Shown: piece by piece, positions 1-64,000 of the stretch | Numbering within the stretch: the stretch's first letter is position 1 | How the letters are laid out: every line of letters starts with the position of its first letter | NCBI GenBank assembly: GCA_021228405.1 | Contig: JAJQRF010000002.1 | Location: 310,001 to 374,000, forward strand | Reading direction: 5' to 3' | DNA: 64,000 nucleotides | DNA from: Pyrinomonadaceae bacterium | GTDB taxonomy: Bacteria; Acidobacteriota; Blastocatellia; Pyrinomonadales; Pyrinomonadaceae | Translations under genes and position numbers: made by a program | The notes under the pieces: generated by a model | Database searches by the model: none | What the model saw: the letters and a program-made list of their open reading frames with translations, nothing else | What the model was told of the DNA's origin: nothing

Positions 1-26
1 GAAAGAAAAATAACCGGATATTAATA

Positions 27-64
27 AAAAAGCGCGGTCGAGTGAAATCGTTTCCGCGCTTTTT
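27..64 (-). terminator. Rho-independent terminator of the TonB receptor gene
   Basis: On the minus strand the GC-rich stem AAGCGCGG/CCGCGCTT closes a loop of about 16 bases and is followed by a run of six T. It lies just past the stop codon of the receptor gene. Confidence 0.8.
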
Positions 65-69
65 ACTTT

Positions 70-2526
70 TTATTCCTTCGCCCCGAGCCTGAAAGTTAAG
101 CCGAAATTGACCGTGAAAGGATAACCCGGCGTGGCGTGGATTCGCGTCCCGGTTTCACAGGTCGGACAAGTCTGCGATTCAAAATAATTTTGCGTTTCAA
201 AGTATCTTTTATTAAACAAATTGTCGATTGAAAAATTTAGTTCGACCCATTTTTTCAGGCGTTTCGCGATCGACAAATCGACCACGTCCTGCCCGCTCGC
301 ACGAATGTTTTCGTCTTCCGCATCGAGCCGATAATTTGAAATATGCCGCCAGTTCAGGGAAGCGTTAAAGCCGCGCAGTTCGGATAAAACAAAACTGCCG
401 TTTGCGACCGTGTGCGGTGCGCTGTCGATGATGACGCGTTCGCGTGAATTGTTGATCTCAAGAAAATCGCCTGGATAAAAGGCGCGGATAACCTGCGTCA
501 AACCGCCGTTAAAGCTTAAAAACCGATTGATGCGCACCGAATTGCGAAGTTCCAAACCGTAAGAACGCGAACGTCCGGCAAATTCGATGCTTCCGTCGTC
601 GGGAATATAAACCTGTTCGTTCGAGCGGTCAATCAAAAAGAAACTGCCGACAAGCGAAACGCGACGCGAATTGAAGCTCGTTCCCGCCTGATAAAAATCC
701 GTCGTCGAAATCTTCGGCGCGTCCGAATTGCGAACCACACCGCGTGCGTCTTGCGAAGAAATTCCGCGCCCGTAATTGGCATAAAAAGTGATCGGCATTC
801 TTTCCAAAGGCGACCACGCAACTGCCAGTTTCGGCTGAAATTTCGTTGCGGATTCCTTCCCGTCGAGAATTAAAGCGCAGGGATTGGCAGGCGTAACGGG
901 ATTGGCAAAACTGCTGTTGCAAATCGGCGAACCGCCGAAATTTCTTTTTTCCGTCGGCTTTTCTGCGACAATTCCGCCAAGCTCGAAACCGTTCACGTCG
1001 AACGTAAACGTGTCGAACCGCAAGCCGGTTTCGATGCGCAGATGCCCGTTGAAAAAATCGATTCCGTTTTGGACGTAACCTGCATAATTATTCACTTTCG
1101 CGTTTGCGTTTGTGTATAAAACGTTCGCATTATCGATATTTTCGGGTAAAAATTTACGGCGCGGGTTGCGCGAAACCGAAGGATAAAGTCCGACGTTGAT
1201 CTGGTTGAAATGCAGATTTCCGCCGACCGTCAAAAGTGCCTGTTTTCCGAAAAATTTATACGGCTGAAGATATTGGACGTTTGCACCCTGCTGAAGCCGC
1301 GAATCGTGCTGTTGGATTTCGTCACCGTAGATCGGATCGGCTAAAAAGAAAGTAAAATTAGAGAAAAGATCGAATAGCGAACGCCCGATGAAGGCATCGG
1401 CTTTGAACGTCGCGCCCGAATTTAACTCTTTGCGAAAATACGTTCCGACCGTTCCGAGCCGAACTTTTCCGCCGTTTTCGGGATCGATCGCGCCGAAACG
1501 GTCGAGTTCGCCCGAAGCGACCAGATCGAGCGGGATTTGTCCGGATGAAAAGAAGTTGTTGCGCCCGAAATTGAGTTTGAAGCCGAGCGCGGTTTTATCG
1601 TCGAATTTGTAAGTCAGATTTCCCGACACATTATCGCGGCGATAGCGCAGAGGACTTTCAAAAGGTCCGTCCGTGTAACTCGGCTCATATGCGAAAAACG
1701 CCTCGATATTTTTGATCTTCGGACTGTATGCGAAAAATCCGCGCAGAGTGTTAAAGCTTCCGCCCTGAATCCGCGCCGTGAATTGATTCGGAAGCGATTC
1801 TTTCAGGCGAATCTGCACCACGCCCAAACCCGAAAAATCGCCGTAAGCCGCCGAAAAAGGTCCGTTAATAATCGACACGTCCTGCACTAATTCGGGCGAA
1901 AGCGATTTCAAATTTCCCAGATAACCTTGCCCGTGTCCCTGCGTTCCCTGATTTTGCTGAACGTTATCGACTAAAATCTTCAAACCGCCGTTCACGCCGC
2001 CGTGATCGGTATTAAAACCGAAACGACGGATTTCGAGCGATTTTCCGCCGCCTTCGTGCTGTCCGGCATTGATTCCCGCGTTGAGCGACTGGATGATCTG
2101 GTCGTCGCGCCCGAAAAGCGTGTTGTTATAGATCGTTTCATTGCGGCGTTCGACATCGGGCGCGAGCGAATTATCCTGAATCACGACCGATTCGCTCACC
2201 GGCGGCACGACAAAAACGACTTTTATCTGCACGTTTTCGATCTTTTCACCGGGCGCAAAAATCCGTGTTTGCGGTTCGATATTATTTCCCGAAAACTTTG
2301 CGGAAAAAGGCTCTTCGGCAACTTTTAGAGAGAATTTTCCTTCCGCGTCGCTGACGGCTGAAATATTTCCGTCGGAGGTTTGAACTTCGACCGTCACGTT
2401 CGGCACGAGTTCAAATTGCTGTGTGAGAATGGTTCCCGAAAATGTGCGCTGAGTTTGCGCGAAAATATTTGCCGTAGAAATCAGCAAAAAAGCGATGTAA
2501 ACACTGCCCTTGATAAAACTTTTCAT
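70..2526 (-). CDS. TonB-dependent outer-membrane receptor
   Basis: An 818-residue outer-membrane receptor for TonB-driven uptake. Residues 1-24 are a signal peptide ending in FAQ. About 27-110 looks like a carboxypeptidase-regulatory-like beta sandwich. About 130-245 is the plug, with the typical segment IINGPFSAAYG. The rest is the beta barrel with alternating aromatic strands. The plug carries unusual His/Gly-rich stretches (GQHEGGG, TQGHGQGYLG). The gene follows nikR on the same strand after about 106 bp, so a nickel or other metal-complex substrate is a fair guess, but it is inferred from context. A terminator follows the stop. Confidence 0.92.
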   Translation of the reverse strand: MKSFIKGSVYIAFLLISTANIFAQTQRTFSGTILTQQFELVPNVTVEVQTSDGNISAVSDAEGKFSLKVAEEPFSAKFSGNNIEPQTRIFAPGEKIENVQIKVVFVVPPVSESVVIQDNSLAPDVERRNETIYNNTLFGRDDQIIQSLNAGINAGQHEGGGKSLEIRRFGFNTDHGGVNGGLKILVDNVQQNQGTQGHGQGYLGNLKSLSPELVQDVSIINGPFSAAYGDFSGLGVVQIRLKESLPNQFTARIQGGSFNTLRGFFAYSPKIKNIEAFFAYEPSYTDGPFESPLRYRRDNVSGNLTYKFDDKTALGFKLNFGRNNFFSSGQIPLDLVASGELDRFGAIDPENGGKVRLGTVGTYFRKELNSGATFKADAFIGRSLFDLFSNFTFFLADPIYGDEIQQHDSRLQQGANVQYLQPYKFFGKQALLTVGGNLHFNQINVGLYPSVSRNPRRKFLPENIDNANVLYTNANAKVNNYAGYVQNGIDFFNGHLRIETGLRFDTFTFDVNGFELGGIVAEKPTEKRNFGGSPICNSSFANPVTPANPCALILDGKESATKFQPKLAVAWSPLERMPITFYANYGRGISSQDARGVVRNSDAPKISTTDFYQAGTSFNSRRVSLVGSFFLIDRSNEQVYIPDDGSIEFAGRSRSYGLELRNSVRINRFLSFNGGLTQVIRAFYPGDFLEINNSRERVIIDSAPHTVANGSFVLSELRGFNASLNWRHISNYRLDAEDENIRASGQDVVDLSIAKRLKKWVELNFSIDNLFNKRYFETQNYFESQTCPTCETGTRIHATPGYPFTVNFGLTFRLGAKE

Positions 2527-2563
2527 AAAATTATTCTTTGGTCTAAAGAATTGAAATAATATC

Positions 2564-2590
2564 GTAACACGAAATTAAATTCTGTAGCAC
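2564..2590. promoter_or_regulatory. Possible NikR-type half-site pair
   Basis: Two GTARCAC heptamers (GTAACAC at 2564-2570, GTAGCAC at 2584-2590) lie 20 bp apart between nikR and the TonB receptor start. They resemble half-sites reported for NikR in delta-proteobacteria, but here they are direct repeats and not an inverted pair, so the call is weak. Confidence 0.2.
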
Positions 2591-2632
2591 TTAATTTTAT
2601 TATTCGCAAAGTTTTTATTTTCAGTTTCAAAA

Positions 2633-3064
2633 TTATTCGCTTCTCGTGATGACGGACGAGGGCAAAGTCAGAAAAAGTTTTCCGTTCTTAATGCCCTTCA
2701 AACTCAAAAGCCGATTTGAAAGCTCGGCGATTTCCGAAATGACACCGCGCAAAGCGATAATTTCCAGACAATCGTCGTGGCTGACGTGCAGGTGCATCAC
2801 GGACAAAATATTTTTATGAAAATCGTGTTGGATCGCGCCCATTTCCTGCGCCAGATTGCGGGCGTGATGGTCGTAAACCAACGTCAAACTGCCCAGAGCA
2901 TCGATCTCGGTTTGAGTTTCGATTTTCTGCTGAATCAACGCTTCACGAATCAGATCGCGCAGAGCTTCCGAACGCGTCGCATAGCCGCGTTCGCCGATCA
3001 AACGGTCGTAATTTTCCAATAAATCCTGATCGATGCTGACACCGAATCTGACAAGGTCGCTCAT
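2633..3064 (-). CDS. nikR: Nickel-responsive transcriptional regulator NikR
   Basis: A 143-residue ribbon-helix-helix/ACT metalloregulator that binds nickel and represses or activates metal-uptake genes. Residues 4-48 form the ribbon-helix-helix (RFGVSIDQDLLENYD, then a RSEALRDLIR helix). The four nickel ligands of the family are all present with the usual spacing: His80, His91, His93 and Cys99 (motif HLHVSHDDC). Length is normal for NikR. It sits upstream of, and co-directional with, the TonB receptor. No nik or Nramp-type inner-membrane transporter is in the window, so the regulon must extend elsewhere. Confidence 0.93.
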   Translation of the reverse strand: MSDLVRFGVSIDQDLLENYDRLIGERGYATRSEALRDLIREALIQQKIETQTEIDALGSLTLVYDHHARNLAQEMGAIQHDFHKNILSVMHLHVSHDDCLEIIALRGVISEIAELSNRLLSLKGIKNGKLFLTLPSSVITRSE

Positions 3065-3212
3065 TTTTTAAGGTCTAGATTAGCTTTTTCGGGATGTTTT
3101 AGCAAAGAAGCAATGGAACGCGGATTAGGCAGATTGACACAGATATTTTTAAAGTTACTTTTTGGAAATCAGCGAAAATCCGCTAAATCTGCGTTTATCC
3201 GCGTCCTATTTC

Positions 3213-3992
3213 TTAATTCTTTTTATTCACACCACGAATGTTGTTAATGACACGAATAAATTTTGTAATTAAACTTGGCGGAAGATGTTTTGAAACGAAC
3301 GCGAAAACCTTATTTTGAAAGCCCGGAACGATCACGTGTTTGCCTTTCGACATTTCCGCAAACGCGATTGCGGCGACTTTTTCCGCCGTCATTCCCGAAT
3401 TTTTCTTATCGGCGATTCCGGCGCGGGTGCGAAATTCGGTTTGCGTAATTCCGGGACAAACGACCGAAACCTGAATGTTTGTTTCTTTCAGTTCGTCCTG
3501 CAAAGCCGACGAAAACGACAACATAAACGCCTTCGACGCGCTGTAAGCCGCTTGCATCGGGACGGGTGAAAACGAATAAACCGACGCGATATTCAAGATT
3601 TTTCCGCCTTTATGTTCGATCATTTCAGGCAAAACTGCTTTCGTGAGCCTGAGCATCGCGGCAAGCTGAACATTAAGCATTTCGAGTTCTTCCGTGATAT
3701 TCGTTTCGGCAAAATTTCCTTTCACTCCGAAACCCGCATTGTTGACCAGAACATCGAATCGGCGTTTCGCAATCGCTTTTATCAACACACCGGTCGCGCC
3801 CGAATCCGCCAAATCAGCCGTAAAAATCTCTACCTTAACACCGATTTTTTTTACGCATTCATCTGCAACATTTTGCAAAGCGTCTTCGTTTCGCGCCGTC
3901 AGAAAAAGATCGTAACCGTTGCGCGCAAGTTCAAACGCCAATGCTTTCCCGATTCCTGAAGATGCGCCTGTGATGATCGCGGATTTATTCAT
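3213..3992 (-). CDS. SDR-family oxidoreductase, candidate acyl/alkyl-DHAP reductase
   Basis: A classical short-chain dehydrogenase of 259 residues. TGASSGIG at the N-terminus is the dinucleotide-binding glycine motif, NNAGFG is the second motif, and YSASK with an upstream serine (NIASVYS) is the catalytic Ser-Tyr-Lys set. The start is taken at MNKSAIITG because the glycine motif then sits at its usual position; an upstream in-frame ATG adds 14 residues unlike the family. It lies downstream of the AGPS-like and PlsC-like genes. Eukaryotic acyl/alkyl-DHAP reductases (Ayr1, PexRAP) are SDRs, so a role in ether lipids is plausible but inferred. Other SDR substrates remain possible. Confidence 0.85.
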   Translation of the reverse strand: MNKSAIITGASSGIGKALAFELARNGYDLFLTARNEDALQNVADECVKKIGVKVEIFTADLADSGATGVLIKAIAKRRFDVLVNNAGFGVKGNFAETNITEELEMLNVQLAAMLRLTKAVLPEMIEHKGGKILNIASVYSFSPVPMQAAYSASKAFMLSFSSALQDELKETNIQVSVVCPGITQTEFRTRAGIADKKNSGMTAEKVAAIAFAEMSKGKHVIVPGFQNKVFAFVSKHLPPSLITKFIRVINNIRGVNKKN

Positions 3993-4025
3993 AAAATTTT
4001 TGTCTGCGGAAAAAAGACGATTTTC

Positions 4026-4096
4026 CGCGAACAAACGCGAAAAGGCACGAAAAAAGAAAAGTTTATTACTCGGTTTTATTTTCGCGTTTGTTCGCG
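4026..4096. repeat. 18-bp perfect inverted repeat between acyltransferase and SDR genes
   Basis: The arms at 4026-4043 and 4079-4096 are perfect reverse complements (left arm begins CGCGAACAAACGCG) with a 35-base loop. A further TTTATTCGCGGG follows. It is one of several hairpin spacers in this window. There is no clean T-tract, so it is not an obvious terminator. Confidence 0.85.
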
Positions 4097-4112
4097 TTTA
4101 TTCGCGGGCAAA

Positions 4113-4967
4113 CTACTTCCCTGTTCCGGTAAAAAATTCGTTTTCCATTTGCTTGATGGTTGCGCCGATCTCGCCGACGGCTTCGATGCTCGATTTTTTC
4201 TTTTCCTGCTTGTTTACCTTCGGTTCGATCAGTTTCATTTTCATCTTGAACGTCGCATTTTTCGGCGGATAATTTGAAAAAGTTTCCTGTTTGTCGCTTC
4301 TCAGATAAATACACAAAACCTGCGCATTTTCGAGCGAGCTGATGATTTTGCCGACACCGAAACGCAATCTTTCGCTATCGAAAATGCCCGTTCGACTGCG
4401 CTGACCTTCGGGGAAGATCAGCACGACGTTTCCCTTTTCGAGCAGATAACGGCAGAGATTCAAAACCGCGTTTTTGTGCGCCGAACTGCCTTTGCGATCA
4501 AGAAAAATACATTTCGTGAGATAAAGCGTGGCGTGATAGCGCAGTTTTTTCTTGAAGAAATCGCCCGCCGGAAGATTCCAGGTGAACGCATCGTAATTGG
4601 CAACATACCAGAGATTCGACGCTAAAGCCCAGATTATCAACGCCGAATCGATGAACGTGAGATGATTGGCGCAGATTATCAGGGGCTTTTTCGTGCGCTG
4701 TTTTTCCGTCCAGATTTCTCGAAATTCACGGCGGATTTCCTGCATATTTTCAATCGAATAGCCGCGGAAATATTTCATCAGCAAAATCAAAATTCCGCCG
4801 AATGGAAGCAACAAAATCTGACAGATGAGCGATTGCAGACGCACTTTTTTGATCTGCCACAGCGGTGGCGTTTCCACGCCTTTTTTCGTGCTTCCCTTGA
4901 TAAATTTGAGTAGATTTTCCGCTCTTCGCATATTTCCCGCTAAACTTCTTTTGCTTAATTCGATCAT
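4113..4967 (-). CDS. PlsC-like 1-acyl-glycerol-3-phosphate (or DHAP) acyltransferase
   Basis: A membrane-associated lysophospholipid acyltransferase of 284 residues. It has the catalytic NHX4D box (NHLTFID, His102/Asp107) and the FPEGQRSRTG box at about 185-194 that binds the acceptor phosphate. A hydrophobic stretch at about 47-65 should anchor it. Its start codon overlaps the stop of the AGPS-like gene by one base (TAATG), which indicates translational coupling. DHAP acyltransferase and lysophosphatidate acyltransferase share this fold, so either step of ether-lipid synthesis could be served; sequence alone does not decide. Confidence 0.88.
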   Translation of the reverse strand: MIELSKRSLAGNMRRAENLLKFIKGSTKKGVETPPLWQIKKVRLQSLICQILLLPFGGILILLMKYFRGYSIENMQEIRREFREIWTEKQRTKKPLIICANHLTFIDSALIIWALASNLWYVANYDAFTWNLPAGDFFKKKLRYHATLYLTKCIFLDRKGSSAHKNAVLNLCRYLLEKGNVVLIFPEGQRSRTGIFDSERLRFGVGKIISSLENAQVLCIYLRSDKQETFSNYPPKNATFKMKMKLIEPKVNKQEKKKSSIEAVGEIGATIKQMENEFFTGTGK

Positions 4968-6739
4968 TATAAATTCTGATTTCCCGCACCGAAAATATTT
5001 TTCGGGTCCAGACTTTCCTTGATGTTTTGTTTCAATCTGAGCGCAGTTTCCGACATAATTTCGGGTAGAAAATGCGAACGAAGTTTGCCGATGCCGTGAT
5101 GATGCGAAAGCGAACCGCCGTTTTTCATAATTTCTTCACGCGCGATGTTTTCGAGTTCGAGGTAAACGTGCGACGGATTTTCCACACCTTTGAAATAAAA
5201 TCCGAAATAAAAATAGATCGCCGCGCCAGTTTTATAAACCTGCGTCACGCGCGAAGTGACGAACGGATTTCCGGGAAGTCCGCGTTTTTCATATTCCTCG
5301 TAAAGCCGTTTTTTCGTGTTTTCGCAAATTTTCAAAACGTCGCTCCACGCGGCGGAAGTTTCAAACGATTCGGCGATGATGTAATAATTCATCAGAAAAT
5401 CGCGGATGTAGGCGATGCTGTAAGTCAGTTGATAACCGCGCCGACCGTTTTCGCCGCCGGCTTTCATTCCTTTGTGCTTTTTGGCAATCGCGTAAACGTC
5501 TGCTTGCTGACGCGCGACTTCTTCCTTCGTTCCCTCGAAAACGAGCGTGCAGGCGACCATTTTTTCAGGCTCGAAACCTTTCAGTTTCGTCACGAAAAAC
5601 TTTTCGATGTTGCTCTTTAAAACCTTCAAACCTTGTGACGCGGGTTTGAGCGCAAGCCCGAATTGAAACTGTAAATTATCGACCAATCTCACGGACGCGG
5701 GCGGCTGTATCGTGCGCCCGATTTCATACATAAAATTAAATCCGTCTTCAAACGTCGGAAACAGAACCGAGCCGTATTCCTGCGCTTCGGGAAGCGGAAA
5801 AAGTTTAACAACGGCAGAAGTAAAAATCCCTAAAGTTCCTTCCGAACCGAACATCAGACGGCGCAGATCGGAGCCGACGGCTTCGCGCGGCGCGACGCTC
5901 ACACGCGTCAGAAGTCCTTCGCTCGTCGCCACGTTCACGTCCAGAACGATGTCTTCGATGTTGCCGTATTTGTTCTTTTTCATTCCGCTCGCGTTCGTGG
6001 CAATCCAGCCGCCGAGCGTGGAAAATTCGACGCTGTCGGGTTCGTGTCCCATCGTCACGCCGTATTCGGCAAGCTGCGACATAATATTCCGCCCGACCGC
6101 GCCCGCTTGGATGCAAGCCATCATATTTTCCTTGTCGATCCATAAAATGCGGTTCATCCGGCGCATATCGACCGAAACGATAAAACGTGATTCGTTTTCC
6201 TGACAGCGCAGAGCGTCCGTCACGTTCGTGCCGCCGCCGTAAGGAATCAGCGAAACGTCGTGCTTTTTCGCGGCTTCGATGAGCTTGGCGATCTGCTCTT
6301 CCGAATCGGGAAAAACGACCGCGTCGGGAATGCGTCCGAGCCTGCCGTATTTGATCGCGAACATTTCCTCCTGCGTGTGCCCGTGTCCGTGACGCAGACG
6401 GATTTCGCCGTCGAAAGTTATTTGGTCATTTTTAAAAATCGTGTTCAGCTCGTCGGTAAACGCTTTATTCGCAAACGGCGCGGGAATAAGTGTCGGATAA
6501 TTCGACGCGAAAACGTCTTGCGGGTCGAGTTTTATATCAAGCGTTTCACGAATCCAGGGCACGAGCCGCGTCAATTCCTGACCGCTGAGTTCGTAACGAT
6601 TGCCCAGAATAACGGCGTGACCGCGTTCGTTGATCGAAAACTGCGTATCACGAAAGCCCCAAACGTCAAAACTTTCAACGTCTTTCGCGCTTTCCTGAAA
6701 CGGTTTCGGATAGATCAAATTCGGATTTTCTGCTTTCAT
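4967..6739 (-). CDS. AGPS-like FAD-linked enzyme (alkyldihydroxyacetonephosphate synthase family)
   Basis: A 590-residue FAD enzyme of the vanillyl-alcohol-oxidase fold. The FAD-binding half (about 130-320) contains IPYGGGTNVTDAL and GHEPDSVEFSTLGGW. The C-terminal half contains LTYSIAYIRDF, the region of the catalytic tyrosine in AGPS, and SLSHHHGIGK. HGHGHT at 117-122 and WGFRDTQF near the N-terminus are also characteristic of AGPS and not of glycolate or lactate oxidases. AGPS replaces the acyl group of acyl-DHAP with a fatty alcohol, creating the ether bond. It is first in a tight operon with an acyltransferase and followed by an SDR. An AGPS homologue takes part in ether-lipid formation in myxobacteria. 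Confidence 0.87.
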   Translation of the reverse strand: MKAENPNLIYPKPFQESAKDVESFDVWGFRDTQFSINERGHAVILGNRYELSGQELTRLVPWIRETLDIKLDPQDVFASNYPTLIPAPFANKAFTDELNTIFKNDQITFDGEIRLRHGHGHTQEEMFAIKYGRLGRIPDAVVFPDSEEQIAKLIEAAKKHDVSLIPYGGGTNVTDALRCQENESRFIVSVDMRRMNRILWIDKENMMACIQAGAVGRNIMSQLAEYGVTMGHEPDSVEFSTLGGWIATNASGMKKNKYGNIEDIVLDVNVATSEGLLTRVSVAPREAVGSDLRRLMFGSEGTLGIFTSAVVKLFPLPEAQEYGSVLFPTFEDGFNFMYEIGRTIQPPASVRLVDNLQFQFGLALKPASQGLKVLKSNIEKFFVTKLKGFEPEKMVACTLVFEGTKEEVARQQADVYAIAKKHKGMKAGGENGRRGYQLTYSIAYIRDFLMNYYIIAESFETSAAWSDVLKICENTKKRLYEEYEKRGLPGNPFVTSRVTQVYKTGAAIYFYFGFYFKGVENPSHVYLELENIAREEIMKNGGSLSHHHGIGKLRSHFLPEIMSETALRLKQNIKESLDPKNIFGAGNQNL

Positions 6740-6753
6740 AATTCAAAAAGGCG

Positions 6754-6857
6754 GAAACCCGCGCGTGAGCAAGGGTGTGAAACATTCGGCAATTTTATTC
6801 AAAAACTTGATGTTTCAAAACCTGAAATTGCGACACCCTTGCTCACGCGCGGGTTTC
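6754..6857. repeat. Long inverted repeat with perfect 25-bp arms
   Basis: The arms at 6754-6778 and 6833-6857 are perfect reverse complements; the left arm starts GAAACCCGCGCGTGAGCAAG. The 54-base loop has nested complementarity (TGAAACAT with ATGTTTCA). It lies upstream of the AGPS-like gene in the 6740-7040 spacer. There is no T-tract and no transposase gene. It looks like a REP- or MITE-type element. Confidence 0.9.
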
Positions 6858-6933
6858 TACCTGAAATTTTCTATTGTGATTATGCACAAATGAAATGTAA
6901 AGGTCTTGAACGATTCTGCTATTTAGAAGAAAA

Positions 6934-7030
6934 TTGGTCGCGGACAAACGCGGATTTGGCGGATGATCGCAGATTTTTTATGAAAATTATCAGTAAAAAT
7001 CTGTGTCCGTCTGTGTTTATCTGTGGATAA
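6934..7030. repeat. Hairpin spacer made of CTGTG/CGCGGA-type units
   Basis: The rest of the 6740-7040 spacer. Arms contain repeated short units (GCGGACAAACGCGGATTTGG; then AATCTGTGTCCGTCTGTG) that can pair across a poly-T/A centre. No coding potential or promoter is evident. Confidence 0.5.
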
Positions 7031-7040
7031 ATTTTAAGTT

Positions 7041-7856
7041 TTATTCTTCAAGCGAAATGAGCGAACTGAATTTCAGAAGCGCGGACGGCGTGATGCCAAG
7101 CATCTGACGGAAAGTTCGGGTGAGATGCGCCGAATCGGAAAAGCCCGCATCGTATGCGGTATCGGTCAGCGAAACGCCTTTGGCGAGCAGGTGCATCGCG
7201 TCGCGCAATTTCATCCAGAGCAGATAACGGCGCACTGGAACGCGTAAGTTTTCGGTAAAAAGATGCGAAAAACGGCTTTCGGAAAGCTCGACGCTGGCGG
7301 CAATCTCTTTGACCGAAACATTATTTTCAAGCTCGGTGCGAATCCATTCGACGCTTTGCGAAACGCGCTCGTCGATCGCCGAATTCAACAGTTCGTCGCT
7401 GTTTCTCAAGTTTCCCAAAAGCTTGCGGGAAAGTTCTTCGCTTTCGACCGTTAAATTGTCCGTTTTTTCAAACGCATCGAAGATCGGCAGGAAATTCTGC
7501 ACGATGCTGGCGGGAATCCGTGAAATTCCCTTGCGCGTCAAAATCGGAATTAAAGGCTGTGCGGCGCGTGCTTCGGGAACGAGAATTATCAGCGCAAGCC
7601 GTTTATTCTGCCCGTCGATCGCGTGATTTTGTCCCGGTGCGATGATCGCCGATCTGAAGTTTTGCCAGTCTGCATCTTCTGCAAATTTGAGCCTAAATTC
7701 GCCGGCGAGCGCAACGGCGATCTTGATCGCGGGCGAAGCGTGAAGGCTAGTCTGCGCCGCACTCCCAAGAAAAAGAGCCTGTTCCTTCCACAAAAAAACC
7801 TTCCCGCGCCAGTTCGGGTCTTGAAAATTTTCATTTGTCGGAAGTGAAAAATTCAA
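7041..7856 (-). CDS. AraC-family transcriptional regulator
   Basis: A 271-residue regulator. The N-terminal 150 residues resemble a cupin-type ligand-sensing domain. The C-terminal 100 residues carry the two helix-turn-helix units of the AraC family: VKEIAASVELSESRFSHLF, then TDTAYDAGFSDSAHLTRTFR followed by GITPSAL. The ligand is unknown. The neighbour downstream is a secreted unknown on the same strand; no obvious metabolic target gene is adjacent. Confidence 0.9.
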   Translation of the reverse strand: MNFSLPTNENFQDPNWRGKVFLWKEQALFLGSAAQTSLHASPAIKIAVALAGEFRLKFAEDADWQNFRSAIIAPGQNHAIDGQNKRLALIILVPEARAAQPLIPILTRKGISRIPASIVQNFLPIFDAFEKTDNLTVESEELSRKLLGNLRNSDELLNSAIDERVSQSVEWIRTELENNVSVKEIAASVELSESRFSHLFTENLRVPVRRYLLWMKLRDAMHLLAKGVSLTDTAYDAGFSDSAHLTRTFRQMLGITPSALLKFSSLISLEE

Positions 7857-7889
7857 CTACTTTACAATATCCGCGAGAAATCTGGAATC

Positions 7890-8318
7890 TTACTTCAATT
7901 CTTCAGCAGTCGCCTTTCGCATTATTATTTCCCTGATTGTTCCGCGGTCATCTCTTGCTCCCGGGGTTGCAATAAAATCGCCTGTTTGAAAGGTAATCTT
8001 CCCAAATGCGGCACCATACTCACCGAAAAATCTAAAGTGAATTTTCATCTCTGCGCCCTTGTAAACTATCGATACAACTTCATTTCCCATACCGCAACCG
8101 AGATGATATACAATATTGCTTTCGTCAGGCTTAAAATAAACTCTCTCCCGAGTGCTCGATTCGGGAAGTTCCCTGACTTTAACCTTGTCCGGCTTCAATT
8201 TTTTTCCTTTCCTGTCAACCACAGTAAAATTCATACCTGAACAGCAACACTGTGAACGAACCGAATAAAAACTAAAAGTAAAAACTAAAAGCAAAATGAA
8301 TAAATTGATTTTCCTCAT
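7890..8318 (-). CDS. Secreted protein of unknown function
   Basis: A 142-residue protein with a clear signal peptide (about residues 1-22). The predicted mature N-terminus starts near SQCCCSG, an unusual run of three cysteines. The body is charged and beta-rich and includes GCGMGNEVVSIVY. I do not recognise a family. A lipoprotein is possible, but the residues before CCC are not a good lipobox. It lies alone between the AraC regulator and hldD on the same strand. Confidence 0.7.
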   Translation of the reverse strand: MRKINLFILLLVFTFSFYSVRSQCCCSGMNFTVVDRKGKKLKPDKVKVRELPESSTRERVYFKPDESNIVYHLGCGMGNEVVSIVYKGAEMKIHFRFFGEYGAAFGKITFQTGDFIATPGARDDRGTIREIIMRKATAEELK

Positions 8319-8435
8319 AACTTCACCCGCACATTATTTTCCCGAACAACGACGAACCGTTCAATAAATTCAATGCGTTGAAAATATCGTTGAATTCTAA
8401 TTTTGCAACCGCCGTCCGTTCTCGGAAATAACAGA

Positions 8436-9404
8436 TCAATCACCCAAAAACTTGTCGGGAACCAGGTAATTCTGCACATAATCGGCGACGGATTGGTGCA
8501 ATGAAGTCATTTCTTTTTCGTAGCCTGTTTCACGAATCCGCGTGATGTCGGCTTGGGTGTGATATTGGTAACGGTCGCGCAAGTGTTGCGGCATTTCGAC
8601 GTATTCGATTTCCGGCGGCAGATCGAGCGCGTTGAAAATGGCTTTCGCAAGCTCGTTCCAGGTGTGCATTTCACCCGACCCGACATTGAACAACCCGCCG
8701 ATTTTATTTTCCGTAAAATGCAGAGTCATATCCACAACGTCTTTCACGTAAACGAAATCGCGTCCGAACTCGCCGTCTTTGTAAGCGGGATTCGCGCTTT
8801 TGAAAAGCTGTAATTTTCCCGTGTCGCGAATCTGTGCGAACGCTTTGTTGACGAGCGAACGCATATCGTCCTTGTGATTTTCGTTCGGTCCGAAAACGTT
8901 GAAATATTTCAGCCCGACGATATTTTCAAATAATCCGTTTCGATGCGCGTAAAGATCGAAAAGATGTTTCGAGTAGCCGTAAACATTAAGCGGGCGAAGT
9001 TTTTCGAGATTTAGAACGCCGTCTTCCATTCCGTTCGCGCCGTCGCCGTAAGTTGCCGCGCTTGAAGCGTAAATAAAACGGGTTCCTTTTTCGACCGACC
9101 AATTGGCAAGCCGTTTCGTAAACCCGTAATTGTTGCGCATCACAAAGTTTGAGTCGCGCTCGGTCGTCGCCGAACACGCGCCGAGATGAAGTAAGGTTTC
9201 GGTTTTATCAAACTGTGCAAGATTCGCAATAAAGTCGTCCGCGTCCAGATAATCCGCAAACCGGAGCGGCGCAAGATTTTTCCATTTGTCGGAAGAATCG
9301 AGCCGGTCAACGACCAGAATATCACTCTGCCCAAGCTGATTGAGCCGCCAAACGAGCGCACTGCCGATAAATCCCGCACCGCCGGTGACGATTATTTTAC
9401 TCAT
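8436..9404 (-). CDS. hldD: ADP-L-glycero-D-manno-heptose 6-epimerase
   Basis: A 322-residue extended SDR epimerase that makes the ADP-heptose used for the LPS inner core. VTGGAGFIGS is the NAD(P)-binding motif, YGYSK holds the catalytic Tyr and Lys, and the signature LKYFNVFGPNENHKDDM is specific for HldD. The start is placed at MSKIIVTGG; an earlier in-frame ATG adds eleven residues from the flanking hairpin repeat. No other hld genes are near, so the pathway is dispersed. Its presence shows the cell makes heptose-containing LPS. Confidence 0.93.
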   Translation of the reverse strand: MSKIIVTGGAGFIGSALVWRLNQLGQSDILVVDRLDSSDKWKNLAPLRFADYLDADDFIANLAQFDKTETLLHLGACSATTERDSNFVMRNNYGFTKRLANWSVEKGTRFIYASSAATYGDGANGMEDGVLNLEKLRPLNVYGYSKHLFDLYAHRNGLFENIVGLKYFNVFGPNENHKDDMRSLVNKAFAQIRDTGKLQLFKSANPAYKDGEFGRDFVYVKDVVDMTLHFTENKIGGLFNVGSGEMHTWNELAKAIFNALDLPPEIEYVEMPQHLRDRYQYHTQADITRIRETGYEKEMTSLHQSVADYVQNYLVPDKFLGD

Positions 9405-9409
9405 AAAAA

Positions 9410-9510
9410 TTATCCACAGATAAACACAGATGGACACTGATAAGACGAAAAGAGATAAATATTTTTATCTGTTTTTTCATCTGAGTTTATCTGTGTCCAT
9501 CTGTGGATAA
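9410..9510. repeat. Hairpin spacer of repeated ATCTGTG units
   Basis: Between hldD and the deoxyhypusine-synthase-like gene. The left arm starts TTATCCACAGATAAACACAG and the right arm ends CCATCTGTGGATAA. Units ATCTGTG, GTTT and TCCATCTGTG recur in permuted order, so several pairing registers are possible. Confidence 0.8.
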
Positions 9511-9520
9511 ATATTCTTTA

Positions 9521-10498
9521 TTACCACTCTAAAATATAAGCGAACATCAGCGGTGCAACGATCGAAGCGTCGGATTCGACAATGAATTTCGGCGTATCGA
9601 TGGCGAGTTTGCCCCACGTGATCTTTTCGTTCGGAACCGCCCCCGAATAGCTTCCGTAACTCGTGGTCGAATCGGAAATCTGGCAGAAATAGCCCCAAAC
9701 GGGAACGTTTTCGCGTTGTAAATCCTGATGAAGCATCGGCACGACGCAGATCGGGAAATCGCCCGCGATGCCGCCGCCGATCTGGAAAAATCCGATGGTC
9801 GAATCGTCGGTCGCCTGTTCGGTATACCAATCGGCGAGCATCATCATATATTCGATTCCCGTTTTGACCGTGTGAACGTTTTTCACATCCTGCGTGATGA
9901 TGTGTCCGGCATACATATTTCCCATCGTCGAATCTTCCCAACCCGGCACGACCATCGGCAGATTTTTCTCCATCGCCGCATACATCCACGAATTTTTCAG
10001 ATCGATCTGGTAATACTCTTCGAGCGCGCCCGAACGCAGAACCTGATACATAAATTCGTGCGGAAAATAGCGTTCGCCCGCTTGGTCGGCTTTCGTCCAA
10101 ACGTCGACCATCGCTTTTTCGAGGCGGCGCATCGCTTCCATTTCGGGAATACACGTATCGGTCACGCGGTTCATATGACGGTCTAGCAAATCCTGTTCGT
10201 CCTGCGGCGTGAGATCGCGGTAATGCGGGACGCGTTCGTAAAAATCGTGCGCGACCAGGTTAAACAAATCTTCTTCCAGATTTGCGCCCGTGCAGGAAAT
10301 TATCTGCACTTTGTCCTGACGGATCATCTCCGCCAGAGACAGTCCCAGTTCCGCCGAACTCATCGCTCCGGCAAGCGTTATCATCATCTTGCCGCCGTTC
10401 GTCAGATGAGTTTTGTATGCTTCAGCCGCATCAACCAATGCCGCCGAGTTAAAATGCCGAAAATGATGTTTGATAAATTCGCTGATTTGATTATTCAT
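9521..10498 (-). CDS. Deoxyhypusine synthase-like protein (probable homospermidine-type synthase)
   Basis: A 325-residue member of the deoxyhypusine synthase fold. In eukaryotes and archaea this enzyme transfers an aminobutyl group from spermidine to eIF5A. The NAD-binding segments LAGAMSSAELG and SCTGANLEEDLFNLVAHD are present. The motif SYSGAVPNEKITWGK keeps the lysine (K297) that forms the covalent aminobutyl intermediate. Bacteria have no eIF5A. A cyanobacterial homologue (SpeY) makes homospermidine, so a polyamine role is the best inference. The start is placed at MNNQISEF; upstream in-frame residues do not look conserved. No other polyamine genes are adjacent. Confidence 0.88.
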   Translation of the reverse strand: MNNQISEFIKHHFRHFNSAALVDAAEAYKTHLTNGGKMMITLAGAMSSAELGLSLAEMIRQDKVQIISCTGANLEEDLFNLVAHDFYERVPHYRDLTPQDEQDLLDRHMNRVTDTCIPEMEAMRRLEKAMVDVWTKADQAGERYFPHEFMYQVLRSGALEEYYQIDLKNSWMYAAMEKNLPMVVPGWEDSTMGNMYAGHIITQDVKNVHTVKTGIEYMMMLADWYTEQATDDSTIGFFQIGGGIAGDFPICVVPMLHQDLQRENVPVWGYFCQISDSTTSYGSYSGAVPNEKITWGKLAIDTPKFIVESDASIVAPLMFAYILEW

Positions 10499-10666
10499 AA
10501 TTAAACTAAAAAAAGCCCGCAAACGTCTACGGAAAAATTTCCGCCATCTAACGTCTTTTGTGGCTTCAGTCAAATAAGTTAAGTTTTAATCTATACTAAT
10601 TTGCCGTAAATATGCAAATTTTGAGTTTTTGAGGAAGTAAGGCAGGGAAAAATTAATTTTATCGCC

Positions 10667-10770
10667 TCTAACGGATGATTTTTGTCAAAAACAGATGAAT
10701 TTCGCTAAAAACGGATGAGAATTCTAAAAAACGGATGAAATCCGACAAAAACACGCAAAATCGGATGCCT
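10667..10770. repeat. Direct-repeat array with exact 20-bp pitch
   Basis: The octamer ACGGATGA (or ACAGATGA) begins at 10671, 10691, 10711 and 10731, exactly 20 bp apart, each later copy preceded by AAAA; a further TCGGATGC lies at 10761. Spacers differ. It sits in the 10499-10904 spacer upstream of the deoxyhypusine-synthase-like gene; the rest of that spacer shows nothing else I can name. It looks like an iteron or operator array. Confidence 0.75.
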
Positions 10771-10904
10771 TACCGAATAATATTTGGAAATGGCATTTTT
10801 AACTTTCTCTAAAGGCTTTCAATGAAAATGTCTGCTTTGTGCATTTACCGAGAAAGCAGCTCCATACATTTTATACATTTCTGCAATGAAATTGGCGCAA
10901 GTGA

Positions 10905-11306
10905 TTACTTGCCCGAAACTTCCTTCTGAATTTTCATCACTTCAATAATCGAAGCGAGGATTTTCTGTGTGAAAGATTTCGGTTTCACCTCGCAAACGGC
11001 GTGGAGTCCGAGCAGAACGTGAACGACCTTGATGGCACAAAGCACGGTCTGGTCAACGTCTTTGACCGAAAAAGCGGGATCGATGCCGAGATTGACGCGC
11101 CCTTTTTCATCACACCACGCATCGGCATTTTCGAGCGCAATCGCATTTGCGATCATTTTCGTGTCGGTTTCAGGCGGTAAATCCAGAATCATCGAACAAC
11201 GTCCATCGATGAACGAAAATTCACTTTCCACGCCGACCGTTTCAAGCAAACCCTCACGCACGTCTTTTATCATATTCAGCAATATTTCGCGTGTTTCGGC
11301 GGGCAA
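10905..11306 (-). CDS. Conserved-looking protein of unknown function
   Basis: A 133-residue acidic protein starting at a TTG codon; I recognise no family. The open frame continues upstream through the palindrome at 11365-11381, and the segment just upstream (YRNISE) reads like coding sequence, so the true start may be further upstream with a non-ATG codon. Secondary structure looks alpha/beta (LLNMIKDVREGLLETVG; CAIKVVHVLLGLHAVCEVKP). It has no signal peptide or membrane segment. Confidence 0.55.
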   Translation of the reverse strand: MPAETREILLNMIKDVREGLLETVGVESEFSFIDGRCSMILDLPPETDTKMIANAIALENADAWCDEKGRVNLGIDPAFSVKDVDQTVLCAIKVVHVLLGLHAVCEVKPKSFTQKILASIIEVMKIQKEVSGK

Positions 11307-11364
11307 TTCGCTGATATTTCGATACTGGACGGGAATTTCCCAAGCCCTTAATTTTGTTCCGCGA

Positions 11365-11381
11365 ACAGGCGGACCGCCTGT
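11365..11381. repeat. REP-like palindrome ACAGGCGGaCCGCCTGT
   Basis: A 17-bp palindrome with one central base, in the 11307-11593 spacer. The flanking bases (CCGCGA left, GATTGCAAG right) look like part of a dispersed intergenic element, but only one copy is visible here. Confidence 0.6.
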
Positions 11382-11517
11382 GATTGCAAGTTCTCAGAAT
11401 TTTTCCCAACGTCCGCGCCAACGATTCATTGATTTTTATGCTCCTTCCCGTTTGAATTTCTTAAAAAGTAATTCGCCCGGTAAGACATTTTCGGATTCAA
11501 AAGCCGAAAGAATATTT

Positions 11518-11570
11518 AAAAAGGGAAAAGCTGAAACCCCGGATCAACGAGCTTTCAGCTTTTCCCTTTT
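11518..11570 (-). terminator. Terminator of the FG-GAP gene
   Basis: A perfect 18-bp stem (AAAAGGGAAAAGCTGAAA with its complement) around a 16-base loop. It lies 24 bp past the stop codon of the FG-GAP gene and ends in a short T-rich tract in the minus direction. Confidence 0.8.
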
Positions 11571-11593
11571 AGAACAGTTTAACTATTCAAAGA

Positions 11594-13105
11594 CTAACGA
11601 ATGTATGCACCCGGAGTCGGAATATCGGTGCTGTTACCGAATGCCTGTGATGCAAATGCACCGTTCGATGAATTCAGACGATACCAAGTGCCGTCTGACG
11701 GACGGAAGACAGCCACATCAGTTTTTGCATCGCCATCATAATCTCCCGGAACCGGTTTGTCGGTCGCGTTGCCGAATGATGTCGAAACGAATGCGCCGTT
11801 CGATGAATTCAAACGATACCAAACGCCGCCGCGGTATACTGCCACATCGGTTTTAGCGTCGCCGTCATAATCTGCCGGAACCGGAACGTCGGTCGAATTT
11901 CCGAAGGTTACGACTGACAACGAGCCATTCGATGAAAGCAAGCTATACCAGGTGCCGTTTGACGGACGGAACACGGCAATGTCGGATTTTGCATCGCCGT
12001 CAAAGTCAACGATCTGCGGTTTGTCTGTTGAAGTTCCGAAGGTCGTGCTGACAAAGTTTCCGTTTGACGAATTCAAACGATACCAGGTTCCCTGTGACGG
12101 TCTGTAAACTGCAATATCGGCTTTTCCGTCACCGTCGAAATCTCCCGGAACAGGAAGGTCGCCGGCACTACCGAAGGCAGTTGCCGAGAAAGTTCCGCCG
12201 TTTGAATTCAGACGATACCAGTTTCCGTCACGGTAAACGGCAACATCTGTTTTATTGTCGCCGTCATAATCTGCCGGAACGATCACATCCGTCGAATTAC
12301 CGAAAGCCGTTGACGAAAAGGCATTGTTCGCACTGTTTGAAATATACCACGAACCGGCTGACGGGCGGAATACGGAAACGTCCGTTCTACCGTCGCCTGT
12401 GTAATCGAAATCGGCTGAACCTGTCGGCGGAGCCGTAAACGGCGTATAAACGAAGGTATCGATACCGATGATGTTTGAATTATCACCGTCCGGTCCGCCG
12501 TTTTCTACGAAGTAACGGAAAGCAACGCGTCCGCTCGTCGGAGCCGAGAGTCCTGAAATCGTTGCCGTAAATTGCGTCCAGGTAAGCGGATAGTCACCGC
12601 CGTAAGTCGGGTTAATATCCAACAAAAGCGTGGTGAAATCACCTACATCGGTTGCGGTAGTTCCGACATTTGTGCTTGAGCCGTTTGTCGAAAGGCGAAG
12701 TTGCAAACGGTCGGGAAATGCGATGCTCGGCGTTCTGGTATAGAACGAGATCGTATCACCGTTGGAAAACGTTCTGGTCGGTGCAAGCAGCCAGTTGCTG
12801 ATCGTTCCTACTCCGGTCGTACTGTTGAAGTTTACCAGAATACAGGAAGTCGCAGCACCTGCTTGTGCCGGCGGAATTGCCGTTCCACTGCATTGTGACC
12901 AGGTCGAAGCTCCGAGCGGTTGGCTTTTGTTGGTTTGAAACCAGCCCGCCGCAGGAAGTCCTGCCACGTTTGCAAAATCTTCGTTAATCGCCTGTGCGTT
13001 CGCAATATTTGCGCTTGCAAAACACAATCCCAAAATAGCCAATGAAATTACGCATCCTCTTAAAATCATCGACGAAATAGACTCAACTTTTGGAGTCAAA
13101 GACAT
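11594..13105 (-). CDS. Secreted FG-GAP/VCBS repeat protein
   Basis: A 503-residue exported protein. Residues 1-37 contain a signal peptide ending near ANAQA. About 38-215 resembles the 'choice-of-anchor J' (MAM-like) domain: EDFANVAGLPAAGWF followed by beta strands. From about 230 to the end there are seven FG-GAP/VCBS blades of about 38 residues, with Ca-binding loops such as DYDGDAKTDVAVFRPS and the invariant GTWYRLNSSNG. This predicts a beta-propeller. Adhesion or surface display is the usual inference for such repeats. An AGGAGGG ribosome site precedes the ATG. The repeat style is typical of Blastocatellia genomes. Confidence 0.9.
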   Translation of the reverse strand: MSLTPKVESISSMILRGCVISLAILGLCFASANIANAQAINEDFANVAGLPAAGWFQTNKSQPLGASTWSQCSGTAIPPAQAGAATSCILVNFNSTTGVGTISNWLLAPTRTFSNGDTISFYTRTPSIAFPDRLQLRLSTNGSSTNVGTTATDVGDFTTLLLDINPTYGGDYPLTWTQFTATISGLSAPTSGRVAFRYFVENGGPDGDNSNIIGIDTFVYTPFTAPPTGSADFDYTGDGRTDVSVFRPSAGSWYISNSANNAFSSTAFGNSTDVIVPADYDGDNKTDVAVYRDGNWYRLNSNGGTFSATAFGSAGDLPVPGDFDGDGKADIAVYRPSQGTWYRLNSSNGNFVSTTFGTSTDKPQIVDFDGDAKSDIAVFRPSNGTWYSLLSSNGSLSVVTFGNSTDVPVPADYDGDAKTDVAVYRGGVWYRLNSSNGAFVSTSFGNATDKPVPGDYDGDAKTDVAVFRPSDGTWYRLNSSNGAFASQAFGNSTDIPTPGAYIR

Positions 13106-13693
13106 AATTTATTCCCTCCTCAAAATTAGAAATATATTTTTACTTTATACTGGAAAATAGTGGTTTCGTATCCTTATCAATACAGGATAGAACCATAACT
13201 GAAATTTAATATATTTAGTTTTTTTCGTTCAAAAGGGGGAAAGTTACGAATACTTGAATATTAAAATATCGAAAACTCCCGAACTACAAGAACTACACAA
13301 GAAATTCCGTTCCTGAAACAGGTTTCGGAATTCTTTTCAATTAAATGTTTCTCAAGCAGTTTAATCTAATTCTTTCGATTTTGGAAGCATTTTTCTCAAA
13401 TTTCCGAAAATTGTTGAAAATACTTCATTTAATTCTATTTTTATAATCTTTTTTTGCCATTTTGACTCTATTTTTCTTATAGTTTACACGCTGTCGCAAA
13501 GGATTATGAAAATCCGTTTCCGGCAAAATAAAACTTTGCCGCGGAAAACTTCCAAACCCGGATATAACCGACACGTCATATCAAATTACAAAACTCTTAC
13601 AATTGTGCTGTTAAAAACCTGTTAGCATTGAAATTGACGCGAAAGAGAGGCGTTGAATCTTTTTATTTTTCAATCATAAGTTGAGGTTTTATA
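13106..13693. other. Divergent intergenic region between FG-GAP and desaturase genes
   Basis: This AT-rich spacer of 588 bp shows no coding potential. It holds an imperfect hairpin at 13299-13335 (AAGAAATTCCG with CGGAATTCTT). A weak promoter-like pair, TTGACT at 13462-13467 and TACACG at 13485-13490 with 17-bp spacing, points toward the desaturase gene. Confidence 0.4.
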
Positions 13694-14566
13694 ATGCAGA
13701 ACGTTGTCGAGATCAATCAGGCAAAATCTTTAAAAATTCAATGGTCAACCATTGTCGGGGTCACATTTTTTCACGCGATGGCAATTTTGGCTCTTTTCAC
13801 TTTCAGCTGGCAAAATCTAGCCGCTTTTTTATTTACCTGGTGGTTTGCGGGAAGTTTGGGAATCGGGCTCGGCTACCATCGCCTTTTAACGCATCGCGGA
13901 TTTAAAACTCCGAAATGGTTTGAATATTTTCTGACTTTCTGCGGCACTATCGCTTTACAATCAGGCGCGATCAGTTGGGTGACGACGCATCGCCTGCATC
14001 ACGCCTTTACCGAAACGGACAAAGACCCGCATTCGCCGCTGAAAGGTTTGTATTGGGCGCATATCGGCTGGATTTTTCGCGGAACGGCGCAAAATCAAAC
14101 CGAAGCGACGATGACGCGCTATACGCCCGATATGATGAAAGACCCGGTTCACCGTTTTATGAACAAATATTACTGGGTTTCTTCGATCATCGTGGCGGCA
14201 ATTTTATATGCGATCGGCGGTTGGACAATGGTTATCTGGGGCACGTTTTTGAGAACGGTTTTCGGTTGGCACGCAACGTGGCTGGTCAATTCGGCAACGC
14301 ATACGTGGGGTTCGCGCCGTTTCGAGTCGCGCGACACTTCGACCAACAACGGTTGGATCGCGGCGATCACGTGGGGCGAAGGCTGGCATAATAATCATCA
14401 CACTTATCCGCGTTCCGCTCGTCACGGTCTGACGTGGAAGGAAGTTGACATCAACTGGCTCGAAATCAAAGCGATGGAGAAAATCGGGTTGGTTTCGGAC
14501 GTTTATGCTTTCGATCTGAAGGAAAATCAGGAAACGGTCAGTAACTCGATCAAAAAAGCCGCATAA
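13694..14566 (+). CDS. Acyl-CoA/acyl-lipid delta-9-type fatty acid desaturase
   Basis: A 290-residue membrane di-iron desaturase that introduces a cis double bond into fatty acyl chains, adjusting membrane fluidity. The three histidine boxes are intact: HRLLTH at 62-67, HRLHH at 99-103 and HNNHH at 232-236. Two pairs of hydrophobic segments (about 18-57 and 163-190) fit the family topology. It is followed after 86 bp by a histidine kinase and response regulator on the same strand, an arrangement reminiscent of thermosensing DesK/DesR, although those kinases are of a different subfamily. Confidence 0.93.
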   Translation: MQNVVEINQAKSLKIQWSTIVGVTFFHAMAILALFTFSWQNLAAFLFTWWFAGSLGIGLGYHRLLTHRGFKTPKWFEYFLTFCGTIALQSGAISWVTTHRLHHAFTETDKDPHSPLKGLYWAHIGWIFRGTAQNQTEATMTRYTPDMMKDPVHRFMNKYYWVSSIIVAAILYAIGGWTMVIWGTFLRTVFGWHATWLVNSATHTWGSRRFESRDTSTNNGWIAAITWGEGWHNNHHTYPRSARHGLTWKEVDINWLEIKAMEKIGLVSDVYAFDLKENQETVSNSIKKAA

Positions 14567-14585
14567 AGAAAACGCAAAATTTGCA

Positions 14586-14631
14586 ACGGAAAATGGAAAG
14601 TAAATCAACCGCTTTATTTTCCATTTTCCGT
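14586..14631. repeat. Hairpin between desaturase and kinase genes
   Basis: Perfect 14-bp arms (ACGGAAAATGGAAA at 14586-14599 and its complement at 14618-14631), followed by a second copy of the right-arm unit TTTTCCGT. One of the tandem-unit hairpin spacers. Confidence 0.8.
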
Positions 14632-14652
14632 TTTCCGTTTTACATTTAAAAA

Positions 14653-15534
14653 ATGCGCCGCCGAAAGACCGCAATCTTCTTTTTGATATTGGGAATCAGC
14701 CTGATCGCGCTGGCGGTCGCGCTGAACATCGGCTGGATTCTGCTCAATCTGCGCGAAGTCGCATTGATGATCTTCGGCATCGTTTTTTTCGCGCTTATCA
14801 TTACGGGTTTAGTTTTGAATACGATCTTTTTACTACGCGAGATAAAGCGCAACGAACAGCAGGACGCTTTTCTCAACGCAATGACGCACGAGCTGAAAAC
14901 GCCGATTGCCTCGATCAAACTTTATCTGGAAACGCTGAAAACGCGGAATGTGCAGGAAGAAAAAAAGCGCGAATTTTACGACATTATGCTCGCCGACAGC
15001 AATCGTCTGCTGAACACGGTCGAAATGGTTTTACAGGCAAGCCGCACCAAGGAAAAGAACCGTCTACTCAACGTTTCCGACATCGATCTGGAAGTTCTTT
15101 TGAAGGAAACCGTCGAGATCGTCAAAAGTCGCCACGATTTGAGCGAAGAAGTCATCAAACTCGTCACGCCGTCGAAACACATCGTTATTTCCGGCGATTA
15201 TGCCGAACTGCAAAGCGTTTTCATCAATCTGCTCGATAATGCCGTGAAATATTCCGCCGAAAATCCGAAAATCTTCGTTCGTCTGAAAAATTCACGCGAC
15301 GACAAAGCCGAAATTTTTATCAAGGATAACGGAATCGGTTTGGAAACGAACGAGATGAAACGCATTTTCAAACGATTTTACCGCGTCGCCAATCTTTCGA
15401 CGCAAAAGAAAAAAGGAACGGGATTGGGACTTTTCATCGTGCAGTCGATCATCAAAAAACACGGCGGGAAAATTCGTGTTGACAGCGAAGGCGAAGGAAA
15501 AGGAAGCACGTTTATCGTGCAGTTACCGAAATAA
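14653..15534 (+). CDS. Membrane sensor histidine kinase
   Basis: A 293-residue HisKA/HATPase kinase. Two transmembrane helices (about 7-31 and 37-61) are joined by only a few residues, so there is no periplasmic sensor domain and sensing is probably within the membrane. The phospho-accepting H-box is NAMTHELKTPIASI with His79. The N box (FINLLDNAVKYS), G1 (DNGIGL) and G2 (GTGLGLF) are present. No HAMP domain is visible. It is encoded 12 bp before its probable cognate regulator and downstream of the desaturase. Confidence 0.9.
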   Translation: MRRRKTAIFFLILGISLIALAVALNIGWILLNLREVALMIFGIVFFALIITGLVLNTIFLLREIKRNEQQDAFLNAMTHELKTPIASIKLYLETLKTRNVQEEKKREFYDIMLADSNRLLNTVEMVLQASRTKEKNRLLNVSDIDLEVLLKETVEIVKSRHDLSEEVIKLVTPSKHIVISGDYAELQSVFINLLDNAVKYSAENPKIFVRLKNSRDDKAEIFIKDNGIGLETNEMKRIFKRFYRVANLSTQKKKGTGLGLFIVQSIIKKHGGKIRVDSEGEGKGSTFIVQLPK

Positions 15535-15546
15535 AAAATTGCATTT

Positions 15547-16257
15547 ATGAAAATTTTGATCGTCGAGGACGAAGAACATTTGGCAAACGGTTTGCGCTTT
15601 AATCTGGAGCTTGACGGTTTTGAGGTCGAAACTGCCTTTGACGGCGAAAAAGCGTTGCAGATTCTCGAAAACAATAAATTCGACGCGATCGTTTTAGACG
15701 TGATGATGCCGAAAAAAGACGGTTTTGAAGTTGCCAAAACTATGCGCGAAACCGAAGATTTTACGCCGATCCTGATGCTCACCGCACTCGGAAACGCCGA
15801 AGACGTTTTGAAGGGTTTTGAAGCAGGAGCAGACGATTATCTGCCGAAACCTTTTGAATTAACGATATTTCAAGCCCGCCTTCACGGACTTTTACGCCGC
15901 CGCGAATGGTTTGAAAAATCTCAGAAAACGGCTCTGCCCGAAACGAATGCCTTTTCGATCAACGGGAAAAAAATCGATTTTGAAAATCTCGAACTCCACA
16001 GCGGAACGGAAATAATTCATCTGACTTTGATGGAAGCCAAACTGTTGCGCTATCTGATCGAAAGCGAAGGAAAACCCGTTTCGCGCAAAACGATTCTCGA
16101 AGAAGTCTGGGATTTGCGCGAAGACACGGACACGCGCGCAATCGATAATTTTATCGTCCGTCTGCGCAGATATTTGGAAGACGAACCCGAAAAACCGCAA
16201 ATCCTGCAAACTGTTCGCGGCATCGGCTATCGTTTTGTCAAAAAAGAAGAAAACTAA
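15547..16257 (+). CDS. OmpR-family response regulator
   Basis: A 236-residue two-domain regulator: receiver domain (1-120) with acidic pocket EDE at 7-9, phospho-acceptor Asp51 (VLDVMMP) and Lys in PKPFE; C-terminal winged helix (about 140-232) with KPVSRKTILEEVW and AIDNFIVRLRRYLED. Presumed partner of the kinase immediately upstream. Target genes are not evident, though the desaturase two genes upstream is the nearest candidate. Confidence 0.92.
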   Translation: MKILIVEDEEHLANGLRFNLELDGFEVETAFDGEKALQILENNKFDAIVLDVMMPKKDGFEVAKTMRETEDFTPILMLTALGNAEDVLKGFEAGADDYLPKPFELTIFQARLHGLLRRREWFEKSQKTALPETNAFSINGKKIDFENLELHSGTEIIHLTLMEAKLLRYLIESEGKPVSRKTILEEVWDLREDTDTRAIDNFIVRLRRYLEDEPEKPQILQTVRGIGYRFVKKEEN

Positions 16258-16284
16258 ATCAGGCAAAGAAAAGATCAACATTTT

Positions 16285-16375
16285 TTGAATGCGAACCGGG
16301 CGAATCAAACGGATTTATGCAGATTTTTACAAAATCTATCTGCGTTCATCCGCCTGATTTGCCCGATCCGCGCTC
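16285..16375. repeat. Hairpin spacer of ATCxG-type units
   Basis: Between convergent genes. The left part reads GCGAACCGGGCGAATCAAAC and the right part CATCCGCCTGATTTGCCCGA; they pair imperfectly across a central ATTTTTACAAAAT. May act as a bidirectional terminator. Confidence 0.5.
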
Positions 16376-16874
16376 AAAATTCTGAAAGATTTTTTTTCTT
16401 TATCGGAATCCAGATTTCTTCTTCCGCATTCGGGTCGGCAGGATGATAATTTGCGCTCATTACTTCAAAATGCGGTCGTCCGTCCAATTCAAATTCCGAA
16501 TTCGGAAGCCACACGCCGTAAATAAAAGCCGAAGTTTTCGCAAATTCCTGCGGCGTTCCGCGATGAACAAAAACTGCATATTTTCCACTTGGAATCGTAA
16601 ATTTTTCCAGTTCGTCAGGAACATTATGTAAACTTTCAACCTGCACCGCCGCCCATTTTTCAAATTCGGTTTGCGGCGTTAATTGCTCCGAATTCAAACC
16701 TTTTTCAAAAATCTGCACGGAATAAAAATCCGTGTCCGTGCGGTTTTCGATTTCTGTTACGCGCGGCTTGAAATTTTGCCACAATTCGAGCGTTTTATTT
16801 TCGGAAAGTGTCGTTTTGATTTTCATTCCGATCAGTTTTCGGTTTTCGATTTCGATAATTTTCGGTTCGTTCAT
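16374..16874 (-). CDS. GyrI-like effector-binding domain protein
   Basis: A 166-residue stand-alone GyrI/AraC-effector-type small-molecule-binding domain. The N-terminus KIIEIENRKLIGMKIKTTLSEN and the C-terminal HFEVMSANYHPADPNAEEEIWIPIKKK are characteristic; this fold binds hydrophobic cations and drugs in related proteins. It has no DNA-binding domain. It sits 6 bp downstream of a LytTR regulator on the same strand and is probably co-transcribed with it. Confidence 0.8.
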   Translation of the reverse strand: MNEPKIIEIENRKLIGMKIKTTLSENKTLELWQNFKPRVTEIENRTDTDFYSVQIFEKGLNSEQLTPQTEFEKWAAVQVESLHNVPDELEKFTIPSGKYAVFVHRGTPQEFAKTSAFIYGVWLPNSEFELDGRPHFEVMSANYHPADPNAEEEIWIPIKKKNLSEF

Positions 16875-16880
16875 CGGTTT

Positions 16881-17660
16881 TTACAATTTCAGAAGTTTGC
16901 TTCTCAAAATCTTCGATTGCAAGCGGCTCGAAGCAATTTCCTGACCGTTTTTGAGCGAGATCGAATAAGTTCCGCCGGGCATCGGCGAAATTCTCTCGAT
17001 CATTGAAAGATTTGCCAGCGCGCCGCGTGAAAGACGCACGAATAATTTTTCGTCCAATCTGAGTTCCAAATCCTTCAAGCGAAAATTGATCGTATATTTC
17101 TGATTTTTATTCGTCGTGATGTGCAAAAGCTCGCCGTCCGCGATGATCGAAGCGATTTCTTCGACCGGAATCAAATAGATTTCCTCGCGTTTTTTGACGG
17201 GAATCCGGTCTAAAAATTCGCCGCGCGTGGTTTCATCGTAAATGCGCGTGACGTTTTTGATCTTTTCCGTTTCCTGCTCTCGCCAATCGTCTTGTTCAAG
17301 CCGTTCGTGTGCGCGATTCAAAGTTTCCCTCAGCCGTGCTTTTTCGATCGGCTTGAGCAGATAATCGACCGCGCCGACCTCGAAAGCCTGAACCGCGTAT
17401 TCGTCAAAAGCCGTCACGAAAGCGACGAGCGGCATCTGATTTTTGCGTAAAAGTTTGACGGCTTCTAAGCCCGAAACTTCAGGCATTTGCAGATCGAGCA
17501 AAGCCAGATCGGGCTTTGTTTCTTTAATTATTTCGACCACTTCCGCGCCGTTTTCAGCTTCGCCGACGATTTCGACATCTTCAAAATCACGCAAAATAGC
17601 CTTTAAAAATTCCCGCGCCGGACGTTCGTCATCGGCAATAATAATTCGCAACTTGTTCAT
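16881..17660 (-). CDS. LytTR-type response regulator
   Basis: A 259-residue regulator with an N-terminal receiver domain (acidic residues ADDE at 9-12, phospho-acceptor Asp56 in LLDLQMP, Lys in LLKPIEKA) and a C-terminal LytTR DNA-binding domain (about 150-255; EIASIIADGELLHITT, then FVRLSRGALANLSMIERI). It is encoded after its likely kinase with a hairpin spacer of about 82 bp between them. Confidence 0.92.
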   Translation of the reverse strand: MNKLRIIIADDERPAREFLKAILRDFEDVEIVGEAENGAEVVEIIKETKPDLALLDLQMPEVSGLEAVKLLRKNQMPLVAFVTAFDEYAVQAFEVGAVDYLLKPIEKARLRETLNRAHERLEQDDWREQETEKIKNVTRIYDETTRGEFLDRIPVKKREEIYLIPVEEIASIIADGELLHITTNKNQKYTINFRLKDLELRLDEKLFVRLSRGALANLSMIERISPMPGGTYSISLKNGQEIASSRLQSKILRSKLLKL

Positions 17661-17678
17661 AGATAAATTCTAAATTTC

Positions 17679-17730
17679 AGATTTCAAATTCCAAATTAAA
17701 GGCATATGTTCAATTTGGAATTTGAAATCT
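17679..17730. repeat. Hairpin spacer with 19-bp perfect arms
   Basis: Arms at 17679-17697 and 17712-17730 (AGATTTCAAATTCCAAATT and its complement). Further copies of the same 7- to 10-base units (GATTTCAAA, GGAATCTGAAATCT) extend both sides, so the arms can pair in more than one register. Confidence 0.9.
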
Positions 17731-17742
17731 GGAATCTGAAAT

Positions 17743-19617
17743 CTACATCGCCGTTTGAATTTTCACAGGCAAACTTATTTCCGCCAGAGTGCCTTTATCA
17801 TTTTGGCTTTCAACTGTTAATTTTGCCTTTTTGCCGTAATAGGATTCGAGCCGTTCGCGGATGTTCTGCAACCCGACACCGTTAGATTCGGCATTTCTTT
17901 TTGCATTTTTCCCCGCGCCCGTATCGAAAACGCTCAATCTTAAAAGAAATTCGTTTTTTACGTTTTCGAGTTTTGCGGCGATCTTAACTTCGCCGCCGTT
18001 CTTATTTTCCGAAATTCCGTGCTTGATCGCGTTTTCGACGAGCGGCTGTAAAATTAGTGACGGCACGCGTATTTTTTCCAAATCTTTTCCGACTTCGATC
18101 TTGACGGTTAATTTTTCTTCAAAACGCGTTTTTTCGATGTCGAGATAATTTTCGATCAATTTCAATTCTTCGCCGAGCGTGCAAAATTCGCCCGTCGAGC
18201 GCAGAACGCCGCGTAAAAGTTGGGTTAACTTCATCAAAGTTTCAAAGGCTTTTTCGGGTGCGGTCTGAATTAAATAACCGATCGTCGTTAAAGAATTAAA
18301 GAGAAAATGCGGATTTATCTGTGCACGCAAAGCCGAAAGTTGCGCTTCGGTCGCAAGCTTGGCAAATTCCTGTTCGCGCAGTTCGCGGTCGCAGCGTTCG
18401 TGAGTTACGCGCAGAGCGTCGATTCGTCGCGCCGTTAAAAGCGCGACGGCTTCGAGCATCGTAATTTCATCCGACAAAAGCCTGCGTCCGCCCGCAAATT
18501 TACTCAAATTTATTTCATAAAATGGAGTTTCGGCGGTCGGAATAAAAATGTCGGCGCGAATCGGCGTAAAATTTACGAATGAAAACCGCGTTTCGTCAGC
18601 CGTTTCATAATTTTCCTTCCAATCGGCATTCTCTGCCGTCAAAACGATTCTTAGTTTTTGACAGATTTCCGACAATACTTTGTCGATCGATTCGATCTTT
18701 TCCAGATTTTGCGCGAGTTCGACCTGAAAATTATCATAATCGGCGCGTTGTAAAATCACCTTATCGACAAGCCAAACGGCGAAATCGTGCAGTTTCGGAT
18801 AAACGAGCGCGGTCGCGATCCACAAAGTCAGGATCAAACCGATTGCCTGAACGTCGTTGCGGTCGTGTGTTTCGTGATAATTAAGCAAAGGCGCGGCGAC
18901 GAAAATATATAAGCCGAAGGCAACCAAAGTCAGCATCATCAACGAAATTGCGCGTTTCAGGAACAGATCGGCAAAGGCAAAACGATAATTCTGATAAAGA
19001 ATCGCCAACGCCAGAGGAACCGAAGATTGATGCGCGACAAGTTCGACAAGCCACGATTTTTCTTCCGCTTCGCCGCTCAAATGAAGCGCGGAAACCGCGA
19101 AAACAAGCAAGGCACTCGCCCAGATCGTTTTCTTTTCGAGAGTTTGCCGAAAATTAAAGATGAGCAAGCCGAGAACCAGTGCAAGCGAACCGAACGTTAA
19201 GGTTTGAAGCGCGAAATTTGACGGCGCAAAGTTTTGGAAAATCGCCGATTGAAAATGGAGAATCGAGGCAAAAAGACTCAAACCGTAAGCCGAAAATGTC
19301 AGCCAACGTGCTTTATTTTCTTCATTTTGCGCCGAATGAACAACGACCGAAGGCAAAAAACCGAGCGCGGAATAGGAAAACGCGGTCAGTAAAAACGAAC
19401 TTCCGCCGGCGGAAAAATCCTTCAAAAACAAAACGTAAAGCTCGCCGACATTCCAGATCAAACCCAAGATCGAAGTCGTCAGTAAAAGAAGATTGATGTT
19501 TTCGTTTTTTGAAGTGCGGCGGTGACGAACGACCATCACCAGTAGAAGCGCGTAAAGTGCGGCTCCGACCGTAAAGCCTAAAAGATTAACTAGAGATGCC
19601 GCGTTGAGCGTGTTCAT
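17743..19617 (-). CDS. LytS/YpdA-type sensor histidine kinase
   Basis: A 624-residue kinase. About the first 270 residues form eight or so hydrophobic segments, like the 7TM histidine-kinase N-terminal sensor. A GAF-like stretch follows (about 300-400). The catalytic core is of the His_kinase type with the H-box AQINPHFLFNSLTTIGYLI, the histidine being in NPHFLFN. ATPase motifs LVENAIKHGI and GVGLQNIRERL are intact. It pairs with the LytTR regulator downstream. The signal is unknown. Confidence 0.9.
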   Translation of the reverse strand: MNTLNAASLVNLLGFTVGAALYALLLVMVVRHRRTSKNENINLLLLTTSILGLIWNVGELYVLFLKDFSAGGSSFLLTAFSYSALGFLPSVVVHSAQNEENKARWLTFSAYGLSLFASILHFQSAIFQNFAPSNFALQTLTFGSLALVLGLLIFNFRQTLEKKTIWASALLVFAVSALHLSGEAEEKSWLVELVAHQSSVPLALAILYQNYRFAFADLFLKRAISLMMLTLVAFGLYIFVAAPLLNYHETHDRNDVQAIGLILTLWIATALVYPKLHDFAVWLVDKVILQRADYDNFQVELAQNLEKIESIDKVLSEICQKLRIVLTAENADWKENYETADETRFSFVNFTPIRADIFIPTAETPFYEINLSKFAGGRRLLSDEITMLEAVALLTARRIDALRVTHERCDRELREQEFAKLATEAQLSALRAQINPHFLFNSLTTIGYLIQTAPEKAFETLMKLTQLLRGVLRSTGEFCTLGEELKLIENYLDIEKTRFEEKLTVKIEVGKDLEKIRVPSLILQPLVENAIKHGISENKNGGEVKIAAKLENVKNEFLLRLSVFDTGAGKNAKRNAESNGVGLQNIRERLESYYGKKAKLTVESQNDKGTLAEISLPVKIQTAM

Positions 19618-19718
19618 TCGTTGAAATCCTAAAGTTATTTTCGCTTAAAAACAATTTTATCTTAACGAACGGCTGTTTTGACAGAATAGCTTGTCGAATT
19701 CGTGCTTCCAGCGAAATC

Positions 19719-21248
19719 TTATAAAATCTCTAATTTGCAGAGAAACGCCGCTTCGAGCAAATCTTTTTTATTTTCGACGGCTTGCTGTTCGATCTCGTAA
19801 TTTTCTGCGGCGACCAATTTCATCACCAGATTATTTGCAATGAGTTTAAATTTTACATCCCTGATATGATTTTCATAACCGCGGTCAAGCGCATCGGCTA
19901 GACGCAAAATCCCGCCGAGTTTCCAGACGACGGATTTGTGTTCTTCGCTCAAAGCCATAAAATCCGTGTGTTTTTCCTTGGGAAACGCGCCGCGATGATA
20001 ACGCGCAATGTTGGCAATGACGAGTTTTTCGATCTCTGAAAATCCGGTCATCTCCGAATGTTTTATCAAATACAGCGAGTGTTTGTGATGAGATTCGTGC
20101 GAAATGTGATACCCGACATCGTGAAGCAAGGCGGCGGCGGAAAGCAACGTCCGCCAATGACGCTGAAGTTTATAAATCGGCGCAAGTTCGTCGAATATCT
20201 TTTCCGCGAGAAACGCGACTTGCAAAGCGTGAGTTTCTTCATAACCGAAACGTCTGCCGACCGCGAAAACACCGCGAAGCTGACGATCTTCGACATCGGG
20301 AACGGGCGGCAAAGATTCCGCCTCGATCTCGCGCAGATAATCGATAATGACTCCTTCACGTAGCGCAAAACCGCACGACTGAACCGTTTCGATCTGCAAA
20401 CCGCGCATCACGCCTTCGAGAATTTGTCCGCCCGCGACGATCACTTCGGCGCGCTGACGGCTGATTCCGGGCAAAACGGCACGTTCTTCCAGAGTCATTT
20501 TGGCAAGTTTTCCGTTGAGCGCGATCAGCTTTTTAAGTTGAATTTGCGGTCTTTCTTTAACATCGTTTCCGTCTTCGGCACCAAGCAAAGAAGCCAAATT
20601 TAAAATTGTTCCCGAAGTTCCGCTGGAAATTTCCCATTTTTCATTATTTAGTTTTCTTTTCGGCTTTTCCAAAGCCGTCGCGATCTCCATTCGCAAATTT
20701 CCGAGTTCTTTTGCTTTTGGAGGATTGCCGGAAATATATTTTTCCGTAAGTCCGACCGCACCGAGTTTCATTGAAAATAATTTGTCCGGTTCGCCCGCTT
20801 TCATCAACGAAAGTTCGGTCGAGCCGCCGCCGATGTCGATATTGAGCAACGTCTGTTTTGCCGTGCCGAGATTTTGCGCGGCGGCAATGCCGATCAGACG
20901 CGCTTCTTCGAGCGATGAAAGAACTTCGACGCGAACGCCCGTGCGCCGTTCGATCTCGCTGACAAATTCGGCGGCGTTGGCGGCTTCGCGGACGGAAGCG
21001 GTCGCGACGGCGAGAATTACGTCTGCACTGCGGCTTTCGGCAATTGAACGAAATTTGGCGATCGCATCCGCCGAAACACTGATCGCTTCGGGCGATAACT
21101 GATGAGTTTTCAGCGTTTCGTGTCCGAGCCTGACGCGTTCGCGATCTTGCAGAACGACGGTAAAGGAATCGCTCGCGGCGGCGTTGACAATAACGAGTTT
21201 GAGAGAATTTGAGCCGATGTCGATGGCGGCGACGGTTTGTGTTTTCAT
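19719..21248 (-). CDS. ppx: Exopolyphosphatase / pppGpp phosphatase (Ppx/GppA family)
   Basis: A 509-residue enzyme that hydrolyses polyphosphate or pppGpp. The actin-like ATPase fold is marked by AAIDIGSNSLKLVI at the start and NIDIGGGSTELSL. The C-terminal third is an HD-type domain (LLSAAALLHDVGYHISHESHHKHS). The start is placed at MKTQTVAAIDIG, since 18 upstream in-frame residues would overlap the promoter region of the divergent CBS gene. It heads a phosphate-related neighbourhood with SixA and PhoB-PhoR. Confidence 0.92.
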   Translation of the reverse strand: MKTQTVAAIDIGSNSLKLVIVNAAASDSFTVVLQDRERVRLGHETLKTHQLSPEAISVSADAIAKFRSIAESRSADVILAVATASVREAANAAEFVSEIERRTGVRVEVLSSLEEARLIGIAAAQNLGTAKQTLLNIDIGGGSTELSLMKAGEPDKLFSMKLGAVGLTEKYISGNPPKAKELGNLRMEIATALEKPKRKLNNEKWEISSGTSGTILNLASLLGAEDGNDVKERPQIQLKKLIALNGKLAKMTLEERAVLPGISRQRAEVIVAGGQILEGVMRGLQIETVQSCGFALREGVIIDYLREIEAESLPPVPDVEDRQLRGVFAVGRRFGYEETHALQVAFLAEKIFDELAPIYKLQRHWRTLLSAAALLHDVGYHISHESHHKHSLYLIKHSEMTGFSEIEKLVIANIARYHRGAFPKEKHTDFMALSEEHKSVVWKLGGILRLADALDRGYENHIRDVKFKLIANNLVMKLVAAENYEIEQQAVENKKDLLEAAFLCKLEIL

Positions 21249-21290
21249 CTTTGCTATAATTTTAGAAAACACAAGTTTTTCATCAATTTT

Positions 21291-21746
21291 ATGAAAGTTC
21301 AAGATGTAATGACGGAAGATATTCTTTTTTGCACGAGCGGCGACGGCTTAGACCGTGCCGCCGCGATTATGTGGGAAAGAGATTGCGGTGTGGTGCCGAT
21401 TGTCGATGCGGAAAAAAGGGTTGTCGGAATAATCACCGACCGCGACATCTGCATTGCCGTTTCGACGCAAAATAAAATGCCTTCCGAGATCAAAGTCGAA
21501 GAATTCACCCGTCGGAAAATAATCAGTTGTCTGCCGACCGCCAATATAAAGGATATTTTTAGATTGATGAAAAAGAATAAGGTAAAACGATTGCCCGTTA
21601 CTAGCCAAAACGGAGAACTAACTGGTATTATCTCTCTAACCGACATTCTTTTTGCAGCAGAAAAGAACAAAAAATTACAAAAACGAATTCTTTCAACACT
21701 TATCGAGATCAGTAAGCCGAATCCGATTCTGCTTTTTGAGGATTAG
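21291..21746 (+). CDS. Tandem CBS-domain protein
   Basis: A 151-residue protein of two CBS motifs (about 3-60 and 72-128), a Bateman module that senses adenine nucleotides in related proteins. Typical phrases are VQDVMTEDILFC, GIITDRDICIAV and TGIISLTDILFA. No catalytic domain is fused. The start is set at MKVQDVMT; an upstream in-frame start would overlap ppx on the opposite strand. The ATG is only 42 bp from that of divergent ppx. Confidence 0.88.
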   Translation: MKVQDVMTEDILFCTSGDGLDRAAAIMWERDCGVVPIVDAEKRVVGIITDRDICIAVSTQNKMPSEIKVEEFTRRKIISCLPTANIKDIFRLMKKNKVKRLPVTSQNGELTGIISLTDILFAAEKNKKLQKRILSTLIEISKPNPILLFED

Positions 21747-21893
21747 TGTTTTCAAAAGTTCGCATAGCAAGGAAACAGAGTAGTAAAGAAAAGGAAAGAT
21801 TTATTCAGGTGAATTGAAAGATGCTTCTCCCTCTTTTAAGGAATCGTCTTTTTAAAATTCAGCTTTCAAATTGCCTTTAACAAAAGGGTCTAA

Positions 21894-22388
21894 ATGAAAA
21901 AACTATATATTTTGCGCCACGCCAAATCTAGTTGGGATAATCCCGTTTTGGCTGATTTTGAACGCCCCTTGAACGAACGCGGGATAAAAACCGCAGATTT
22001 TATGGGGAAATTTATTTCTGAAAATGATCTTCTGCCCGACTTAATTTTGAGTTCTCCCGCGACACGCGCCAGAGAAACGGCAAATATCATCAAAAAAACC
22101 GCCGAGCTTCAAGCTGAGATAAAATTTGAAGAGAATATTTACGAATCAAGCCCCCAAATGTTGTTAAAAATACTTTCGGAAATTAAGGAAAACTTTCAAA
22201 CCGTGATGCTCGTCGGGCATAATCCGGGTTTGGAAGGATTGATAAAAACCTTAACCGGCGAGCTTCAATCAATGCCGACTGCGGGTTTGGCGGTCATCGA
22301 AGTAAATGCCGAAAAGTGGAAGGAAATAAAGCCCGAAAGTGGGATTTTACAAAATCTCGTGCGTCCGAAGATCGAACTTAATACATAA
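21894..22388 (+). CDS. sixA: Phosphohistidine phosphatase SixA family
   Basis: A 164-residue histidine phosphatase of the RHG superfamily. The catalytic histidine is in LRHAKSSW (His9), and the second in LVGHNPGLEGL. SixA removes phosphate from histidine of phosphotransfer proteins; in many bacteria it lies near polyphosphate and phosphate genes, as here. Spacing to the flanking genes suggests its own transcript. Confidence 0.88.
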   Translation: MKKLYILRHAKSSWDNPVLADFERPLNERGIKTADFMGKFISENDLLPDLILSSPATRARETANIIKKTAELQAEIKFEENIYESSPQMLLKILSEIKENFQTVMLVGHNPGLEGLIKTLTGELQSMPTAGLAVIEVNAEKWKEIKPESGILQNLVRPKIELNT

Positions 22389-22470
22389 AGCCGGATCAAA
22401 TATTCACCCGTTTCGATCACGAAAACTTTTCCGTTCGTTTAATCGGCGGACGAGTTTTTTATTTGGAAAA

Positions 22471-22522
22471 TTAACATCGATTTAACATTTTGTTCACATC
22501 GCGGTAAGTCTGAGGCAATAAT
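22471..22522 (+). promoter_or_regulatory. Pho box and promoter for phoB-phoR
   Basis: Three direct hexamers, TTAACA at 22471, TTAACA at 22482 and TTCACA at 22493, have an exact 11-bp pitch, the pattern of PhoB/PhoP operators. A -10-like AATAAT at 22517-22522 stands 18 bp past the last hexamer. It suggests autoregulation of the downstream response regulator. The remaining spacer to 22694 is an AT-rich leader without other clear features. Confidence 0.65.
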
Positions 22523-22694
22523 CTTAGCATTTGATTTAAGATAAATTTTCAGAAAACGAAACTTGAAATTCAGATTTACGAAAATCGGCTTTCACGCTGT
22601 TTGTGATAATCTAAAATTAAAACTGAGTATAGTTTCCGGGCAAGCTCGATTTATTCGTTTCCGTTTCTGATTGATTCGCCGAAATTACCGATTT

Positions 22695-23381
22695 ATGCTG
22701 CAAAATATTCTAATAGTCGAAGACGAGCCGGATATTGCCGAAAGTCTGCATTACAACTTCAAACGTGAGGGTTTTCGTCCGCTGATCGCCGAATCGGGCG
22801 AAAAAGGCTTACGCCTTGCACTCGACGAAAAAAATCCGCCGTCCCTGATAATTCTCGATCTGATGCTTCCCGGAATGAGCGGAATGGAGCTTTGCCGCCG
22901 CTTGCGCCGCGAAGCTTTGACGGGAAACACGCCGATCATTATGCTGACGGCAAAAGCGGCTGAAACCGATAAAATTGCCGGATTGGAGCTCGGTGCGGAC
23001 GATTACATCGTCAAGCCTTTTTCGGTCAAGGAAGTTATCGCCAGAGTTCGCGCCGTTTTGCGCCGCGTTGAAAAGGAAAGCGTGCCGAAATATGAGGACG
23101 AAAAGATGTCGGTCGATTTCGCCGATATGCGCGTCACCTGTGCCACGGAAGACGTAAAACTGACGCGCAAGGAATTTGCTTTGCTTTCGCATCTCATCAA
23201 AAATTCGGGTCGCGTCGCCACGCGCCAACAGCTTCTCGACAACGTGTGGGGCTACAGTTATTTCGGCGATACGCGCACTTTGGACGTGCACATTCGCCGT
23301 CTGCGGCAAAAACTGGGCGATTGCGGAAATTGCATTGAAACAGTCGTCGGCATCGGTTATCGCTTTATCGGTTGTAAATGA
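22695..23381 (+). CDS. phoB: PhoB-type response regulator
   Basis: A 228-residue OmpR-family regulator. The receiver domain has VEDEPD at 8-13, phospho-acceptor Asp55 (ILDLMLPG) and Lys in IVKPFS. The winged helix at about 130-225 contains VATRQQLLDNVWGY and TLDVHIRRLRQKLGD. The start at MLQNILIVEDEP gives the canonical receiver N-terminus; an upstream TTG would add eight residues. Its stop overlaps the kinase start (ATGA). A Pho box upstream and neighbouring Ppx and SixA support a role in phosphate starvation. Confidence 0.88.
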   Translation: MLQNILIVEDEPDIAESLHYNFKREGFRPLIAESGEKGLRLALDEKNPPSLIILDLMLPGMSGMELCRRLRREALTGNTPIIMLTAKAAETDKIAGLELGADDYIVKPFSVKEVIARVRAVLRRVEKESVPKYEDEKMSVDFADMRVTCATEDVKLTRKEFALLSHLIKNSGRVATRQQLLDNVWGYSYFGDTRTLDVHIRRLRQKLGDCGNCIETVVGIGYRFIGCK

Positions 23382-24451
23382 GTTTCCTAAATTCCCTATT
23401 TTCGGCAAAAGAACAGGTTCAGTCGCAAAATTCGCAAAATATTCTGCGCGAAATTCTCGAAGCGTCGCGGGAAAGCGTTCTGGTCGTCAATGACGATCTG
23501 CGAATCATCGCGTCGAACCGCGCCGCTTACAACGCTTTCGGGAGAAATAACGGCAATCTGGAAACCAAACGTTTGACCGAAGTCATCCGCGACCTCGCGC
23601 TTCACGAAGCCTTTCAAAAGGCTCTGCAAAACGAAGAAACTTCCGACGTAAAACTGGAAATTCCGGGCATCGAAAAAAAGAAATACAAAGTTCACATCGC
23701 GCCGATAAAACTGGACGAAAAACGTCACGCCATCGGCTTTTTCGACGACATTACACAGATCGAACATCTCGAAAACGTCCGGCAGGAATTTTTATCGAAT
23801 ATTTCGCACGAACTTCGCACGCCGCTCACGGCGATTATGGCTTTTGTCGAAACCTTGCAGGACGGCGCGATCGACGACAAGGAAAATAATCAGCGTTTTC
23901 TCGGCGTGATCGGCAAAAACGCCGAAAGGATGCAGCATCTCATCAACGATATTCTCGAACTTTCCTCGATCGAAGCCGGAAAGATCGTGCTTCATCCGAA
24001 AAAACTCAAGCTTTTCGCGCTCGTCGAAGAAGTTTTCACGAATCTTTCCACGAAAGCCGCGGTTCGTGAAATAAAGCTCGTCAACGACACTGCCAAAGAC
24101 ACGAAGGTTTTTGCCGATCCCGTGCGGCTCGAACAAATGCTCACGAATCTGATCGACAACGCCATCAAATTCAATCGTCAGGGAGGAACCGTGACCGTTA
24201 AGTTCAAACAAACCGAATCTGGCGATATAATTTCCGTCGCCGACACAGGCGAAGGAATTTCGAGCGAACATCTACAACGGATTTTCGAGCGTTTTTACCG
24301 CACCGACCGCGCCCGTTCACGCGAAATCGGCGGCACAGGCTTAGGTTTGGCGATCGTCAAACACCTCGCCAGACTTCACGGCGGCGAAGTTTCCGTCAGT
24401 TCCATTCTCACGAAAGGAACGGCTTTTTCCATCGAACTTCCCAATAAATAA
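23378..24451 (+). CDS. phoR: PhoR-type PAS-containing histidine kinase
   Basis: A 357-residue kinase without an obvious transmembrane segment. A PAS domain covers about 25-125 (ESVLVVNDDLRIIASNRAAYNAFG). The H-box is FLSNISHELRTPLTAI with His144. ATP-binding motifs are LIDNAIKFN, DTGEGI and GGTGLGLAIV. PhoR is normally membrane-bound, so the missing membrane helices are notable; the protein may be soluble and depend on a partner such as PhoU/Pst, none of which is in this window. It is translationally coupled to phoB. Confidence 0.85.
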   Translation: MSFLNSLFSAKEQVQSQNSQNILREILEASRESVLVVNDDLRIIASNRAAYNAFGRNNGNLETKRLTEVIRDLALHEAFQKALQNEETSDVKLEIPGIEKKKYKVHIAPIKLDEKRHAIGFFDDITQIEHLENVRQEFLSNISHELRTPLTAIMAFVETLQDGAIDDKENNQRFLGVIGKNAERMQHLINDILELSSIEAGKIVLHPKKLKLFALVEEVFTNLSTKAAVREIKLVNDTAKDTKVFADPVRLEQMLTNLIDNAIKFNRQGGTVTVKFKQTESGDIISVADTGEGISSEHLQRIFERFYRTDRARSREIGGTGLGLAIVKHLARLHGGEVSVSSILTKGTAFSIELPNK

Positions 24452-24500
24452 GGATTTACAGTTTTTTTTTCAAATCTTTCAAAAAATAACTTCCCCGTGT

Positions 24501-24506
24501 TATAAT
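24501..24506 (+). promoter_or_regulatory. -10 element TATAAT upstream of the CarD gene
   Basis: A perfect TATAAT 92 bp before the start codon. There is no strong -35 hexamer 16-18 bp upstream, which fits CarD-type genes only loosely. A GGAG ribosome site lies just before the ATG at 24598. Confidence 0.4.
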
Positions 24507-24597
24507 TTTTCATATCGTAAAAATCCCTCGGTTATTTATCCGCGAAACAGCGTTTTAACGTCTGTTTTTCTCAAAGTTTTTTGAAGGAGAAAAATCT

Positions 24598-25134
24598 ATG
24601 GAGTTAGTTATCGGACAAAAGGTCGCCTATCCGAGCCAGGGCGTTTGTCTGGTCGAGGACATCGAAAGAAAGATTATCGGAAATGCTTCGATAATGTTTT
24701 ACCTGTTGCGTGTTTTGGGTGATGATTCGACGATCTTCGTGCCGACCGAAAACGCCGAAAATATCGGAATCAGACCGATCATCGGCTTATCACAGTTCAA
24801 AAAACTGATCAGCGAGCTTGAAAAGGATTTCGAGGAAATTTCTACCGACTGGAAAATACGTTCGCGCGAATACAACGAAAAATTACAGTCCGGCGACGTT
24901 TTCGAGGCGGCTGATGTTCTGAAAAAACTAACCTTTTTGAGCTTGGAAAAGAAGCTTTCCTTCCGCGAACAAAATCTTCTGGATAAAGCAAAATTTCTGA
25001 TAATTTCGGAAATCGTCAACGGAAATTTCGTTGACGAAGAAAAGATCGAATCGAAGGTTTCCGACTTGGTGCAGTGCGCCTGCCGCAAACATCAAATCAA
25101 ACAACCGCGTGTGATGTCCGCCGCAACTCATTAA
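24598..25134 (+). CDS. CarD-family RNA polymerase-binding regulator
   Basis: A 178-residue CarD/CdnL protein. The N-terminal Tudor-like RNA-polymerase-interacting domain (about 1-65) begins with FAMILY-like VIGQKVAYPSQGVCLVEDIE. The helical C-terminal domain (about 70-165) is the DNA-binding part. CarD proteins stabilise open promoter complexes of the main sigma factor. It is monocistronic, with a strong ribosome site (GAAGGAG). Confidence 0.9.
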   Translation: MELVIGQKVAYPSQGVCLVEDIERKIIGNASIMFYLLRVLGDDSTIFVPTENAENIGIRPIIGLSQFKKLISELEKDFEEISTDWKIRSREYNEKLQSGDVFEAADVLKKLTFLSLEKKLSFREQNLLDKAKFLIISEIVNGNFVDEEKIESKVSDLVQCACRKHQIKQPRVMSAATH

Positions 25135-25223
25135 AAATAAATGTAAATCTGAAAAATATCGAATTTTTTAGTTTCACGGAAATTGTTCGGCAAAAGCAGA
25201 ACAATTCAAAGCGTGTTCCGGAT

Positions 25224-25237
25224 TTGACTATAGTCAA
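25224..25237. promoter_or_regulatory. 14-bp perfect palindrome TTGACTATAGTCAA
   Basis: It lies in the spacer between carD and queF, downstream of both genes' coding ends, and could be a protein-binding site. No gene starts next to it. Confidence 0.3.
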
Positions 25238-25295
25238 CTGCAATAATTCATCGTTTCAAACTCGCTTTCTCATAAAAAGCCAAATCAATGAAAGC

Positions 25296-25361
25296 GTTTA
25301 GAGTCCCGCCTTCAGGCGGCTTTACTCAAACGAAAAGCCTTCCAAAGAAGGAACTCTAAAC
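25296..25361. repeat. Dispersed 66-bp palindromic element, copy 1
   Basis: Imperfect terminal inverted repeats (GTTTAGAGTcCC and GGAACTCTAAAC) enclose GCCTTCAGGCGGC and an AAAGCCTTCCAAAGAAGG hairpin. The reverse complement matches 43599-43663 over most of its length. Located between the convergent carD and queF genes. Confidence 0.8.
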
Positions 25362-25385
25362 TTAATAAATGAAAAACGATTGCCT

Positions 25386-25805
25386 TTATTTCTTCGCGTA
25401 ACTCGTTCGCACGACGGTTTTGATATTGCCGCGCACGTGAAAATCGCCTTCGAGTTCGACCTTTAGCGGGTCACAGGCTTTCACGAAATCTTCCAAAATA
25501 ATATTGATAACGTGTTCGTGAAAAACTTTGATGTCACGAAACGAATTGATATAAAGTTTCAAACTTTTGAGTTCGATACAACGTTCGTTCGGAACGTATT
25601 TCAAGCGGATGATCGCAAAATCGGGGAAATCCGAAAACGGGCAGATCGCCGTAAATTCGGGAATTTCAAATTCGATCCAAATCTCGCGCCCGACATATTC
25701 GTATTTAAAGGTGTCGAGCGGAAAAAGATTCATTTCTTCGCGCGGAGTCGAACGAATGTCGAGATTTTGCTGATTTTCAGGCGGTAAAACGTAATTGTCT
25801 AACAT
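25386..25805 (-). CDS. queF: NADPH-dependent 7-cyano-7-deazaguanine reductase
   Basis: A 139-residue tunnelling-fold enzyme that reduces preQ0 to preQ1 in queuosine biosynthesis. Cys55 (the covalent thioimide nucleophile, in [11 protein letters not shown]) and Asp62 are at the same positions as in the short single-domain QueF type. The NADPH motif [14 protein letters not shown] and the substrate-binding FHE follow. Other queuosine genes are not in the window. Confidence 0.94.
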
Positions 25806-25901
25806 AGAAAACTTCTCCAGGTAAAATCAAAACGGTTATTTTAGCATTTTGATTTCGTCAAACGAAACGCAAAACGGCAAAGCGGATTTTTTTGCGGAAT
25901 T

Positions 25902-26717
25902 TCAGGCTTTTGCTTTCAGGACTTGCAGTTTTTTGGCAGAATCGAAATCGTGAATGCCGCGGCTGTGCATATCTTCGAGCAGATTGATGAAAATATGCGC
26001 CGTTGCGCGGGCATCTTCGGCGGCGCGATGATGATTGACGAGCGCGATGCAAAAATGTTCGGCGACCGTGTTCAGGCGATGATTTTCAATGTCGGGAAGC
26101 AATTTGCGCGAAAGCTGAACGGTGCAAAGATGCGGATTGACGAGCCGGTAATTATCGTAAACGATGCCGATCTCGTGATTGAGAAAACGCATATCGAAAT
26201 GTGCATTGTGCGCGACCAATACGGAATCGCCGATAAAATCGAGAAAATCCAAAATGATCTCACGAAACTTCGGCGCGTTTTTGACCATCGCATCGGAAAT
26301 GCCCGTAAGCTGTGAAATGAAAGCCGGAATCGGCATTTCGGGATTGATAAGCGTTTGAAATTCGCCGACGATCTTCCCGTTTTTGACGCGATACGCGCCG
26401 ATCTCCGTGACGCGGCACGGAGGACATTTCGCGCCCGTCGTTTCCAGATCGAAAACGACGAATTCGCTTTCCAGAAGCTTTCGGTTCGCAAAATCCGTTT
26501 CGATCAGCTCGACAAAATCTTCATTTAATTGCAGACGCGGATCGATCTCGATCAGGTCGGAAACCAGCGATTTAGCCAGATCGGGCGCGGGTTTCTGGAT
26601 TTTCATCACGTAATCGACGACGCTTACGGCAGTTGCGCGACCGCCGACGGATTGCAAAAGCTCGATCGTTTCGCTGATGAGCAGAGAATCTGAAATTAAA
26701 TTTGGATAAGGCGCCAT
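25902..26717 (-). CDS. DEDDh 3'-5' exonuclease (DnaQ/PolC epsilon family)
   Basis: A 271-residue exonuclease. The N-terminal 85 residues are a helical winged-helix-like segment. The exonuclease domain (about 88-255) has ExoI VFDLETTG, ExoII VAHNAHFDMRFL and ExoIII HRAAEDARATAHIF, giving the DEDDh metal ligands. It could be a proofreading subunit or a stand-alone repair or tRNA-trimming nuclease. The extra N-terminal domain is unlike E. coli DnaQ. Confidence 0.88.
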   Translation of the reverse strand: MAPYPNLISDSLLISETIELLQSVGGRATAVSVVDYVMKIQKPAPDLAKSLVSDLIEIDPRLQLNEDFVELIETDFANRKLLESEFVVFDLETTGAKCPPCRVTEIGAYRVKNGKIVGEFQTLINPEMPIPAFISQLTGISDAMVKNAPKFREIILDFLDFIGDSVLVAHNAHFDMRFLNHEIGIVYDNYRLVNPHLCTVQLSRKLLPDIENHRLNTVAEHFCIALVNHHRAAEDARATAHIFINLLEDMHSRGIHDFDSAKKLQVLKAKA

Positions 26718-26801
26718 TCATTTTGATTTTAACGCGAAAAAATGAAACCGCAAACAAAAACGCCGCGAATAAACCATTTTATAAATTAATTGGAGATTTT
26801 T

Positions 26802-27143
26802 ATGACCAGAGAAGAAAACATCAAAACCATTGAAAATTATCTGAATGCGCTGAAACAGAAAGATTTATCGCTCGCTTCGTTTGCCGAAGATATGATTTTT
26901 TTCGATCCCGTCGCCGGAAACGGCAACAGCGCGGAAAACTTTAAGGCTTTTCTTTCGGGCTTTTTGCCCGCGATCAACGATGTGAGAGTTATCAGCCACG
27001 TTTGCGAAGGCGAATTCGTCGTGACGCATTGGGAAGTTGACGCGGTTTTTGGCATAATTCCGATTTTGGAAAAGTTTCGCATCAAAAACGGCGAAATCAC
27101 CGAAGCCTTCGGATTTTTCGACCCGAAACCGATAATCGGATAA
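26802..27143 (+). CDS. SnoaL/NTF2-like protein
   Basis: A 113-residue cone-shaped NTF2-like fold (TIENYLNALKQKDLSLASFAEDMIFFDP, then VVTHWEVDAVFG). Such proteins include small isomerases and ligand-binding domains; the substrate cannot be read. The ATG at 26802 has a TTGGAG ribosome site 5-10 bp upstream. It stands alone between divergent exonuclease and pyrE. Confidence 0.75.
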   Translation: MTREENIKTIENYLNALKQKDLSLASFAEDMIFFDPVAGNGNSAENFKAFLSGFLPAINDVRVISHVCEGEFVVTHWEVDAVFGIIPILEKFRIKNGEITEAFGFFDPKPIIG

Positions 27144-27243
27144 AGTCTTGAAAGTTTTGGAAGTTTGGGAAGTCTTGGAAGAAAATTTTTTCTGACCTTC
27201 TTTACTTCCCTGACTTCCTAAATGTTCAAGACTTCCCAGACTT
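27143..27243. repeat. Hairpin spacer of GGAAGT/ACTTCC units
   Basis: The left half repeats AAGTCTTGAAAGTTTTGGAA-type units and the right half their complements (CTTCCC, ACTTCC, TTCAAGACTTCCC). It fills the whole gap before pyrE and overlaps its ribosome-site region. Confidence 0.7.
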
Positions 27244-27247
27244 TCTT

Positions 27248-27829
27248 ATGAATTCAGAACAAATTCTTGAACATTTTCGCCAAACGAACGCATTGCTCGA
27301 AGGACATTTTATCCTTTCGAGCGGTTTGCACAGCCCGAAATATCTGCAATGCGCGCTTGCCCTGCAGTTTCCAGTCGACGCGGCAAAATTCGGTCGCGCC
27401 ATTGCCGAACATTTTGTAAACGAAAACATCGAAACGGTCGCTTCGCCCGCGATCGGCGGTTTGGTGATCGGTTATGCGGTCGCACAGGCTTTGAACGTTC
27501 GTTTTATCTGGACGGAACGCCAAAACGGTGAGATGACGGTCAGGCGCGGTTTTTCAGTCAAAGAAAACGAACGGATTTTAGTCGTTGAAGACGTTATCAC
27601 GACGGGCGGTTCAACGCGTGAATGTATTAACGCATTAGAAGCAAAAGGCGCAAAAGTGACGAATGCCGCTTCGATCATCGACCGTTCAGGTGGAAAAGCC
27701 GATGTCGGCGTTCCGCGCATTGCGCTCGTAAGTCTGGATGTTCCGGCATATAAACCCGAAGATTGTCCGCTGTGCGAAAACGGCGATGTCGCCGTTAAAC
27801 CCGGAAGCCGTCAGGAAAGCAAGAAGTAA
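27248..27829 (+). CDS. pyrE: Orotate phosphoribosyltransferase
   Basis: A 193-residue type I phosphoribosyltransferase of de novo pyrimidine synthesis, converting orotate and PRPP to OMP. The PRPP-binding motif ILVVEDVITTGGST is intact. ALLEGHFILSSGLHSPKYLQC near the N-terminus is typical of PyrE. The neighbouring genes are unrelated to pyrimidines. Confidence 0.93.
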   Translation: MNSEQILEHFRQTNALLEGHFILSSGLHSPKYLQCALALQFPVDAAKFGRAIAEHFVNENIETVASPAIGGLVIGYAVAQALNVRFIWTERQNGEMTVRRGFSVKENERILVVEDVITTGGSTRECINALEAKGAKVTNAASIIDRSGGKADVGVPRIALVSLDVPAYKPEDCPLCENGDVAVKPGSRQESKK

Positions 27830-27840
27830 AAATTAAAAGT

Positions 27841-27900
27841 TAAAAAGTTGCATCTTTACTTCTTTATTTTTCGTTTATTTCGTGTATTTCGCGGGCAAAA
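27841..27900. repeat. TTCGTTTATTTCGTG-type spacer
   Basis: Tandem near-repeats (TTTTTCGTTTATTTCGTG, TATTTCGCGGGCAAAAC) between pyrE and the M50-like gene; the end (TTCGCGGGCAAA) matches the spacer end at 4100-4112. Confidence 0.4.
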
Positions 27901-27903
27901 CTT

Positions 27904-28542
27904 GTGCTGAATGTCGTCGGAAAAATTATCGCAATTTTGCTTTTGCCGTTTTTAGCTTACGGTTTCGGCGCGGCTTTGTATAAAATTTTGACCAAACAAA
28001 CCTGGCAGATTTCGAGAGTTTTGCCTTTTCTGACCGGTTTCGGTTTGTTCGCGCTTTTTTGGCTGATCTTTAGAAGATTTCTGCAAGTTTTCTGCACTTT
28101 TGAACACGAATTGACGCATCTGATCGTCGGGCTTTTGTTTTTGAAAAAGCCGAAGTCCTTCAAAGTCACATTTACCAGAGGCGGTTACGTCGAAATGTAT
28201 GGCGGACAAAATTTTCTGGTCACGCTTGCGCCTTACTTCCTGCCGACGGTTTGTTATTTGATTCTGCCTTTGGCGTGGTTTTTACCCGCCGAATCTATGC
28301 CGGTATTTTTAACTGTTTTAGGCGCAAGTGTTGCCTTTCATCTTTTATCGGGCTGGCAGGAATTTCATTTCGGACAAAGCGATCTGCACGAAGCGGGTTT
28401 GGTTTTCAGCATTTTGTTTTTACCCGTCGCTAATTTAATATTCTTCGGAGCGATTTTCGCTTTGGTGGTCGGCGGCAACGATAAATTTTTCGCATTTTGG
28501 AAACAAGGATTTGTAAACGGCTTCAGTTTGCCCGGATTATAA
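27904..28542 (+). CDS. M50-like integral membrane metallopeptidase family protein
   Basis: A 212-residue polytopic membrane protein starting at GTG. HELTH at 68-72 is an HExxH zinc motif placed next to a membrane helix, as in M50 site-2-protease relatives, and is followed by a region with GGYVEMYG. There are about five hydrophobic segments. The third zinc ligand is not certain; a histidine/aspartate near 'HFGQSDLHE' is a candidate. It may be a small intramembrane protease or an inactive homologue. Confidence 0.7.
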   Translation: MLNVVGKIIAILLLPFLAYGFGAALYKILTKQTWQISRVLPFLTGFGLFALFWLIFRRFLQVFCTFEHELTHLIVGLLFLKKPKSFKVTFTRGGYVEMYGGQNFLVTLAPYFLPTVCYLILPLAWFLPAESMPVFLTVLGASVAFHLLSGWQEFHFGQSDLHEAGLVFSILFLPVANLIFFGAIFALVVGGNDKFFAFWKQGFVNGFSLPGL

Positions 28543-28591
28543 AAATCGCCGATTCGCTATCGAAAGATAATTAGAATATGGAGGAAGATGA

Positions 28592-29220
28592 ATGACTTTT
28601 TTCTCAAATCTATCTACAAAATTTTTAATTTCTATTCTCATATTTTTCTTGTTCGGCTTTTCGGCGTTTGCCCAAAGTTCCGAAAAACCGGGTCGGCAGG
28701 TCAAAGGACAAGTTTTGACTTCCAAAAATATGCCGCCGTTGCGTTTGAAATTCGACAAAAAATTCAAATTCGGCGGTGCTCACGAATTTGTTTTATATGA
28801 CCGCGCCAAAGCCGAGCAGTTTTTCTTTATCGAAGCCGAAAACAAGAAGATCAAACGGCTTTATATGCTGAATTTGAAAGTTTTTTGCCGAACATTCAGG
28901 GAAAATACGATTACAACGAATCGCAAACCGTCGAGTTCGGCGGCTTGAAATATTTCTCGAATTCCGAAAATATCCCGAACGTCGAAATGGCTTTGCAGAC
29001 AGTTCCCGATTCCGATATTGCAAAAGCGGCGAAATTTTTGCAGGATAAAGGTTTTGTTTTGATGAAATCGTTAAAATATCAGCGATTCGTGCGCGTGCTT
29101 GACGAGGCGAAAAGAAGCGAATTCATTATGCTTTACATCGAAGATGCGGAAAACGGCGGCAATGCTGAAACAAAAGATTTGCCCAACCGCGCACTGGCTA
29201 ACTTTAAGATTCTGAAATGA
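28592..29220 (+). pseudogene. Secreted protein of unknown function, interrupted by a frameshift
   Basis: One gene appears split between two frames. The first part starts at the ATG at 28592 with a GGAGG ribosome site and a signal peptide (about 1-28, ending FAFAQ). It runs to LYMLN near 28872. The second part continues in the -1 frame as FESFLPNIQGKYDYNESQTV to the stop at 29218-29220. Loss of one T in the run at about 28871-28875 (or in the T6 at 28877-28882) explains it. The second part has the same codon style as a real gene and its stop overlaps the truA start. A sequencing error or a true inactivation cannot be told apart here. Confidence 0.75.
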
Positions 29221-29969
29221 ACTTTAAATTGCTTATACAATACGACGGCACGGATTTTCACGGCTGGCAGGTTCAGGACAATCAACGCACCGTGCAGGGC
29301 GAGCTGACGCGTGTTTTGTCACTGATCGAAGATACAGAAGTTTATGTTGCCGGTTCGGGCAGAACGGATGCGGGCGTTCACGCCGAAGGTCAGGTTGCGA
29401 ATGTGAAGCTAGTGCGTCCATTTACGCCTGAAAATCTCCGCAATGCGATCAACGGCAATCTTTGGCGCGATCTGCGGATTTTGAACGTCGAAAAAGCCGC
29501 CGATGATTTTCACGCACGATTTTCGGCGAAAGGAAAAACATATGTTTACCGCGTCATCAATGCGCCCGTGATCTCGCCGTTCTGGGCGCGCTATGCGCAT
29601 CACGAAAATCGTCCGCTCGATGTCGGCAAAATGAACACGGCGGCACGTTTATTTTTGGGTGAACACGATTGGACGGCGTTTTCTTCAACGCGCACCGACG
29701 CGGAAACAAAAATCCGCACGATCACGGAATTCACGGTCGAATCCGTTTGGGACGCACGCGCCAACGCGTCGCTGATCGAATTTCGCGTGACGGGAAACGG
29801 ATTTTTGCGTTATATGGTGCGTTCGCTTGTCGGAACGCTTCTGGAAGTCGGGCGCAATGAAAAAGATTTTGATACAATCCAAACGGCAATCGTCACGGGA
29901 AACCGCGAACTCGCCGGAAAAACCGCGCCCGCCCACGGCTTGACGCTTTTGAAGGTTTATTACGAATGA
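29217..29969 (+). CDS. truA: tRNA pseudouridine(38-40) synthase
   Basis: A 250-residue TruA that modifies the anticodon arm. The catalytic aspartate is Asp51 in SGRTDAGVHA. FHARFSAKGKTYVYR and the C-terminal GNGFLRYMVRSLVGTLLEVGR are family hallmarks. The start overlaps the stop of the frameshifted gene (ATGA), and the stop overlaps the next start, so the three are in one operon. Confidence 0.95.
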   Translation: MNFKLLIQYDGTDFHGWQVQDNQRTVQGELTRVLSLIEDTEVYVAGSGRTDAGVHAEGQVANVKLVRPFTPENLRNAINGNLWRDLRILNVEKAADDFHARFSAKGKTYVYRVINAPVISPFWARYAHHENRPLDVGKMNTAARLFLGEHDWTAFSSTRTDAETKIRTITEFTVESVWDARANASLIEFRVTGNGFLRYMVRSLVGTLLEVGRNEKDFDTIQTAIVTGNRELAGKTAPAHGLTLLKVYYE

Positions 29970-30586
29970 TAAACGATTTTCAGCAAATTATTGCATCACC
30001 TGTTTTGGCGTATCAGGAAGGTTTGCGTTTTTTTATGGGCGAAGGAACTTTGAACGAAACGCTTCGTCGTGTGGCGAAAGATTTGGAAGATCGAGGGATT
30101 GAATACAGTTTGATCGGTGCAATCGCGCTCAATCAACACGGTTATCGGCGATTTACCGAAGATATTGATTTGCTTTTAACACGCGAAGGCTTGGAAAAAT
30201 TTCAGAAAGAACTGGTCGGTTTGGGTTATCGTCCGGCTTTTGAAGGTGCGACGAAAAAGTTTCGCACGACGCAGGAAAACGTGACGGTCGAAATAATCAC
30301 GTCAGGCGAATTTCCCGGCGACGGCAAGCCCAAAGCGGTCGTTTTTCCGAATCCGACTGAAAATCAAACGGAAATTGACGGAATTAAAACGCTGACATTG
30401 GAAAAACTCGTTGAATTAAAACTTGCGTCGGGAATGACCGCACCGCATCGTTTGAAAGATTTGGCTGATGTGCAGGAATTAATTAAAGTCAAAGATTTGC
30501 CAGCCGATTTTGCCGAAAAGCTCGATCCTTTTGTGCGCGAAAAATATTTAGAACTGCAGAAAGCAGTCGCAGAATTTGAGAACTAA
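29966..30586 (+). CDS. Nucleotidyltransferase-fold protein (AbiEii-like)
   Basis: A 206-residue protein with the minimal nucleotidyltransferase core: EYSLIGAIALNQHGYRRFTEDIDLLL gives the G-x-helix and the DxD-type catalytic acids (EDIDLLL). The distal segment TLTLEKLVELKLASG and HRLKDLADVQELIK are typical of AbiEii/UCP-type families. Some relatives are toxins, but no antitoxin partner is adjacent; it is translationally coupled to truA and abuts the DUF952 gene. Confidence 0.75.
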   Translation: MINDFQQIIASPVLAYQEGLRFFMGEGTLNETLRRVAKDLEDRGIEYSLIGAIALNQHGYRRFTEDIDLLLTREGLEKFQKELVGLGYRPAFEGATKKFRTTQENVTVEIITSGEFPGDGKPKAVVFPNPTENQTEIDGIKTLTLEKLVELKLASGMTAPHRLKDLADVQELIKVKDLPADFAEKLDPFVREKYLELQKAVAEFEN

Positions 30587-30895
30587 ATGTTAATTTATCA
30601 CATCGTTTTGCCCGAACTTTGGGAAGTCTTCAAAAACAAAGAAGAGTATGAAGCCGAAAGTTTACAGACGGAAGGCTTTATTCATTGCAGTTTTGCCGAA
30701 CAGCTCGACGGCGTTTTGCGAAGATATTATTCAAACGCCGAAAAGGTTTTGATCTTGTCGCTCGACACGGAAAAACTTGCGTCGAAGTTAATCAACGAGC
30801 CTTCGACGAACAACGATATTTACCCGCATATTTACGGGAAAATAAACAAATCCGCGATTGTCGAAATTAACGAAAGAGAAATCAACCGCAGATGA
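30587..30895 (+). CDS. DUF952 family protein
   Basis: A 102-residue cytosolic protein with the DUF952 signature: EGFIHCSFAEQ near residue 28 and IYPHIYGKIN near 84. The family folds like a glutathione-S-transferase-type or ADP-ribosyl-like small domain but has no proven function. The start immediately follows the stop of the nucleotidyltransferase gene. Confidence 0.85.
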   Translation: MLIYHIVLPELWEVFKNKEEYEAESLQTEGFIHCSFAEQLDGVLRRYYSNAEKVLILSLDTEKLASKLINEPSTNNDIYPHIYGKINKSAIVEINEREINRR

Positions 30896-30952
30896 AAAGA
30901 ACCATAAAATTAATTTTTATCTGCGTCCATCCGTGTTTATCTGCGGTTAACT
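30893..30952. repeat. Hairpin spacer of ATCTGCG units
   Basis: Begins AACCGCAGATGAAAAG within the last codons of the DUF952 gene and ends CCGTGTTTATCTGCGGTT. Arms AACCGCAGAT/ATCTGCGGTT are perfect; the units between repeat in permuted form. Confidence 0.7.
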
Positions 30953-30962
30953 AACGGTTTTA

Positions 30963-31757
30963 ATGAGAGAAAATTTTGCCAAAGTCGTCAAACCGAAATC
31001 CGAAGAAGCCGAGCTTCTCGCGCGGATCGATTTTTCTCGGTTGCCCGAACATATCGCCGTGATTATGGACGGCAACGGACGTTGGGCGAAACAGCGCGGA
31101 AAACCGCGAATTTTCGGGCATCGTGAAGGTGCGGAATCGGTTCGTGCGATTCTCGACACCTGTGCGCGTTTGCAGATCAAAGCCGTCACGCTTTATGCTT
31201 TTTCGACCGAAAACTGGAAACGACCGGAAGACGAAGTTTCGGGTTTGATGCAGATGCTCAAACTTTATTTGAAAAAGGAATTAAAAAGCGTTCATAAAAA
31301 CAACATCCGCTTTCAGGCAATCGGGAAAATTGACGGTCTAAGCGCGGATTTGCAGAAAGAACTTGCCGCCGCGATGAAGTTTACGGCGCAAAACACGGGA
31401 ACGATCCTGAGCGTTGCGCTCAATTACGGAGGTCGCGCCGAGATTGCGGAAGCCGCGAAAAAAGCCGCGAAAAATTTGATCGAACAAGGAAGATCGCTCG
31501 ACGATTTGAGCGAAGCGGACATTGAAACGAATCTTTACACGCACAATCTGCCCGAGGTCGATCTTTTAGTGCGTACGAGCGGCGAGTTTCGCATCTCGAA
31601 CTTTCTTTTGTGGCAGTTGGCTTACAGCGAAATTTATGTCACGCCGACGCTTTTCCCTGATTTTCGCCGCGCCGAGATTTTTAGGGCAATCCTTGATTTC
31701 CAAAAACGCGAGCGCAGATTCGGCGGCGTTTTAGACTCAGATAAAAATAAACTTTGA
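30963..31757 (+). CDS. uppS: Isoprenyl transferase (undecaprenyl diphosphate synthase family)
   Basis: A 264-residue cis-prenyltransferase making the C55 lipid carrier for peptidoglycan and LPS. The catalytic aspartate is Asp36 in IAVIMDGNGRWAKQRG. The C-terminal RTSGEFRISNFLLWQLAYSE and FPDFRRAE are intact. In many bacteria uppS is directly followed by cdsA; here two TIR genes lie between them. Confidence 0.95.
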   Translation: MRENFAKVVKPKSEEAELLARIDFSRLPEHIAVIMDGNGRWAKQRGKPRIFGHREGAESVRAILDTCARLQIKAVTLYAFSTENWKRPEDEVSGLMQMLKLYLKKELKSVHKNNIRFQAIGKIDGLSADLQKELAAAMKFTAQNTGTILSVALNYGGRAEIAEAAKKAAKNLIEQGRSLDDLSEADIETNLYTHNLPEVDLLVRTSGEFRISNFLLWQLAYSEIYVTPTLFPDFRRAEIFRAILDFQKRERRFGGVLDSDKNKL

Positions 31758-31805
31758 TTTTTTCTCTTTTAACTTTAAAATAGCATCAAAGATTGGGGTA
31801 AGAAG

Positions 31806-32225
31806 ATGAAAGTTTTTTTAAGTTATTCGCATAAAGATAGTGAAATAGCAGAGAAAATCGCAAAAGAATTGTCTAAATTCGATTTGGTTGTTTGGAACGC
31901 CGAAACGGAAATACTGCCCGGAGATAACTGGGCGGAAAAAGTTTCAAACGCCCTGAAGGATTCGGATGCAATGGTTGTCTTGATTACACCTGATTCGCTT
32001 GAGTCAAGAACCGTCCAACGTGAAATTGAGTATGCACTTGGAAACAAGTCATATGATAATCGACTAATACCTGTTCTAGTTGGTTCTGAGGAAAGTGTGC
32101 CTGAAAAAAGTATTCCCTGGATTTTACAAAAATTGCAAACTATCCGTTTGTCAAAATCAGATCAATTTAACATCCAAGTTAATCAGATTAACAATGCAAT
32201 TCGCGGTAATATAAAAATTAAATAA
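31806..32225 (+). CDS. Stand-alone TIR-domain protein 1
   Basis: A 139-residue protein consisting of one TIR domain. VFLSYSHKDSEIA is the first strand and box 1, and LPGDNWAEKVSNAL the BB-loop region. VQREIEYAL carries Glu73, aligned with the catalytic glutamate of TIR NADases (WxxxE, though the tryptophan is replaced). There is no transmembrane, NTPase or STALD partner domain. The region is visibly more AT-rich than uppS and cdsA, suggesting later acquisition. TIR proteins often act in phage defence; this pair has no recognisable sensor gene beside it. Confidence 0.88.
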   Translation: MKVFLSYSHKDSEIAEKIAKELSKFDLVVWNAETEILPGDNWAEKVSNALKDSDAMVVLITPDSLESRTVQREIEYALGNKSYDNRLIPVLVGSEESVPEKSIPWILQKLQTIRLSKSDQFNIQVNQINNAIRGNIKIK

Positions 32226-32236
32226 AATTTCAAATT

Positions 32237-32650
32237 ATGTTGCCACAGGAAATCTTTCTTTCTCATTCCAGTTCTGACAGAGATTTTGCCGATGCAGTAG
32301 CTAAAACTTTAAGAAACCATGGTATACCGACCTGGTATAGTCAAACCAATATTCTTGGCGCACAGCAATGGCAGGACGAAATCGGAGAAGCTCTGAACCG
32401 CTGTGATTGGTTCGCTATAATTCTTTCTCCTAACTCAGTTGAATCAATGTGGGTTAAAAGAGAACTTATGTTTGCCTTAAATGCAAATAAATTTGCTGAC
32501 AAGATTGTTCCTATACTTTTTCAGCCCTGCGAATTTAATACACTTTCATGGACTTTGTCTTTGTTTCAAATGATTAAATTTTCTGATGATATGGGAAACG
32601 GATTTCGTGAATTGCTGAGGACTTGGGGACTCGGCTACAGAAATTTATAA
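32237..32650 (+). CDS. Stand-alone TIR-domain protein 2
   Basis: A 137-residue TIR domain, only distantly similar to its neighbour. The features are IFLSHSSSDRDFADAVAKTL, TWYSQTNILGAQQWQDEI, AIILSPNSVESMWVKREL with putative catalytic Glu76 in the full WVKRE motif, and IVPILFQPCEF. It starts 11 bp after TIR 1 and its stop is directly followed by the cdsA ATG, so it is co-transcribed. Two divergent TIRs side by side suggest a heteromer or a duplicated defence effector. Confidence 0.9.
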   Translation: MLPQEIFLSHSSSDRDFADAVAKTLRNHGIPTWYSQTNILGAQQWQDEIGEALNRCDWFAIILSPNSVESMWVKRELMFALNANKFADKIVPILFQPCEFNTLSWTLSLFQMIKFSDDMGNGFRELLRTWGLGYRNL

Positions 32651-33502
32651 ATGACCAGAATACTGACCGCGCTCGTCGCGCTTCCGATCTTAATCTTATC
32701 GATTCTGCTTCCTTATTTTTTGCCGCAATATCCGGCGGCAAACTGGCTTTTTCTGCTAATCGCAGTTTTGGCTTTCGGTGCAGGACTTTTTGAGTTTTTT
32801 ACGCTTACGAAAAAGCTCGAATTGAAAGCCGATGCCGCAATCGCCTATCTCGGCGCGGCGGCATTGTTCGTTGCTTTTCTTTTCGATGCGCCCGCAAAAT
32901 CTCCCGAACTGCTCATTTTAACGGTCGTGCTGTTCATTATCGCCGTTCTCGTTTCGCAAACCTTTCGTTTTCAGGCGGATTTTTCAAAAATGCTGACGGG
33001 CATCGGCGTAACGCTTCTGGGCGTTTTATATGTCGCATTTTTGGGCGGATTTATCGTGTCGATGCGCATCGGTTTTGCCGAAACTATCGTTCCGCATCTT
33101 TCGACCAAACTGCTCGGATTCTTTTTCATCGTCGTGATGGGTGCGGACGCGGGCGGCTATTACATCGGTAAAAACTTCGGCAAACATAAACTCGTTCCGA
33201 AAATCTCGCCGGGTAAAACGTGGGAAGGCGTGATCGGCGGAATTTTGTTCAGTTCAGCTTTCGCGACGGTCGCAAGCGCAACGTTTTTCCCCGAACTGCC
33301 TTATAAACTCTCGATTCCGCTGGCAATCGTAATGACCGTCGCCGGACTTTTCGGCGATCTGGCGGAAAGTGCGATGAAACGCGGTTCAAACACCAAAGAC
33401 GCGGCAAATATTCTACCCGGACACGGCGGTTTGCTCGACCGTCTGGACAGTTTGCTTTTCAACGCACCGATTCTTTATTACTTCGCAAGATTTTACTTTT
33501 AG
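32651..33502 (+). CDS. cdsA: Phosphatidate cytidylyltransferase
   Basis: A 283-residue polytopic inner-membrane enzyme forming CDP-diacylglycerol for phospholipid synthesis. About seven or eight membrane helices are seen. The C-terminal signature SAMKRGSNTKDAANILPGHG, followed by GLLDRLDS, contains the invariant Lys, Asp and Gly-His residues. The start is set directly after the TIR 2 stop. uppS and cdsA flanking the TIR pair keep the usual gene order. Confidence 0.94.
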   Translation: MTRILTALVALPILILSILLPYFLPQYPAANWLFLLIAVLAFGAGLFEFFTLTKKLELKADAAIAYLGAAALFVAFLFDAPAKSPELLILTVVLFIIAVLVSQTFRFQADFSKMLTGIGVTLLGVLYVAFLGGFIVSMRIGFAETIVPHLSTKLLGFFFIVVMGADAGGYYIGKNFGKHKLVPKISPGKTWEGVIGGILFSSAFATVASATFFPELPYKLSIPLAIVMTVAGLFGDLAESAMKRGSNTKDAANILPGHGGLLDRLDSLLFNAPILYYFARFYF

Positions 33503-33561
33503 TTTTTTCAGAACGGATTTCCTAGTCGCAACACTAGAAAACAAAATGAAGATTTAATTAC

Positions 33562-33592
33562 AAAAAATCGGATGTTTACCATCCGATTTTTT
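33562..33592. terminator. Bidirectional terminator between cdsA and a thioredoxin-like gene
   Basis: Stem AAATCGGATG/CATCCGATTT with a five-base loop, flanked by A6 on one side and T6 on the other, between two convergent genes. Confidence 0.9.
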
Positions 33593-33626
33593 CGCTCTAT
33601 ATTTATTTGAAAGAAACCCTGAAAGA

Positions 33627-34295
33627 TTATTCAGGCTTTTTCAAACTCAAAATCTTCTTGTCCGGTGCGCATGCGTCGATCTCTTTCTTTTCAGTCATCG
33701 AAATCTTCAGTTCCATCGGCGGAAGCCCGAGCTTTTCACGGACAAATTTTTCGGCTTCAAGTTCGATCAATTCGCCGTTTACGACCGAAGCCTTTTCCGT
33801 TAAAATGTCGCCTTTTTTGTTTAATTCTTTCGGAACGAGAAAAATGTTCCAGGGCGAACCCCAATTTCTGGTGTCGCCGGCGGCTTTACGATATTCATAG
33901 TGCAGGGTTTTCTGTTTCGCGTCACGGGCTTCCGATTCGTAAACGACCGGAAAAGTGATCTTAAAGGCTTCGAGATTTGCTTTCATCGCCTCGACCGTGT
34001 CATATTCCGCAACGCCGATCACTTCAAAACCGTTTGCTTTGTATTTCTCATAAAGTTTTTGGGCAAACGGGGCTTCGTGTTTCCAGTTCGGACACCACGG
34101 CGCAAAATAAACGACCATCACGAGTTTTTTGCCGTTGGCAAATTTTCGCAGATTCGTTTCGCCGCTGTCGCGCACGTTTTTGTATGTCCAATCCTTATAT
34201 TTAACTTCCTTTTCATAGATCGGTGCCTGCTCGTTCTGCGCCGCTACGAAAACGAAACTGAAAAGTAAAACCGCCAAAACCGCCAAAAATCTCAT
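33627..34295 (-). CDS. Secreted thioredoxin-fold protein with a single active-site cysteine
   Basis: A 222-residue periplasmic protein with a signal peptide (1-19, ending VAAQ). The thioredoxin/redoxin fold is marked by KLVMVVYFAPWCPNWKHEAPFAQKLYEKY and ANGFEVIGVAEYDT. The usual CxxC is replaced by WCPNW, leaving one cysteine, so a classical dithiol exchange is unlikely; peroxidase-type or monothiol chemistry is possible. Monocistronic. Confidence 0.8.
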   Translation of the reverse strand: MRFLAVLAVLLFSFVFVAAQNEQAPIYEKEVKYKDWTYKNVRDSGETNLRKFANGKKLVMVVYFAPWCPNWKHEAPFAQKLYEKYKANGFEVIGVAEYDTVEAMKANLEAFKITFPVVYESEARDAKQKTLHYEYRKAAGDTRNWGSPWNIFLVPKELNKKGDILTEKASVVNGELIELEAEKFVREKLGLPPMELKISMTEKKEIDACAPDKKILSLKKPE

Positions 34296-34467
34296 AATTT
34301 TTCTTTTAACTCCGCTTATGCAAAAGACTAGCCTTTCAGATGCGGAAAGACAAGCAAAAGTAGCTTCAAAAGTTAAAAATTCGGCAAAGAATAAAGAAGT
34401 TTTTCTACAAACTTCCTTTGAAGTTAAGCGAGATTTTCGGTTTTATGATGTTTTTCCCAAAGTCTGG

Positions 34468-36729
34468 CTATCTTTCAAGCTGTTTCTCAAGCGAAGTTTT
34501 CCAAGCCGTTTCAAGTTCTGAAACCGAAGCGGAAATTTTTTCTTCACCGTTAATTTTGAATGAAAGATTTTCAGCCGAAACTTTTCCGATAATTTCAAAC
34601 GGGCAATCACCGACAACTTCTTTAATTTTTTCCAAGTTTTCCGCCGAAAACGTCACAATGATACGTGAAGGCGTTTCGCCGAAAAGCAAAGATTCAGCCG
34701 CAAGATCAGAGTTGGAAAGTTCGATCTCCGCGCCGTTTGCCTGATTATTGAGCGAAGAAAAACATTGTTCGGCGACGGCAACCGCCAATCCGCCGTCCGA
34801 AGCGTCGTGCGCCGAATTTATCAATAAATTATCAGCCAATTTCAAACAAGCGGTTTGGACTTTTACTTCCAAATCCAGATCGATTTCGGGAACGATTCCG
34901 TTTTCAATCAATTCGTCGGTCGTTAAACCCAAAATCGTCTGGGCATATTCACTTGCCGCCAGATCATCCTTCGTTTCTCCTAAAATCGCGATAATATCGC
35001 CTTCTTTTTTGAAACCCTGCGTGATGATCTTTCGCGTATCTTCGATCAAGCCGACCATTCCGATCGTCGGTGTCGGCAAAATTCCCTTACCGTCGGTTTC
35101 GTTATAGAAAGAAACGTTTCCCGAAATGATCGGCGTTTCAAAAGCGCGGCACGCTTCCGAAATCCCGTCGATCACCTCCGAAAACGCCCGCATCACTTCG
35201 GGTTTTTCGGGCGAAGCGAAATTCAAACAATTTGTCACCGCGATCGGTTTTGCACCGACACAGACATTATTCCGCGCCGATTCCGCCACGATCAATTTTG
35301 CACCCATTCGCGGATTTATCGCCGCAAATTTTCCGTTTCCGTCCAAGCACATCGAAATCGCGCGGCGCGTTTCCTTGACGCGAATAACTGCGGCATCCGC
35401 ACCCGGCAAAATCGCCGTATTCGTGCGAACCATCGTGTCGTATTGCTGGTAAACCCAGCGTTTTGAACAGATATTCGGACTCGCGAGTAACATTTTTAAC
35501 GCTTCAGTTTGATCTTTGGTCTTTGGTTTTTGGTCTTCGATTTTGAATTTTGAATTTTGAATTTTGAATTTTGAACCGTCCATCGGACGATTATATTTCG
35601 GTGCCGCATCCGTTACTGTATCGACCGGAATTTCGGCTTCCAAAACGCCGTTGTGATAGACCCTTAAATGATGTCCTTCGACGACTTTACCGATCACGAC
35701 CGCATCCAAATCCCATTTCTTGAAAATATCGACGACCTGTTTTTCGCGTCCCGATTTCGCGACGATGAGCATTCTTTCCTGCGATTCGCTCAACATCATT
35801 TCATACGCCGTCATTCCCGTTTCGCGTTGCGGCACAAGCGTCAGATCGAGTTCCAGTCCTGTTCCCGCACGCGAAGCCATTTCGACGCTCGAAGAAGTCA
35901 AACCTGCCGCGCCCATATCCTGAATTCCGGCGATCGCACCCGAACGCATCGCTTCCAGACAGGCTTCGAGCAATAGTTTTTCCAAAAACGGATCGCCGAC
36001 CTGCACCGTCGGACGTTTTTCCAGGGCTTCTTCATCAAATTCCGCCGAAGCCATCGTCGCGCCGTGAATCCCGTCGCGTCCGGTTTTCGCACCGACATAC
36101 AAAACAGGATTTCCGATTCCTTCGGCTTTTCCGAAAAATATCTGATCTTTGCGGACGATGCCGAGCGCAAACGCATTAACGAGCGGATTCAGACTGTAAG
36201 ACTCATCAAAAACGACCTCGCCACCGACCGTCGGAACACCGAAACAATTCCCGTAATGTGCGATTCCGTCAACACAACCTTTTAGGATCGAAGTGTTTCG
36301 TCTGCCGTTTTTCTCATCGTTCAACGGACCGAAACGAAGTGAATTCATTGCCGCGACCGGACGTGCGCCCATCGTGAAAACATCGCGCAAAATTCCGCCG
36401 ACTCCGGTTGCCGCACCTTGAAACGGTTCGATGAACGAAGGATGATTGTGCGATTCGACCTTAAACGCAACGCACCAATCGTCGCCGATGTCCACGACTC
36501 CGGCGTTTTCGCCCGGCGGCACGATGACGCGTTCGCCCGTTGTCGGAAGTCTTCCGAGATGAACGCGCGAAGATTTGTAACTGCAATGTTCCGACCACAT
36601 TACGGAAAAAATTCCGAGTTCGGTCATCGAAGGCTCGCGTCCCATTATTTCCAAAACTTTTTCGTATTCTTCAGGCGTAAATCCGTGTTGGGCGACAATT
36701 TCCGGCGTGATTTTTGGTTCGTTGGTCAT
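34468..36729 (-). CDS. purL: Phosphoribosylformylglycinamidine synthase subunit II
   Basis: A 753-residue ATP-dependent small-type PurL of de novo purine synthesis (FGAR to FGAM). Typical motifs are [41 protein letters not shown] and [14 protein letters not shown]. PurS and PurQ partners are not in the window. Between the two homologous halves (about residues 392-412) is a low-complexity linker rich in KFKIQN, encoded by five tandem TTTTGAA heptamers and related units. The linker lies where PurL proteins vary, so function is likely kept. Confidence 0.94.
35515..35575. repeat. Heptamer satellite inside purL
   Basis: TTTTGAA is repeated five times without interruption at 35541-35575, next to CTTTGGT-type units at 35515-35535. 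It is translated in frame as a KFKIQN-type linker. Similar heptamers form intergenic hairpins elsewhere in the window. Confidence 0.9.
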
Positions 36730-36805
36730 CTGTTTGGTTTTTCCGTTAAAAATGAAACTGTCATTTTAACTTTTTAGCCTTGCGATGTCGAATTTATCGC
36801 AAAAT

Positions 36806-36841
36806 AAAAGCGTAAAGTTTTTATTAAACCTTACGCCTTTA
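36806..36841 (-). terminator. Terminator downstream of the DinB-family gene
   Basis: Stem GCGTAA/TTACGC with an A/T-rich loop, followed in the minus direction by CTTTTATTTT. It separates the DinB-family gene from purL on the same strand. Confidence 0.6.
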
Positions 36842-36861
36842 TTTGAAATTCTTAATTTTGC

Positions 36862-37362
36862 TTACGCCAAAGCCGCCATTCCCATTTCCGCCCATTCTTC
36901 CTTCGCAGGACCGTAAATGCCGACGACTTTCAAACCTGCCTGACGCATTAAAACGGTTATTTGTCCGCGATGGTGCGTGTTATGCAGCATCAAATAAAAC
37001 AAAGTCATTCCGCGCGACCAGATTTCCCCATACATATCGTCTTCGATCAAAAGCGTTTCCTCATTCCAATTATTTACAACCTGTTCACCGACCGATTTTG
37101 CCGCTTTTTCAAATGCGCCGGCAATCTCTTTCGCGCTTGAAGGCACGGCTGAATCTTCCGCCGGCGCGTCAATTTGCAGTCCGACCTTTCCGGGCATTTC
37201 GCCTAAAGTCAAAACCAGATGCCACGCCAGAAAACCGAGCGTTCTGCCGTCTTCGGTCACTTTTTGACCTAACGATTCGTCGGTTAAATTATTAAGCAAT
37301 TTGGTAGTTATTTCCGTTTCATAGTTCCACGCCGTTTGAAAATCTTCGATTTTTCGATACAT
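36862..37362 (-). CDS. DinB-family protein (putative metal-dependent transferase/hydrolase)
   Basis: A 166-residue four-helix-bundle protein. The three histidines that bind metal in the DinB/YfiT family are represented by WHL (in LAWHLVLTL) and HNTHHRGQI. WSRGMTLFYLMLHNTHHRGQ is typical. Relatives act as thiol-dependent transferases or are stress-induced; this one is unassigned. The start at MYRKIEDFQ is preferred to an in-frame ATG 14 codons upstream. Confidence 0.85.
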   Translation of the reverse strand: MYRKIEDFQTAWNYETEITTKLLNNLTDESLGQKVTEDGRTLGFLAWHLVLTLGEMPGKVGLQIDAPAEDSAVPSSAKEIAGAFEKAAKSVGEQVVNNWNEETLLIEDDMYGEIWSRGMTLFYLMLHNTHHRGQITVLMRQAGLKVVGIYGPAKEEWAEMGMAALA

Positions 37363-37473
37363 AAATTTTGCTCCTGTTGATTTTGAAATGAAAAAATGTT
37401 GCACCTATGAAACTAACATAAAAATAAAAAAATTCCAAACTTTGAAGTCTGAAATTTTTAATAAAATTTGCTC

Positions 37474-38040
37474 TTATTTTTGTGTCGTTACACTCAACTT
37501 TTCGATCTCGGCTTTCAAAGTTTCGATCTTGATCTTGCCTTGTTTGAAATAAGCGATTTCGCCTTTCTGATTATAAAGAATCGTGAACGGCAAACCGCCC
37601 TGCCAATCTTTGGCGACGGCGGAAATCACTTCGCCTTCGTCGGGAACTTTCAGCAGATACGCGGGCATTTCAGCTTTCATCGATTCGAGAAAACGCGGAA
37701 CGCTCGTCGCTATTTCTGCCGAATCATCGAGCGAAACGGTGAGAAAATCGATCTTTCCGCGAAAATCATTATCGATTTTGACGAGATCGGGAAATTCTTC
37801 GCGGCAGGGATCGCACCAAGTCGCCCAGAAATTAACGAGCAAAGGCTTGCCGTTCGGTTTCAGTAGATTTTTTAACCCGACGGCATCAAGCTGCGTTACT
37901 GTGACGGTTTTCGCTGTGGTTGAAACAACTTTCGTTTCCGCCGTTTGTGCGAAAACCGCAAAGGAAAAAAAGAGGACGAAAACCGTTCCGAAGAATGATT
38001 TTCCGAAGGCTTTCGTCCATTTAAATGAAAAATGATTCAT
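37474..38040 (-). CDS. TlpA-family thiol-disulfide reductase
   Basis: A 188-residue exported thioredoxin-like protein with a signal/anchor at about 10-31. The active site is WATWCDPCREEFP, a full CxxC. The region VDFLTVSLDDSAE and DWQGGLPFTILYNQKG follow the fold. TlpA proteins reduce apocytochromes or periplasmic disulfides. The start follows the stop of the redoxin gene by only 5 bp, so they are one operon. Confidence 0.9.
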   Translation of the reverse strand: MNHFSFKWTKAFGKSFFGTVFVLFFSFAVFAQTAETKVVSTTAKTVTVTQLDAVGLKNLLKPNGKPLLVNFWATWCDPCREEFPDLVKIDNDFRGKIDFLTVSLDDSAEIATSVPRFLESMKAEMPAYLLKVPDEGEVISAVAKDWQGGLPFTILYNQKGEIAYFKQGKIKIETLKAEIEKLSVTTQK

Positions 38041-38045
38041 TGTTT

Positions 38046-38636
38046 TTATTGCGCGGCGCGTTTGATCGAACAGCCGGTCGCGTTCGCTTTGGTTCTTTCG
38101 ATTTTCTTGCCCGCAAGCGACGAATCGAAAGCGGTTCGCAGGTAATTGTCTGAAATATTTTTGCCGTATTTATCGTTATCGATCGCGCCGTGATAAAGAA
38201 GCGTGCTTTTCGCATCGAAAAAGTATACTTCGGGCGTGACGCTTGCACCGAGTTTGTCGGCTAAAACGTTGTCTTTATCGATCAAAACGGGAAATTTATA
38301 ACCGACTTCCGCCGCGTTCGATTTTACCCAATCGAGCGATTCGGTCGCGTTTGAATTGATGCCGATAAATTTTATTCCTTTGCTTTCATAATCGGCGGCA
38401 ACCTGATTAATTCGTTCGTTATAGCCTTTAACGACCGGGCATTGTGCCGAAAGCCAAATCAAAACCGTGCCTTTTTCACCTTTCAAGCCGTTAAATGATT
38501 GTTCTTTGCCGTTAATGTCGGTCAGCTTGAAATCTTCCAAAACCGTGCCGACGGCAAAAGTGCTTTGTGCATTTGAAACTGAAACAAAAACGAGAACGGC
38601 GAAAAAAACCGCCAACAAATTACTCAATTTTTTCAT
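38046..38636 (-). CDS. Secreted redoxin (AhpC/TSA-like) domain protein
   Basis: A 196-residue exported redoxin with a signal peptide (1-23, ending SNAQ). The catalytic segment VLIWLSAQCPVVKGYNERI has one cysteine, as in peroxiredoxin-like redoxins of the YyxxC-less type. VTPEVYFFDAKSTLLYHGAIDN is a hallmark of this family. A second cysteine near the C-terminus (ATGCSIK) could be the resolving one. First gene of the two-gene operon with the TlpA protein. Confidence 0.85.
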   Translation of the reverse strand: MKKLSNLLAVFFAVLVFVSVSNAQSTFAVGTVLEDFKLTDINGKEQSFNGLKGEKGTVLIWLSAQCPVVKGYNERINQVAADYESKGIKFIGINSNATESLDWVKSNAAEVGYKFPVLIDKDNVLADKLGASVTPEVYFFDAKSTLLYHGAIDNDKYGKNISDNYLRTAFDSSLAGKKIERTKANATGCSIKRAAQ

Positions 38637-38719
38637 TACGATTTACTCCTTAAGATAGATTTTATTTTTTACGAAAGATAGAAACTATTGTTTCACATCA
38701 GCACCCGTTTCGGCAAAAT

Positions 38720-39967
38720 CTAACCGAAAAGACGCGGCAGACGGCGTTGAAGATTTTTCGGAAGCAGAATTTCCATCGCGTCGTCAACCGTCACGATCCC
38801 GGCAATATCGCCTTCGTCGTCGATCACGGGCAAAGCGAGCAAGTTGTATTCGGAAATGATCTGCGCGGCTTCTTCCGCGCTGTCGTTCGGATGTGCAAAC
38901 TGAAATTTTTCGCGCATCACCTCGGAAAGAGTGTATGTCGGGTCGGCTAAGATCAGACTGCGAAGCGAAATCACGCCGGAAATTTTCCACGAATTTTCAT
39001 TTTCGACGATGTAAAGGTAATAGATCATATTCGGCGTTTCCGCCATTTCTCTTAATCTTGCAATTGCCTGTCCGACCGTCAAATCCTTTGGAAAAACGAT
39101 AAATTCCGTCGTCATCAGACCGCCAGCCGTGTCGTGTGCAAATTCCATCAGCTCGGCAACGTCGGCTTTTTCCTCGTCTTCCATCAGGTCGAAAAGCTCC
39201 TGCGCCTTCTCTTCGTCCATTTCACCGAGCACGTCAACCGCATCGTCGGGCGACATTTCTTCGAGGATGTCGGCGGCGCGTTCCTCGTCCATTTCTTCCA
39301 AAATTCGCGCCTGATTTTCCGTGGACATTTCTTCGAGCGTGTCGGCGGCAATTTCGTCGTCGAGAGCTTCGACGATCTCGGTGCGGTGAATCGGCGAAAG
39401 CGTTTCGGCAAGCTGGGCGATTTCAACCGGGTGAAGTCTGGAAAGTTTATCCTTTGACGATTTCAACTGAACGGTCGCCGAAGCCGAATCGGTCGCCAAA
39501 TATCCAACGTCCTTCCAGTCGATAACTTCGACGACCTTCGAGCTTCCGTAAAAACCTTTCGGCATCAGGCGGCGCAGAAATCCCTGCAAGGAAACGTCCG
39601 CACCCGTAACGCGCCACACGCCGACGACTTCGATGATCTGCACGTCATTGACGCGCACGACACGTTTTCCGTCAACGTCGATCAATTGATTGTCCAAAAC
39701 ATCTCTTGCCAGTAAAACTTCGCCTTCGCGCCGTGTGAACGGACGCAGATCGAGCACGGTCGAACGCATTTTCGCACCTTGTTCGCTGATTCCTGAAATG
39801 TCGCGTTTGGGGATGAAAAAAAGACGGCGGCGATAGCGTGCGACCAGACCGATCACGGGCGGATAGTCTTCTTCGCCGTAACGCACGATAACGTCCTTAA
39901 TGGCGGCAACGGTTTCGCCGCGCGCATCAAGAATAGGTCGTCCGAGCATCTGTGAAAGGTAAAGCAT
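38720..39967 (-). CDS. PRC-barrel / MgtE N-domain / CBS protein without a channel
   Basis: A 415-residue soluble protein. The N-terminus has two PRC-barrel-like beta domains (about 1-80 and 85-150). Residues about 175-275 are MgtE_N superhelical repeats (AETLSPIHRTEIVEALDD, then several EMDEE/EMSPDD units). A CBS pair follows (about 285-405; IAGIVTVDDAMEIL). The Mg2+ channel helices of MgtE are missing. Such proteins may regulate metal transporters encoded elsewhere, for example Nramp or MgtE; this is inference. Confidence 0.85.
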   Translation of the reverse strand: MLYLSQMLGRPILDARGETVAAIKDVIVRYGEEDYPPVIGLVARYRRRLFFIPKRDISGISEQGAKMRSTVLDLRPFTRREGEVLLARDVLDNQLIDVDGKRVVRVNDVQIIEVVGVWRVTGADVSLQGFLRRLMPKGFYGSSKVVEVIDWKDVGYLATDSASATVQLKSSKDKLSRLHPVEIAQLAETLSPIHRTEIVEALDDEIAADTLEEMSTENQARILEEMDEERAADILEEMSPDDAVDVLGEMDEEKAQELFDLMEDEEKADVAELMEFAHDTAGGLMTTEFIVFPKDLTVGQAIARLREMAETPNMIYYLYIVENENSWKISGVISLRSLILADPTYTLSEVMREKFQFAHPNDSAEEAAQIISEYNLLALPVIDDEGDIAGIVTVDDAMEILLPKNLQRRLPRLFG

Positions 39968-40064
39968 AATTTACAAGATAAACCAACTTCACCAAAGATT
40001 GAAGCAAGGAAGATATTAAATTCGGGAGATCAAAAAAGGAATAACGAGGGAGAATCAAGTTGAT

Positions 40065-40196
40065 TCATTTGACAAAGAAACTGCCGAATAAAAAAACCGC
40101 TAAAAGTAAAAAGCCGATACCGATAAATAGTGAATCGCTTTTGCCTTCAACGACATATAAAGCCGATGAAGGAAACTGACCCTTGTTTTTGTTCAT
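40065..40196 (-). CDS. Small single-pass membrane protein, 43 residues
   Basis: An open frame of 43 codons plus stop in the 39968-40454 spacer. It starts MNKNKGQFPSSALYVVEGKS and ends with a hydrophobic helix (about 23-41, core GIGFLLLAVFLFGSFF) and a final Lys. The ATG has an AGAGGAA ribosome site 8 bp upstream, stronger than most in this window. I know no family. The rest of the spacer is AT-rich leader for the transglycosylase gene. Confidence 0.6.
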   Translation of the reverse strand: MNKNKGQFPSSALYVVEGKSDSLFIGIGFLLLAVFLFGSFFVK

Positions 40197-40454
40197 CGAG
40201 AAAATTCCTCTAGTTAATTTTTATAATTACTGCTTTTTTTGAAAGATTGGTTAGAAATTACATTTTTTTTTTGAAATTGACAAGCAAACATCGGCACTTC
40301 GCCGAAAAACTTTAGTTTCGTGTTAAAAAAAATTTATTTTCTGCCAACGTTTTTCTGGAAGGTTGTCGGTTTTAGTCTTTTTCAATTAATAGAAGCCTGA
40401 AAAAAGGGCATCTGAAACCTCCGTCCTTAAATTAAAAAAATCTAACCGAATCCA

Positions 40455-41324
40455 ATGCCACAGAAAACAAAAACACTAGCCATAACTGCCGTCATTTGTT
40501 GTTTTTTAGGTGTTTCCGCCGCCGCCGCTCAAAGCCGCTCAAGAGTTTTCGACAATTTTGATATAAAAGGCGGCGTTCAGGTGATCTCTCCGACCGTTGC
40601 ACCTGCGACAACGACCAAACGAACCAAAACAGGCGGTAAAAAAACCGTCGAAACTGCATCGAACAAATCAACCAAAGCCGCCGCCGGAAACGTCGAGGAC
40701 GGTTTTGCCAACAAGGATTTCGTGAAAGCGACTTCCTACAGCAAGCTCGTGATGGGCACGAGTTCGAGCTTAAAGGGATTTACGACGGGAAGCATCGAGA
40801 TCGATTCATACATCGTCGATTCATCGAAACGCTACAACATCGATCCGCTTTTGATCTACGCGCAGATGCACCAGGAATCTTCCTTTAAGCTGAAAGCGAC
40901 TTCATACAAAGGCGCAAGCGGATTGATGCAGTTGATGCCCGCGACCGCCAGACGTTTCGGCGTGACGGATATTTACGATCCTCAGCAAAACATCGACGCG
41001 GGTGTGAAATATATGCGCTGGCTTCTGAACACCTTCAACGGCGACGTGAATCTCGCGTTGGCTGGTTACAACGCAGGCGAAGGCGCGGTGATGAAATACG
41101 GCTGGCAGATTCCGCCGTATCGTGAAACGCAGGAATATGTGCGCCGCATCACAGGACGCTACAACACGATCTCGAACCCGATGATCGCCAGATCGGTTAA
41201 AAAGGTTGCGCCTGCACAAGTTGCCAAGCTCGAAGAAAAAGCTCCGAAACCGCTGACGGTTTACGAACCCGACGCGCTGACGATCAAACTGCCCGACGGC
41301 AGAATGCGTCTGGTCAATCAATAG
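40455..41324 (+). CDS. Soluble lytic transglycosylase (SLT domain)
   Basis: A 289-residue exported murein hydrolase that cleaves the MurNAc-GlcNAc bond. Residues 1-26 are a signal peptide ending AAAAQ; 40-110 is a low-complexity Thr/Lys-rich linker; the SLT domain covers about 115-235. The catalytic glutamate is Glu141 in MHQESSFKLKA. GASGLMQLMPATARRFGV and ALAGYNAGEGAV are the diagnostic motifs. It is followed by a strong terminator. Confidence 0.92.
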   Translation: MPQKTKTLAITAVICCFLGVSAAAAQSRSRVFDNFDIKGGVQVISPTVAPATTTKRTKTGGKKTVETASNKSTKAAAGNVEDGFANKDFVKATSYSKLVMGTSSSLKGFTTGSIEIDSYIVDSSKRYNIDPLLIYAQMHQESSFKLKATSYKGASGLMQLMPATARRFGVTDIYDPQQNIDAGVKYMRWLLNTFNGDVNLALAGYNAGEGAVMKYGWQIPPYRETQEYVRRITGRYNTISNPMIARSVKKVAPAQVAKLEEKAPKPLTVYEPDALTIKLPDGRMRLVNQ

Positions 41325-41382
41325 TTTTGTAAAAAGTTTTCACTATTCTCACTTCTCTCTTCTCCTCTTAGTCCGAAAGACC

Positions 41383-41417
41383 TGCGGTTGGAATTTAATT
41401 CCAGCCGCGTTTTTTTG
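41383..41417 (+). terminator. Terminator of the lytic transglycosylase gene
   Basis: A 10-bp stem GCGGTTGGAA/TTCCAGCCGC with a short loop, directly followed by a run of seven T. Confidence 0.93.
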
Positions 41418-41447
41418 TGCGAAAAATCCAAATCCTGTATTATTTTG

Positions 41448-41515
41448 AGTAGATAGTAACGAGTAGATAGTAATAGTAAAAAATTACTTACTACTCACTA
41501 CTATCTACTATCTAC
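41448..41515. repeat. Hairpin spacer of GTAGATAGTA units
   Basis: The left side has two GAGTAGATAGTAA units; the right side has their complements (TTACTACTCACTACTATC, TACTATCTACT). It ends 2 bp before the start codon of the zinc-ribbon gene, so it lies in the translation-initiation region. Confidence 0.85.
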
Positions 41516-41517
41516 TT

Positions 41518-42114
41518 ATGTTCTGTATCAAATGCGGCGCAAAGAATTCGGATGAGGCGGTTTATTGCCTGAAATGCGGCACTCTGCTCGAAGCCGAAGA
41601 AGAAACGCGAGTCGTTAAGAAAAACGTCGAAGAAATAGAGCCGATCGAAGACGAAGAACGTAAGGTTTTCTCGATCAGCCCGACGCTGATGTTCGTCAAG
41701 ATCGGTTACGGTCTGGCGGTTTTGGGCGCGTTTCTGCTCGTTGCATTTTTTATTTTTATCGGGCAATTGACGGGATTTTTCGTTCCTTCCTGGCTTTCGG
41801 TTTTGTTCGGGCTGGCACTTTTGCTGATTCCGGCGTTTTATCATTTGAAGAAAAAATCCGTCTGCTACACGCTGACCGATTCAAAGATCGAGATCGACGA
41901 AGGCTTTATCTTTCAAAACTCGCGCAACATTCCGCTTCGTTCGATCCAGGACGTTTCGGTTTCTTCGACGATCACGCAGAGAATGCTCGGTTTCGGCAAT
42001 TTAGTGATCGACAATGCCAGCGAAGACGGCGGCAAGATCGTCTTGAAAAACATCAACACGCCGAAAAAATACGCCGACCTTTTGCTGAAACAAATGCGGC
42101 TCTTGAATAAGTAA
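41518..42114 (+). CDS. Zinc-ribbon and bacterial PH-domain membrane protein
   Basis: A 198-residue protein. The N-terminal zinc ribbon (FCIKCGAKNSDEAVYCLKCG) is followed by an acidic linker, two transmembrane helices (about 70-112) and a C-terminal bPH2 domain (about 117-195; CYTLTDSKIEIDEGFIFQNS, IPLRSIQDVSV). Such proteins are common and poorly understood. The start codon lies directly after a hairpin, with no clear Shine-Dalgarno sequence. Confidence 0.85.
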   Translation: MFCIKCGAKNSDEAVYCLKCGTLLEAEEETRVVKKNVEEIEPIEDEERKVFSISPTLMFVKIGYGLAVLGAFLLVAFFIFIGQLTGFFVPSWLSVLFGLALLLIPAFYHLKKKSVCYTLTDSKIEIDEGFIFQNSRNIPLRSIQDVSVSSTITQRMLGFGNLVIDNASEDGGKIVLKNINTPKKYADLLLKQMRLLNK

Positions 42115-42184
42115 GCAGTAAGCAGTAAGCGGTGAGCAGTTGCTTTTCTCTTTCTGCTTACCGCTTACTTATTACTGCTTGCTG
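42112..42184. repeat. Hairpin spacer of AAGCAGTAAGC units
   Basis: Left: three AGCAGTAAGC-type units beginning at the stop codon of the preceding gene. Right: complements CTGCTTACCGCTTAC, TTACTGCTTGCTG. It ends 8 bp before the rfbB start. Confidence 0.85.
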
Positions 42185-42191
42185 TAAATTT

Positions 42192-43211
42192 ATGACAAAA
42201 ATTTTTGTGACGGGCGGAGCGGGATTTATCGGCTCCGCATTTATTCACCAGGTTTTGGCGGAAACGGAGGACGTTGAGATCATCAACTTCGACGCGCTGA
42301 CGTATGCGGGAAATCCCGAAAATCTGAAATATTTGGACGCAACCCGGCATCGATTCGTGAAGGGTGACATTTGCGATAAAGAAGCGGTTTTGCAGTCTTT
42401 GCCCGATGATTGCGAGGCGATCTTTAACTTTGCCGCCGAATCGCACGTTGACCGCTCGATTTCGTCGGCGAGTGAATTCGTCACGACGAACGTGCTCGGA
42501 ACGCAGGTCTTACTCGATTGTGCGCGGGCAAAGAACGCGCGCCGTTTTGTCCAGATTTCGACCGACGAAGTAATGGGCAGTTTGCCCGAAAGCGACGATG
42601 CTTTTTTTACGGAAGATTCGCCGCTTCGACCGAATTCGCCTTATTCCGCGTCGAAGGCGGCGGCGGAACATTTCGTGCGGGCGGCGCGTGAAACGTTCGG
42701 CTTGGACACGGTGATTACGCGTTGCGGGAACAATTACGGGGCGCGTCAATTTCCCGAAAAACTGATTCCTTTAATGATCTCGAACGCGATGCACGACGAA
42801 CCGCTTCCGGTTTACGGCGACGGCAAAAATGTGCGCGACTGGATTTACGTCGAAGATCACGCGCGCGCCGTCTGGCTGGCGTATAAAAACGGCAAAGCGG
42901 GCGAGATTTACAACGTCGGCGCACGCAACGAACGCAAAAATATCGAAGTCGTCAAAGCGATTCTCGACGCGCTCAACAAACCGCACAGCCTGATAAAATA
43001 TGTCACCGACCGCCCCGGACACGACCGCCGTTACGCCATCGAAGCGTCGAAAACCGAGCGCGAATTAAACTGGAATCCGTCGGTTTCGTGGGAAGAAGGC
43101 TTGCAGAAAACGATTGACTGGTATCGGGAAAATCAGGATTGGGTAAACAATATCCGCAACGGCGCGTATCGTGAATATTACCAAAAAATGTATGGCGCAA
43201 GTTTGAAATGA
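42192..43211 (+). CDS. rfbB: dTDP-glucose 4,6-dehydratase
   Basis: A 339-residue extended SDR of the dTDP-rhamnose pathway. VTGGAGFIGSAFIHQ is the NAD motif. STDEVMGSLPE carries the catalytic Thr-Asp-Glu triad and YSASKAAAEHFVRA the Tyr/Lys pair. The start at MTKIFVTGG excludes 20 upstream codons that come from the hairpin spacer. With rmlD downstream it supports synthesis of dTDP-L-rhamnose or a related sugar for LPS; rmlA and rmlC are not here. Confidence 0.93.
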   Translation: MTKIFVTGGAGFIGSAFIHQVLAETEDVEIINFDALTYAGNPENLKYLDATRHRFVKGDICDKEAVLQSLPDDCEAIFNFAAESHVDRSISSASEFVTTNVLGTQVLLDCARAKNARRFVQISTDEVMGSLPESDDAFFTEDSPLRPNSPYSASKAAAEHFVRAARETFGLDTVITRCGNNYGARQFPEKLIPLMISNAMHDEPLPVYGDGKNVRDWIYVEDHARAVWLAYKNGKAGEIYNVGARNERKNIEVVKAILDALNKPHSLIKYVTDRPGHDRRYAIEASKTERELNWNPSVSWEEGLQKTIDWYRENQDWVNNIRNGAYREYYQKMYGASLK

Positions 43212-43272
43212 ATGAATAAAAATAAGAGTTTCGACAAAATATTTCGTCCGATAAATTGAAATGAATCGCCAA

Positions 43273-43333
43273 AATTTTGTAGGGGCGACGGCTCGTCGTT
43301 AAAAACCTTGTAGGGGCGACGGCTTGTCCTCGC
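43273..43333. repeat. Tandem copies of a TTGTAGGGGCGACGGCT element
   Basis: Copies at 43277-43293 and 43308-43324, with a 31-bp period; each is followed by C/TCGTC or TGTCCTCGCCC, giving weak inverted symmetry. Similar GTAGGGGCGA elements are common intergenic repeats in many bacterial phyla. Confidence 0.7.
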
Positions 43334-43381
43334 CCAATGAGCGAAGCGAAATTCCGTTAATTTCCAATTTCTATGGATTAA

Positions 43382-43579
43382 AACTCGATTTCCATTTCTT
43401 AAGATCGAGATTAAAGAATTAAACACTCGATTCGAGGAAAGCTAAACTTAGTTTTTACTTCCTGTAATCGAGTTTTAAGAAGTGTAAACTCGATTACAGG
43501 AACCTCTAATCGAGTTCAGCCATCCTTGAATCGAGTTTAGTTGTTTGTGAATCGAGTGTGAGAACGAGTGAATCGATTT
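43382..43579. repeat. Array of ten 9-bp boxes with an exact 21-bp pitch
   Basis: Boxes of consensus AATCGAGTT or its reverse complement AACTCGATT begin at 43382, 43403, 43424, 43445, 43466, 43487, 43508, 43529, 43550 and 43571. Copies 1, 5, 6, 7 and 8 match one of the two forms exactly; the others have one to a few mismatches. The 12-bp spacers are unrelated, except that boxes 5 and 6 extend to a 17-bp perfect inverted repeat (43459-43475 and 43486-43502). Two helical turns per unit puts all boxes on one face. Confidence 0.9.
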
Positions 43580-43598
43580 TTGGGCAATCGCACACGCG

Positions 43599-43714
43599 TT
43601 CAGAGTTCCTTCTTGAGAAAACTTTTTGTTGAGCGTCAGCCGCCTGAAGGCGGGACTCTGAACCTGAGAAGGCTTTTCGTTTAGCGTCAGCCGCCTGAAG
43701 GCGGGACTCTGAAC
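43599..43714. repeat. Dispersed palindromic element, copy 2 plus a partial tandem copy
   Basis: 43599-43663 begins TTCAGAGTTCCTTCTT and ends GGCGGGACTCTGAAC, matching the reverse complement of 25296-25361. The right part (AGCGTCAGCCGCCTGAAGG...) repeats at 43682-43714, a 51-bp period. It ends 18 bp before the rmlD start. Confidence 0.85.
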
Positions 43715-43732
43715 TTTAATTTATTGAATCGA

Positions 43733-44605
43733 ATGAAAATATTAATCACGGGCGCGAACGGAATGGTTGCGCGGGCAACAATCAAATATTGTGAATCGAT
43801 CGGCGATGAAGTCGTTGCCGTCACGCGTCAGGAAATGGACATTTCTATGCGTTGGGCGATTCGGGAAGTATTTGAGCGGGAAAAGTTTGATGCCGTTATA
43901 AATTGCGCGGCTTACACGGACGTTGACGGGGCGGAAACCAACGAAAAAGAGTGTTTTGAAGCTAATGCTTCCGGCGTGGAAAATCTTGCGCTTTTCGCCA
44001 AAAAATATAATTGCGGTTTTGTCACGATTTCGACCGATTTCGTTTTCGACGGTATATACAAAGGTTTTTACACACAACGCGACACGCCGAAGCCATTGGG
44101 ATTTTACGGCAATTGTAAGCTCCAGGGCGAATTTCTTGCGCGAAATGCTTATGCGCGTTCGATCATCGTGCGTTCGGGCTGGATTTACGGCGCGGGCGGC
44201 ACAAATTTTTTGAGCGTGATGGATAATTTATTAGCCGACGGAAAGAAAATAAAAGCGATTTACGATTCGTTCGGAACGCCGACTTTCGGAAACGACCTTG
44301 CCAAACGTCTGCGCGAGCTTGCCGAACTCGATCTGCCCGCGATCTATCACGTCACCAATTCGGGCGAAGGCACGAGTTATGCGGGTTTTGCCGGGAAAGT
44401 CTGCGAATTGCGCGGTTATGATCTGAATTTACTCGAACGCGCTTCCGCCGAGAGTCTGAAACGTCCCGCACCGCGCCCGCAAAGCTCGAAAATGGCTTGT
44501 CTGTTCAGCGAAAGATTCGGTCTGGAACCTTTGCCGCACTGGGAAGACGCGTTGAAAGAGTTTTTGAACGCGGATCAGGCAGATCAGGCAGATTGTCGCA
44601 GATAA
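43733..44605 (+). CDS. rmlD: dTDP-4-dehydrorhamnose reductase family protein
   Basis: A 290-residue SDR that reduces the 4-keto sugar in the last step of dTDP-L-rhamnose synthesis. The signatures are MKILITGANGMVA, INCAAYTDVDGAE, ISTDFVFDG and YGNCKLQGE, with the Tyr/Lys pair. Typical RmlD has YGxTKLxGE, so the Asn-Cys variant is minor. The ATG at 43733 is preferred to a TTG three codons upstream. Between rfbB and this gene lie 521 bp of repeats. Confidence 0.88.
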   Translation: MKILITGANGMVARATIKYCESIGDEVVAVTRQEMDISMRWAIREVFEREKFDAVINCAAYTDVDGAETNEKECFEANASGVENLALFAKKYNCGFVTISTDFVFDGIYKGFYTQRDTPKPLGFYGNCKLQGEFLARNAYARSIIVRSGWIYGAGGTNFLSVMDNLLADGKKIKAIYDSFGTPTFGNDLAKRLRELAELDLPAIYHVTNSGEGTSYAGFAGKVCELRGYDLNLLERASAESLKRPAPRPQSSKMACLFSERFGLEPLPHWEDALKEFLNADQADQADCRR

Positions 44606-44755
44606 TAAAAGGCGTGAAACAATTCTATTTTGGAATGAAAACGCAAATCTTAAATGCGAAACTTAAAATTCAAATTCATTTTACCTGATTTTTACCTTCT
44701 CCCGTGAAAGAATCCGTGTTTCTCCGCCAAATCTGCCCAATCCGCGTTCAAAAAA
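44575..44755. repeat. Spacer with GATCAGGCAGATCAGGCAGAT tandem units
   Basis: Starts inside the rmlD C-terminus, where GATCAGGCA repeats encode ADQADQAD. The complementary arm (CCAAATCTGCCCAATCCGCG) ends near 44750. It has the same architecture as the other hairpin spacers, with much larger distance between arms. Confidence 0.5.
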
Positions 44756-44783
44756 AAATTGAAATAATTGACACATAATTGCG

Positions 44784-44816
44784 CCTGTCTGCGCGTTTAT
44801 CACAGACAGGTTTTTT
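44784..44816 (+). terminator. Intrinsic terminator or attenuator just upstream of the lipase-like gene
   Basis: An 8-bp stem CCTGTCTG/CAGACAGG with an 11-base loop and a T6 tract, ending 14 bp before the ATG at 44831. It may end rmlD transcripts or act as a leader attenuator. A TTGACA at 44769-44774 just upstream could be a -35 element. Confidence 0.75.
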
Positions 44817-44830
44817 ATTACTCAAAAATT

Positions 44831-47488
44831 ATGCGTCAAACATTATTCGGACAAAGATTTATCGGGGCAGTTTTACTTTTAGCGATCTTAGCGGGCAGTT
44901 TTTCCGCTTTCGCACAGAAAAAAACGGGCGGACAAACGCCGAAAGGCAAATGTAACGGCGGTTATTCGGGCATTGTGACATACAACCGCAAGATCACGAC
45001 CACCAGTAGCGGACGCTACGGCTCGACATATTCGCGCACTTACGAATACACGTCGAACATCGTCGTCCGCGACGACGGAACCACGCAAGGTTCGATCTAC
45101 AACGACTACAACGGCATCGGCGGAAGTTTCAATTTCACGGGCAAAGCGACCGCCGCGATGAACGAAAACATCAACGACCTGAGAGTTTCCGAAAAAGACG
45201 ATTTCTGCAAATTGACGCTCAAAGGCGGACAAGATAAAACCCGTGTCCGTTGCGAATCGCAATTTATCCGCAAAGTTCAGGCGCAAGGCGCGGGCGATGT
45301 CAACGTCTTTCTCGGTTTCAAGGGCAATAAATATAAGATTTCGCTCGATAACCCGAAGGTTGACGGGCAAATGAACGAAAACTCGAAAAGCAGTTGTTCG
45401 GGAACCTGCGGAAAGGACACGCCGCTCAATTCGTCGCGCGACGGCGAAGTAAAAGGCGAAAAACCCGCCGGAACTTACACCGACGAAATGCCCGTCAATC
45501 CCGACAATATCAATCGTCTTTCGGGAACTTTCACGCGCACGAACGGCGATGAAACGATCACGATCACGTGGAATCTTTCGCGCTGTGCGCCGCCTCTGCA
45601 AATTGCGGGAATTTCGTTCGATCATCACGTTTTTCCCGATGCGAACAACTGGCACGGCGTTGACCCTTTGAGCGGCACGGTTGACGGAAATCTCGTCAAA
45701 GTAAAAGCGAAGGTTTTCAACGGAAGCGGCGAAACGGCTTATGCGACCGTCAAATTTACCGAAGCGACTTCGGGCGAAATATTGCCTGACGGCGCGGTTT
45801 CCGTGATGGTCAAAGCGGGCGAAACACGCGATGTCGAATACGAATGGGACACGAACGGTTTTGCGTGGGACGACGCGCAGAAAGCAAAGTCGAACCGCGA
45901 GATCAAAGCCGAGATCGAAGGCGGCGATGCGTTAACAGAAAAAATCAAAATCCTGCCGAAACCGGTAATTATGGCGCACGGTTTGTGGTCGAACGCGGGC
46001 GCGTGGGCGGAATACCCGACGTATCTGCGTGAAGCACACAGTTTTGCGTGGAAAGGCTACGCCGTCGGCGCAGACCCCGCGCACGGCAAGATGAACACGG
46101 GCGAAACTCCCGGAAATTACAAAGCGACGAACACCGTCTATCAAAACGCGCAGGAACTCGCGAAACAGGTAAAATTTGCGCGTGAAGAAAACAACGCGTG
46201 GCACGTCGATATTGTCGCGCACTCGATGGGCGGACTCATTTCGCGCCAATACATCAACACTTTTATGCCGCAGGTTTTCGACGGAAAACCCGAAGTTTCG
46301 CATCTCGTGATGCTCGGCACGCCGAATATGGGCAGCCCTTGCGCCGATACGGTCAACGGACTCTTTGAAGAATTCGATCAGAACGAAATGCACGCGATGC
46401 GCGAGCTTCGCCCTATCATCGTCCGCGCTTTTAACACGCGTATCACCGACAAAAAAGGCGTGAAGTTTTCAGTTCTGATCGGCACGTTTATGCCGCGAAC
46501 CTGTCTGGATGAAAGCGAATGGGGCGACGGCGTTGTTCCGCTTTCATCGGCGAAATACAACAACACAGATTACCGATACGTTTTCCGAAATCACATCGAA
46601 CTGACGGGAAAGGAAGATTTTCAAGGTTTCGTAATGCCGCGCCTCGCCATCGGTCCGAAAAAGGCGCGAACCGAACAATCGACCGCACAGATCGAAAATA
46701 GCGTGAACGATAATTTCGCAAATAATACGGGCGAAACTTATCAAAAACGCGACGATTACGGGTTTAATAAATATTTTCAGAAAGCGTCTTATACAAAAGT
46801 CGAAGCGCAAAGGGACGAGAAAGACGATTCGCAGGAAAACGTCACGACGCGTCAAAAAGTAGAATTGAAAGCCAACGAATCGAAGGAAATCGAGATTCCC
46901 GTCCGCAACGGTTCGTCTGCCGGAGTCGTTATGGTCGCCACGCCGTCGGTTTCCGCCACGCTCAAAGACGCAAACGGCGTGATTGTCGGCGAAAGCAAAG
47001 GCGGAATGGAAGCGATGAAGGAAATGTTTCGCACGATCGCGGTCAACAAAAAAGTTATAAACGGCGTTTGGAAATTGAAGCTGGACAACATCGGCAATCA
47101 ACCGGCGACCGTTTTTGTTGCGGGATTAACGAACAACGGCGCAAATTCGGGTTTTACGCTCGAAGCCGGAAAAGTGAACGCGATCGGCACGGTTTCTTTG
47201 ACGGCGAAATTGACGGAAAACAACGCGCCCGTTTTGAACGCGAAGATCACCGCAAAGATCGTCGGACAAACTACGGAGATCATATTTTTCGATGACGGAA
47301 AACACGACGACGGTATGGCAAACGACGGCGTTTACGGCGCAACCGTCGAAAAACTCGGGAAAGGCGAATATTTCGCCGAAGCAACCGCCGAAACAAATAA
47401 TCAAAAGAGAAATGCGGTTGTTTTGATAAAAACCGGAAATGCGGAAACCGTCCCGAAAACTTCGACGTTAAAAGGCAAAGCAAAGTAA
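44831..47488 (+). CDS. Large secreted alpha/beta-hydrolase (lipase/esterase-like)
   Basis: An 885-residue exported protein. Residues 1-28 are a signal peptide ending SAFAQ. The first 300 residues are beta-rich and unassigned, with paired cysteines. The hydrolase core (about 390-600) starts PVIMAHGLWSNAGAW and has the nucleophile elbow VDIVAHSMGGLISRQYI (serine) with an oxyanion-type HG; GTPNMGSPCAD follows. The C-terminal part has repeated beta domains and the motif FFDDGKHDDGMANDGVYGA seen in surface proteins. No Shine-Dalgarno sequence precedes the ATG. Substrate unknown; triacylglycerol lipase or PGAP1-like esterase are options. Confidence 0.8.
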   Translation: MRQTLFGQRFIGAVLLLAILAGSFSAFAQKKTGGQTPKGKCNGGYSGIVTYNRKITTTSSGRYGSTYSRTYEYTSNIVVRDDGTTQGSIYNDYNGIGGSFNFTGKATAAMNENINDLRVSEKDDFCKLTLKGGQDKTRVRCESQFIRKVQAQGAGDVNVFLGFKGNKYKISLDNPKVDGQMNENSKSSCSGTCGKDTPLNSSRDGEVKGEKPAGTYTDEMPVNPDNINRLSGTFTRTNGDETITITWNLSRCAPPLQIAGISFDHHVFPDANNWHGVDPLSGTVDGNLVKVKAKVFNGSGETAYATVKFTEATSGEILPDGAVSVMVKAGETRDVEYEWDTNGFAWDDAQKAKSNREIKAEIEGGDALTEKIKILPKPVIMAHGLWSNAGAWAEYPTYLREAHSFAWKGYAVGADPAHGKMNTGETPGNYKATNTVYQNAQELAKQVKFAREENNAWHVDIVAHSMGGLISRQYINTFMPQVFDGKPEVSHLVMLGTPNMGSPCADTVNGLFEEFDQNEMHAMRELRPIIVRAFNTRITDKKGVKFSVLIGTFMPRTCLDESEWGDGVVPLSSAKYNNTDYRYVFRNHIELTGKEDFQGFVMPRLAIGPKKARTEQSTAQIENSVNDNFANNTGETYQKRDDYGFNKYFQKASYTKVEAQRDEKDDSQENVTTRQKVELKANESKEIEIPVRNGSSAGVVMVATPSVSATLKDANGVIVGESKGGMEAMKEMFRTIAVNKKVINGVWKLKLDNIGNQPATVFVAGLTNNGANSGFTLEAGKVNAIGTVSLTAKLTENNAPVLNAKITAKIVGQTTEIIFFDDGKHDDGMANDGVYGATVEKLGKGEYFAEATAETNNQKRNAVVLIKTGNAETVPKTSTLKGKAK

Positions 47489-47510
47489 TTTTGAAAATCC
47501 TCGAAATCAG

Positions 47511-47543
47511 AAAAAAAACGGCTCGGATCGGGTCGTTTTTTTG
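47511..47543. terminator. Terminator after the lipase-like gene
   Basis: An imperfect stem (AAAAAACGGCTC with GGGTCGTTTTTT) followed by a T7 run in the plus direction; the A8 run gives it minus-strand activity as well. Confidence 0.75.
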
Positions 47544-47628
47544 TTTTTGATGATACTTTTCTCATCCCGAATACGCATTAATGTCAGCACCGAAATTTTC
47601 GGGCAGATTTTAGAGGGCAGACAGAAAT

Positions 47629-48546
47629 ATGAACACATTTAAATATCTTTTCTTATTAATTTTATGTATCGGCTCAATCGGCAGTTTTAATAATATTTTC
47701 GCACAGGACAAAACGGATCAGGTTTTGGTCGCAGGAAAAAAACCGCTCAAACAATCAGACGTTGATACCTTGATAGAGTTTTACGAATGGGCTTTTGAAA
47801 CAAGATTTACCGAAACTCAGCGCAGTAAATTTCAATCGTTGGTAACGGCTGATTTTCGGCGGAATCAGGCTAAAGAACGCGCCAGCATTGACGAAGTGCT
47901 GAAAACTTTTGCCCAGATCAGTGCCGCTCCCGAAGACGTTCAGCAAAAGGGACGCGAAATTTTCAACAACGAATACATCGAAGAATTGCGCCGCACCCCG
48001 AACGACGAAGATTCCAAATTTATGCTCGAAATTTACGAAAACGGTCGAAAAAACGAAAATCCGAAAGTTACTGAAAATAGTCCGGGAAATAGTTCAAATA
48101 GACCGCAAATCGGCGGTTCGGACACGAAAAAGATCGTCGGGAAATGGAAACACAGCGGCGGTTCGGGCGGTGCGCGCGATCACACGGGAAAAACTCTCTA
48201 CAATAACGGCGATGACGTGATCTTCGAGTTTTTTGCCGACGGGACGATGACGTTTCTCAACGAAAAAAATACCTTGAGCATCACGCAATGCCGCATCAGC
48301 GAAACTACCAAAATCCCGGGAACATATACGATCAGCGGCGATCAACTGACAATGAATTTCGGCACGGGAAACTCGGTCGGCACAAGTACGTGCGATAAAA
48401 AAGGCAACTTTAAGAAAAATCTTGCGCCCGCTTCCCTGACCAAACAATTCAGCGTCAAAAACCTTGAAAGCCTTTTCCGTCCCGACGCGCCGTTAGTCCT
48501 GGTTTTCGACGGAAATGAAGAAGTTTATTACGAACGCGTTCGGTAA
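47629..48546 (+). CDS. Secreted protein with a lipocalin-like C-terminal domain
   Basis: A 305-residue exported protein: signal peptide 1-25 (ends IFAQ), a helical domain (about 40-135; SDVDTLIEFYEWAFETRFTE), a Ser/Asn-rich linker, and a C-terminal beta domain starting IVGKWKHSGGSGG, with FEFFADGTMTFLN and GTYTISGDQLTMNFG, which resembles the lipocalin-like DUFs of secreted proteins. No catalytic residue is apparent. Own promoter presumably, since terminators flank it. Confidence 0.65.
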   Translation: MNTFKYLFLLILCIGSIGSFNNIFAQDKTDQVLVAGKKPLKQSDVDTLIEFYEWAFETRFTETQRSKFQSLVTADFRRNQAKERASIDEVLKTFAQISAAPEDVQQKGREIFNNEYIEELRRTPNDEDSKFMLEIYENGRKNENPKVTENSPGNSSNRPQIGGSDTKKIVGKWKHSGGSGGARDHTGKTLYNNGDDVIFEFFADGTMTFLNEKNTLSITQCRISETTKIPGTYTISGDQLTMNFGTGNSVGTSTCDKKGNFKKNLAPASLTKQFSVKNLESLFRPDAPLVLVFDGNEEVYYERVR

Positions 48547-48564
48547 TTTGTGAATTGTATAAAG

Positions 48565-48677
48565 AATCAGCCCGCTAATTGCACGGATTTTCGCAGATCA
48601 AAACAGGATTTCGCTGAAAATGAAACGATTTTTTATGATTTGATTCGTGTTAATTCGTGCAGATTCGCGGGCTGATT
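48565..48677. repeat. Hairpin spacer with AATCAGCCCGC ends
   Basis: Perfect 11-bp arms at 48565-48575 and 48667-48677; inside, GCACGGATTTTCGCAGAT and TTCGTGTTAATTCGTGCAGA pair imperfectly. It lies between two convergent genes. Confidence 0.8.
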
Positions 48678-48687
48678 TCTTTATATC

Positions 48688-50034
48688 TCAACGAAAATCT
48701 CTCATCAATTCGATAAATTTTTTCTTGATTCGTTCATAGTTTTCATCTTCCCGAATCAAGTTTCCATTCACGAAAGTTCCATAAAAAGTGTGCGAATCGG
48801 TCGCATAAACAATTGTCGAAGCAAGATTTTCGGGGTTTACACCGGCGAGTAAAGGCGCGTTTGCATTTATTACGCAAGCGTCGAAAGGCTTGCCGATGGC
48901 AAAAAATTCCGTTTCAAAATTATTCATTGCCCGCCGTCCCGCGATTGTCGTTTTCGTGAAGGCAAACAAACCGCTATCGGAAATGGTTTCGTCCGTGAAA
49001 GTATTTCGTTTATGCGAGATCAGTCTTTGCCCGTAATCGAGCAAACGCAGTTCTTCCAAAGGATTCAGCGAAACGTGACTGTCCGTTCCGATGCTCCAGC
49101 TTCCGCCGTGTTTCTGATACTCACGAAGCGGAAAAATGCCGTCGCCCAAGTTTCCTTCGGTCGTCGGACAAAGCACGACGTTTGCATTCGATTTCGCCAG
49201 ATTTTCGGTTTCGTTTCCAGTCAAATGCGTCGCGTGAACGAGATGAAACCGTTCGTTCAGATCGATATTTTCAAGCAACCATTCGACGGGTCGTTTGCCG
49301 AGAAAATTTATGCAGTCTTCGACTTCCTTCAATTGTTCGGAAACGTGTATGTGAAACGGCACGTCGTTCGGCAGATCGTTTGCGGCGCGAAGAATGTCTT
49401 CATAAAAAACGCCGCGCATCGAATGAATCCCGACGGCGATATTGGCGTTTTCATAAAGTTTGCAGACGTTTTCCGAAGCCTCGAAAAGACGTGCATAATC
49501 GTCGAAAGTCTTTGAAATGAAACGACGTTGGCGTTCGTTCGGTGCAATGCCGAAACCGCCTTTCTGATAAAAGATCGGGATCAGAGTGATTTTAATTCCC
49601 GTTTCCTTTGCCGCTTCGATCAATGATTTGCCCGTTTCGGCTGAATTCGAGTAAGGCTCCCCGTTTTTGTCGTGATGAACGTAATGAAATTCGGCAACAT
49701 TTGAATAACCGTGCCGCAACATTTCCGCGTAAAGCATCGCGGCAATTGTTTTTATCTGTTCGGGATTCAGGTTGAGCGCGAGCGAATACATCGTTTCACG
49801 CCATGACCAGAAATCGTCGGCGGTCGAGAAATGATTCTCCGCCAAACCTGCCATTGCATATTGAAAAGCGTGCGAATGTGCGTTTTGAAACGCCGGAATC
49901 GCGTAACCGTCAATAAATTCGCCGTCTTTTTCCTGTGAAATCGAAACGATTTTTCCGCTCTCGTTGAGCGAAACCGTAGGGTTTTCAAGCCAGCCGTGAT
50001 TTTGAAGCAACGCTTTGAAACGGTATTTTTTCAT
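48688..50034 (-). CDS. hutF: Formimidoylglutamate deiminase
   Basis: A 448-residue amidohydrolase converting N-formimino-L-glutamate to N-formyl-L-glutamate in histidine degradation. Metal ligands are in NAHSHAFQYAM; EFHYVHHDKNGEPYSN, VHATHLTGNE and GTDSHVSLNP supply the other His and Asp ligands. YQKGGFGIAPNERQRRF is specific to HutF. It is followed on the same strand, upstream, by hutG with a 92-bp gap containing a repeat. Confidence 0.93.
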   Translation of the reverse strand: MKKYRFKALLQNHGWLENPTVSLNESGKIVSISQEKDGEFIDGYAIPAFQNAHSHAFQYAMAGLAENHFSTADDFWSWRETMYSLALNLNPEQIKTIAAMLYAEMLRHGYSNVAEFHYVHHDKNGEPYSNSAETGKSLIEAAKETGIKITLIPIFYQKGGFGIAPNERQRRFISKTFDDYARLFEASENVCKLYENANIAVGIHSMRGVFYEDILRAANDLPNDVPFHIHVSEQLKEVEDCINFLGKRPVEWLLENIDLNERFHLVHATHLTGNETENLAKSNANVVLCPTTEGNLGDGIFPLREYQKHGGSWSIGTDSHVSLNPLEELRLLDYGQRLISHKRNTFTDETISDSGLFAFTKTTIAGRRAMNNFETEFFAIGKPFDACVINANAPLLAGVNPENLASTIVYATDSHTFYGTFVNGNLIREDENYERIKKKFIELMRDFR

Positions 50035-50040
50035 AAAGCT

Positions 50041-50121
50041 TTAAACGCAAAGACGGAGAATCTTTTATGATATTTTGGTTAAAAAAGCATTCTAAATTAA
50101 CCTCTCTGCGCCTCTGCATTT
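50041..50121. repeat. Hairpin spacer between hutF and hutG
   Basis: Outer units AAACGCAAAGACGGAGAATC and CTCTGCGCCTCTGCATTTAG pair imperfectly around an A/T-rich middle. No promoter is apparent. Confidence 0.4.
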
Positions 50122-50126
50122 AGTAA

Positions 50127-50939
50127 TTATTTTAGAAGTAAATATTCGATCAACTTTTCAAAAGCAGGACGCAAAACCTTTCGCACTTCGTCGGCGCGGT
50201 CGTCGTTAAAAGTTAATTCGTCGTCGTTCATATAATTCGGTTTTGCCATCTCCAACTGCAAAGCGTGAATTTTATTTTCGGATTTGCCGAAATAACGCGT
50301 GATGTGTCCGCCTTTGAACGGGAAATTGTGATTTACTCCGTATTTGCCGTTTTTCAGATTGCTCAAAGCAATCCCGATCAACGCCTTCGACGCGGATTTT
50401 TCGTCGTTGTCGCCCAAAATCAGATCGGGAAAAGGTTCGCCTTGAATTGTCGGCACAAAACGGCGAATCGAATGCGCGTCCCAGAGCAAAACGTGACCGA
50501 ATTGTGCAATCCGTTCCGCTAAAAGACTTTCGATCTTGCGGTAATAAGTCCAATAATAAAGCTCCAAACGCCTTTCTATTTCCGCATCGTCGGGCACGAA
50601 TTTTTTATCAATGTAAAGTTCGTTGCCGTAAAAATCGGTTTTCGGCACAAGTTCGGTAATGATTCGCCCGTCCGTGTAAAGGGGTTTGCTCTGCGGATCG
50701 CGGTTAAGATCGATCACCCAACGGCTGTATTTCGCGTGAATGATCGTGATGCCGAGCAACGGCGCGAAATTATAAAGATCGTGAACGAACCAATCCGTGT
50801 CATCAGGTTGCGCGATCAATTTCGCGCGGTAATGCGACCTTATTTCATCAGGAAATTCAACGCCCGAATGCGGAACGCTCAAAACAACCGGAACTTTCTC
50901 CGCCGTCGGTTCGATCAAGTAAAAAGGCTCGCTCATCAT
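50127..50939 (-). CDS. hutG: N-formylglutamate deformylase
   Basis: A 270-residue N-formylglutamate amidohydrolase giving glutamate and formate, the step after HutF. VVLSVPHSGVEFP, DTDWFVHDLY, SRWVIDLNRDP, WDAHSI and KGGHITRYFGK are the family motifs. Two adjacent ATG codons (50937-50939 and 50934-50936) are possible starts. hutH, hutU and hutI are absent from the window, so earlier steps are elsewhere. Confidence 0.92.
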   Translation of the reverse strand: MMSEPFYLIEPTAEKVPVVLSVPHSGVEFPDEIRSHYRAKLIAQPDDTDWFVHDLYNFAPLLGITIIHAKYSRWVIDLNRDPQSKPLYTDGRIITELVPKTDFYGNELYIDKKFVPDDAEIERRLELYYWTYYRKIESLLAERIAQFGHVLLWDAHSIRRFVPTIQGEPFPDLILGDNDEKSASKALIGIALSNLKNGKYGVNHNFPFKGGHITRYFGKSENKIHALQLEMAKPNYMNDDELTFNDDRADEVRKVLRPAFEKLIEYLLLK

Positions 50940-51020
50940 ATAAATATAAAGTAAAAATCTATCACAAAATCCCGCCCAGGTGAGAGCGCAGATTTTTATT
51001 AAACCATCAACCGAAAAATG

Positions 51021-51026
51021 CTATAA
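51021..51026 (+). promoter_or_regulatory. Extended -10 TGCTATAAT of the toxin-antitoxin operon
   Basis: TATAAT at 51021-51026 with a TG two bases before it. The ATG of the antitoxin lies 18 bp downstream, with a GAGG ribosome site between, so the leader is very short. No clear -35 box. Confidence 0.55.
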
Positions 51027-51044
51027 TCGGCGCGAGGTAAACTT

Positions 51045-51290
51045 ATGACGAAAACTCTTGATATTGAAGAAATTTCGATTCAAACCGTTATCAGATCAGC
51101 CAAAAACGGTGATGAAATCGTTTTAGAAGAAAACGGAAAACCGATTGCCAAAATCACGCCGATCATCGAAATTGCAGAAGAAAAACCGAAACAAAGAATT
51201 GCAGGTTTAGGAAAAGGCACAATGTGGATGAGCGAAGATTTTGACGAAGAATTGCCTGACGAATTTTGGGGATTTGATAAAGATTTATGA
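51045..51290 (+). CDS. Type II antitoxin (Phd/YefM-like)
   Basis: An 81-residue antitoxin. The N-terminal LDIEEISIQTVIRSAKNGDEIVLEENGKPIAKITPI has the Phd/YefM DNA-binding fold. The acidic C-terminus (DFDEELPDEFWGFDKDL) should wrap the toxin. Its stop overlaps the toxin start (ATGA). Confidence 0.87.
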   Translation: MTKTLDIEEISIQTVIRSAKNGDEIVLEENGKPIAKITPIIEIAEEKPKQRIAGLGKGTMWMSEDFDEELPDEFWGFDKDL

Positions 51291-51673
51291 AATTATTGAT
51301 TGATTCTCACGTTCTCAAATGGTGGCGAGATGAACCAAACAAACTTTCGCAAAACGCGTTTACTGCAATTTCAGACCCGAGAAATGACGTTTTTTTAAGC
51401 GTAGCAACTATTTGGGAATTGCAGATTAAAATTTCACTCAATAAATTTGCTATTACAAATGGATTAGAGAACGCCGTTAAAGATGAGCAAATGAAAAATG
51501 GCTTTCAAATCTTGCCTATTCAACTTTCTCACGCGCTATTTATCGAAAACTTGCCGCTTCACCACAAAGCCCCATTTGATAGATTGCTGATTACGCAAGC
51601 AATTGTCGAAAATATGACGCTCATCAGCGCAGACTCAAATTTTGATAATTATCAAGTGAATTTGTTGGGGTAA
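51287..51673 (+). CDS. PIN-domain ribonuclease toxin (VapC-like)
   Basis: A 128-residue PIN nuclease. The acidic metal-binding residues are Asp6 (LLIDSHVL), Glu44 (IWELQIK), Asp98 (PFDRLLI) and Asp116 (ISADSNF). PIN toxins cleave tRNA or rRNA when freed from the antitoxin. The region is AT-rich compared with neighbours, in line with transfer. Confidence 0.9.
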   Translation: MKLLIDSHVLKWWRDEPNKLSQNAFTAISDPRNDVFLSVATIWELQIKISLNKFAITNGLENAVKDEQMKNGFQILPIQLSHALFIENLPLHHKAPFDRLLITQAIVENMTLISADSNFDNYQVNLLG

Positions 51674-51703
51674 AATCGGTTTTATAAAAATAAGGAGAAG
51701 AAT

Positions 51704-52120
51704 ATGCCTGATATTGCAACAATTTCTACTTTTCTTGGAAGCCTAAAGACTGCCACTGAGCTTGCAAAAGCTATTAAAGGAGCGGATTTATCGCTTGAAA
51801 AAGCCGAAACAAAATTAAAAATGGCAGAACTTATTTCGGCGTTAGCCGATGCGAAAATTCAAGCCGTAGAAATTCAAGACTTACTTCAAGAAAAGGATGA
51901 AAAAATTAAGGAACTTGAAAAAGCATTTAAATTAAAATCTAAATTGGTATTTAAAGATTTCGCTTATTTTCAGGTAGATGGTGAAAATAATCATTTTGGC
52001 GAACCTCTTTGTTCTTATTGTTGGGATCAAAATCAAAAAGCTGTAAAATTAACCAAACCTCAACCATACTCAAGTTTTATTATTTGTCCAAATTGCAAAA
52101 ATACTTTTAGCAAAGTTTAA
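51704..52120 (+). CDS. Coiled-coil and zinc-ribbon protein of unknown function
   Basis: A 138-residue protein. About 25-80 is a long amphipathic, highly charged helix predicted as a coiled coil ([33 protein letters not shown]). The C-terminus is a zinc ribbon with LCSYCW and ICPNCKN. I know no function. It lies 30 bp after the toxin gene and its last bases overlap the end of the VWA gene on the other strand. AT-rich like the TA pair. Confidence 0.75.
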
Positions 52121-55100
52121 CTCGTCAATCTTCTATATATATTCGGCATTCTTTCCGGCAAACTCAGCACGTCGTCGATGATCGTGTAGCCGACATCGCC
52201 GTATAAATCTCTTAATTCGGCTTCGCTTTCGCGGTCGATCGTGATGCAGAAAGGCGTGATGCCCTGCATTTTGGCTTCGGTCAAGGCTTCGCGCACGTCT
52301 TCGCGGGCATAGCGAGCGTCGCCGTAATCGTGGTCGTAAGGTCTGCCGTCGGTTAAGATTATCAGCAATTTCGTGCGCGATTCCTGGCGTTTTAATTTGG
52401 CGGCGGCGTGGCGGATTGCCGCGCCCATGCGTGTGTTATTTTGAAACGTGATTCCGCCGATGCGACGTTCGATGTCCTCGGAGTATTTTTCGCTGAAATC
52501 TTTGACGACGTAGAATTTAACGTTTCGACGACCTTCCGACGTGAAACCGTTGATCGAGTAAACGTCGCCGACGGCTTCGAGGGCTTCGCTCATCAACACC
52601 AAACCTTCCTTTTCGATCTCGATAATTCTGCGTCCGGGATGTGTGTAAGGCTGAAGCGGATTGCGCGTGATCGTCCGCGCCGTCGAAGACGATTGATCTA
52701 AAAGCAAAGAAACGGCAACGTCGCGTTGTTTTCTGAGGCGTTTCGTATAAATATTTTCAGACGGCGAAGCGTCGGCGCGTTTATCCACGACATATTCGAC
52801 GAGCGCGTTCAGATCGTAATCTTCGCCGTCGATTTCGCGGTTGATGCGCGTCAGATTTTCGGGTTTCATCAGTTGGAATTGATGACGAATCGAAGAGATC
52901 ACGCCGCGATAACGCGAACGGGCAAGCTCGACAAAATTACGGTCGCCCTGACGGACTTTTTTCTCGATGACGCGGCTCCAACCAACGCGGTAATCGTTTA
53001 ATTCCCTATCCCATTCGTCATAAGAAAACGCCGTGTCGCCCGCTTCCAAAGGTTGCTCGGGCATTTCATTGTTTGCCCACGCCTCCGCACCTTGCAGATC
53101 GTCGGGTTCTTCCTCGTCTTCGTCCAGATTGTTCCAGGCATTGAACAAATCCTTGATGTCCTGCATTTTTTTCGGCTTTTCTTCGCGTTTGACCTGATTT
53201 TCCAGAACGGATTCTTCGGCGTTTTTGTCTTCGTAAGCATATTCGCCTTTTTGTTCGTTTTCTTCCGATTCCTGTGATTGCGTTTCTTCAGGCGTGATGT
53301 TTTGAAAAAGCTGATAAACGCGGCTCGTCGCCATTAAACTGTCTGCGACAGTCGGATTTTGGATTTTGGATTTTGGATTTTGGATTTCTTTCGCGGTGTC
53401 GCCGTGTCGCGGTGTCGCCGTGTCTTCTTTAAAACGTCGCAAATAATTTTCGATCACGGTTTCGATCTCAGAAACTATCTGTCCGTAATATTGCCGCGCG
53501 TCGTCGGTTGCGCCGCCGCAAAGCGTGATCTGGAATAAAAGCTCGAATGGAACCTGATTCATCGGAACGTCGAAAATAAAAGGACGTTTTTCGCGCAGAA
53601 ATTTCTGCATCAAGTCTAAATCCTTCCGCAAGCCGCGATAAGTTCGGCGCAGTGCCGCATCGATTCGCGCATTTTCCATCGTGCCGAAAATCTTTTTCGC
53701 CAGACGCGGTTCGGGAAATATCTGCAAAACGGCGCGGTAATCAGAATTTTTCGGCAGTTTTTTAAGACGTTTTTTGATCTCTGCTTTAATTTCTTCGTCA
53801 GACAAAGCCTTTTCTCCCTTCTGAACGTCCTCGATGTAACCTGCAAGCGAAAAAGCGTCTATTTCGTCGGCAGTTGCGGCGTAAAGTTCGTTTAGTTCGG
53901 CAAAAGCGGCTTTCAGGGATTTCGTATCCTTTGCAAAAGTTCCGAATTCGATCTGACCTGCACCGTGTGCGGCGAGAACTTTGTAAAGCCGGAAATCCAT
54001 CTCGTCCGAATCAAATTCCTTGACGTTTGACGGCAGATAAATAGTTTTCCCGTCGCCGATCCGCGATTCCTGCGGCATTGCCGAAAGCGGCGCGATCTCG
54101 ACTTCTTTTCCCGTCAAACCTTCGATGTAGATACGCAAAACGGTCTGAATCTTTTCGAGCGGCAAGCCTTCCTGCGCTTCCTGAAGCATTTCGTTCGACT
54201 GCCGGGTTTCGAGCGCAAAATAGCTTTTCCGCGCTTTTGCCGAAAAGTTTTCCTTTTCGATCAAACCGGTTTCGACCCATTCCTCAAACTGTTCGAGCGA
54301 AACCTTCTTTAATGCCTGTGCCGACGACCGAAACGCGGCGAGTGCGCTTTCGGCATCCTTTTCCGCGATTTCGCCGACCAATTTCAAAACTTTTTCGGCG
54401 ATGGCGACGATTTCCTGTTTCTTTTTTAACGTTTGAATCTGCGCGAAAAATTTCGGCGTGGCGCGCAGAAAAGCGATCAGAATCGCATTTCCGCTTTTGG
54501 CGACGTGCTTTAAAACATCGCACCAATCCTCAAAAACTTTATCGGTCTTCTGCAAAACGTCCGCGCCCGAAGCGACGAAATGAAGCGTCACACTACCGCC
54601 GAACTCTAAAAATTCACGTGATTTTTCCATCAGGCGAATCGCGTTTCCGGCGGAAACTTTTTTGAGCGATTCGGGCAGATTCGACCAGAGATCAGCCGTC
54701 ATTCCGCCTGTCCGGTTAGCGAAATTTGAGGCGAGCGACATTACCGCCAAAGCGACGGCGCGACTTTGCGACGGCGTGTGTTTTTTCTTTTCGCCGCCGT
54801 TTTTTTGTTCAGCTTCATCAAATCTTTTTATCACTTCACAGACCTGCGGCGATTTATGGAGAAAATCCGAGCTGTGTTTTGCCGAACGATTGGCAACCTC
54901 CGAGGCGAGCTTCAAAAGATCGGTTAAAAGTTCGTCATCATTGATCTCTTTGGCGATTTTCGGAATCAATTCAAAGGTTTCGAGCGCGATCGAACTCGAC
55001 AAGACCAGTTGACGGATACAAATCTGAAAAACGAGCGGACGTGCCTTTTCAGGAACAAATTTCAGGTCGTTCACGCCGTCCGTAAAAAATTTCGCGCCCT

Positions 55101-55353
55101 GATCGGCGTTTCCCATCGCCAAACGCCGTCCGAGTTCAGCCCAATTTCTCAAATCGTCGGCAGTCAAAATCTTTGCGGCTTTCGGCACGGCTTCGACAAA
55201 TTCGCGGCTGACGCGCAGACTCACACCTGCGAGGCTTGCGCTCGATTCGAGTGCGGCGCGTTTTTGTTCGCTCGAAAGTCTGGTCAATTTTCTGGCTAAA
55301 CCTGTGAAAGAAGTTTGTTTTTTGTGATTCTGTAAATCGTTTTCATCCGACAT
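52117..55353 (-). CDS. VWA-domain protein of the NorD/CbbO type
   Basis: A 1078-residue cytosolic protein. The C-terminal 220 residues are a von Willebrand A domain with MIDAS motif [20 protein letters not shown] and [18 protein letters not shown], as in NorD and CbbO. The rest is long alpha-helical, with HEAT-like repeats in the first 550 residues. NorD/CbbO work with MoxR-type AAA ATPases (NorQ/CbbQ), which are not here. About residues 648-672 hold a low-complexity linker from tandem DNA repeats ([13 protein letters not shown]). Client protein unknown. Confidence 0.87.
53354..53424. repeat. Heptamer satellite inside the VWA gene
   Basis: GGATTTT is repeated four times plus a six-base partial (53354-53387), then TCGCCGTGTCGCGGTGTCGC-type repeats to about 53424. 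All are in frame and encode the linker [20 protein letters not shown]. The heptamers resemble those in purL. Confidence 0.9.
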
Positions 55354-55430
55354 ACTTAAATTTTAAGGCTTGAAAGTATTGAAGTCTAGGAAGTCGGAAG
55401 GTTTCGCGAATATGGAAGTTTGATTCAAAT

Positions 55431-55468
55431 AAAAAATCAGCCGTTCCATATGTTTGAAACGACTGATC
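55431..55468 (-). terminator. Terminator of the 3D-domain gene
   Basis: Read on the minus strand: ATCAGTCGTT, a 12-base loop, AACGGCTGAT with one mismatch, then T6. It lies 34 bp past the stop. Confidence 0.85.
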
Positions 55469-55501
55469 GAATAAAAATATTCTAAAACTATGTATTAAAT
55501 T

Positions 55502-56023
55502 TTATTTGCTGACCGATACTTTTCTGCGTCCGAAACGTTTTGCTTCCGAACAGCTTGAAACCCAAATATCGAGTCTGCGTCCTCTGATTCCGCCGCCTGT
55601 GTCGGCGACGATATAACTGCCACTGTATGAACCTGCCTGTAAATTTATCCTTGTTCCGAGCGGTAAAACTCTTGGATCGGCAGCGACGATTCCGCGTCTG
55701 ACACCCGAGCCGGATGCGGTTCTTCCTTTCAAACAATAAGCGGTTGCGGTAAATGAACCGAGCGATGAAAGTTTTACGTTGCTGCTGCTGATTGCGGCGT
55801 TGATTAAGTTGTCAATCTCTGAGAAATCACCTTCGATTTCAGCTGATTCTGTTTCTTTTAATTCTATTCTATTATAATTTATTTCGTTATTACTTCGTTG
55901 AATGCTTCCTTTAGAATCATTCGCTATAACGAGAGCGGCTTCTGTTTTGGTTTCTGCAATAAAATATACTGCAAATAATGCAACCAAGGTCAGAATAACG
56001 CTTCCTCTAGCTAGATTTTTCAT
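55502..56023 (-). CDS. Secreted 3D-domain (MltA-like catalytic fold) protein
   Basis: A 173-residue exported protein with a signal peptide or anchor (about 1-30). The 3D domain (about 85-170) has FTATAYCLKGRTASGSGVRR, VAADPRVLPLGTRI, and VADTGGGIRGRRLDIWVSS, with the three conserved Asp residues. 3D domains occur in cell-wall glycosidases of the Rpf/Sps and YocH type. It has its own promoter upstream. Confidence 0.88.
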   Translation of the reverse strand: MKNLARGSVILTLVALFAVYFIAETKTEAALVIANDSKGSIQRSNNEINYNRIELKETESAEIEGDFSEIDNLINAAISSSNVKLSSLGSFTATAYCLKGRTASGSGVRRGIVAADPRVLPLGTRINLQAGSYSGSYIVADTGGGIRGRRLDIWVSSCSEAKRFGRRKVSVSK

Positions 56024-56180
56024 TATTCATTCTCCTACATATTTTGAATTTTCAATTAAACGCAAAATAATATCCGAAAAATTTCGTCAGATAATATTCC
56101 TGTTTTCTGTTCGTAAAATTGAAGGGTTTGTGGCTTTTATTCCGCCAGGTTGAAGCCGTTTCCAGCTTCAACAATTTATG

Positions 56181-56210
56181 ATAGTAGCACTTTTCGGCGA
56201 GGCTGTCCAA
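56181..56210 (-). promoter_or_regulatory. Promoter of the 3D-domain gene
   Basis: On the minus strand, -35 TTGGAC (56205-56210) and -10 TACTAT (56181-56186) are 18 bp apart, with TGC before the -10. A 5' leader of about 150 bases follows, including a GAAGC/GCTTC stem-loop near 56150-56172. The rest of the 56024-56375 spacer has a GAATTGCTG/CAGCAATTG hairpin at 56246-56265. Confidence 0.6.
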
Positions 56211-56375
56211 TGCTTTAAAAACTGCAAGTCCTTATACTATATGGAATTGCTGTTTTCAGCAATTGCGCCGAGCCTAAAAAGTCACTCTCTTTAATGGACT
56301 TAGGCGGGTTTATTTCGTATATTTCAAACGGATTTTAATTTGAAATTTTTAAGGTAAAAAGTAAGAATTTTTATT

Positions 56376-56741
56376 ATGCAAGAACGTCGCATCGGTTCAC
56401 GATATGCCATCTCTTTTCCTATTCGTTTGAAGTGGAAAGATGATAAAGGCAACGAAATCACGGAAGAAGGTTTAACCGAAAATGTCGGACCGCATGGTGT
56501 TCTGATCTATCTGCCGCGCACGCTTCCTACCGTTGGCAGTAAAGTCAGCCTAACCATCACGGAAAATCCGGAAGATGAAGTGAGTGTAATGGCGCAGGTC
56601 ATTCGCCTCGAACGCAATGCCGCGCATCCGCAAGTTGCGCTCACGCTGACGGACGGACTTCGGCTTTGGAAGAAAAAGGTTTGGGAACACGCCGGCGAAA
56701 TCATCGCCGCGCAAAAACCCGATGGTTTCGACGAATGGTAA
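56376..56741 (+). CDS. PilZ-domain protein
   Basis: A 121-residue single PilZ domain, the cyclic-di-GMP receptor fold. QERRIGSRYAI supplies the RxxxR motif and LTENVGPHGVLIYLP stands for the D/NxSxxG motif, with proline in place of serine. Binding of c-di-GMP is thus plausible but less certain. No pilus or flagellar genes are adjacent. Confidence 0.85.
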   Translation: MQERRIGSRYAISFPIRLKWKDDKGNEITEEGLTENVGPHGVLIYLPRTLPTVGSKVSLTITENPEDEVSVMAQVIRLERNAAHPQVALTLTDGLRLWKKKVWEHAGEIIAAQKPDGFDEW

Positions 56742-56754
56742 ATTAATTTGAAAA

Positions 56755-56810
56755 AAGTAAAGAGTAGAGAGTGGAGAGATTTTTATTTTTCCACTCTCTA
56801 CTCTTTACTT
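56755..56810. repeat. Hairpin spacer with 21-bp perfect arms
   Basis: Arms at 56755-56775 and 56790-56810; the left starts AAGTAAAGAGTAGAGAGTGG. The units AGTAAAGAGTAG and GAGAG recur. It lies between the PilZ and saccharopine-dehydrogenase-like genes, 21 bp before the latter's start. Confidence 0.92.
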
Positions 56811-56831
56811 TCCGTTTTCTACTTAGATTTT

Positions 56832-57983
56832 ATGAAAATTCTTGTTCTTGGCGCGGGTCGAATGGGACACGGCGCGGTTTACGATCTGATCTATAATTCG
56901 CCCGATGTCGCAAACGTAACGGTTGCCGATTTTCATTTTGAAAAAGCCGTTAAAATAGCCGAAAAGATCGGAAGCGAGAAAGTTTCGGCAAAACAGATCG
57001 ACTGCGCCGATTACGAAGCAGTTGTGGAATTGATGCGCGGACACGATTCGGTGATCTCGTGCGTCAATTATTGGTATAACGTTTCGCTTTCCAAAGCCGC
57101 ACTCGAAACAAAGGCGAATTTCTGCGATCTCGGCGGAAACAATTACGTCGTTGACGAACAGCTTGCACTCGACGCAGAAGCAAAAAATGCGGGAATCAAT
57201 ATTATTCCCGATTGCGGTCTTGCGCCCGGAATGGTTTCGGTTTTGGCAATGCACGGTGCAAATCGTTTTGACGAGATCGAAGAGATTCACATCCGCGTCG
57301 GCGGTTTGCCGCAAGAGCCGAAAACGCTTTTGCAATACCAACTCGTTTTCAGTGTCGAAGGTTTGATAAACGAATATATCGAAGTTGCGCGGGTAATACG
57401 TGACGGAAAGATTACCGAAGTCGAGTCGATGACCGAACTCGAAAGTTTGGAATTTGACGATTTTCCGCCGCTCGAAGCGTTTCAAACTTCGGGCGGAACT
57501 TCGACTTTGCCCGATACTTTTCTGGGAAAGATCAAAGAACTGGATTACAAAACCATTCGCTATGCCGGACATTGCAAAAAATTCAAAACGATGATCGACC
57601 TCGGACTTTGTTCGAGCGAAGAAATCGTTGCCGATTTCGTTAAGATTAAACCGCGTAAAGTTTTGGGCGAACTTTTAATCAAACATCTTCCGGCAGACGA
57701 ACCGGATTATGTTTTGGTGAGATTGGAATTTGTCGGCAAAAAAGACGGCGAAGCGAAACGGCTTCGTTACGACATCGTTGACAAGCAGGACGAAGCGACA
57801 GGTTTGAGCGCAATGATGCGGACGACAGCTTTTCCGGCTTCAATCATCGCGCAAATGATGGCTCGCAGTGAAGTAAATACGCGCGGTGCGACTCCGCAGG
57901 AAAAAGCGATAAATGCCGAAAAATTCGTTGCCGAACTCGACCGTCGAAACATAAAGATCAGAGAAAGTTGGTTAGAAATTTAG
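56832..57983 (+). CDS. Saccharopine dehydrogenase family oxidoreductase
   Basis: A 383-residue NAD(P)-dependent enzyme with Rossmann motif MKILVLGAGRMGHGAVYDL, then VISCVNYWYNVSLSKAALE and NIIPDCGLAPGMVSVLAMH. It belongs to the saccharopine dehydrogenase superfamily, which covers lysine-catabolic saccharopine and lysine 6-dehydrogenases and polyamine (carboxynorspermidine) enzymes; sequence alone does not settle which. The ATG at 56832 gives the canonical N-terminus; 28 upstream codons come from the hairpin. Confidence 0.85.
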   Translation: MKILVLGAGRMGHGAVYDLIYNSPDVANVTVADFHFEKAVKIAEKIGSEKVSAKQIDCADYEAVVELMRGHDSVISCVNYWYNVSLSKAALETKANFCDLGGNNYVVDEQLALDAEAKNAGINIIPDCGLAPGMVSVLAMHGANRFDEIEEIHIRVGGLPQEPKTLLQYQLVFSVEGLINEYIEVARVIRDGKITEVESMTELESLEFDDFPPLEAFQTSGGTSTLPDTFLGKIKELDYKTIRYAGHCKKFKTMIDLGLCSSEEIVADFVKIKPRKVLGELLIKHLPADEPDYVLVRLEFVGKKDGEAKRLRYDIVDKQDEATGLSAMMRTTAFPASIIAQMMARSEVNTRGATPQEKAINAEKFVAELDRRNIKIRESWLEI

Positions 57984-57991
57984 TTAAAATA

Positions 57992-58022
57992 AAAAAGCCT
58001 CTCACTTACGAAAGGCTTTTTT
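57992..58022. terminator. Bidirectional terminator
   Basis: Stem AAAAAAGCCT/AGGCTTTTTT with an 11-base loop between the convergent dehydrogenase and sigma-factor genes. Confidence 0.92.
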
Positions 58023-58040
58023 ACTTTATTCCAAAGGATT

Positions 58041-58712
58041 TTACCAATGTCCGATCAGGCGCGGATTTGCTTTTTTGCCTAAGAGTTTACGCAGTTTCAA
58101 GCGTGCTTTATGAAGTTGCGATTTCGATGTTCCGACCGAACAGCCAAGAATTCTGGCGACCTCTTCGTGTTCAAAACCTTCGACATCGTGCAAAACGAAA
58201 ACATTCTTATATCCTGTCGGAAGTTGTTCGATAGCGTTTTCGAGCGCGATCTTGTCAACGATCGGCATTTTGTCAGCTCTTTCCGTTCCCGGAACGATCT
58301 GAATCGGCGTTTCGCCTTCTTCAGTAGTTTTTTCAAACTTCACGGTTCTCTTGCGGAAGTGCATCAGAACCTGATTGACCGTCATTCTATGCAGCCACGT
58401 CGTGAAAGCCGAATCTCCACGAAAGCTGCCGATCTTGCGATAAAGCTGGATGAAAACATCCTGCGTCAAATCCTCTGCTTCCGAAGCATTTTGCAGCATT
58501 CGTAAACAAATTGAATAAACTCTGCGGTGGTGGCGTTGATAAATTTCTTCAAACGCCGCCATATCACCTGTTGCGGCAGACTTTGCCAATTGAAAATCGT
58601 TGGCGGAACTAACATTTTCCAGTTGTTCGGCTCCGACGGTTTCATTTTCAACCGTCCCGCCTAAAGCACCTTGCCAAACCGGATAATTCAAAGTTTCTGT
58701 TGTATTCATCAT
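58041..58712 (-). CDS. ECF-type RNA polymerase sigma factor
   Basis: A 223-residue sigma-70 family protein. Region 2 (about 60-130) has [20 protein letters not shown] and [16 protein letters not shown], and [13 protein letters not shown] completes region 2.4. Region 4 (about 165-215) has [20 protein letters not shown] and [20 protein letters not shown]. Extra N-terminal residues precede region 2. Two adjacent ATGs (58710-58712, 58707-58709) follow a GAGGGGG ribosome site; an upstream TTG would add 16 residues. No anti-sigma gene is next to it on the strand. Confidence 0.9.
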
Positions 58713-58933
58713 TTCTCTAATTCCCCCTCGCGGTATATTATGTATCAATTCCTGTGCCAAAAGGGTCGTTTATATTAAAAGCAACATTAACTCACGCTGA
58801 AATACCTGTTTTGTTGCATTTTTTCAGACATACTTTTAAATTCGCTCCTCATCCAAGTTCAGATTCAAACGAAAGCGTGTAGCTTGTGAAGTATTTAGCA
58901 TACGGTTTAGTATATGTATTGTTTTGATGCAAA

Positions 58934-58963
58934 TTGCCGTCGATTTTAGAATAATGCTACTAT
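58934..58963 (+). promoter_or_regulatory. Promoter of the membrane-anchored unknown gene
   Basis: TTGCCG (58934-58939), 18 bp, TACTAT (58958-58963), with TGC before the -10. The sequence around the -10 (GCTACTATCA) equals that of the 3D-domain gene promoter. In the leader, a GGCG/CGCC stem sits near 58982-58996. The rest of the 58713-59018 spacer has no clear feature. Confidence 0.5.
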
Positions 58964-59018
58964 CAATAAAATCACTGAAATCGGCGAAATACGCCTGGGT
59001 AAAGGGAATTTATTATTA

Positions 59019-59789
59019 ATGAAAAAGGCTTTTTCAATAACATTTTTGGTTATGCTTTCGGCGTTTTTGTCGGTATCTTCAATTTCCTTCGCTCAAACTC
59101 AAAAAACGCCGACCGTAAAAAGTCAGGAATACTCGGAAGACGACGGAATTCCCGTTCTCATCAAACATCTTCCCGATTGGGAAAACGTCCGAAATCGTGC
59201 AGTTCTGACTCATAAGGTTGAGGATTTACGGACGGCTCTGGGCGAACGTCCCGTTTTTGACCTGATCGATTTTGCGGGCGGCACCGAAGCCGTCACGGTA
59301 AATTATCCGCAGGGAAAACTTTTACTGATCGAATATTCAACGCCGCAATTTTCGACTGATATGGATACAAAAACGCTTCAGCGTTTGGCGGAGATCGGGC
59401 AAACTCAAAAAATTTATTACCGCCGGATCGGAAATTACAATGCTTTCGTCTTTGACTCGCCCGACGAAGCTTCGGCGGCTTCCCTGCTCGATCAGATCGT
59501 TTACGACAAAGAAATTCAATGGCTCGGTGAAAATCCTTTTATGCTCAGAAAAGCCGAGAGAATTTTTATCGAATCAACATCCGAACTGTTTTTTTCGACC
59601 TTATTCGTAATTATTTTAGGTTTGGTAGTCGGCATTGTCGGCGGCATTGTCGCGGGCTTTATCTTTTTCTACGTGCGCGATCAGCGTCGTGAGGCGATGG
59701 AAGCATTTTCCGATGCCGGCGGAATGATTCGTTTGAATATCGATGAGCTTTCCGTTCAGACTCCTGCCGAAAGACTTTTGAAAGAATAG
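59019..59789 (+). CDS. Exported protein with C-terminal membrane anchor, function unknown
   Basis: A 256-residue protein: signal peptide 1-25 (ends SFAQ), an extracytoplasmic domain (about 30-180) with LPDWENVRNRAVLTHKVEDL and YNAFVFDSPDEASAASLLDQ, one transmembrane helix with Gly-rich core (about 195-220; VVGIVGGIVAGFIFFY), and a short cytoplasmic tail with RDQRREAMEAF. I recognise no family. It is divergent from the sigma factor gene, which could be part of the same response. Confidence 0.7.
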   Translation: MKKAFSITFLVMLSAFLSVSSISFAQTQKTPTVKSQEYSEDDGIPVLIKHLPDWENVRNRAVLTHKVEDLRTALGERPVFDLIDFAGGTEAVTVNYPQGKLLLIEYSTPQFSTDMDTKTLQRLAEIGQTQKIYYRRIGNYNAFVFDSPDEASAASLLDQIVYDKEIQWLGENPFMLRKAERIFIESTSELFFSTLFVIILGLVVGIVGGIVAGFIFFYVRDQRREAMEAFSDAGGMIRLNIDELSVQTPAERLLKE

Positions 59790-59926
59790 AAATTTGTCAT
59801 AATTTTCTCTGCTAATTTCTGAAAAACGGCTTCACGCTTGCCGTAAAATTGCTCACTTACCGCTTCTCTGGTATTTTAAAAAGTTATCCTTTTATCAAAA
59901 ATCGTTATTTAACAGGAATTATAAAA

Positions 59927-62281
59927 ATGGCAACAGCAACCAAAAAAGCCGACACGGCGAAAAGCAATAATAAAACTAATAAAGAAAATAACCAGACAAA
60001 AAAATCCGCAGTAAATCAAAAAAGATCAGCGAAAGTGGTCGAAAAAAAGCCGATGACCGTCGGCGACGGAACGCTTGAAAAACCGACTTTGCAGAAAACC
60101 GCAAAAGCCGTTAAATCGGAAGTCCCTGCCAAAGCCCAAAAATCTTCGGCGGCGAAAAAGGCAAATAATTCATCGTCAAACGTTAAAAATTATAGCGGAC
60201 TCGACACGCAAACATTGGTCGGACTCTACCGCACGATGTATACGTCGCGCCGCATCGACGACAAGGAAATTCAGCTTAAAGGACAAAACAAGATTTTCTT
60301 TCAGATTTCCGGCGCAGGACACGAAGGTGTTCTGGTCGGTGCGGCTTTGGCGATGAAACCCGGATACGATTGGTTTTTCCCTTACTATCGTGATCGTGCT
60401 CTGATGCTCGGACTCGGGATGACGGCGCAGGAAATGCTCTGGTCTTCGGTCGGTGCGGAACCCGATCCGAACTCGCACGGTCGGCAAATGCCTTCGCATT
60501 GGGGAAGCGTCAAATTAAACGTTCCGTCGCAGTCTTCCTGCACGGGTTCGCAAGCCTTACACGCCGTCGGCGCGGCTGAAGCAAGTTATCGCGCCTCGCT
60601 TGCTGAAGAGTTGCAGGATCAAGTTGCCGGATTCAAAGGTGATGAAGTCGTTTATATGTCGGTCGGCGACGGCACGACGAGCGAAGGCGAAGTCTGGGAA
60701 GCTCTGAATTCCGCCTGCAATATGAAATTGCCGGTGATTTTTGTCGTTGAAGACAACGGCTACGCGATTTCGACCCCGGTTGAAGTCAACACGGCAGGCG
60801 GCGATATTTCAAAACTGGTTTCCGGCTTTCCGAATCTTTACATCCAAAAATGCGACGGCACGAACCCGCTCGAAAGTTATGAAACCTTCAAACGCGCGGT
60901 CGAGTTTTGCCGTGCGCGCAAAGGCGCGGCTTTCGTTCACGCTAAAGTCGTGCGTCCTTATTCGCATTCGCTTTCTGACGACGAGAAACTTTATCGTCCC
61001 GACGAAGAACGCGAAGCCGATGCGCAAATCGATCCGATCAAAACCTTCGGCGAATTTCTGATGAATGAAGGCATCTGTTCGTCGGAAGATTTGGAAGCAC
61101 TTCGCAAGGAAGTCGATGCGGAAGTAAATACCGCCGCCGACATTGCCGTGAATACGCCGCAACCCGCACCCGAAACGGCTTTGAGAAACGTTTACTCGCC
61201 CGATGTCGATCCGACTTCCGCCGAATTCGATACGGAAGAAGGCGCGGAGCTTTCGGGCAATGCGGGAACGATGGTCGATCTCATCAACCGTTGTATGCAC
61301 GAAGAAATGGAGCGCGATTCGCGCATCGTCGTTTTCGGTGAAGACGTTGCCGACGCGTCACGCGAAGAGTATCTCGAACGCGTCAAAGGCAAAGGCGGTG
61401 TTTTCAAAGTGACGGCAAATCTGCAAAGAAAATTCGGCTCGGCGCGTGTTTTCAATTCGCCATTGGCGGAAGCAAATATTGTCGGTCGTGCGGTCGGTTT
61501 GGCTCTGCGCGGTCTGAAACCCGTCGTCGAAATTCAGTTTTTCGATTACATTTTTCCCGCGATGCACCAGATTCGCAACGAAGTTGCCGTGATGCGCTGG
61601 AGAAGCGACGGCGATTCAAAATGTCCGATGGTCATTCGCGTTCCGGTCGGCGGATATTTGAAAGGCGGCGCGGTTTATCACTCGCAAAGCGGCACGACGC
61701 TTTTCGCCCACACGCCCGGACTTCGCATCGTCTACCCGTCAACCGCGCTCGACGCGAACGGACTTTTGAGAACTTCGATCCGTTGCGACGATCCCGTGAT
61801 GTTTTTGGAACATAAACATTTGTATCGTCAGGTTTACAACAAATCGCAGTATCCGTCGTCGGAATTTATGATTCCTTTCGGCAAAGCGAAAAAAGTTCGT
61901 GAAGGAAACGATGTCACGATCGTGACCTTCGGCGCACTCGTCGAACGCTCGAATCAAGCCGCCAAACGCCTCGAACAGCAGGGAATTACGGTCGATCTGC
62001 TCGATCTGCGCACGCTCGTTCCTTACGATTGGGAAGCGATTGCCGAATCGGTCAGGAAAACGAACCGCGTCATCGTTGCGCACGAAGACCCGCTTTCGTT
62101 CGGCTACGGGGCAGAACTTGCCGCGCGGATTTCCGACGAACTTTTTGAATATCTGGATGCACCCGTCAGACGCGTCGGCGCAACCGATACCTTCGTCGCT
62201 TACGCTCCGCAGGTCGAAGATTTCATTTTGCCGCAGTCGGAAGATGTCGAAAAAGCCGTTAAGGAATTGATGAAATATTGA
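59927..62281 (+). CDS. Fused 2-oxo acid dehydrogenase E1 (alpha + beta)
   Basis: A 784-residue single chain holding the E1 alpha and E1 beta subunits of a pyruvate or branched-chain 2-oxo acid dehydrogenase. The first ~90 residues are a Lys/Ala/Ser/Asn-rich low-complexity tail. Alpha: [20 protein letters not shown], then the ThDP motif [20 protein letters not shown] to ED NGYAIS. Beta (about 455-784): [57 protein letters not shown]2 and E3 are not in this window. Start at MATATKK has an AGGAATT ribosome site; an upstream start adds 26 unconvincing residues. Confidence 0.9.
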
Positions 62282-62405
62282 TGAAAAAATGAAAAAGGTG
62301 TATTATCGCCTTGCCTTTAGGTATTTATCGCCTCAGGCGGTGCTGGCGGTAATTCTTCCCGTACTTTTCTAAAAGCACCATTGCTATTTGACAGGAGAAT
62401 CCGAT

Positions 62406-62624
62406 ATGAAGAAACTTTTTGCAACTTTGATGCTGCTCGTGTGTGTGTCTGCCGTATTTGCAAGCAAAACCGGCGATTCGGCAATCGAAAATCCGAATAA
62501 GCAATACGGACTTTGCCACAACGAAGCAGGCAAATGGAATCCGCAAAGTAAAAATTGCGACCCGACTGCCTGCGGCTGTTTATTTCATCAGATCGAAGAT
62601 TTCATTCTTGGAATCTTTGAATAA
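62406..62624 (+). CDS. Small secreted cysteine-containing protein
   Basis: A 72-residue protein with an AGGAG ribosome site, a signal peptide (about 1-19, ends VFAS) and a short mature part with five cysteines or fewer (LCHNEAGKWNPQSKNCDPTA, CGCLFHQ). The mature chain has four Cys, enough for two disulfides. I know no family; a small extracellular or periplasmic peptide is the safest description. Confidence 0.65.
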   Translation: MKKLFATLMLLVCVSAVFASKTGDSAIENPNKQYGLCHNEAGKWNPQSKNCDPTACGCLFHQIEDFILGIFE

Positions 62625-62680
62625 TTTGAATCGGAATCTTGTGTAGCTTGTAGTAAAGGTCTTCCCGAAAGAAATTAAAG

Positions 62681-62712
62681 CCCGAAACAGTTTATCGTTT
62701 CGGGCTTTTTTC
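62681..62712 (+). terminator. Terminator after the small secreted protein gene
   Basis: Perfect stem GCCCGAAAC/GTTTCGGGC, 8-base loop, T6 tract. Confidence 0.95.
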
Positions 62713-62731
62713 CACTTTAAATTATTTGAAG

Positions 62732-62760
62732 GAAGCCGCTTCCCGACGGCTTCCTTCCTT
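62732..62760. terminator. Second hairpin, AAGGAAGCCG stem
   Basis: Perfect 10-bp stem AAGGAAGCCG/CGGCTTCCTT with an 8-base loop and weak T-tracts on both sides. It forms a tandem with the terminator upstream, before the minus-strand gene end at 62896. Confidence 0.7.
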
Positions 62761-62895
62761 TATGTAGCTTAAAGGTTCGAGTCTAAACTACCTGACTCAT
62801 TTTGAATTTTTTCAGTTAGCCAATCTTGAAGCAATGAATTTTTAACAGACGGTTATTTAACTGTTTCAACCTGAAATTTTATAGCAACAAACGGT

Positions 62896-63690
62896 TTATC
62901 TAATTCTGTAAATTCCTGTTGCCAATCTTTCCGCCAATCCTTCTGCGACCAATTGATGATTGGCTTTTCCCGCCTCCCGACGCGAAAAACCGAAAGCTTT
63001 GGCAAATTCGCCGAGCGCGGTCGTGCCGCAGATTTTCAAAAAATTCCGCGCAAGTTCGCGAACGCCATCTTCACGCGTGATCTTTTTTGAAACTTCCTTC
63101 GGAAAACGTGCTTCGGCAAGCGTCCAAATGTAGGTAAATTTCGGTTGGTAAAGAACTTCCTGCGGAACCACTTTCATACATTTTTGCAGTTCGTCCAAAG
63201 CCTTCGTCAGATTTGCACGGTTTTCTATTTTTGCTTCAGCGCGCAGATCGGAAGTTCCCATTTCCCATTCCTTTCGCAAAACTTTCAAAACCTTTTGTGC
63301 GTCCGCCGACAATTTTTCCTTTTCTTCCGCTTTCGGAATTCCCCAGACCGCGTTGAAATGAGGAATAAGACGCGGTGCGACAAACATCGAGCGACCTTTG
63401 CAGAGTTTTGAATAGTAAACCTTTCCGCGCATCATCACTTCATCCTTGAGCGTCCACGCGAGGCTCATTTCAACGTCCTTCTGCACATTTTTCGGCGAAT
63501 GAGCGTCGCGCCGACCGCAAACGGCAATGTAAACGCTCGGCAGATTTGTCCGCGCATCGGTCAACCCCAGACAAAATCCTAAATCTTCGACCATTGCTTC
63601 GACCTGCAAAGCCGTTTCGATCTTTAAGGTTTCTTCGCGCCGCCATTTTCGATCGCGGAAATTTTCCACTTCTTCAAACGAGATTTTCAT
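62896..63690 (-). CDS. Winged-helix protein, possibly AlkZ/YcaQ-related
   Basis: A 264-residue soluble protein. KISFEEVENFRDRKWRREET at the N-terminus and a C-terminal helix-turn-helix segment (ALGEFAKAFGFSRREAGKAN, then AEGLAERLATGIYRI) suggest a winged-helix array like that of AlkZ (crosslink-repair glycosylase) relatives. The catalytic QxQ/QxD motif of AlkZ is not seen, so this would be an AlkZ-related protein of unknown activity. The assignment is tentative. Confidence 0.5.
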   Translation of the reverse strand: MKISFEEVENFRDRKWRREETLKIETALQVEAMVEDLGFCLGLTDARTNLPSVYIAVCGRRDAHSPKNVQKDVEMSLAWTLKDEVMMRGKVYYSKLCKGRSMFVAPRLIPHFNAVWGIPKAEEKEKLSADAQKVLKVLRKEWEMGTSDLRAEAKIENRANLTKALDELQKCMKVVPQEVLYQPKFTYIWTLAEARFPKEVSKKITREDGVRELARNFLKICGTTALGEFAKAFGFSRREAGKANHQLVAEGLAERLATGIYRIR

Positions 63691-63720
63691 ACGACAATTC
63701 TAAAAGGCTTTGACCGAAAA

Positions 63721-63753
63721 GAAAAAGACGCTGAAACTTTCAACGTCTTTTTC
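63721..63753 (-). terminator. Terminator of the right-edge partial gene
   Basis: Stem GAAAAAGACG(C)TGAAA with complementary TTTCA(A)CGTCTTTTTC, with A/T tracts built into the stem, located downstream of the stop of the minus-strand gene at 63778. Confidence 0.85.
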
Positions 63754-63777
63754 GATCTTCGATAGTTCCGAAAGAAA

Positions 63778-64000
63778 CTATTGCTCCGCTTTGAGAAAAA
63801 CATCCCACGCCCAGCGTCCGAGTTGTGCGCCGTTTGCATCTCTGACTTTTGTGCGATATTTGAATTGATTGTCATAGCGGTCGGTGCGGCGCGACGGTTT
63901 GTAGTCGAGGTCGATCCTTCTGACTCCGGGAGCCGACAGTGTTTGCAGTTCGTTCGGTTCGGAAATGCCGTTATGGTTTACATCCTGCCATAATCTCAAA
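63778..64000 (-). CDS. C-terminus of a large secreted repeat protein (partial)
   Basis: Only the last 73 or so residues are in the window; the gene continues past the right edge. [19 protein letters not shown] is a Ca-binding EF-hand/dockerin-like loop. The tail [22 protein letters not shown] is a C-terminal module that I associate with large surface proteins of Blastocatellia. Probably an RHS-like or FG-GAP-type secreted protein; the rest is needed to tell. Confidence 0.75.

Follow-up and report, generated by a model that had tools for sequence, protein, structure and literature searches.

Minisatellites and other VNTRs are tandem repeats whose units turn over and whose families are copied. 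Iterons, parC/parS-type sites and multi-site operators present sites about two helical turns apart on one face of the DNA for cooperative binding of a small protein, and they occur at one locus or a few, often next to their own gene. Most REPs are 20-40 bp long and belong to sequence families tagged with GTAG or CGTC; in BIMEs they are separated by inter-REP segments. PMC3733652 describes REPs as extragenic elements that lie downstream of coding sequences, where the neighbouring genes are unidirectional or convergent, and PMC2817692 reports that BIMEs or REPs bind gyrase, IHF and Pol I.

The arrays considered here, found in the genome of a Pyrinomonadaceae bacterium, are like REP/BIME elements in being extragenic, palindromic and tandem, with units in both orientations, and in lying in tandem or convergent gaps, with none of the 19 non-coding census arrays in a divergent one. 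They are unlike them in sharing a pitch of 21 bp and a weak AAnnSnnTT dyad, with family-specific sequence and abutting units; no common tag was seen by eye in the array consensuses, and complementary changes are not preserved, the consensus often being palindromic while its pairing does not exceed permutation. Compared with minisatellites and VNTRs, the arrays keep their pitch over diverged units, follow a common dyad plan and have single units flipped in register, and compared with iterons and partition sites they are numerous, at an estimated 127 loci or so. The original prediction for this locus knew of no described element of its kind; at the level of titles and abstracts, with few subscription papers covered, we too found no such arrays described in the literature, although REP/BIME elements are similar in several respects.

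The array between two sugar-nucleotide-type genes

In the window, that is, the whole stretch of 64,000 nucleotides analysed, ten 9-bp boxes span positions 43382-43579 with starts at exactly 43382 + 21k bp and with both orientations present, which confirmed the arrangement as predicted. Compared with AATCGAGTT or its reverse complement, boxes 1 to 10 carry 0, 2, 1, 3, 0, 0, 0, 0, 1 and 1 mismatches, so that five boxes are exact, three have one mismatch, one has two and one has three, for a sum of 8 in 90 bases. Minus-strand boxes are box 1 (AACTCGATT, 43382-43390, exact), box 3 (CACTCGATT, 43424-43432, 1 mismatch) and box 6 (AACTCGATT, 43487-43495, exact). On the plus strand lie box 2 (GATCGAGAT, 43403-43411, 2 mismatches), the exact copies of AATCGAGTT in boxes 5 (43466-43474), 7 (43508-43516) and 8 (43529-43537), and boxes 9 (AATCGAGTG, 43550-43558) and 10 (AATCGATTT, 43571-43579) with 1 mismatch each. 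Box 4 (AACTTAGTT, 43445-43453), with 3 mismatches in either orientation, is a near-symmetric hybrid of both and fits AAYYNRRTT. This is the better formula for the boxes of the array, being satisfied by both orientations and by the hybrid at 43445, and it is exact in 6 of 10 boxes. Scored by units, the whole array extends over 43355-43585 (contig C7:353355-353585) and comprises 11 units, the first of them weak, with a base-centred dyad in each. Oppositely oriented units form an inverted repeat at 43425-43536 (arms 43425-43475 and 43486-43536, 76% complementary), and hence a long hairpin, a trait that is not common to all sister arrays.

When pitches from 10 to 59 were compared by the ten-box mismatch total, the runner-up was 30 at pitch 42, which is the double of the array's own pitch, and the best site elsewhere in the window reached 40 versus 8 at the array. 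Its period-scan score was 140.6, against a maximum of 22.2 in four dinucleotide shuffles. Genome-wide occurrence of boxes at random spacing had been named in advance as the sign of a chance array. Single boxes with at most one mismatch showed no excess in the window (32 found, 41 expected), nor did exact boxes in 854 kb, about 15% of the genome (24 against 22.2 expected, five of the 24 within the window array), and the only gaps below 200 bp between consecutive exact boxes in these 854 kb were 21 bp (three) and 84 bp (one). Since single boxes are not enriched, the phasing is the special feature. The 12-bp spacers had been called unrelated, which did not hold: with all units turned to one orientation, [T/A]CCT precedes the box in 5 of 11, and some spacers reappear in sister arrays of the same genome.

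The upstream gene (42132-43211, plus strand), presumably rfbB-like, matches the NAD-dependent epimerase/dehydratase family of Pfam and has its 3′ end 170 bp before box 1; the named records nearest to its protein are Pyrinomonadaceae and Acidobacteria MAGs. Downstream, also on the plus strand, lies a gene of the RmlD substrate-binding family (43724-44605; Pfam), so that sugar-nucleotide-type genes flank the array on both sides. No ORF of at least 80 aa spans the whole array, and one minus-strand ORF covers boxes 1 and 2. The suggestion that the array is an operator for rmlD had to be given up, as the class recurs at about 22 loci per Mb in tandem or convergent gaps and no promoter-like site was found in the array region. 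Two other repeats are found nearby. Just 5′ of the array, at 43271-43328, a 27-bp repeat occurs twice (89%) and contains GTAGGGGCGACGGCTCGTC, its second copy having GTAGGGGCGACGGCTTGTC; and at 43614-43714 a 51-bp REP-like element, whose core is GCCTGAAGGCGGGACT, is present in two copies (92%). At up to 2 mismatches, this core has 24 matches in 854 kb of the window's genome, 0 in 400 kb of a genome from another genus of the family (G026) and 1 in 400 kb of genome G013. The REP-like element lies within 400 bp of 4 of 20 census arrays (p = 0.07), and a link between it and the arrays was rejected on this count.

A dispersed class of arrays at gene ends

Arrays of the same family were found by blastn on contigs C1 and C17 of the window's genome (5.72 Mb, 20 contigs), with 18-19 and 14-17 pitch-21 units, respectively, depending on the criterion used. 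Because pitch-21 arrays with other boxes were seen near these sister arrays, a sequence-blind scan was applied to 854 kb of the genome, taken from two contigs of over 1.1 Mb and including the window. For every period from 10 to 60, it looks for 6-mers that recur in direct orientation at whole multiples of the period, together with inverted pairs whose axes coincide modulo the period. There were 27 clusters with scores above 40, among them 18 of period 21 and 2 of period 20; above 60 there were 20 clusters, 18 of them at period 20-21, and no cluster in four shuffles exceeded 22.2. All but one of the 20 clusters at pitch 20-21 are non-coding, the exception (C4:254294) lying inside a long ORF, and the window array ranks 12th by score. 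The density of non-coding arrays, about 22 per Mb, extrapolates from 854 kb to about 127 per genome.

The same scan of 52 loci from other phyla (783 kb, one distant acidobacterium locus included) gave no cluster at period 20-22 above 25, and neither did 50 kb of E. coli K-12. Among 28 acidobacterial loci (410 kb) there was one cluster at period 22 (52.5) and none at 20-21 above 40, with three period-21 clusters at 25-40, two of which are apparently one contig in two assemblies. In a 400-kb sample of G026, where arrays are less dense than in the window's genome, all four clusters above 40 had period 21, and one or more arrays occur in G018. Samples of the same size from G013 and from G046, which is of another family, contained no period 20-22 cluster above 25, and above 40 their clusters vary in period (11, 12, 13, 15, 18, 37, 44, 49); 200 kb each of G009 and G021 gave no period 20-22 cluster above 40, with one of period 21 at 39.8 in G009. 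Since G013, G009 and G021 belong to the same family and have no pitch-21 cluster above 40 in the 200-400 kb covered of each, the element is dispensable.

Most of the clusters inspected at periods 14 and 10 are built of repeats of 7 bp, 10 bp or more that have inverted arms, and are of a different kind. Tandem 7-bp repeats such as (GGATTTT)n occupy C4:247851-248100, C4:263951-264200 and C7:130301-130550, with an inverted complement some 50-75 bp further on that gives long hairpins, and period-7 repeats are common in the window as well. An AT-rich repeat underlies the period-10 score of C4:15801, and C7:106401-106650 holds a 10-bp repeat, CACAGATAGACACAGAT, with inverted arms, which we take to be a type found in many phyla. 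In G013, whose sample has no pitch-21 arrays, C1:230077-230400 carries inverted arms of a 9-bp repeat (AGTCTAGCG and its variants), which may serve the same purpose in another way.

Array length ranges over about 7-18 units, and the boxes are diverse (GATAAAATgATTTTATC, CCCTAAATgATTTAGGG and GCAGAAA..TTTCTGC, for example). The arrays thus make up many sequence families, three of which have several members by blastn. One family has four arrays (C7:17.9k, C7:238.6k, C4:162.5k and C4:244.5k), with 91% identity between the arrays at C4:162.4k and C4:244.4k across 155 bp, 40 bp of flank included; some array families have spread between loci. The arrays at C4:244.5k, C7:17.9k and C7:238.6k have by eye a common end (GGGGA..TCCCC, an A-run and TGAG), which may mark a terminus that is recognised as the family spreads.

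With the C17 array as query, blastn at E 0.001 returned no match in 59 relatives. In G026, two arrays were found by a model reading the sequence only, beside ORFs that differ by eye from those of the window, and a third run there has four boxes; the box in G026 is mostly AATC[AG]AGTT, at pitch 21. Over the best-aligned stretch (77% identity over 78 bp), G026 and the window array share the same pitch, and 33 of 36 box bases are kept compared with 27 of 41 spacer bases. Conserved spacers beside degraded boxes in a relative had been set out in advance as the mark of chance or of a simple satellite, and the comparison turned out the other way.

Placement was assessed with simple ORF and codon-usage gene calls made in this analysis. 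The 19 non-coding census arrays lie in 12 tandem and 7 convergent gaps, and in no divergent gap. Among 135 other intergenic gaps longer than 200 bp, 44 are divergent (p = 0.0019 against 0 of 19) and 16 are convergent (p = 0.010 against 7 of 19). The C19 array, which is outside the census, was called divergent, beside a short ORF. Within tandem gaps, the arrays have no clear tendency to lie nearer the 3′ end of the upstream gene (about 10 of 16 do). Avoidance of divergent gaps would be equally expected of a neutral repeat that is kept out of promoters.

Register, orientation and a common dyad plan

Over 348 units in 29 non-coding arrays, adjacent units differ at 38% of sites, and still the conserved columns lie next to one another (lag-1 correlation of 0.21, against -0.05 ± 0.04, reached in none of 400 permutations). 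The pitch is exact over these diverged units: 319 junctions are in register, with out-of-register units in the flanks of at most 4 of the 29 arrays and a clear register slip in one (C4:188122). As array extension follows the register, indel-broken arrays are visible only in this flank check. These junctions support the predicted pitch of two helical turns, which would put the boxes on one face, and a constraint that bears on the pitch and not on the spacers. An apparent irregularity in box spacing was discarded, because it seemed to be mostly an orientation offset in an off-centre scoring window. Differences between nearest units have a ts/tv ratio of 0.91, compared with 0.5 for random difference, and part of the unit divergence is therefore point mutation.

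Twelve of the 29 arrays have three or more units in each orientation, and within them a unit's orientation does not depend on that of its neighbour (68 like-oriented neighbours, 67.6 expected), so that flips happen unit by unit, and block inversion of several units was rejected for the same reason. C4:397424 and the C1 array consist of simple direct repeats, with all units in one orientation and a dyad that is faint or absent, and three of the four arrays in the G026 sample are mostly direct (122-162 direct pairs versus 4-7 inverted).

Since 21 is odd, every dyad array has one base-centred and one step-centred axis, and all arrays can therefore be placed in one frame. For the test of architecture we used 16 arrays of unlike sequence, 11 of the 27 pitch-21 arrays having been excluded (8 as family duplicates, 3 as not palindromic). 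The A/T fraction at offsets 0 to 5 from the base-centred axis was 0.41, 0.64, 0.70, 0.91, 0.85 and 0.72, and about 0.5 beyond. A at -3 with T at +3 had a mean of 0.67 versus 0.32 ± 0.06 under random array shifts (0 of 5000 shifts); by array, the value was at least 0.77 in 11 of 16, 0.50 in one and at most 0.27 in four, so that AAnnSnnTT is present in most palindromic arrays. A palindrome cut-off alone picks 21 of 27 arrays (window excluded) with the same A/T profile, and in these 21 the preference for A-before-T over T-before-A, taken alone, has p = 0.049. The box AATCGAGTT of the window conforms to AAnnSnnTT. Beyond the arrays, the window's genome has no more than a mild excess of AA-N5-TT pairs at lags 21-23, and the G026 sample as a whole is at background (124 versus a median of 116). 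A typical unit is a quasi-palindromic box on the weak AAnnSnnTT plan, otherwise with its own family's sequence, and is 21 bp long, rarely 20. We regard this profile as the strongest sign of what may be one recognition rule behind arrays of different sequence.

Explanations for the arrays

Taken together, the arrays are best explained, with a probability of roughly 0.45, as a dispersed class of gene-end DNA that is like REP/BIME elements in kind but distinct from them, and that probably docks a dimeric DNA-binding protein every two turns of the helix. We infer such docking from the pitch constraint and the common architecture. A wider formulation, which we put forward tentatively and with less confidence, would make this a new class of chromosomal element defined by geometry and not by sequence: some 100 or more gene-end arrays per genome, of many sequence families but all repeating a base-centred AAnnSnnTT dyad along one helix face in steps of 21 bp, which a single oligomerising DNA-binding protein specific to the lineage would read so as to insulate or terminate neighbouring transcription units. 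Cooperative binding of a small protein was part of the original prediction; the pitch and AAnnSnnTT do have the look of a DNA-level, protein-type signature, but a single partition or anchoring site does not agree with about 22 loci per Mb.

In the mechanism we propose, a dimeric DNA-binding or architectural protein would make contact in each box with the A/T pairs at positions ±3 and ±4. A unit would work either way round because its site is nearly symmetric, and substitutions would be tolerated and indels not, because cooperative dimers must share one helix face. Once bound, an array downstream of genes could act as a roadblock, an insulator or a topological sink, as proposed for BIME arrays; according to PMC8360656, positive supercoiling accumulates between convergent genes, and a topological role is therefore one option. 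The in-register flips could arise when the polymerase switches template between adjacent near-palindromic boxes, which would invert the intervening DNA with its length unchanged. In PMC8604942, template switching inverts spacers and homogenises arms, and spacer inversion occurs only with arms longer than 9 bp, as against boxes here that are 9 bp or so and imperfect. Template switching of this kind at quasipalindromes would account for the flips but for neither the 21-bp pitch nor the common architecture.

The chief competing explanation is a satellite generated by fixed-step mutation and tolerated at gene ends. Under this explanation, duplication in 21-bp multiples by slippage or recombination, with hairpins and template switching helping, would make and homogenise functionless arrays, which would survive only where they are harmless, downstream of genes. 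The copying of families between loci (C4:162.4k and C4:244.4k) and the patchy presence across genera speak for it, as do the arm homogenisation and spacer inversion just cited and the somewhat higher frequency of similar units at lags 1-3, with C4:105155 alternating by eye with period 42. Folding points the same way: it is slightly above that of shuffled unit order (mean z -0.71 ± 0.22, negative in 22 of 30 arrays, -2.7 in the window), which favours hairpins or local template switching. By itself, however, a satellite does not predict AAnnSnnTT across arrays of unlike sequence, contiguous conserved columns in units that are 38% different, or register slips so scarce beside point substitutions, and where the class is absent, in the 400 kb each of G013 and G046, the clusters above 40 are of mixed periods. 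We therefore consider a functionless satellite rather unlikely.

Less probable still is an element acting at the RNA level, in which the arrays would be transcribed at mRNA 3′ ends and their hairpins would end transcription or shield the messenger, as many REPs do. The slight advantage over shuffled unit order agrees with it, as does the location at gene ends, which in REPs is read as a sign of transcription in PMC3733652. Folding is also strong in 22 of 30 arrays (z of -3.5 or below against dinucleotide shuffles), the window array reaching -6.9, or -8.1 with its flank; but 8 of 30 (one of them the coding array) have z above -3.5, C4:397424 being at +1.6, and a z of -0.4 was obtained for the C1 array. 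A long hairpin, strong in the window and absent from these two arrays, was accordingly rejected as a defining trait. Covariation across either dyad gave pairing not above the column-permutation expectation (pooled z -1.7 and -2.6, a statistic that flips of asymmetric units also lower), and on the sense strand G-U mismatches (487) were as frequent as A-C ones (484). The array region of the window held 0 terminator-like sites against 0.8 expected. Hairpins would need no exact two-turn pitch, and such a pitch is rather what would be expected of a constraint on DNA. The missing covariation, the equality of G-U and A-C, the 8 of 30 arrays without strong folding and the exact pitch together favour a DNA-level element.

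Mobilisation of a REP/BIME family by a RAYT-type Y1 transposase is highly improbable. The arrays are extragenic, palindromic, of mixed orientation, located at gene ends and dispersed in families, and the window's genome has Y1_Tnp genes (9 matches); but the boxes belong to many families with no common one, the 21-bp units abut without inter-REP segments, and the REP-like element that is actually present (GCCTGAAGGCGGGACT) has a different sequence. Y1_Tnp is moreover found in five of five genomes tested, including G046 and G013 (13 matches in the latter), whose 400-kb samples have no arrays. Coding heptad repeats (7 codons equal 21 bp), or their decayed remains, can hardly be entertained: two sister arrays read partly as KLDxRxx, the C17 frame is open for 82-87 codons and the census cluster at C4:254294 is inside a long ORF, but four stops in the window match and 1-2 in each C1 match largely refute a coding reading, strands flip in register, pitch-20 arrays exist and the C17 frame has no Pfam match. 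Also rejected were a CRISPR array, in view of 9-bp boxes in abutting 21-bp units and of spacers recurring between arrays; a known RNA family, Rfam matches being sub-threshold (one to a CRISPR direct repeat, 23 bits against a cut-off of 38); and a plasmid or phage iteron or partition site, given 19 non-coding loci in 854 kb and the sugar-nucleotide-type genes around the window array.

If the reading as a protein-docking class at gene ends is true, this lineage marks many of its gene ends by helical phase and symmetry, and not by sequence. Such elements escape homology-based annotation, as the blastn search of 59 relatives illustrates, and a period-and-inversion scan finds the class; the same scan could show whether such arrays exist in other phyla. 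For the Acidobacteriota, the arrays would also make it possible to test how nucleoid architecture, transcription boundaries and DNA topology are linked.
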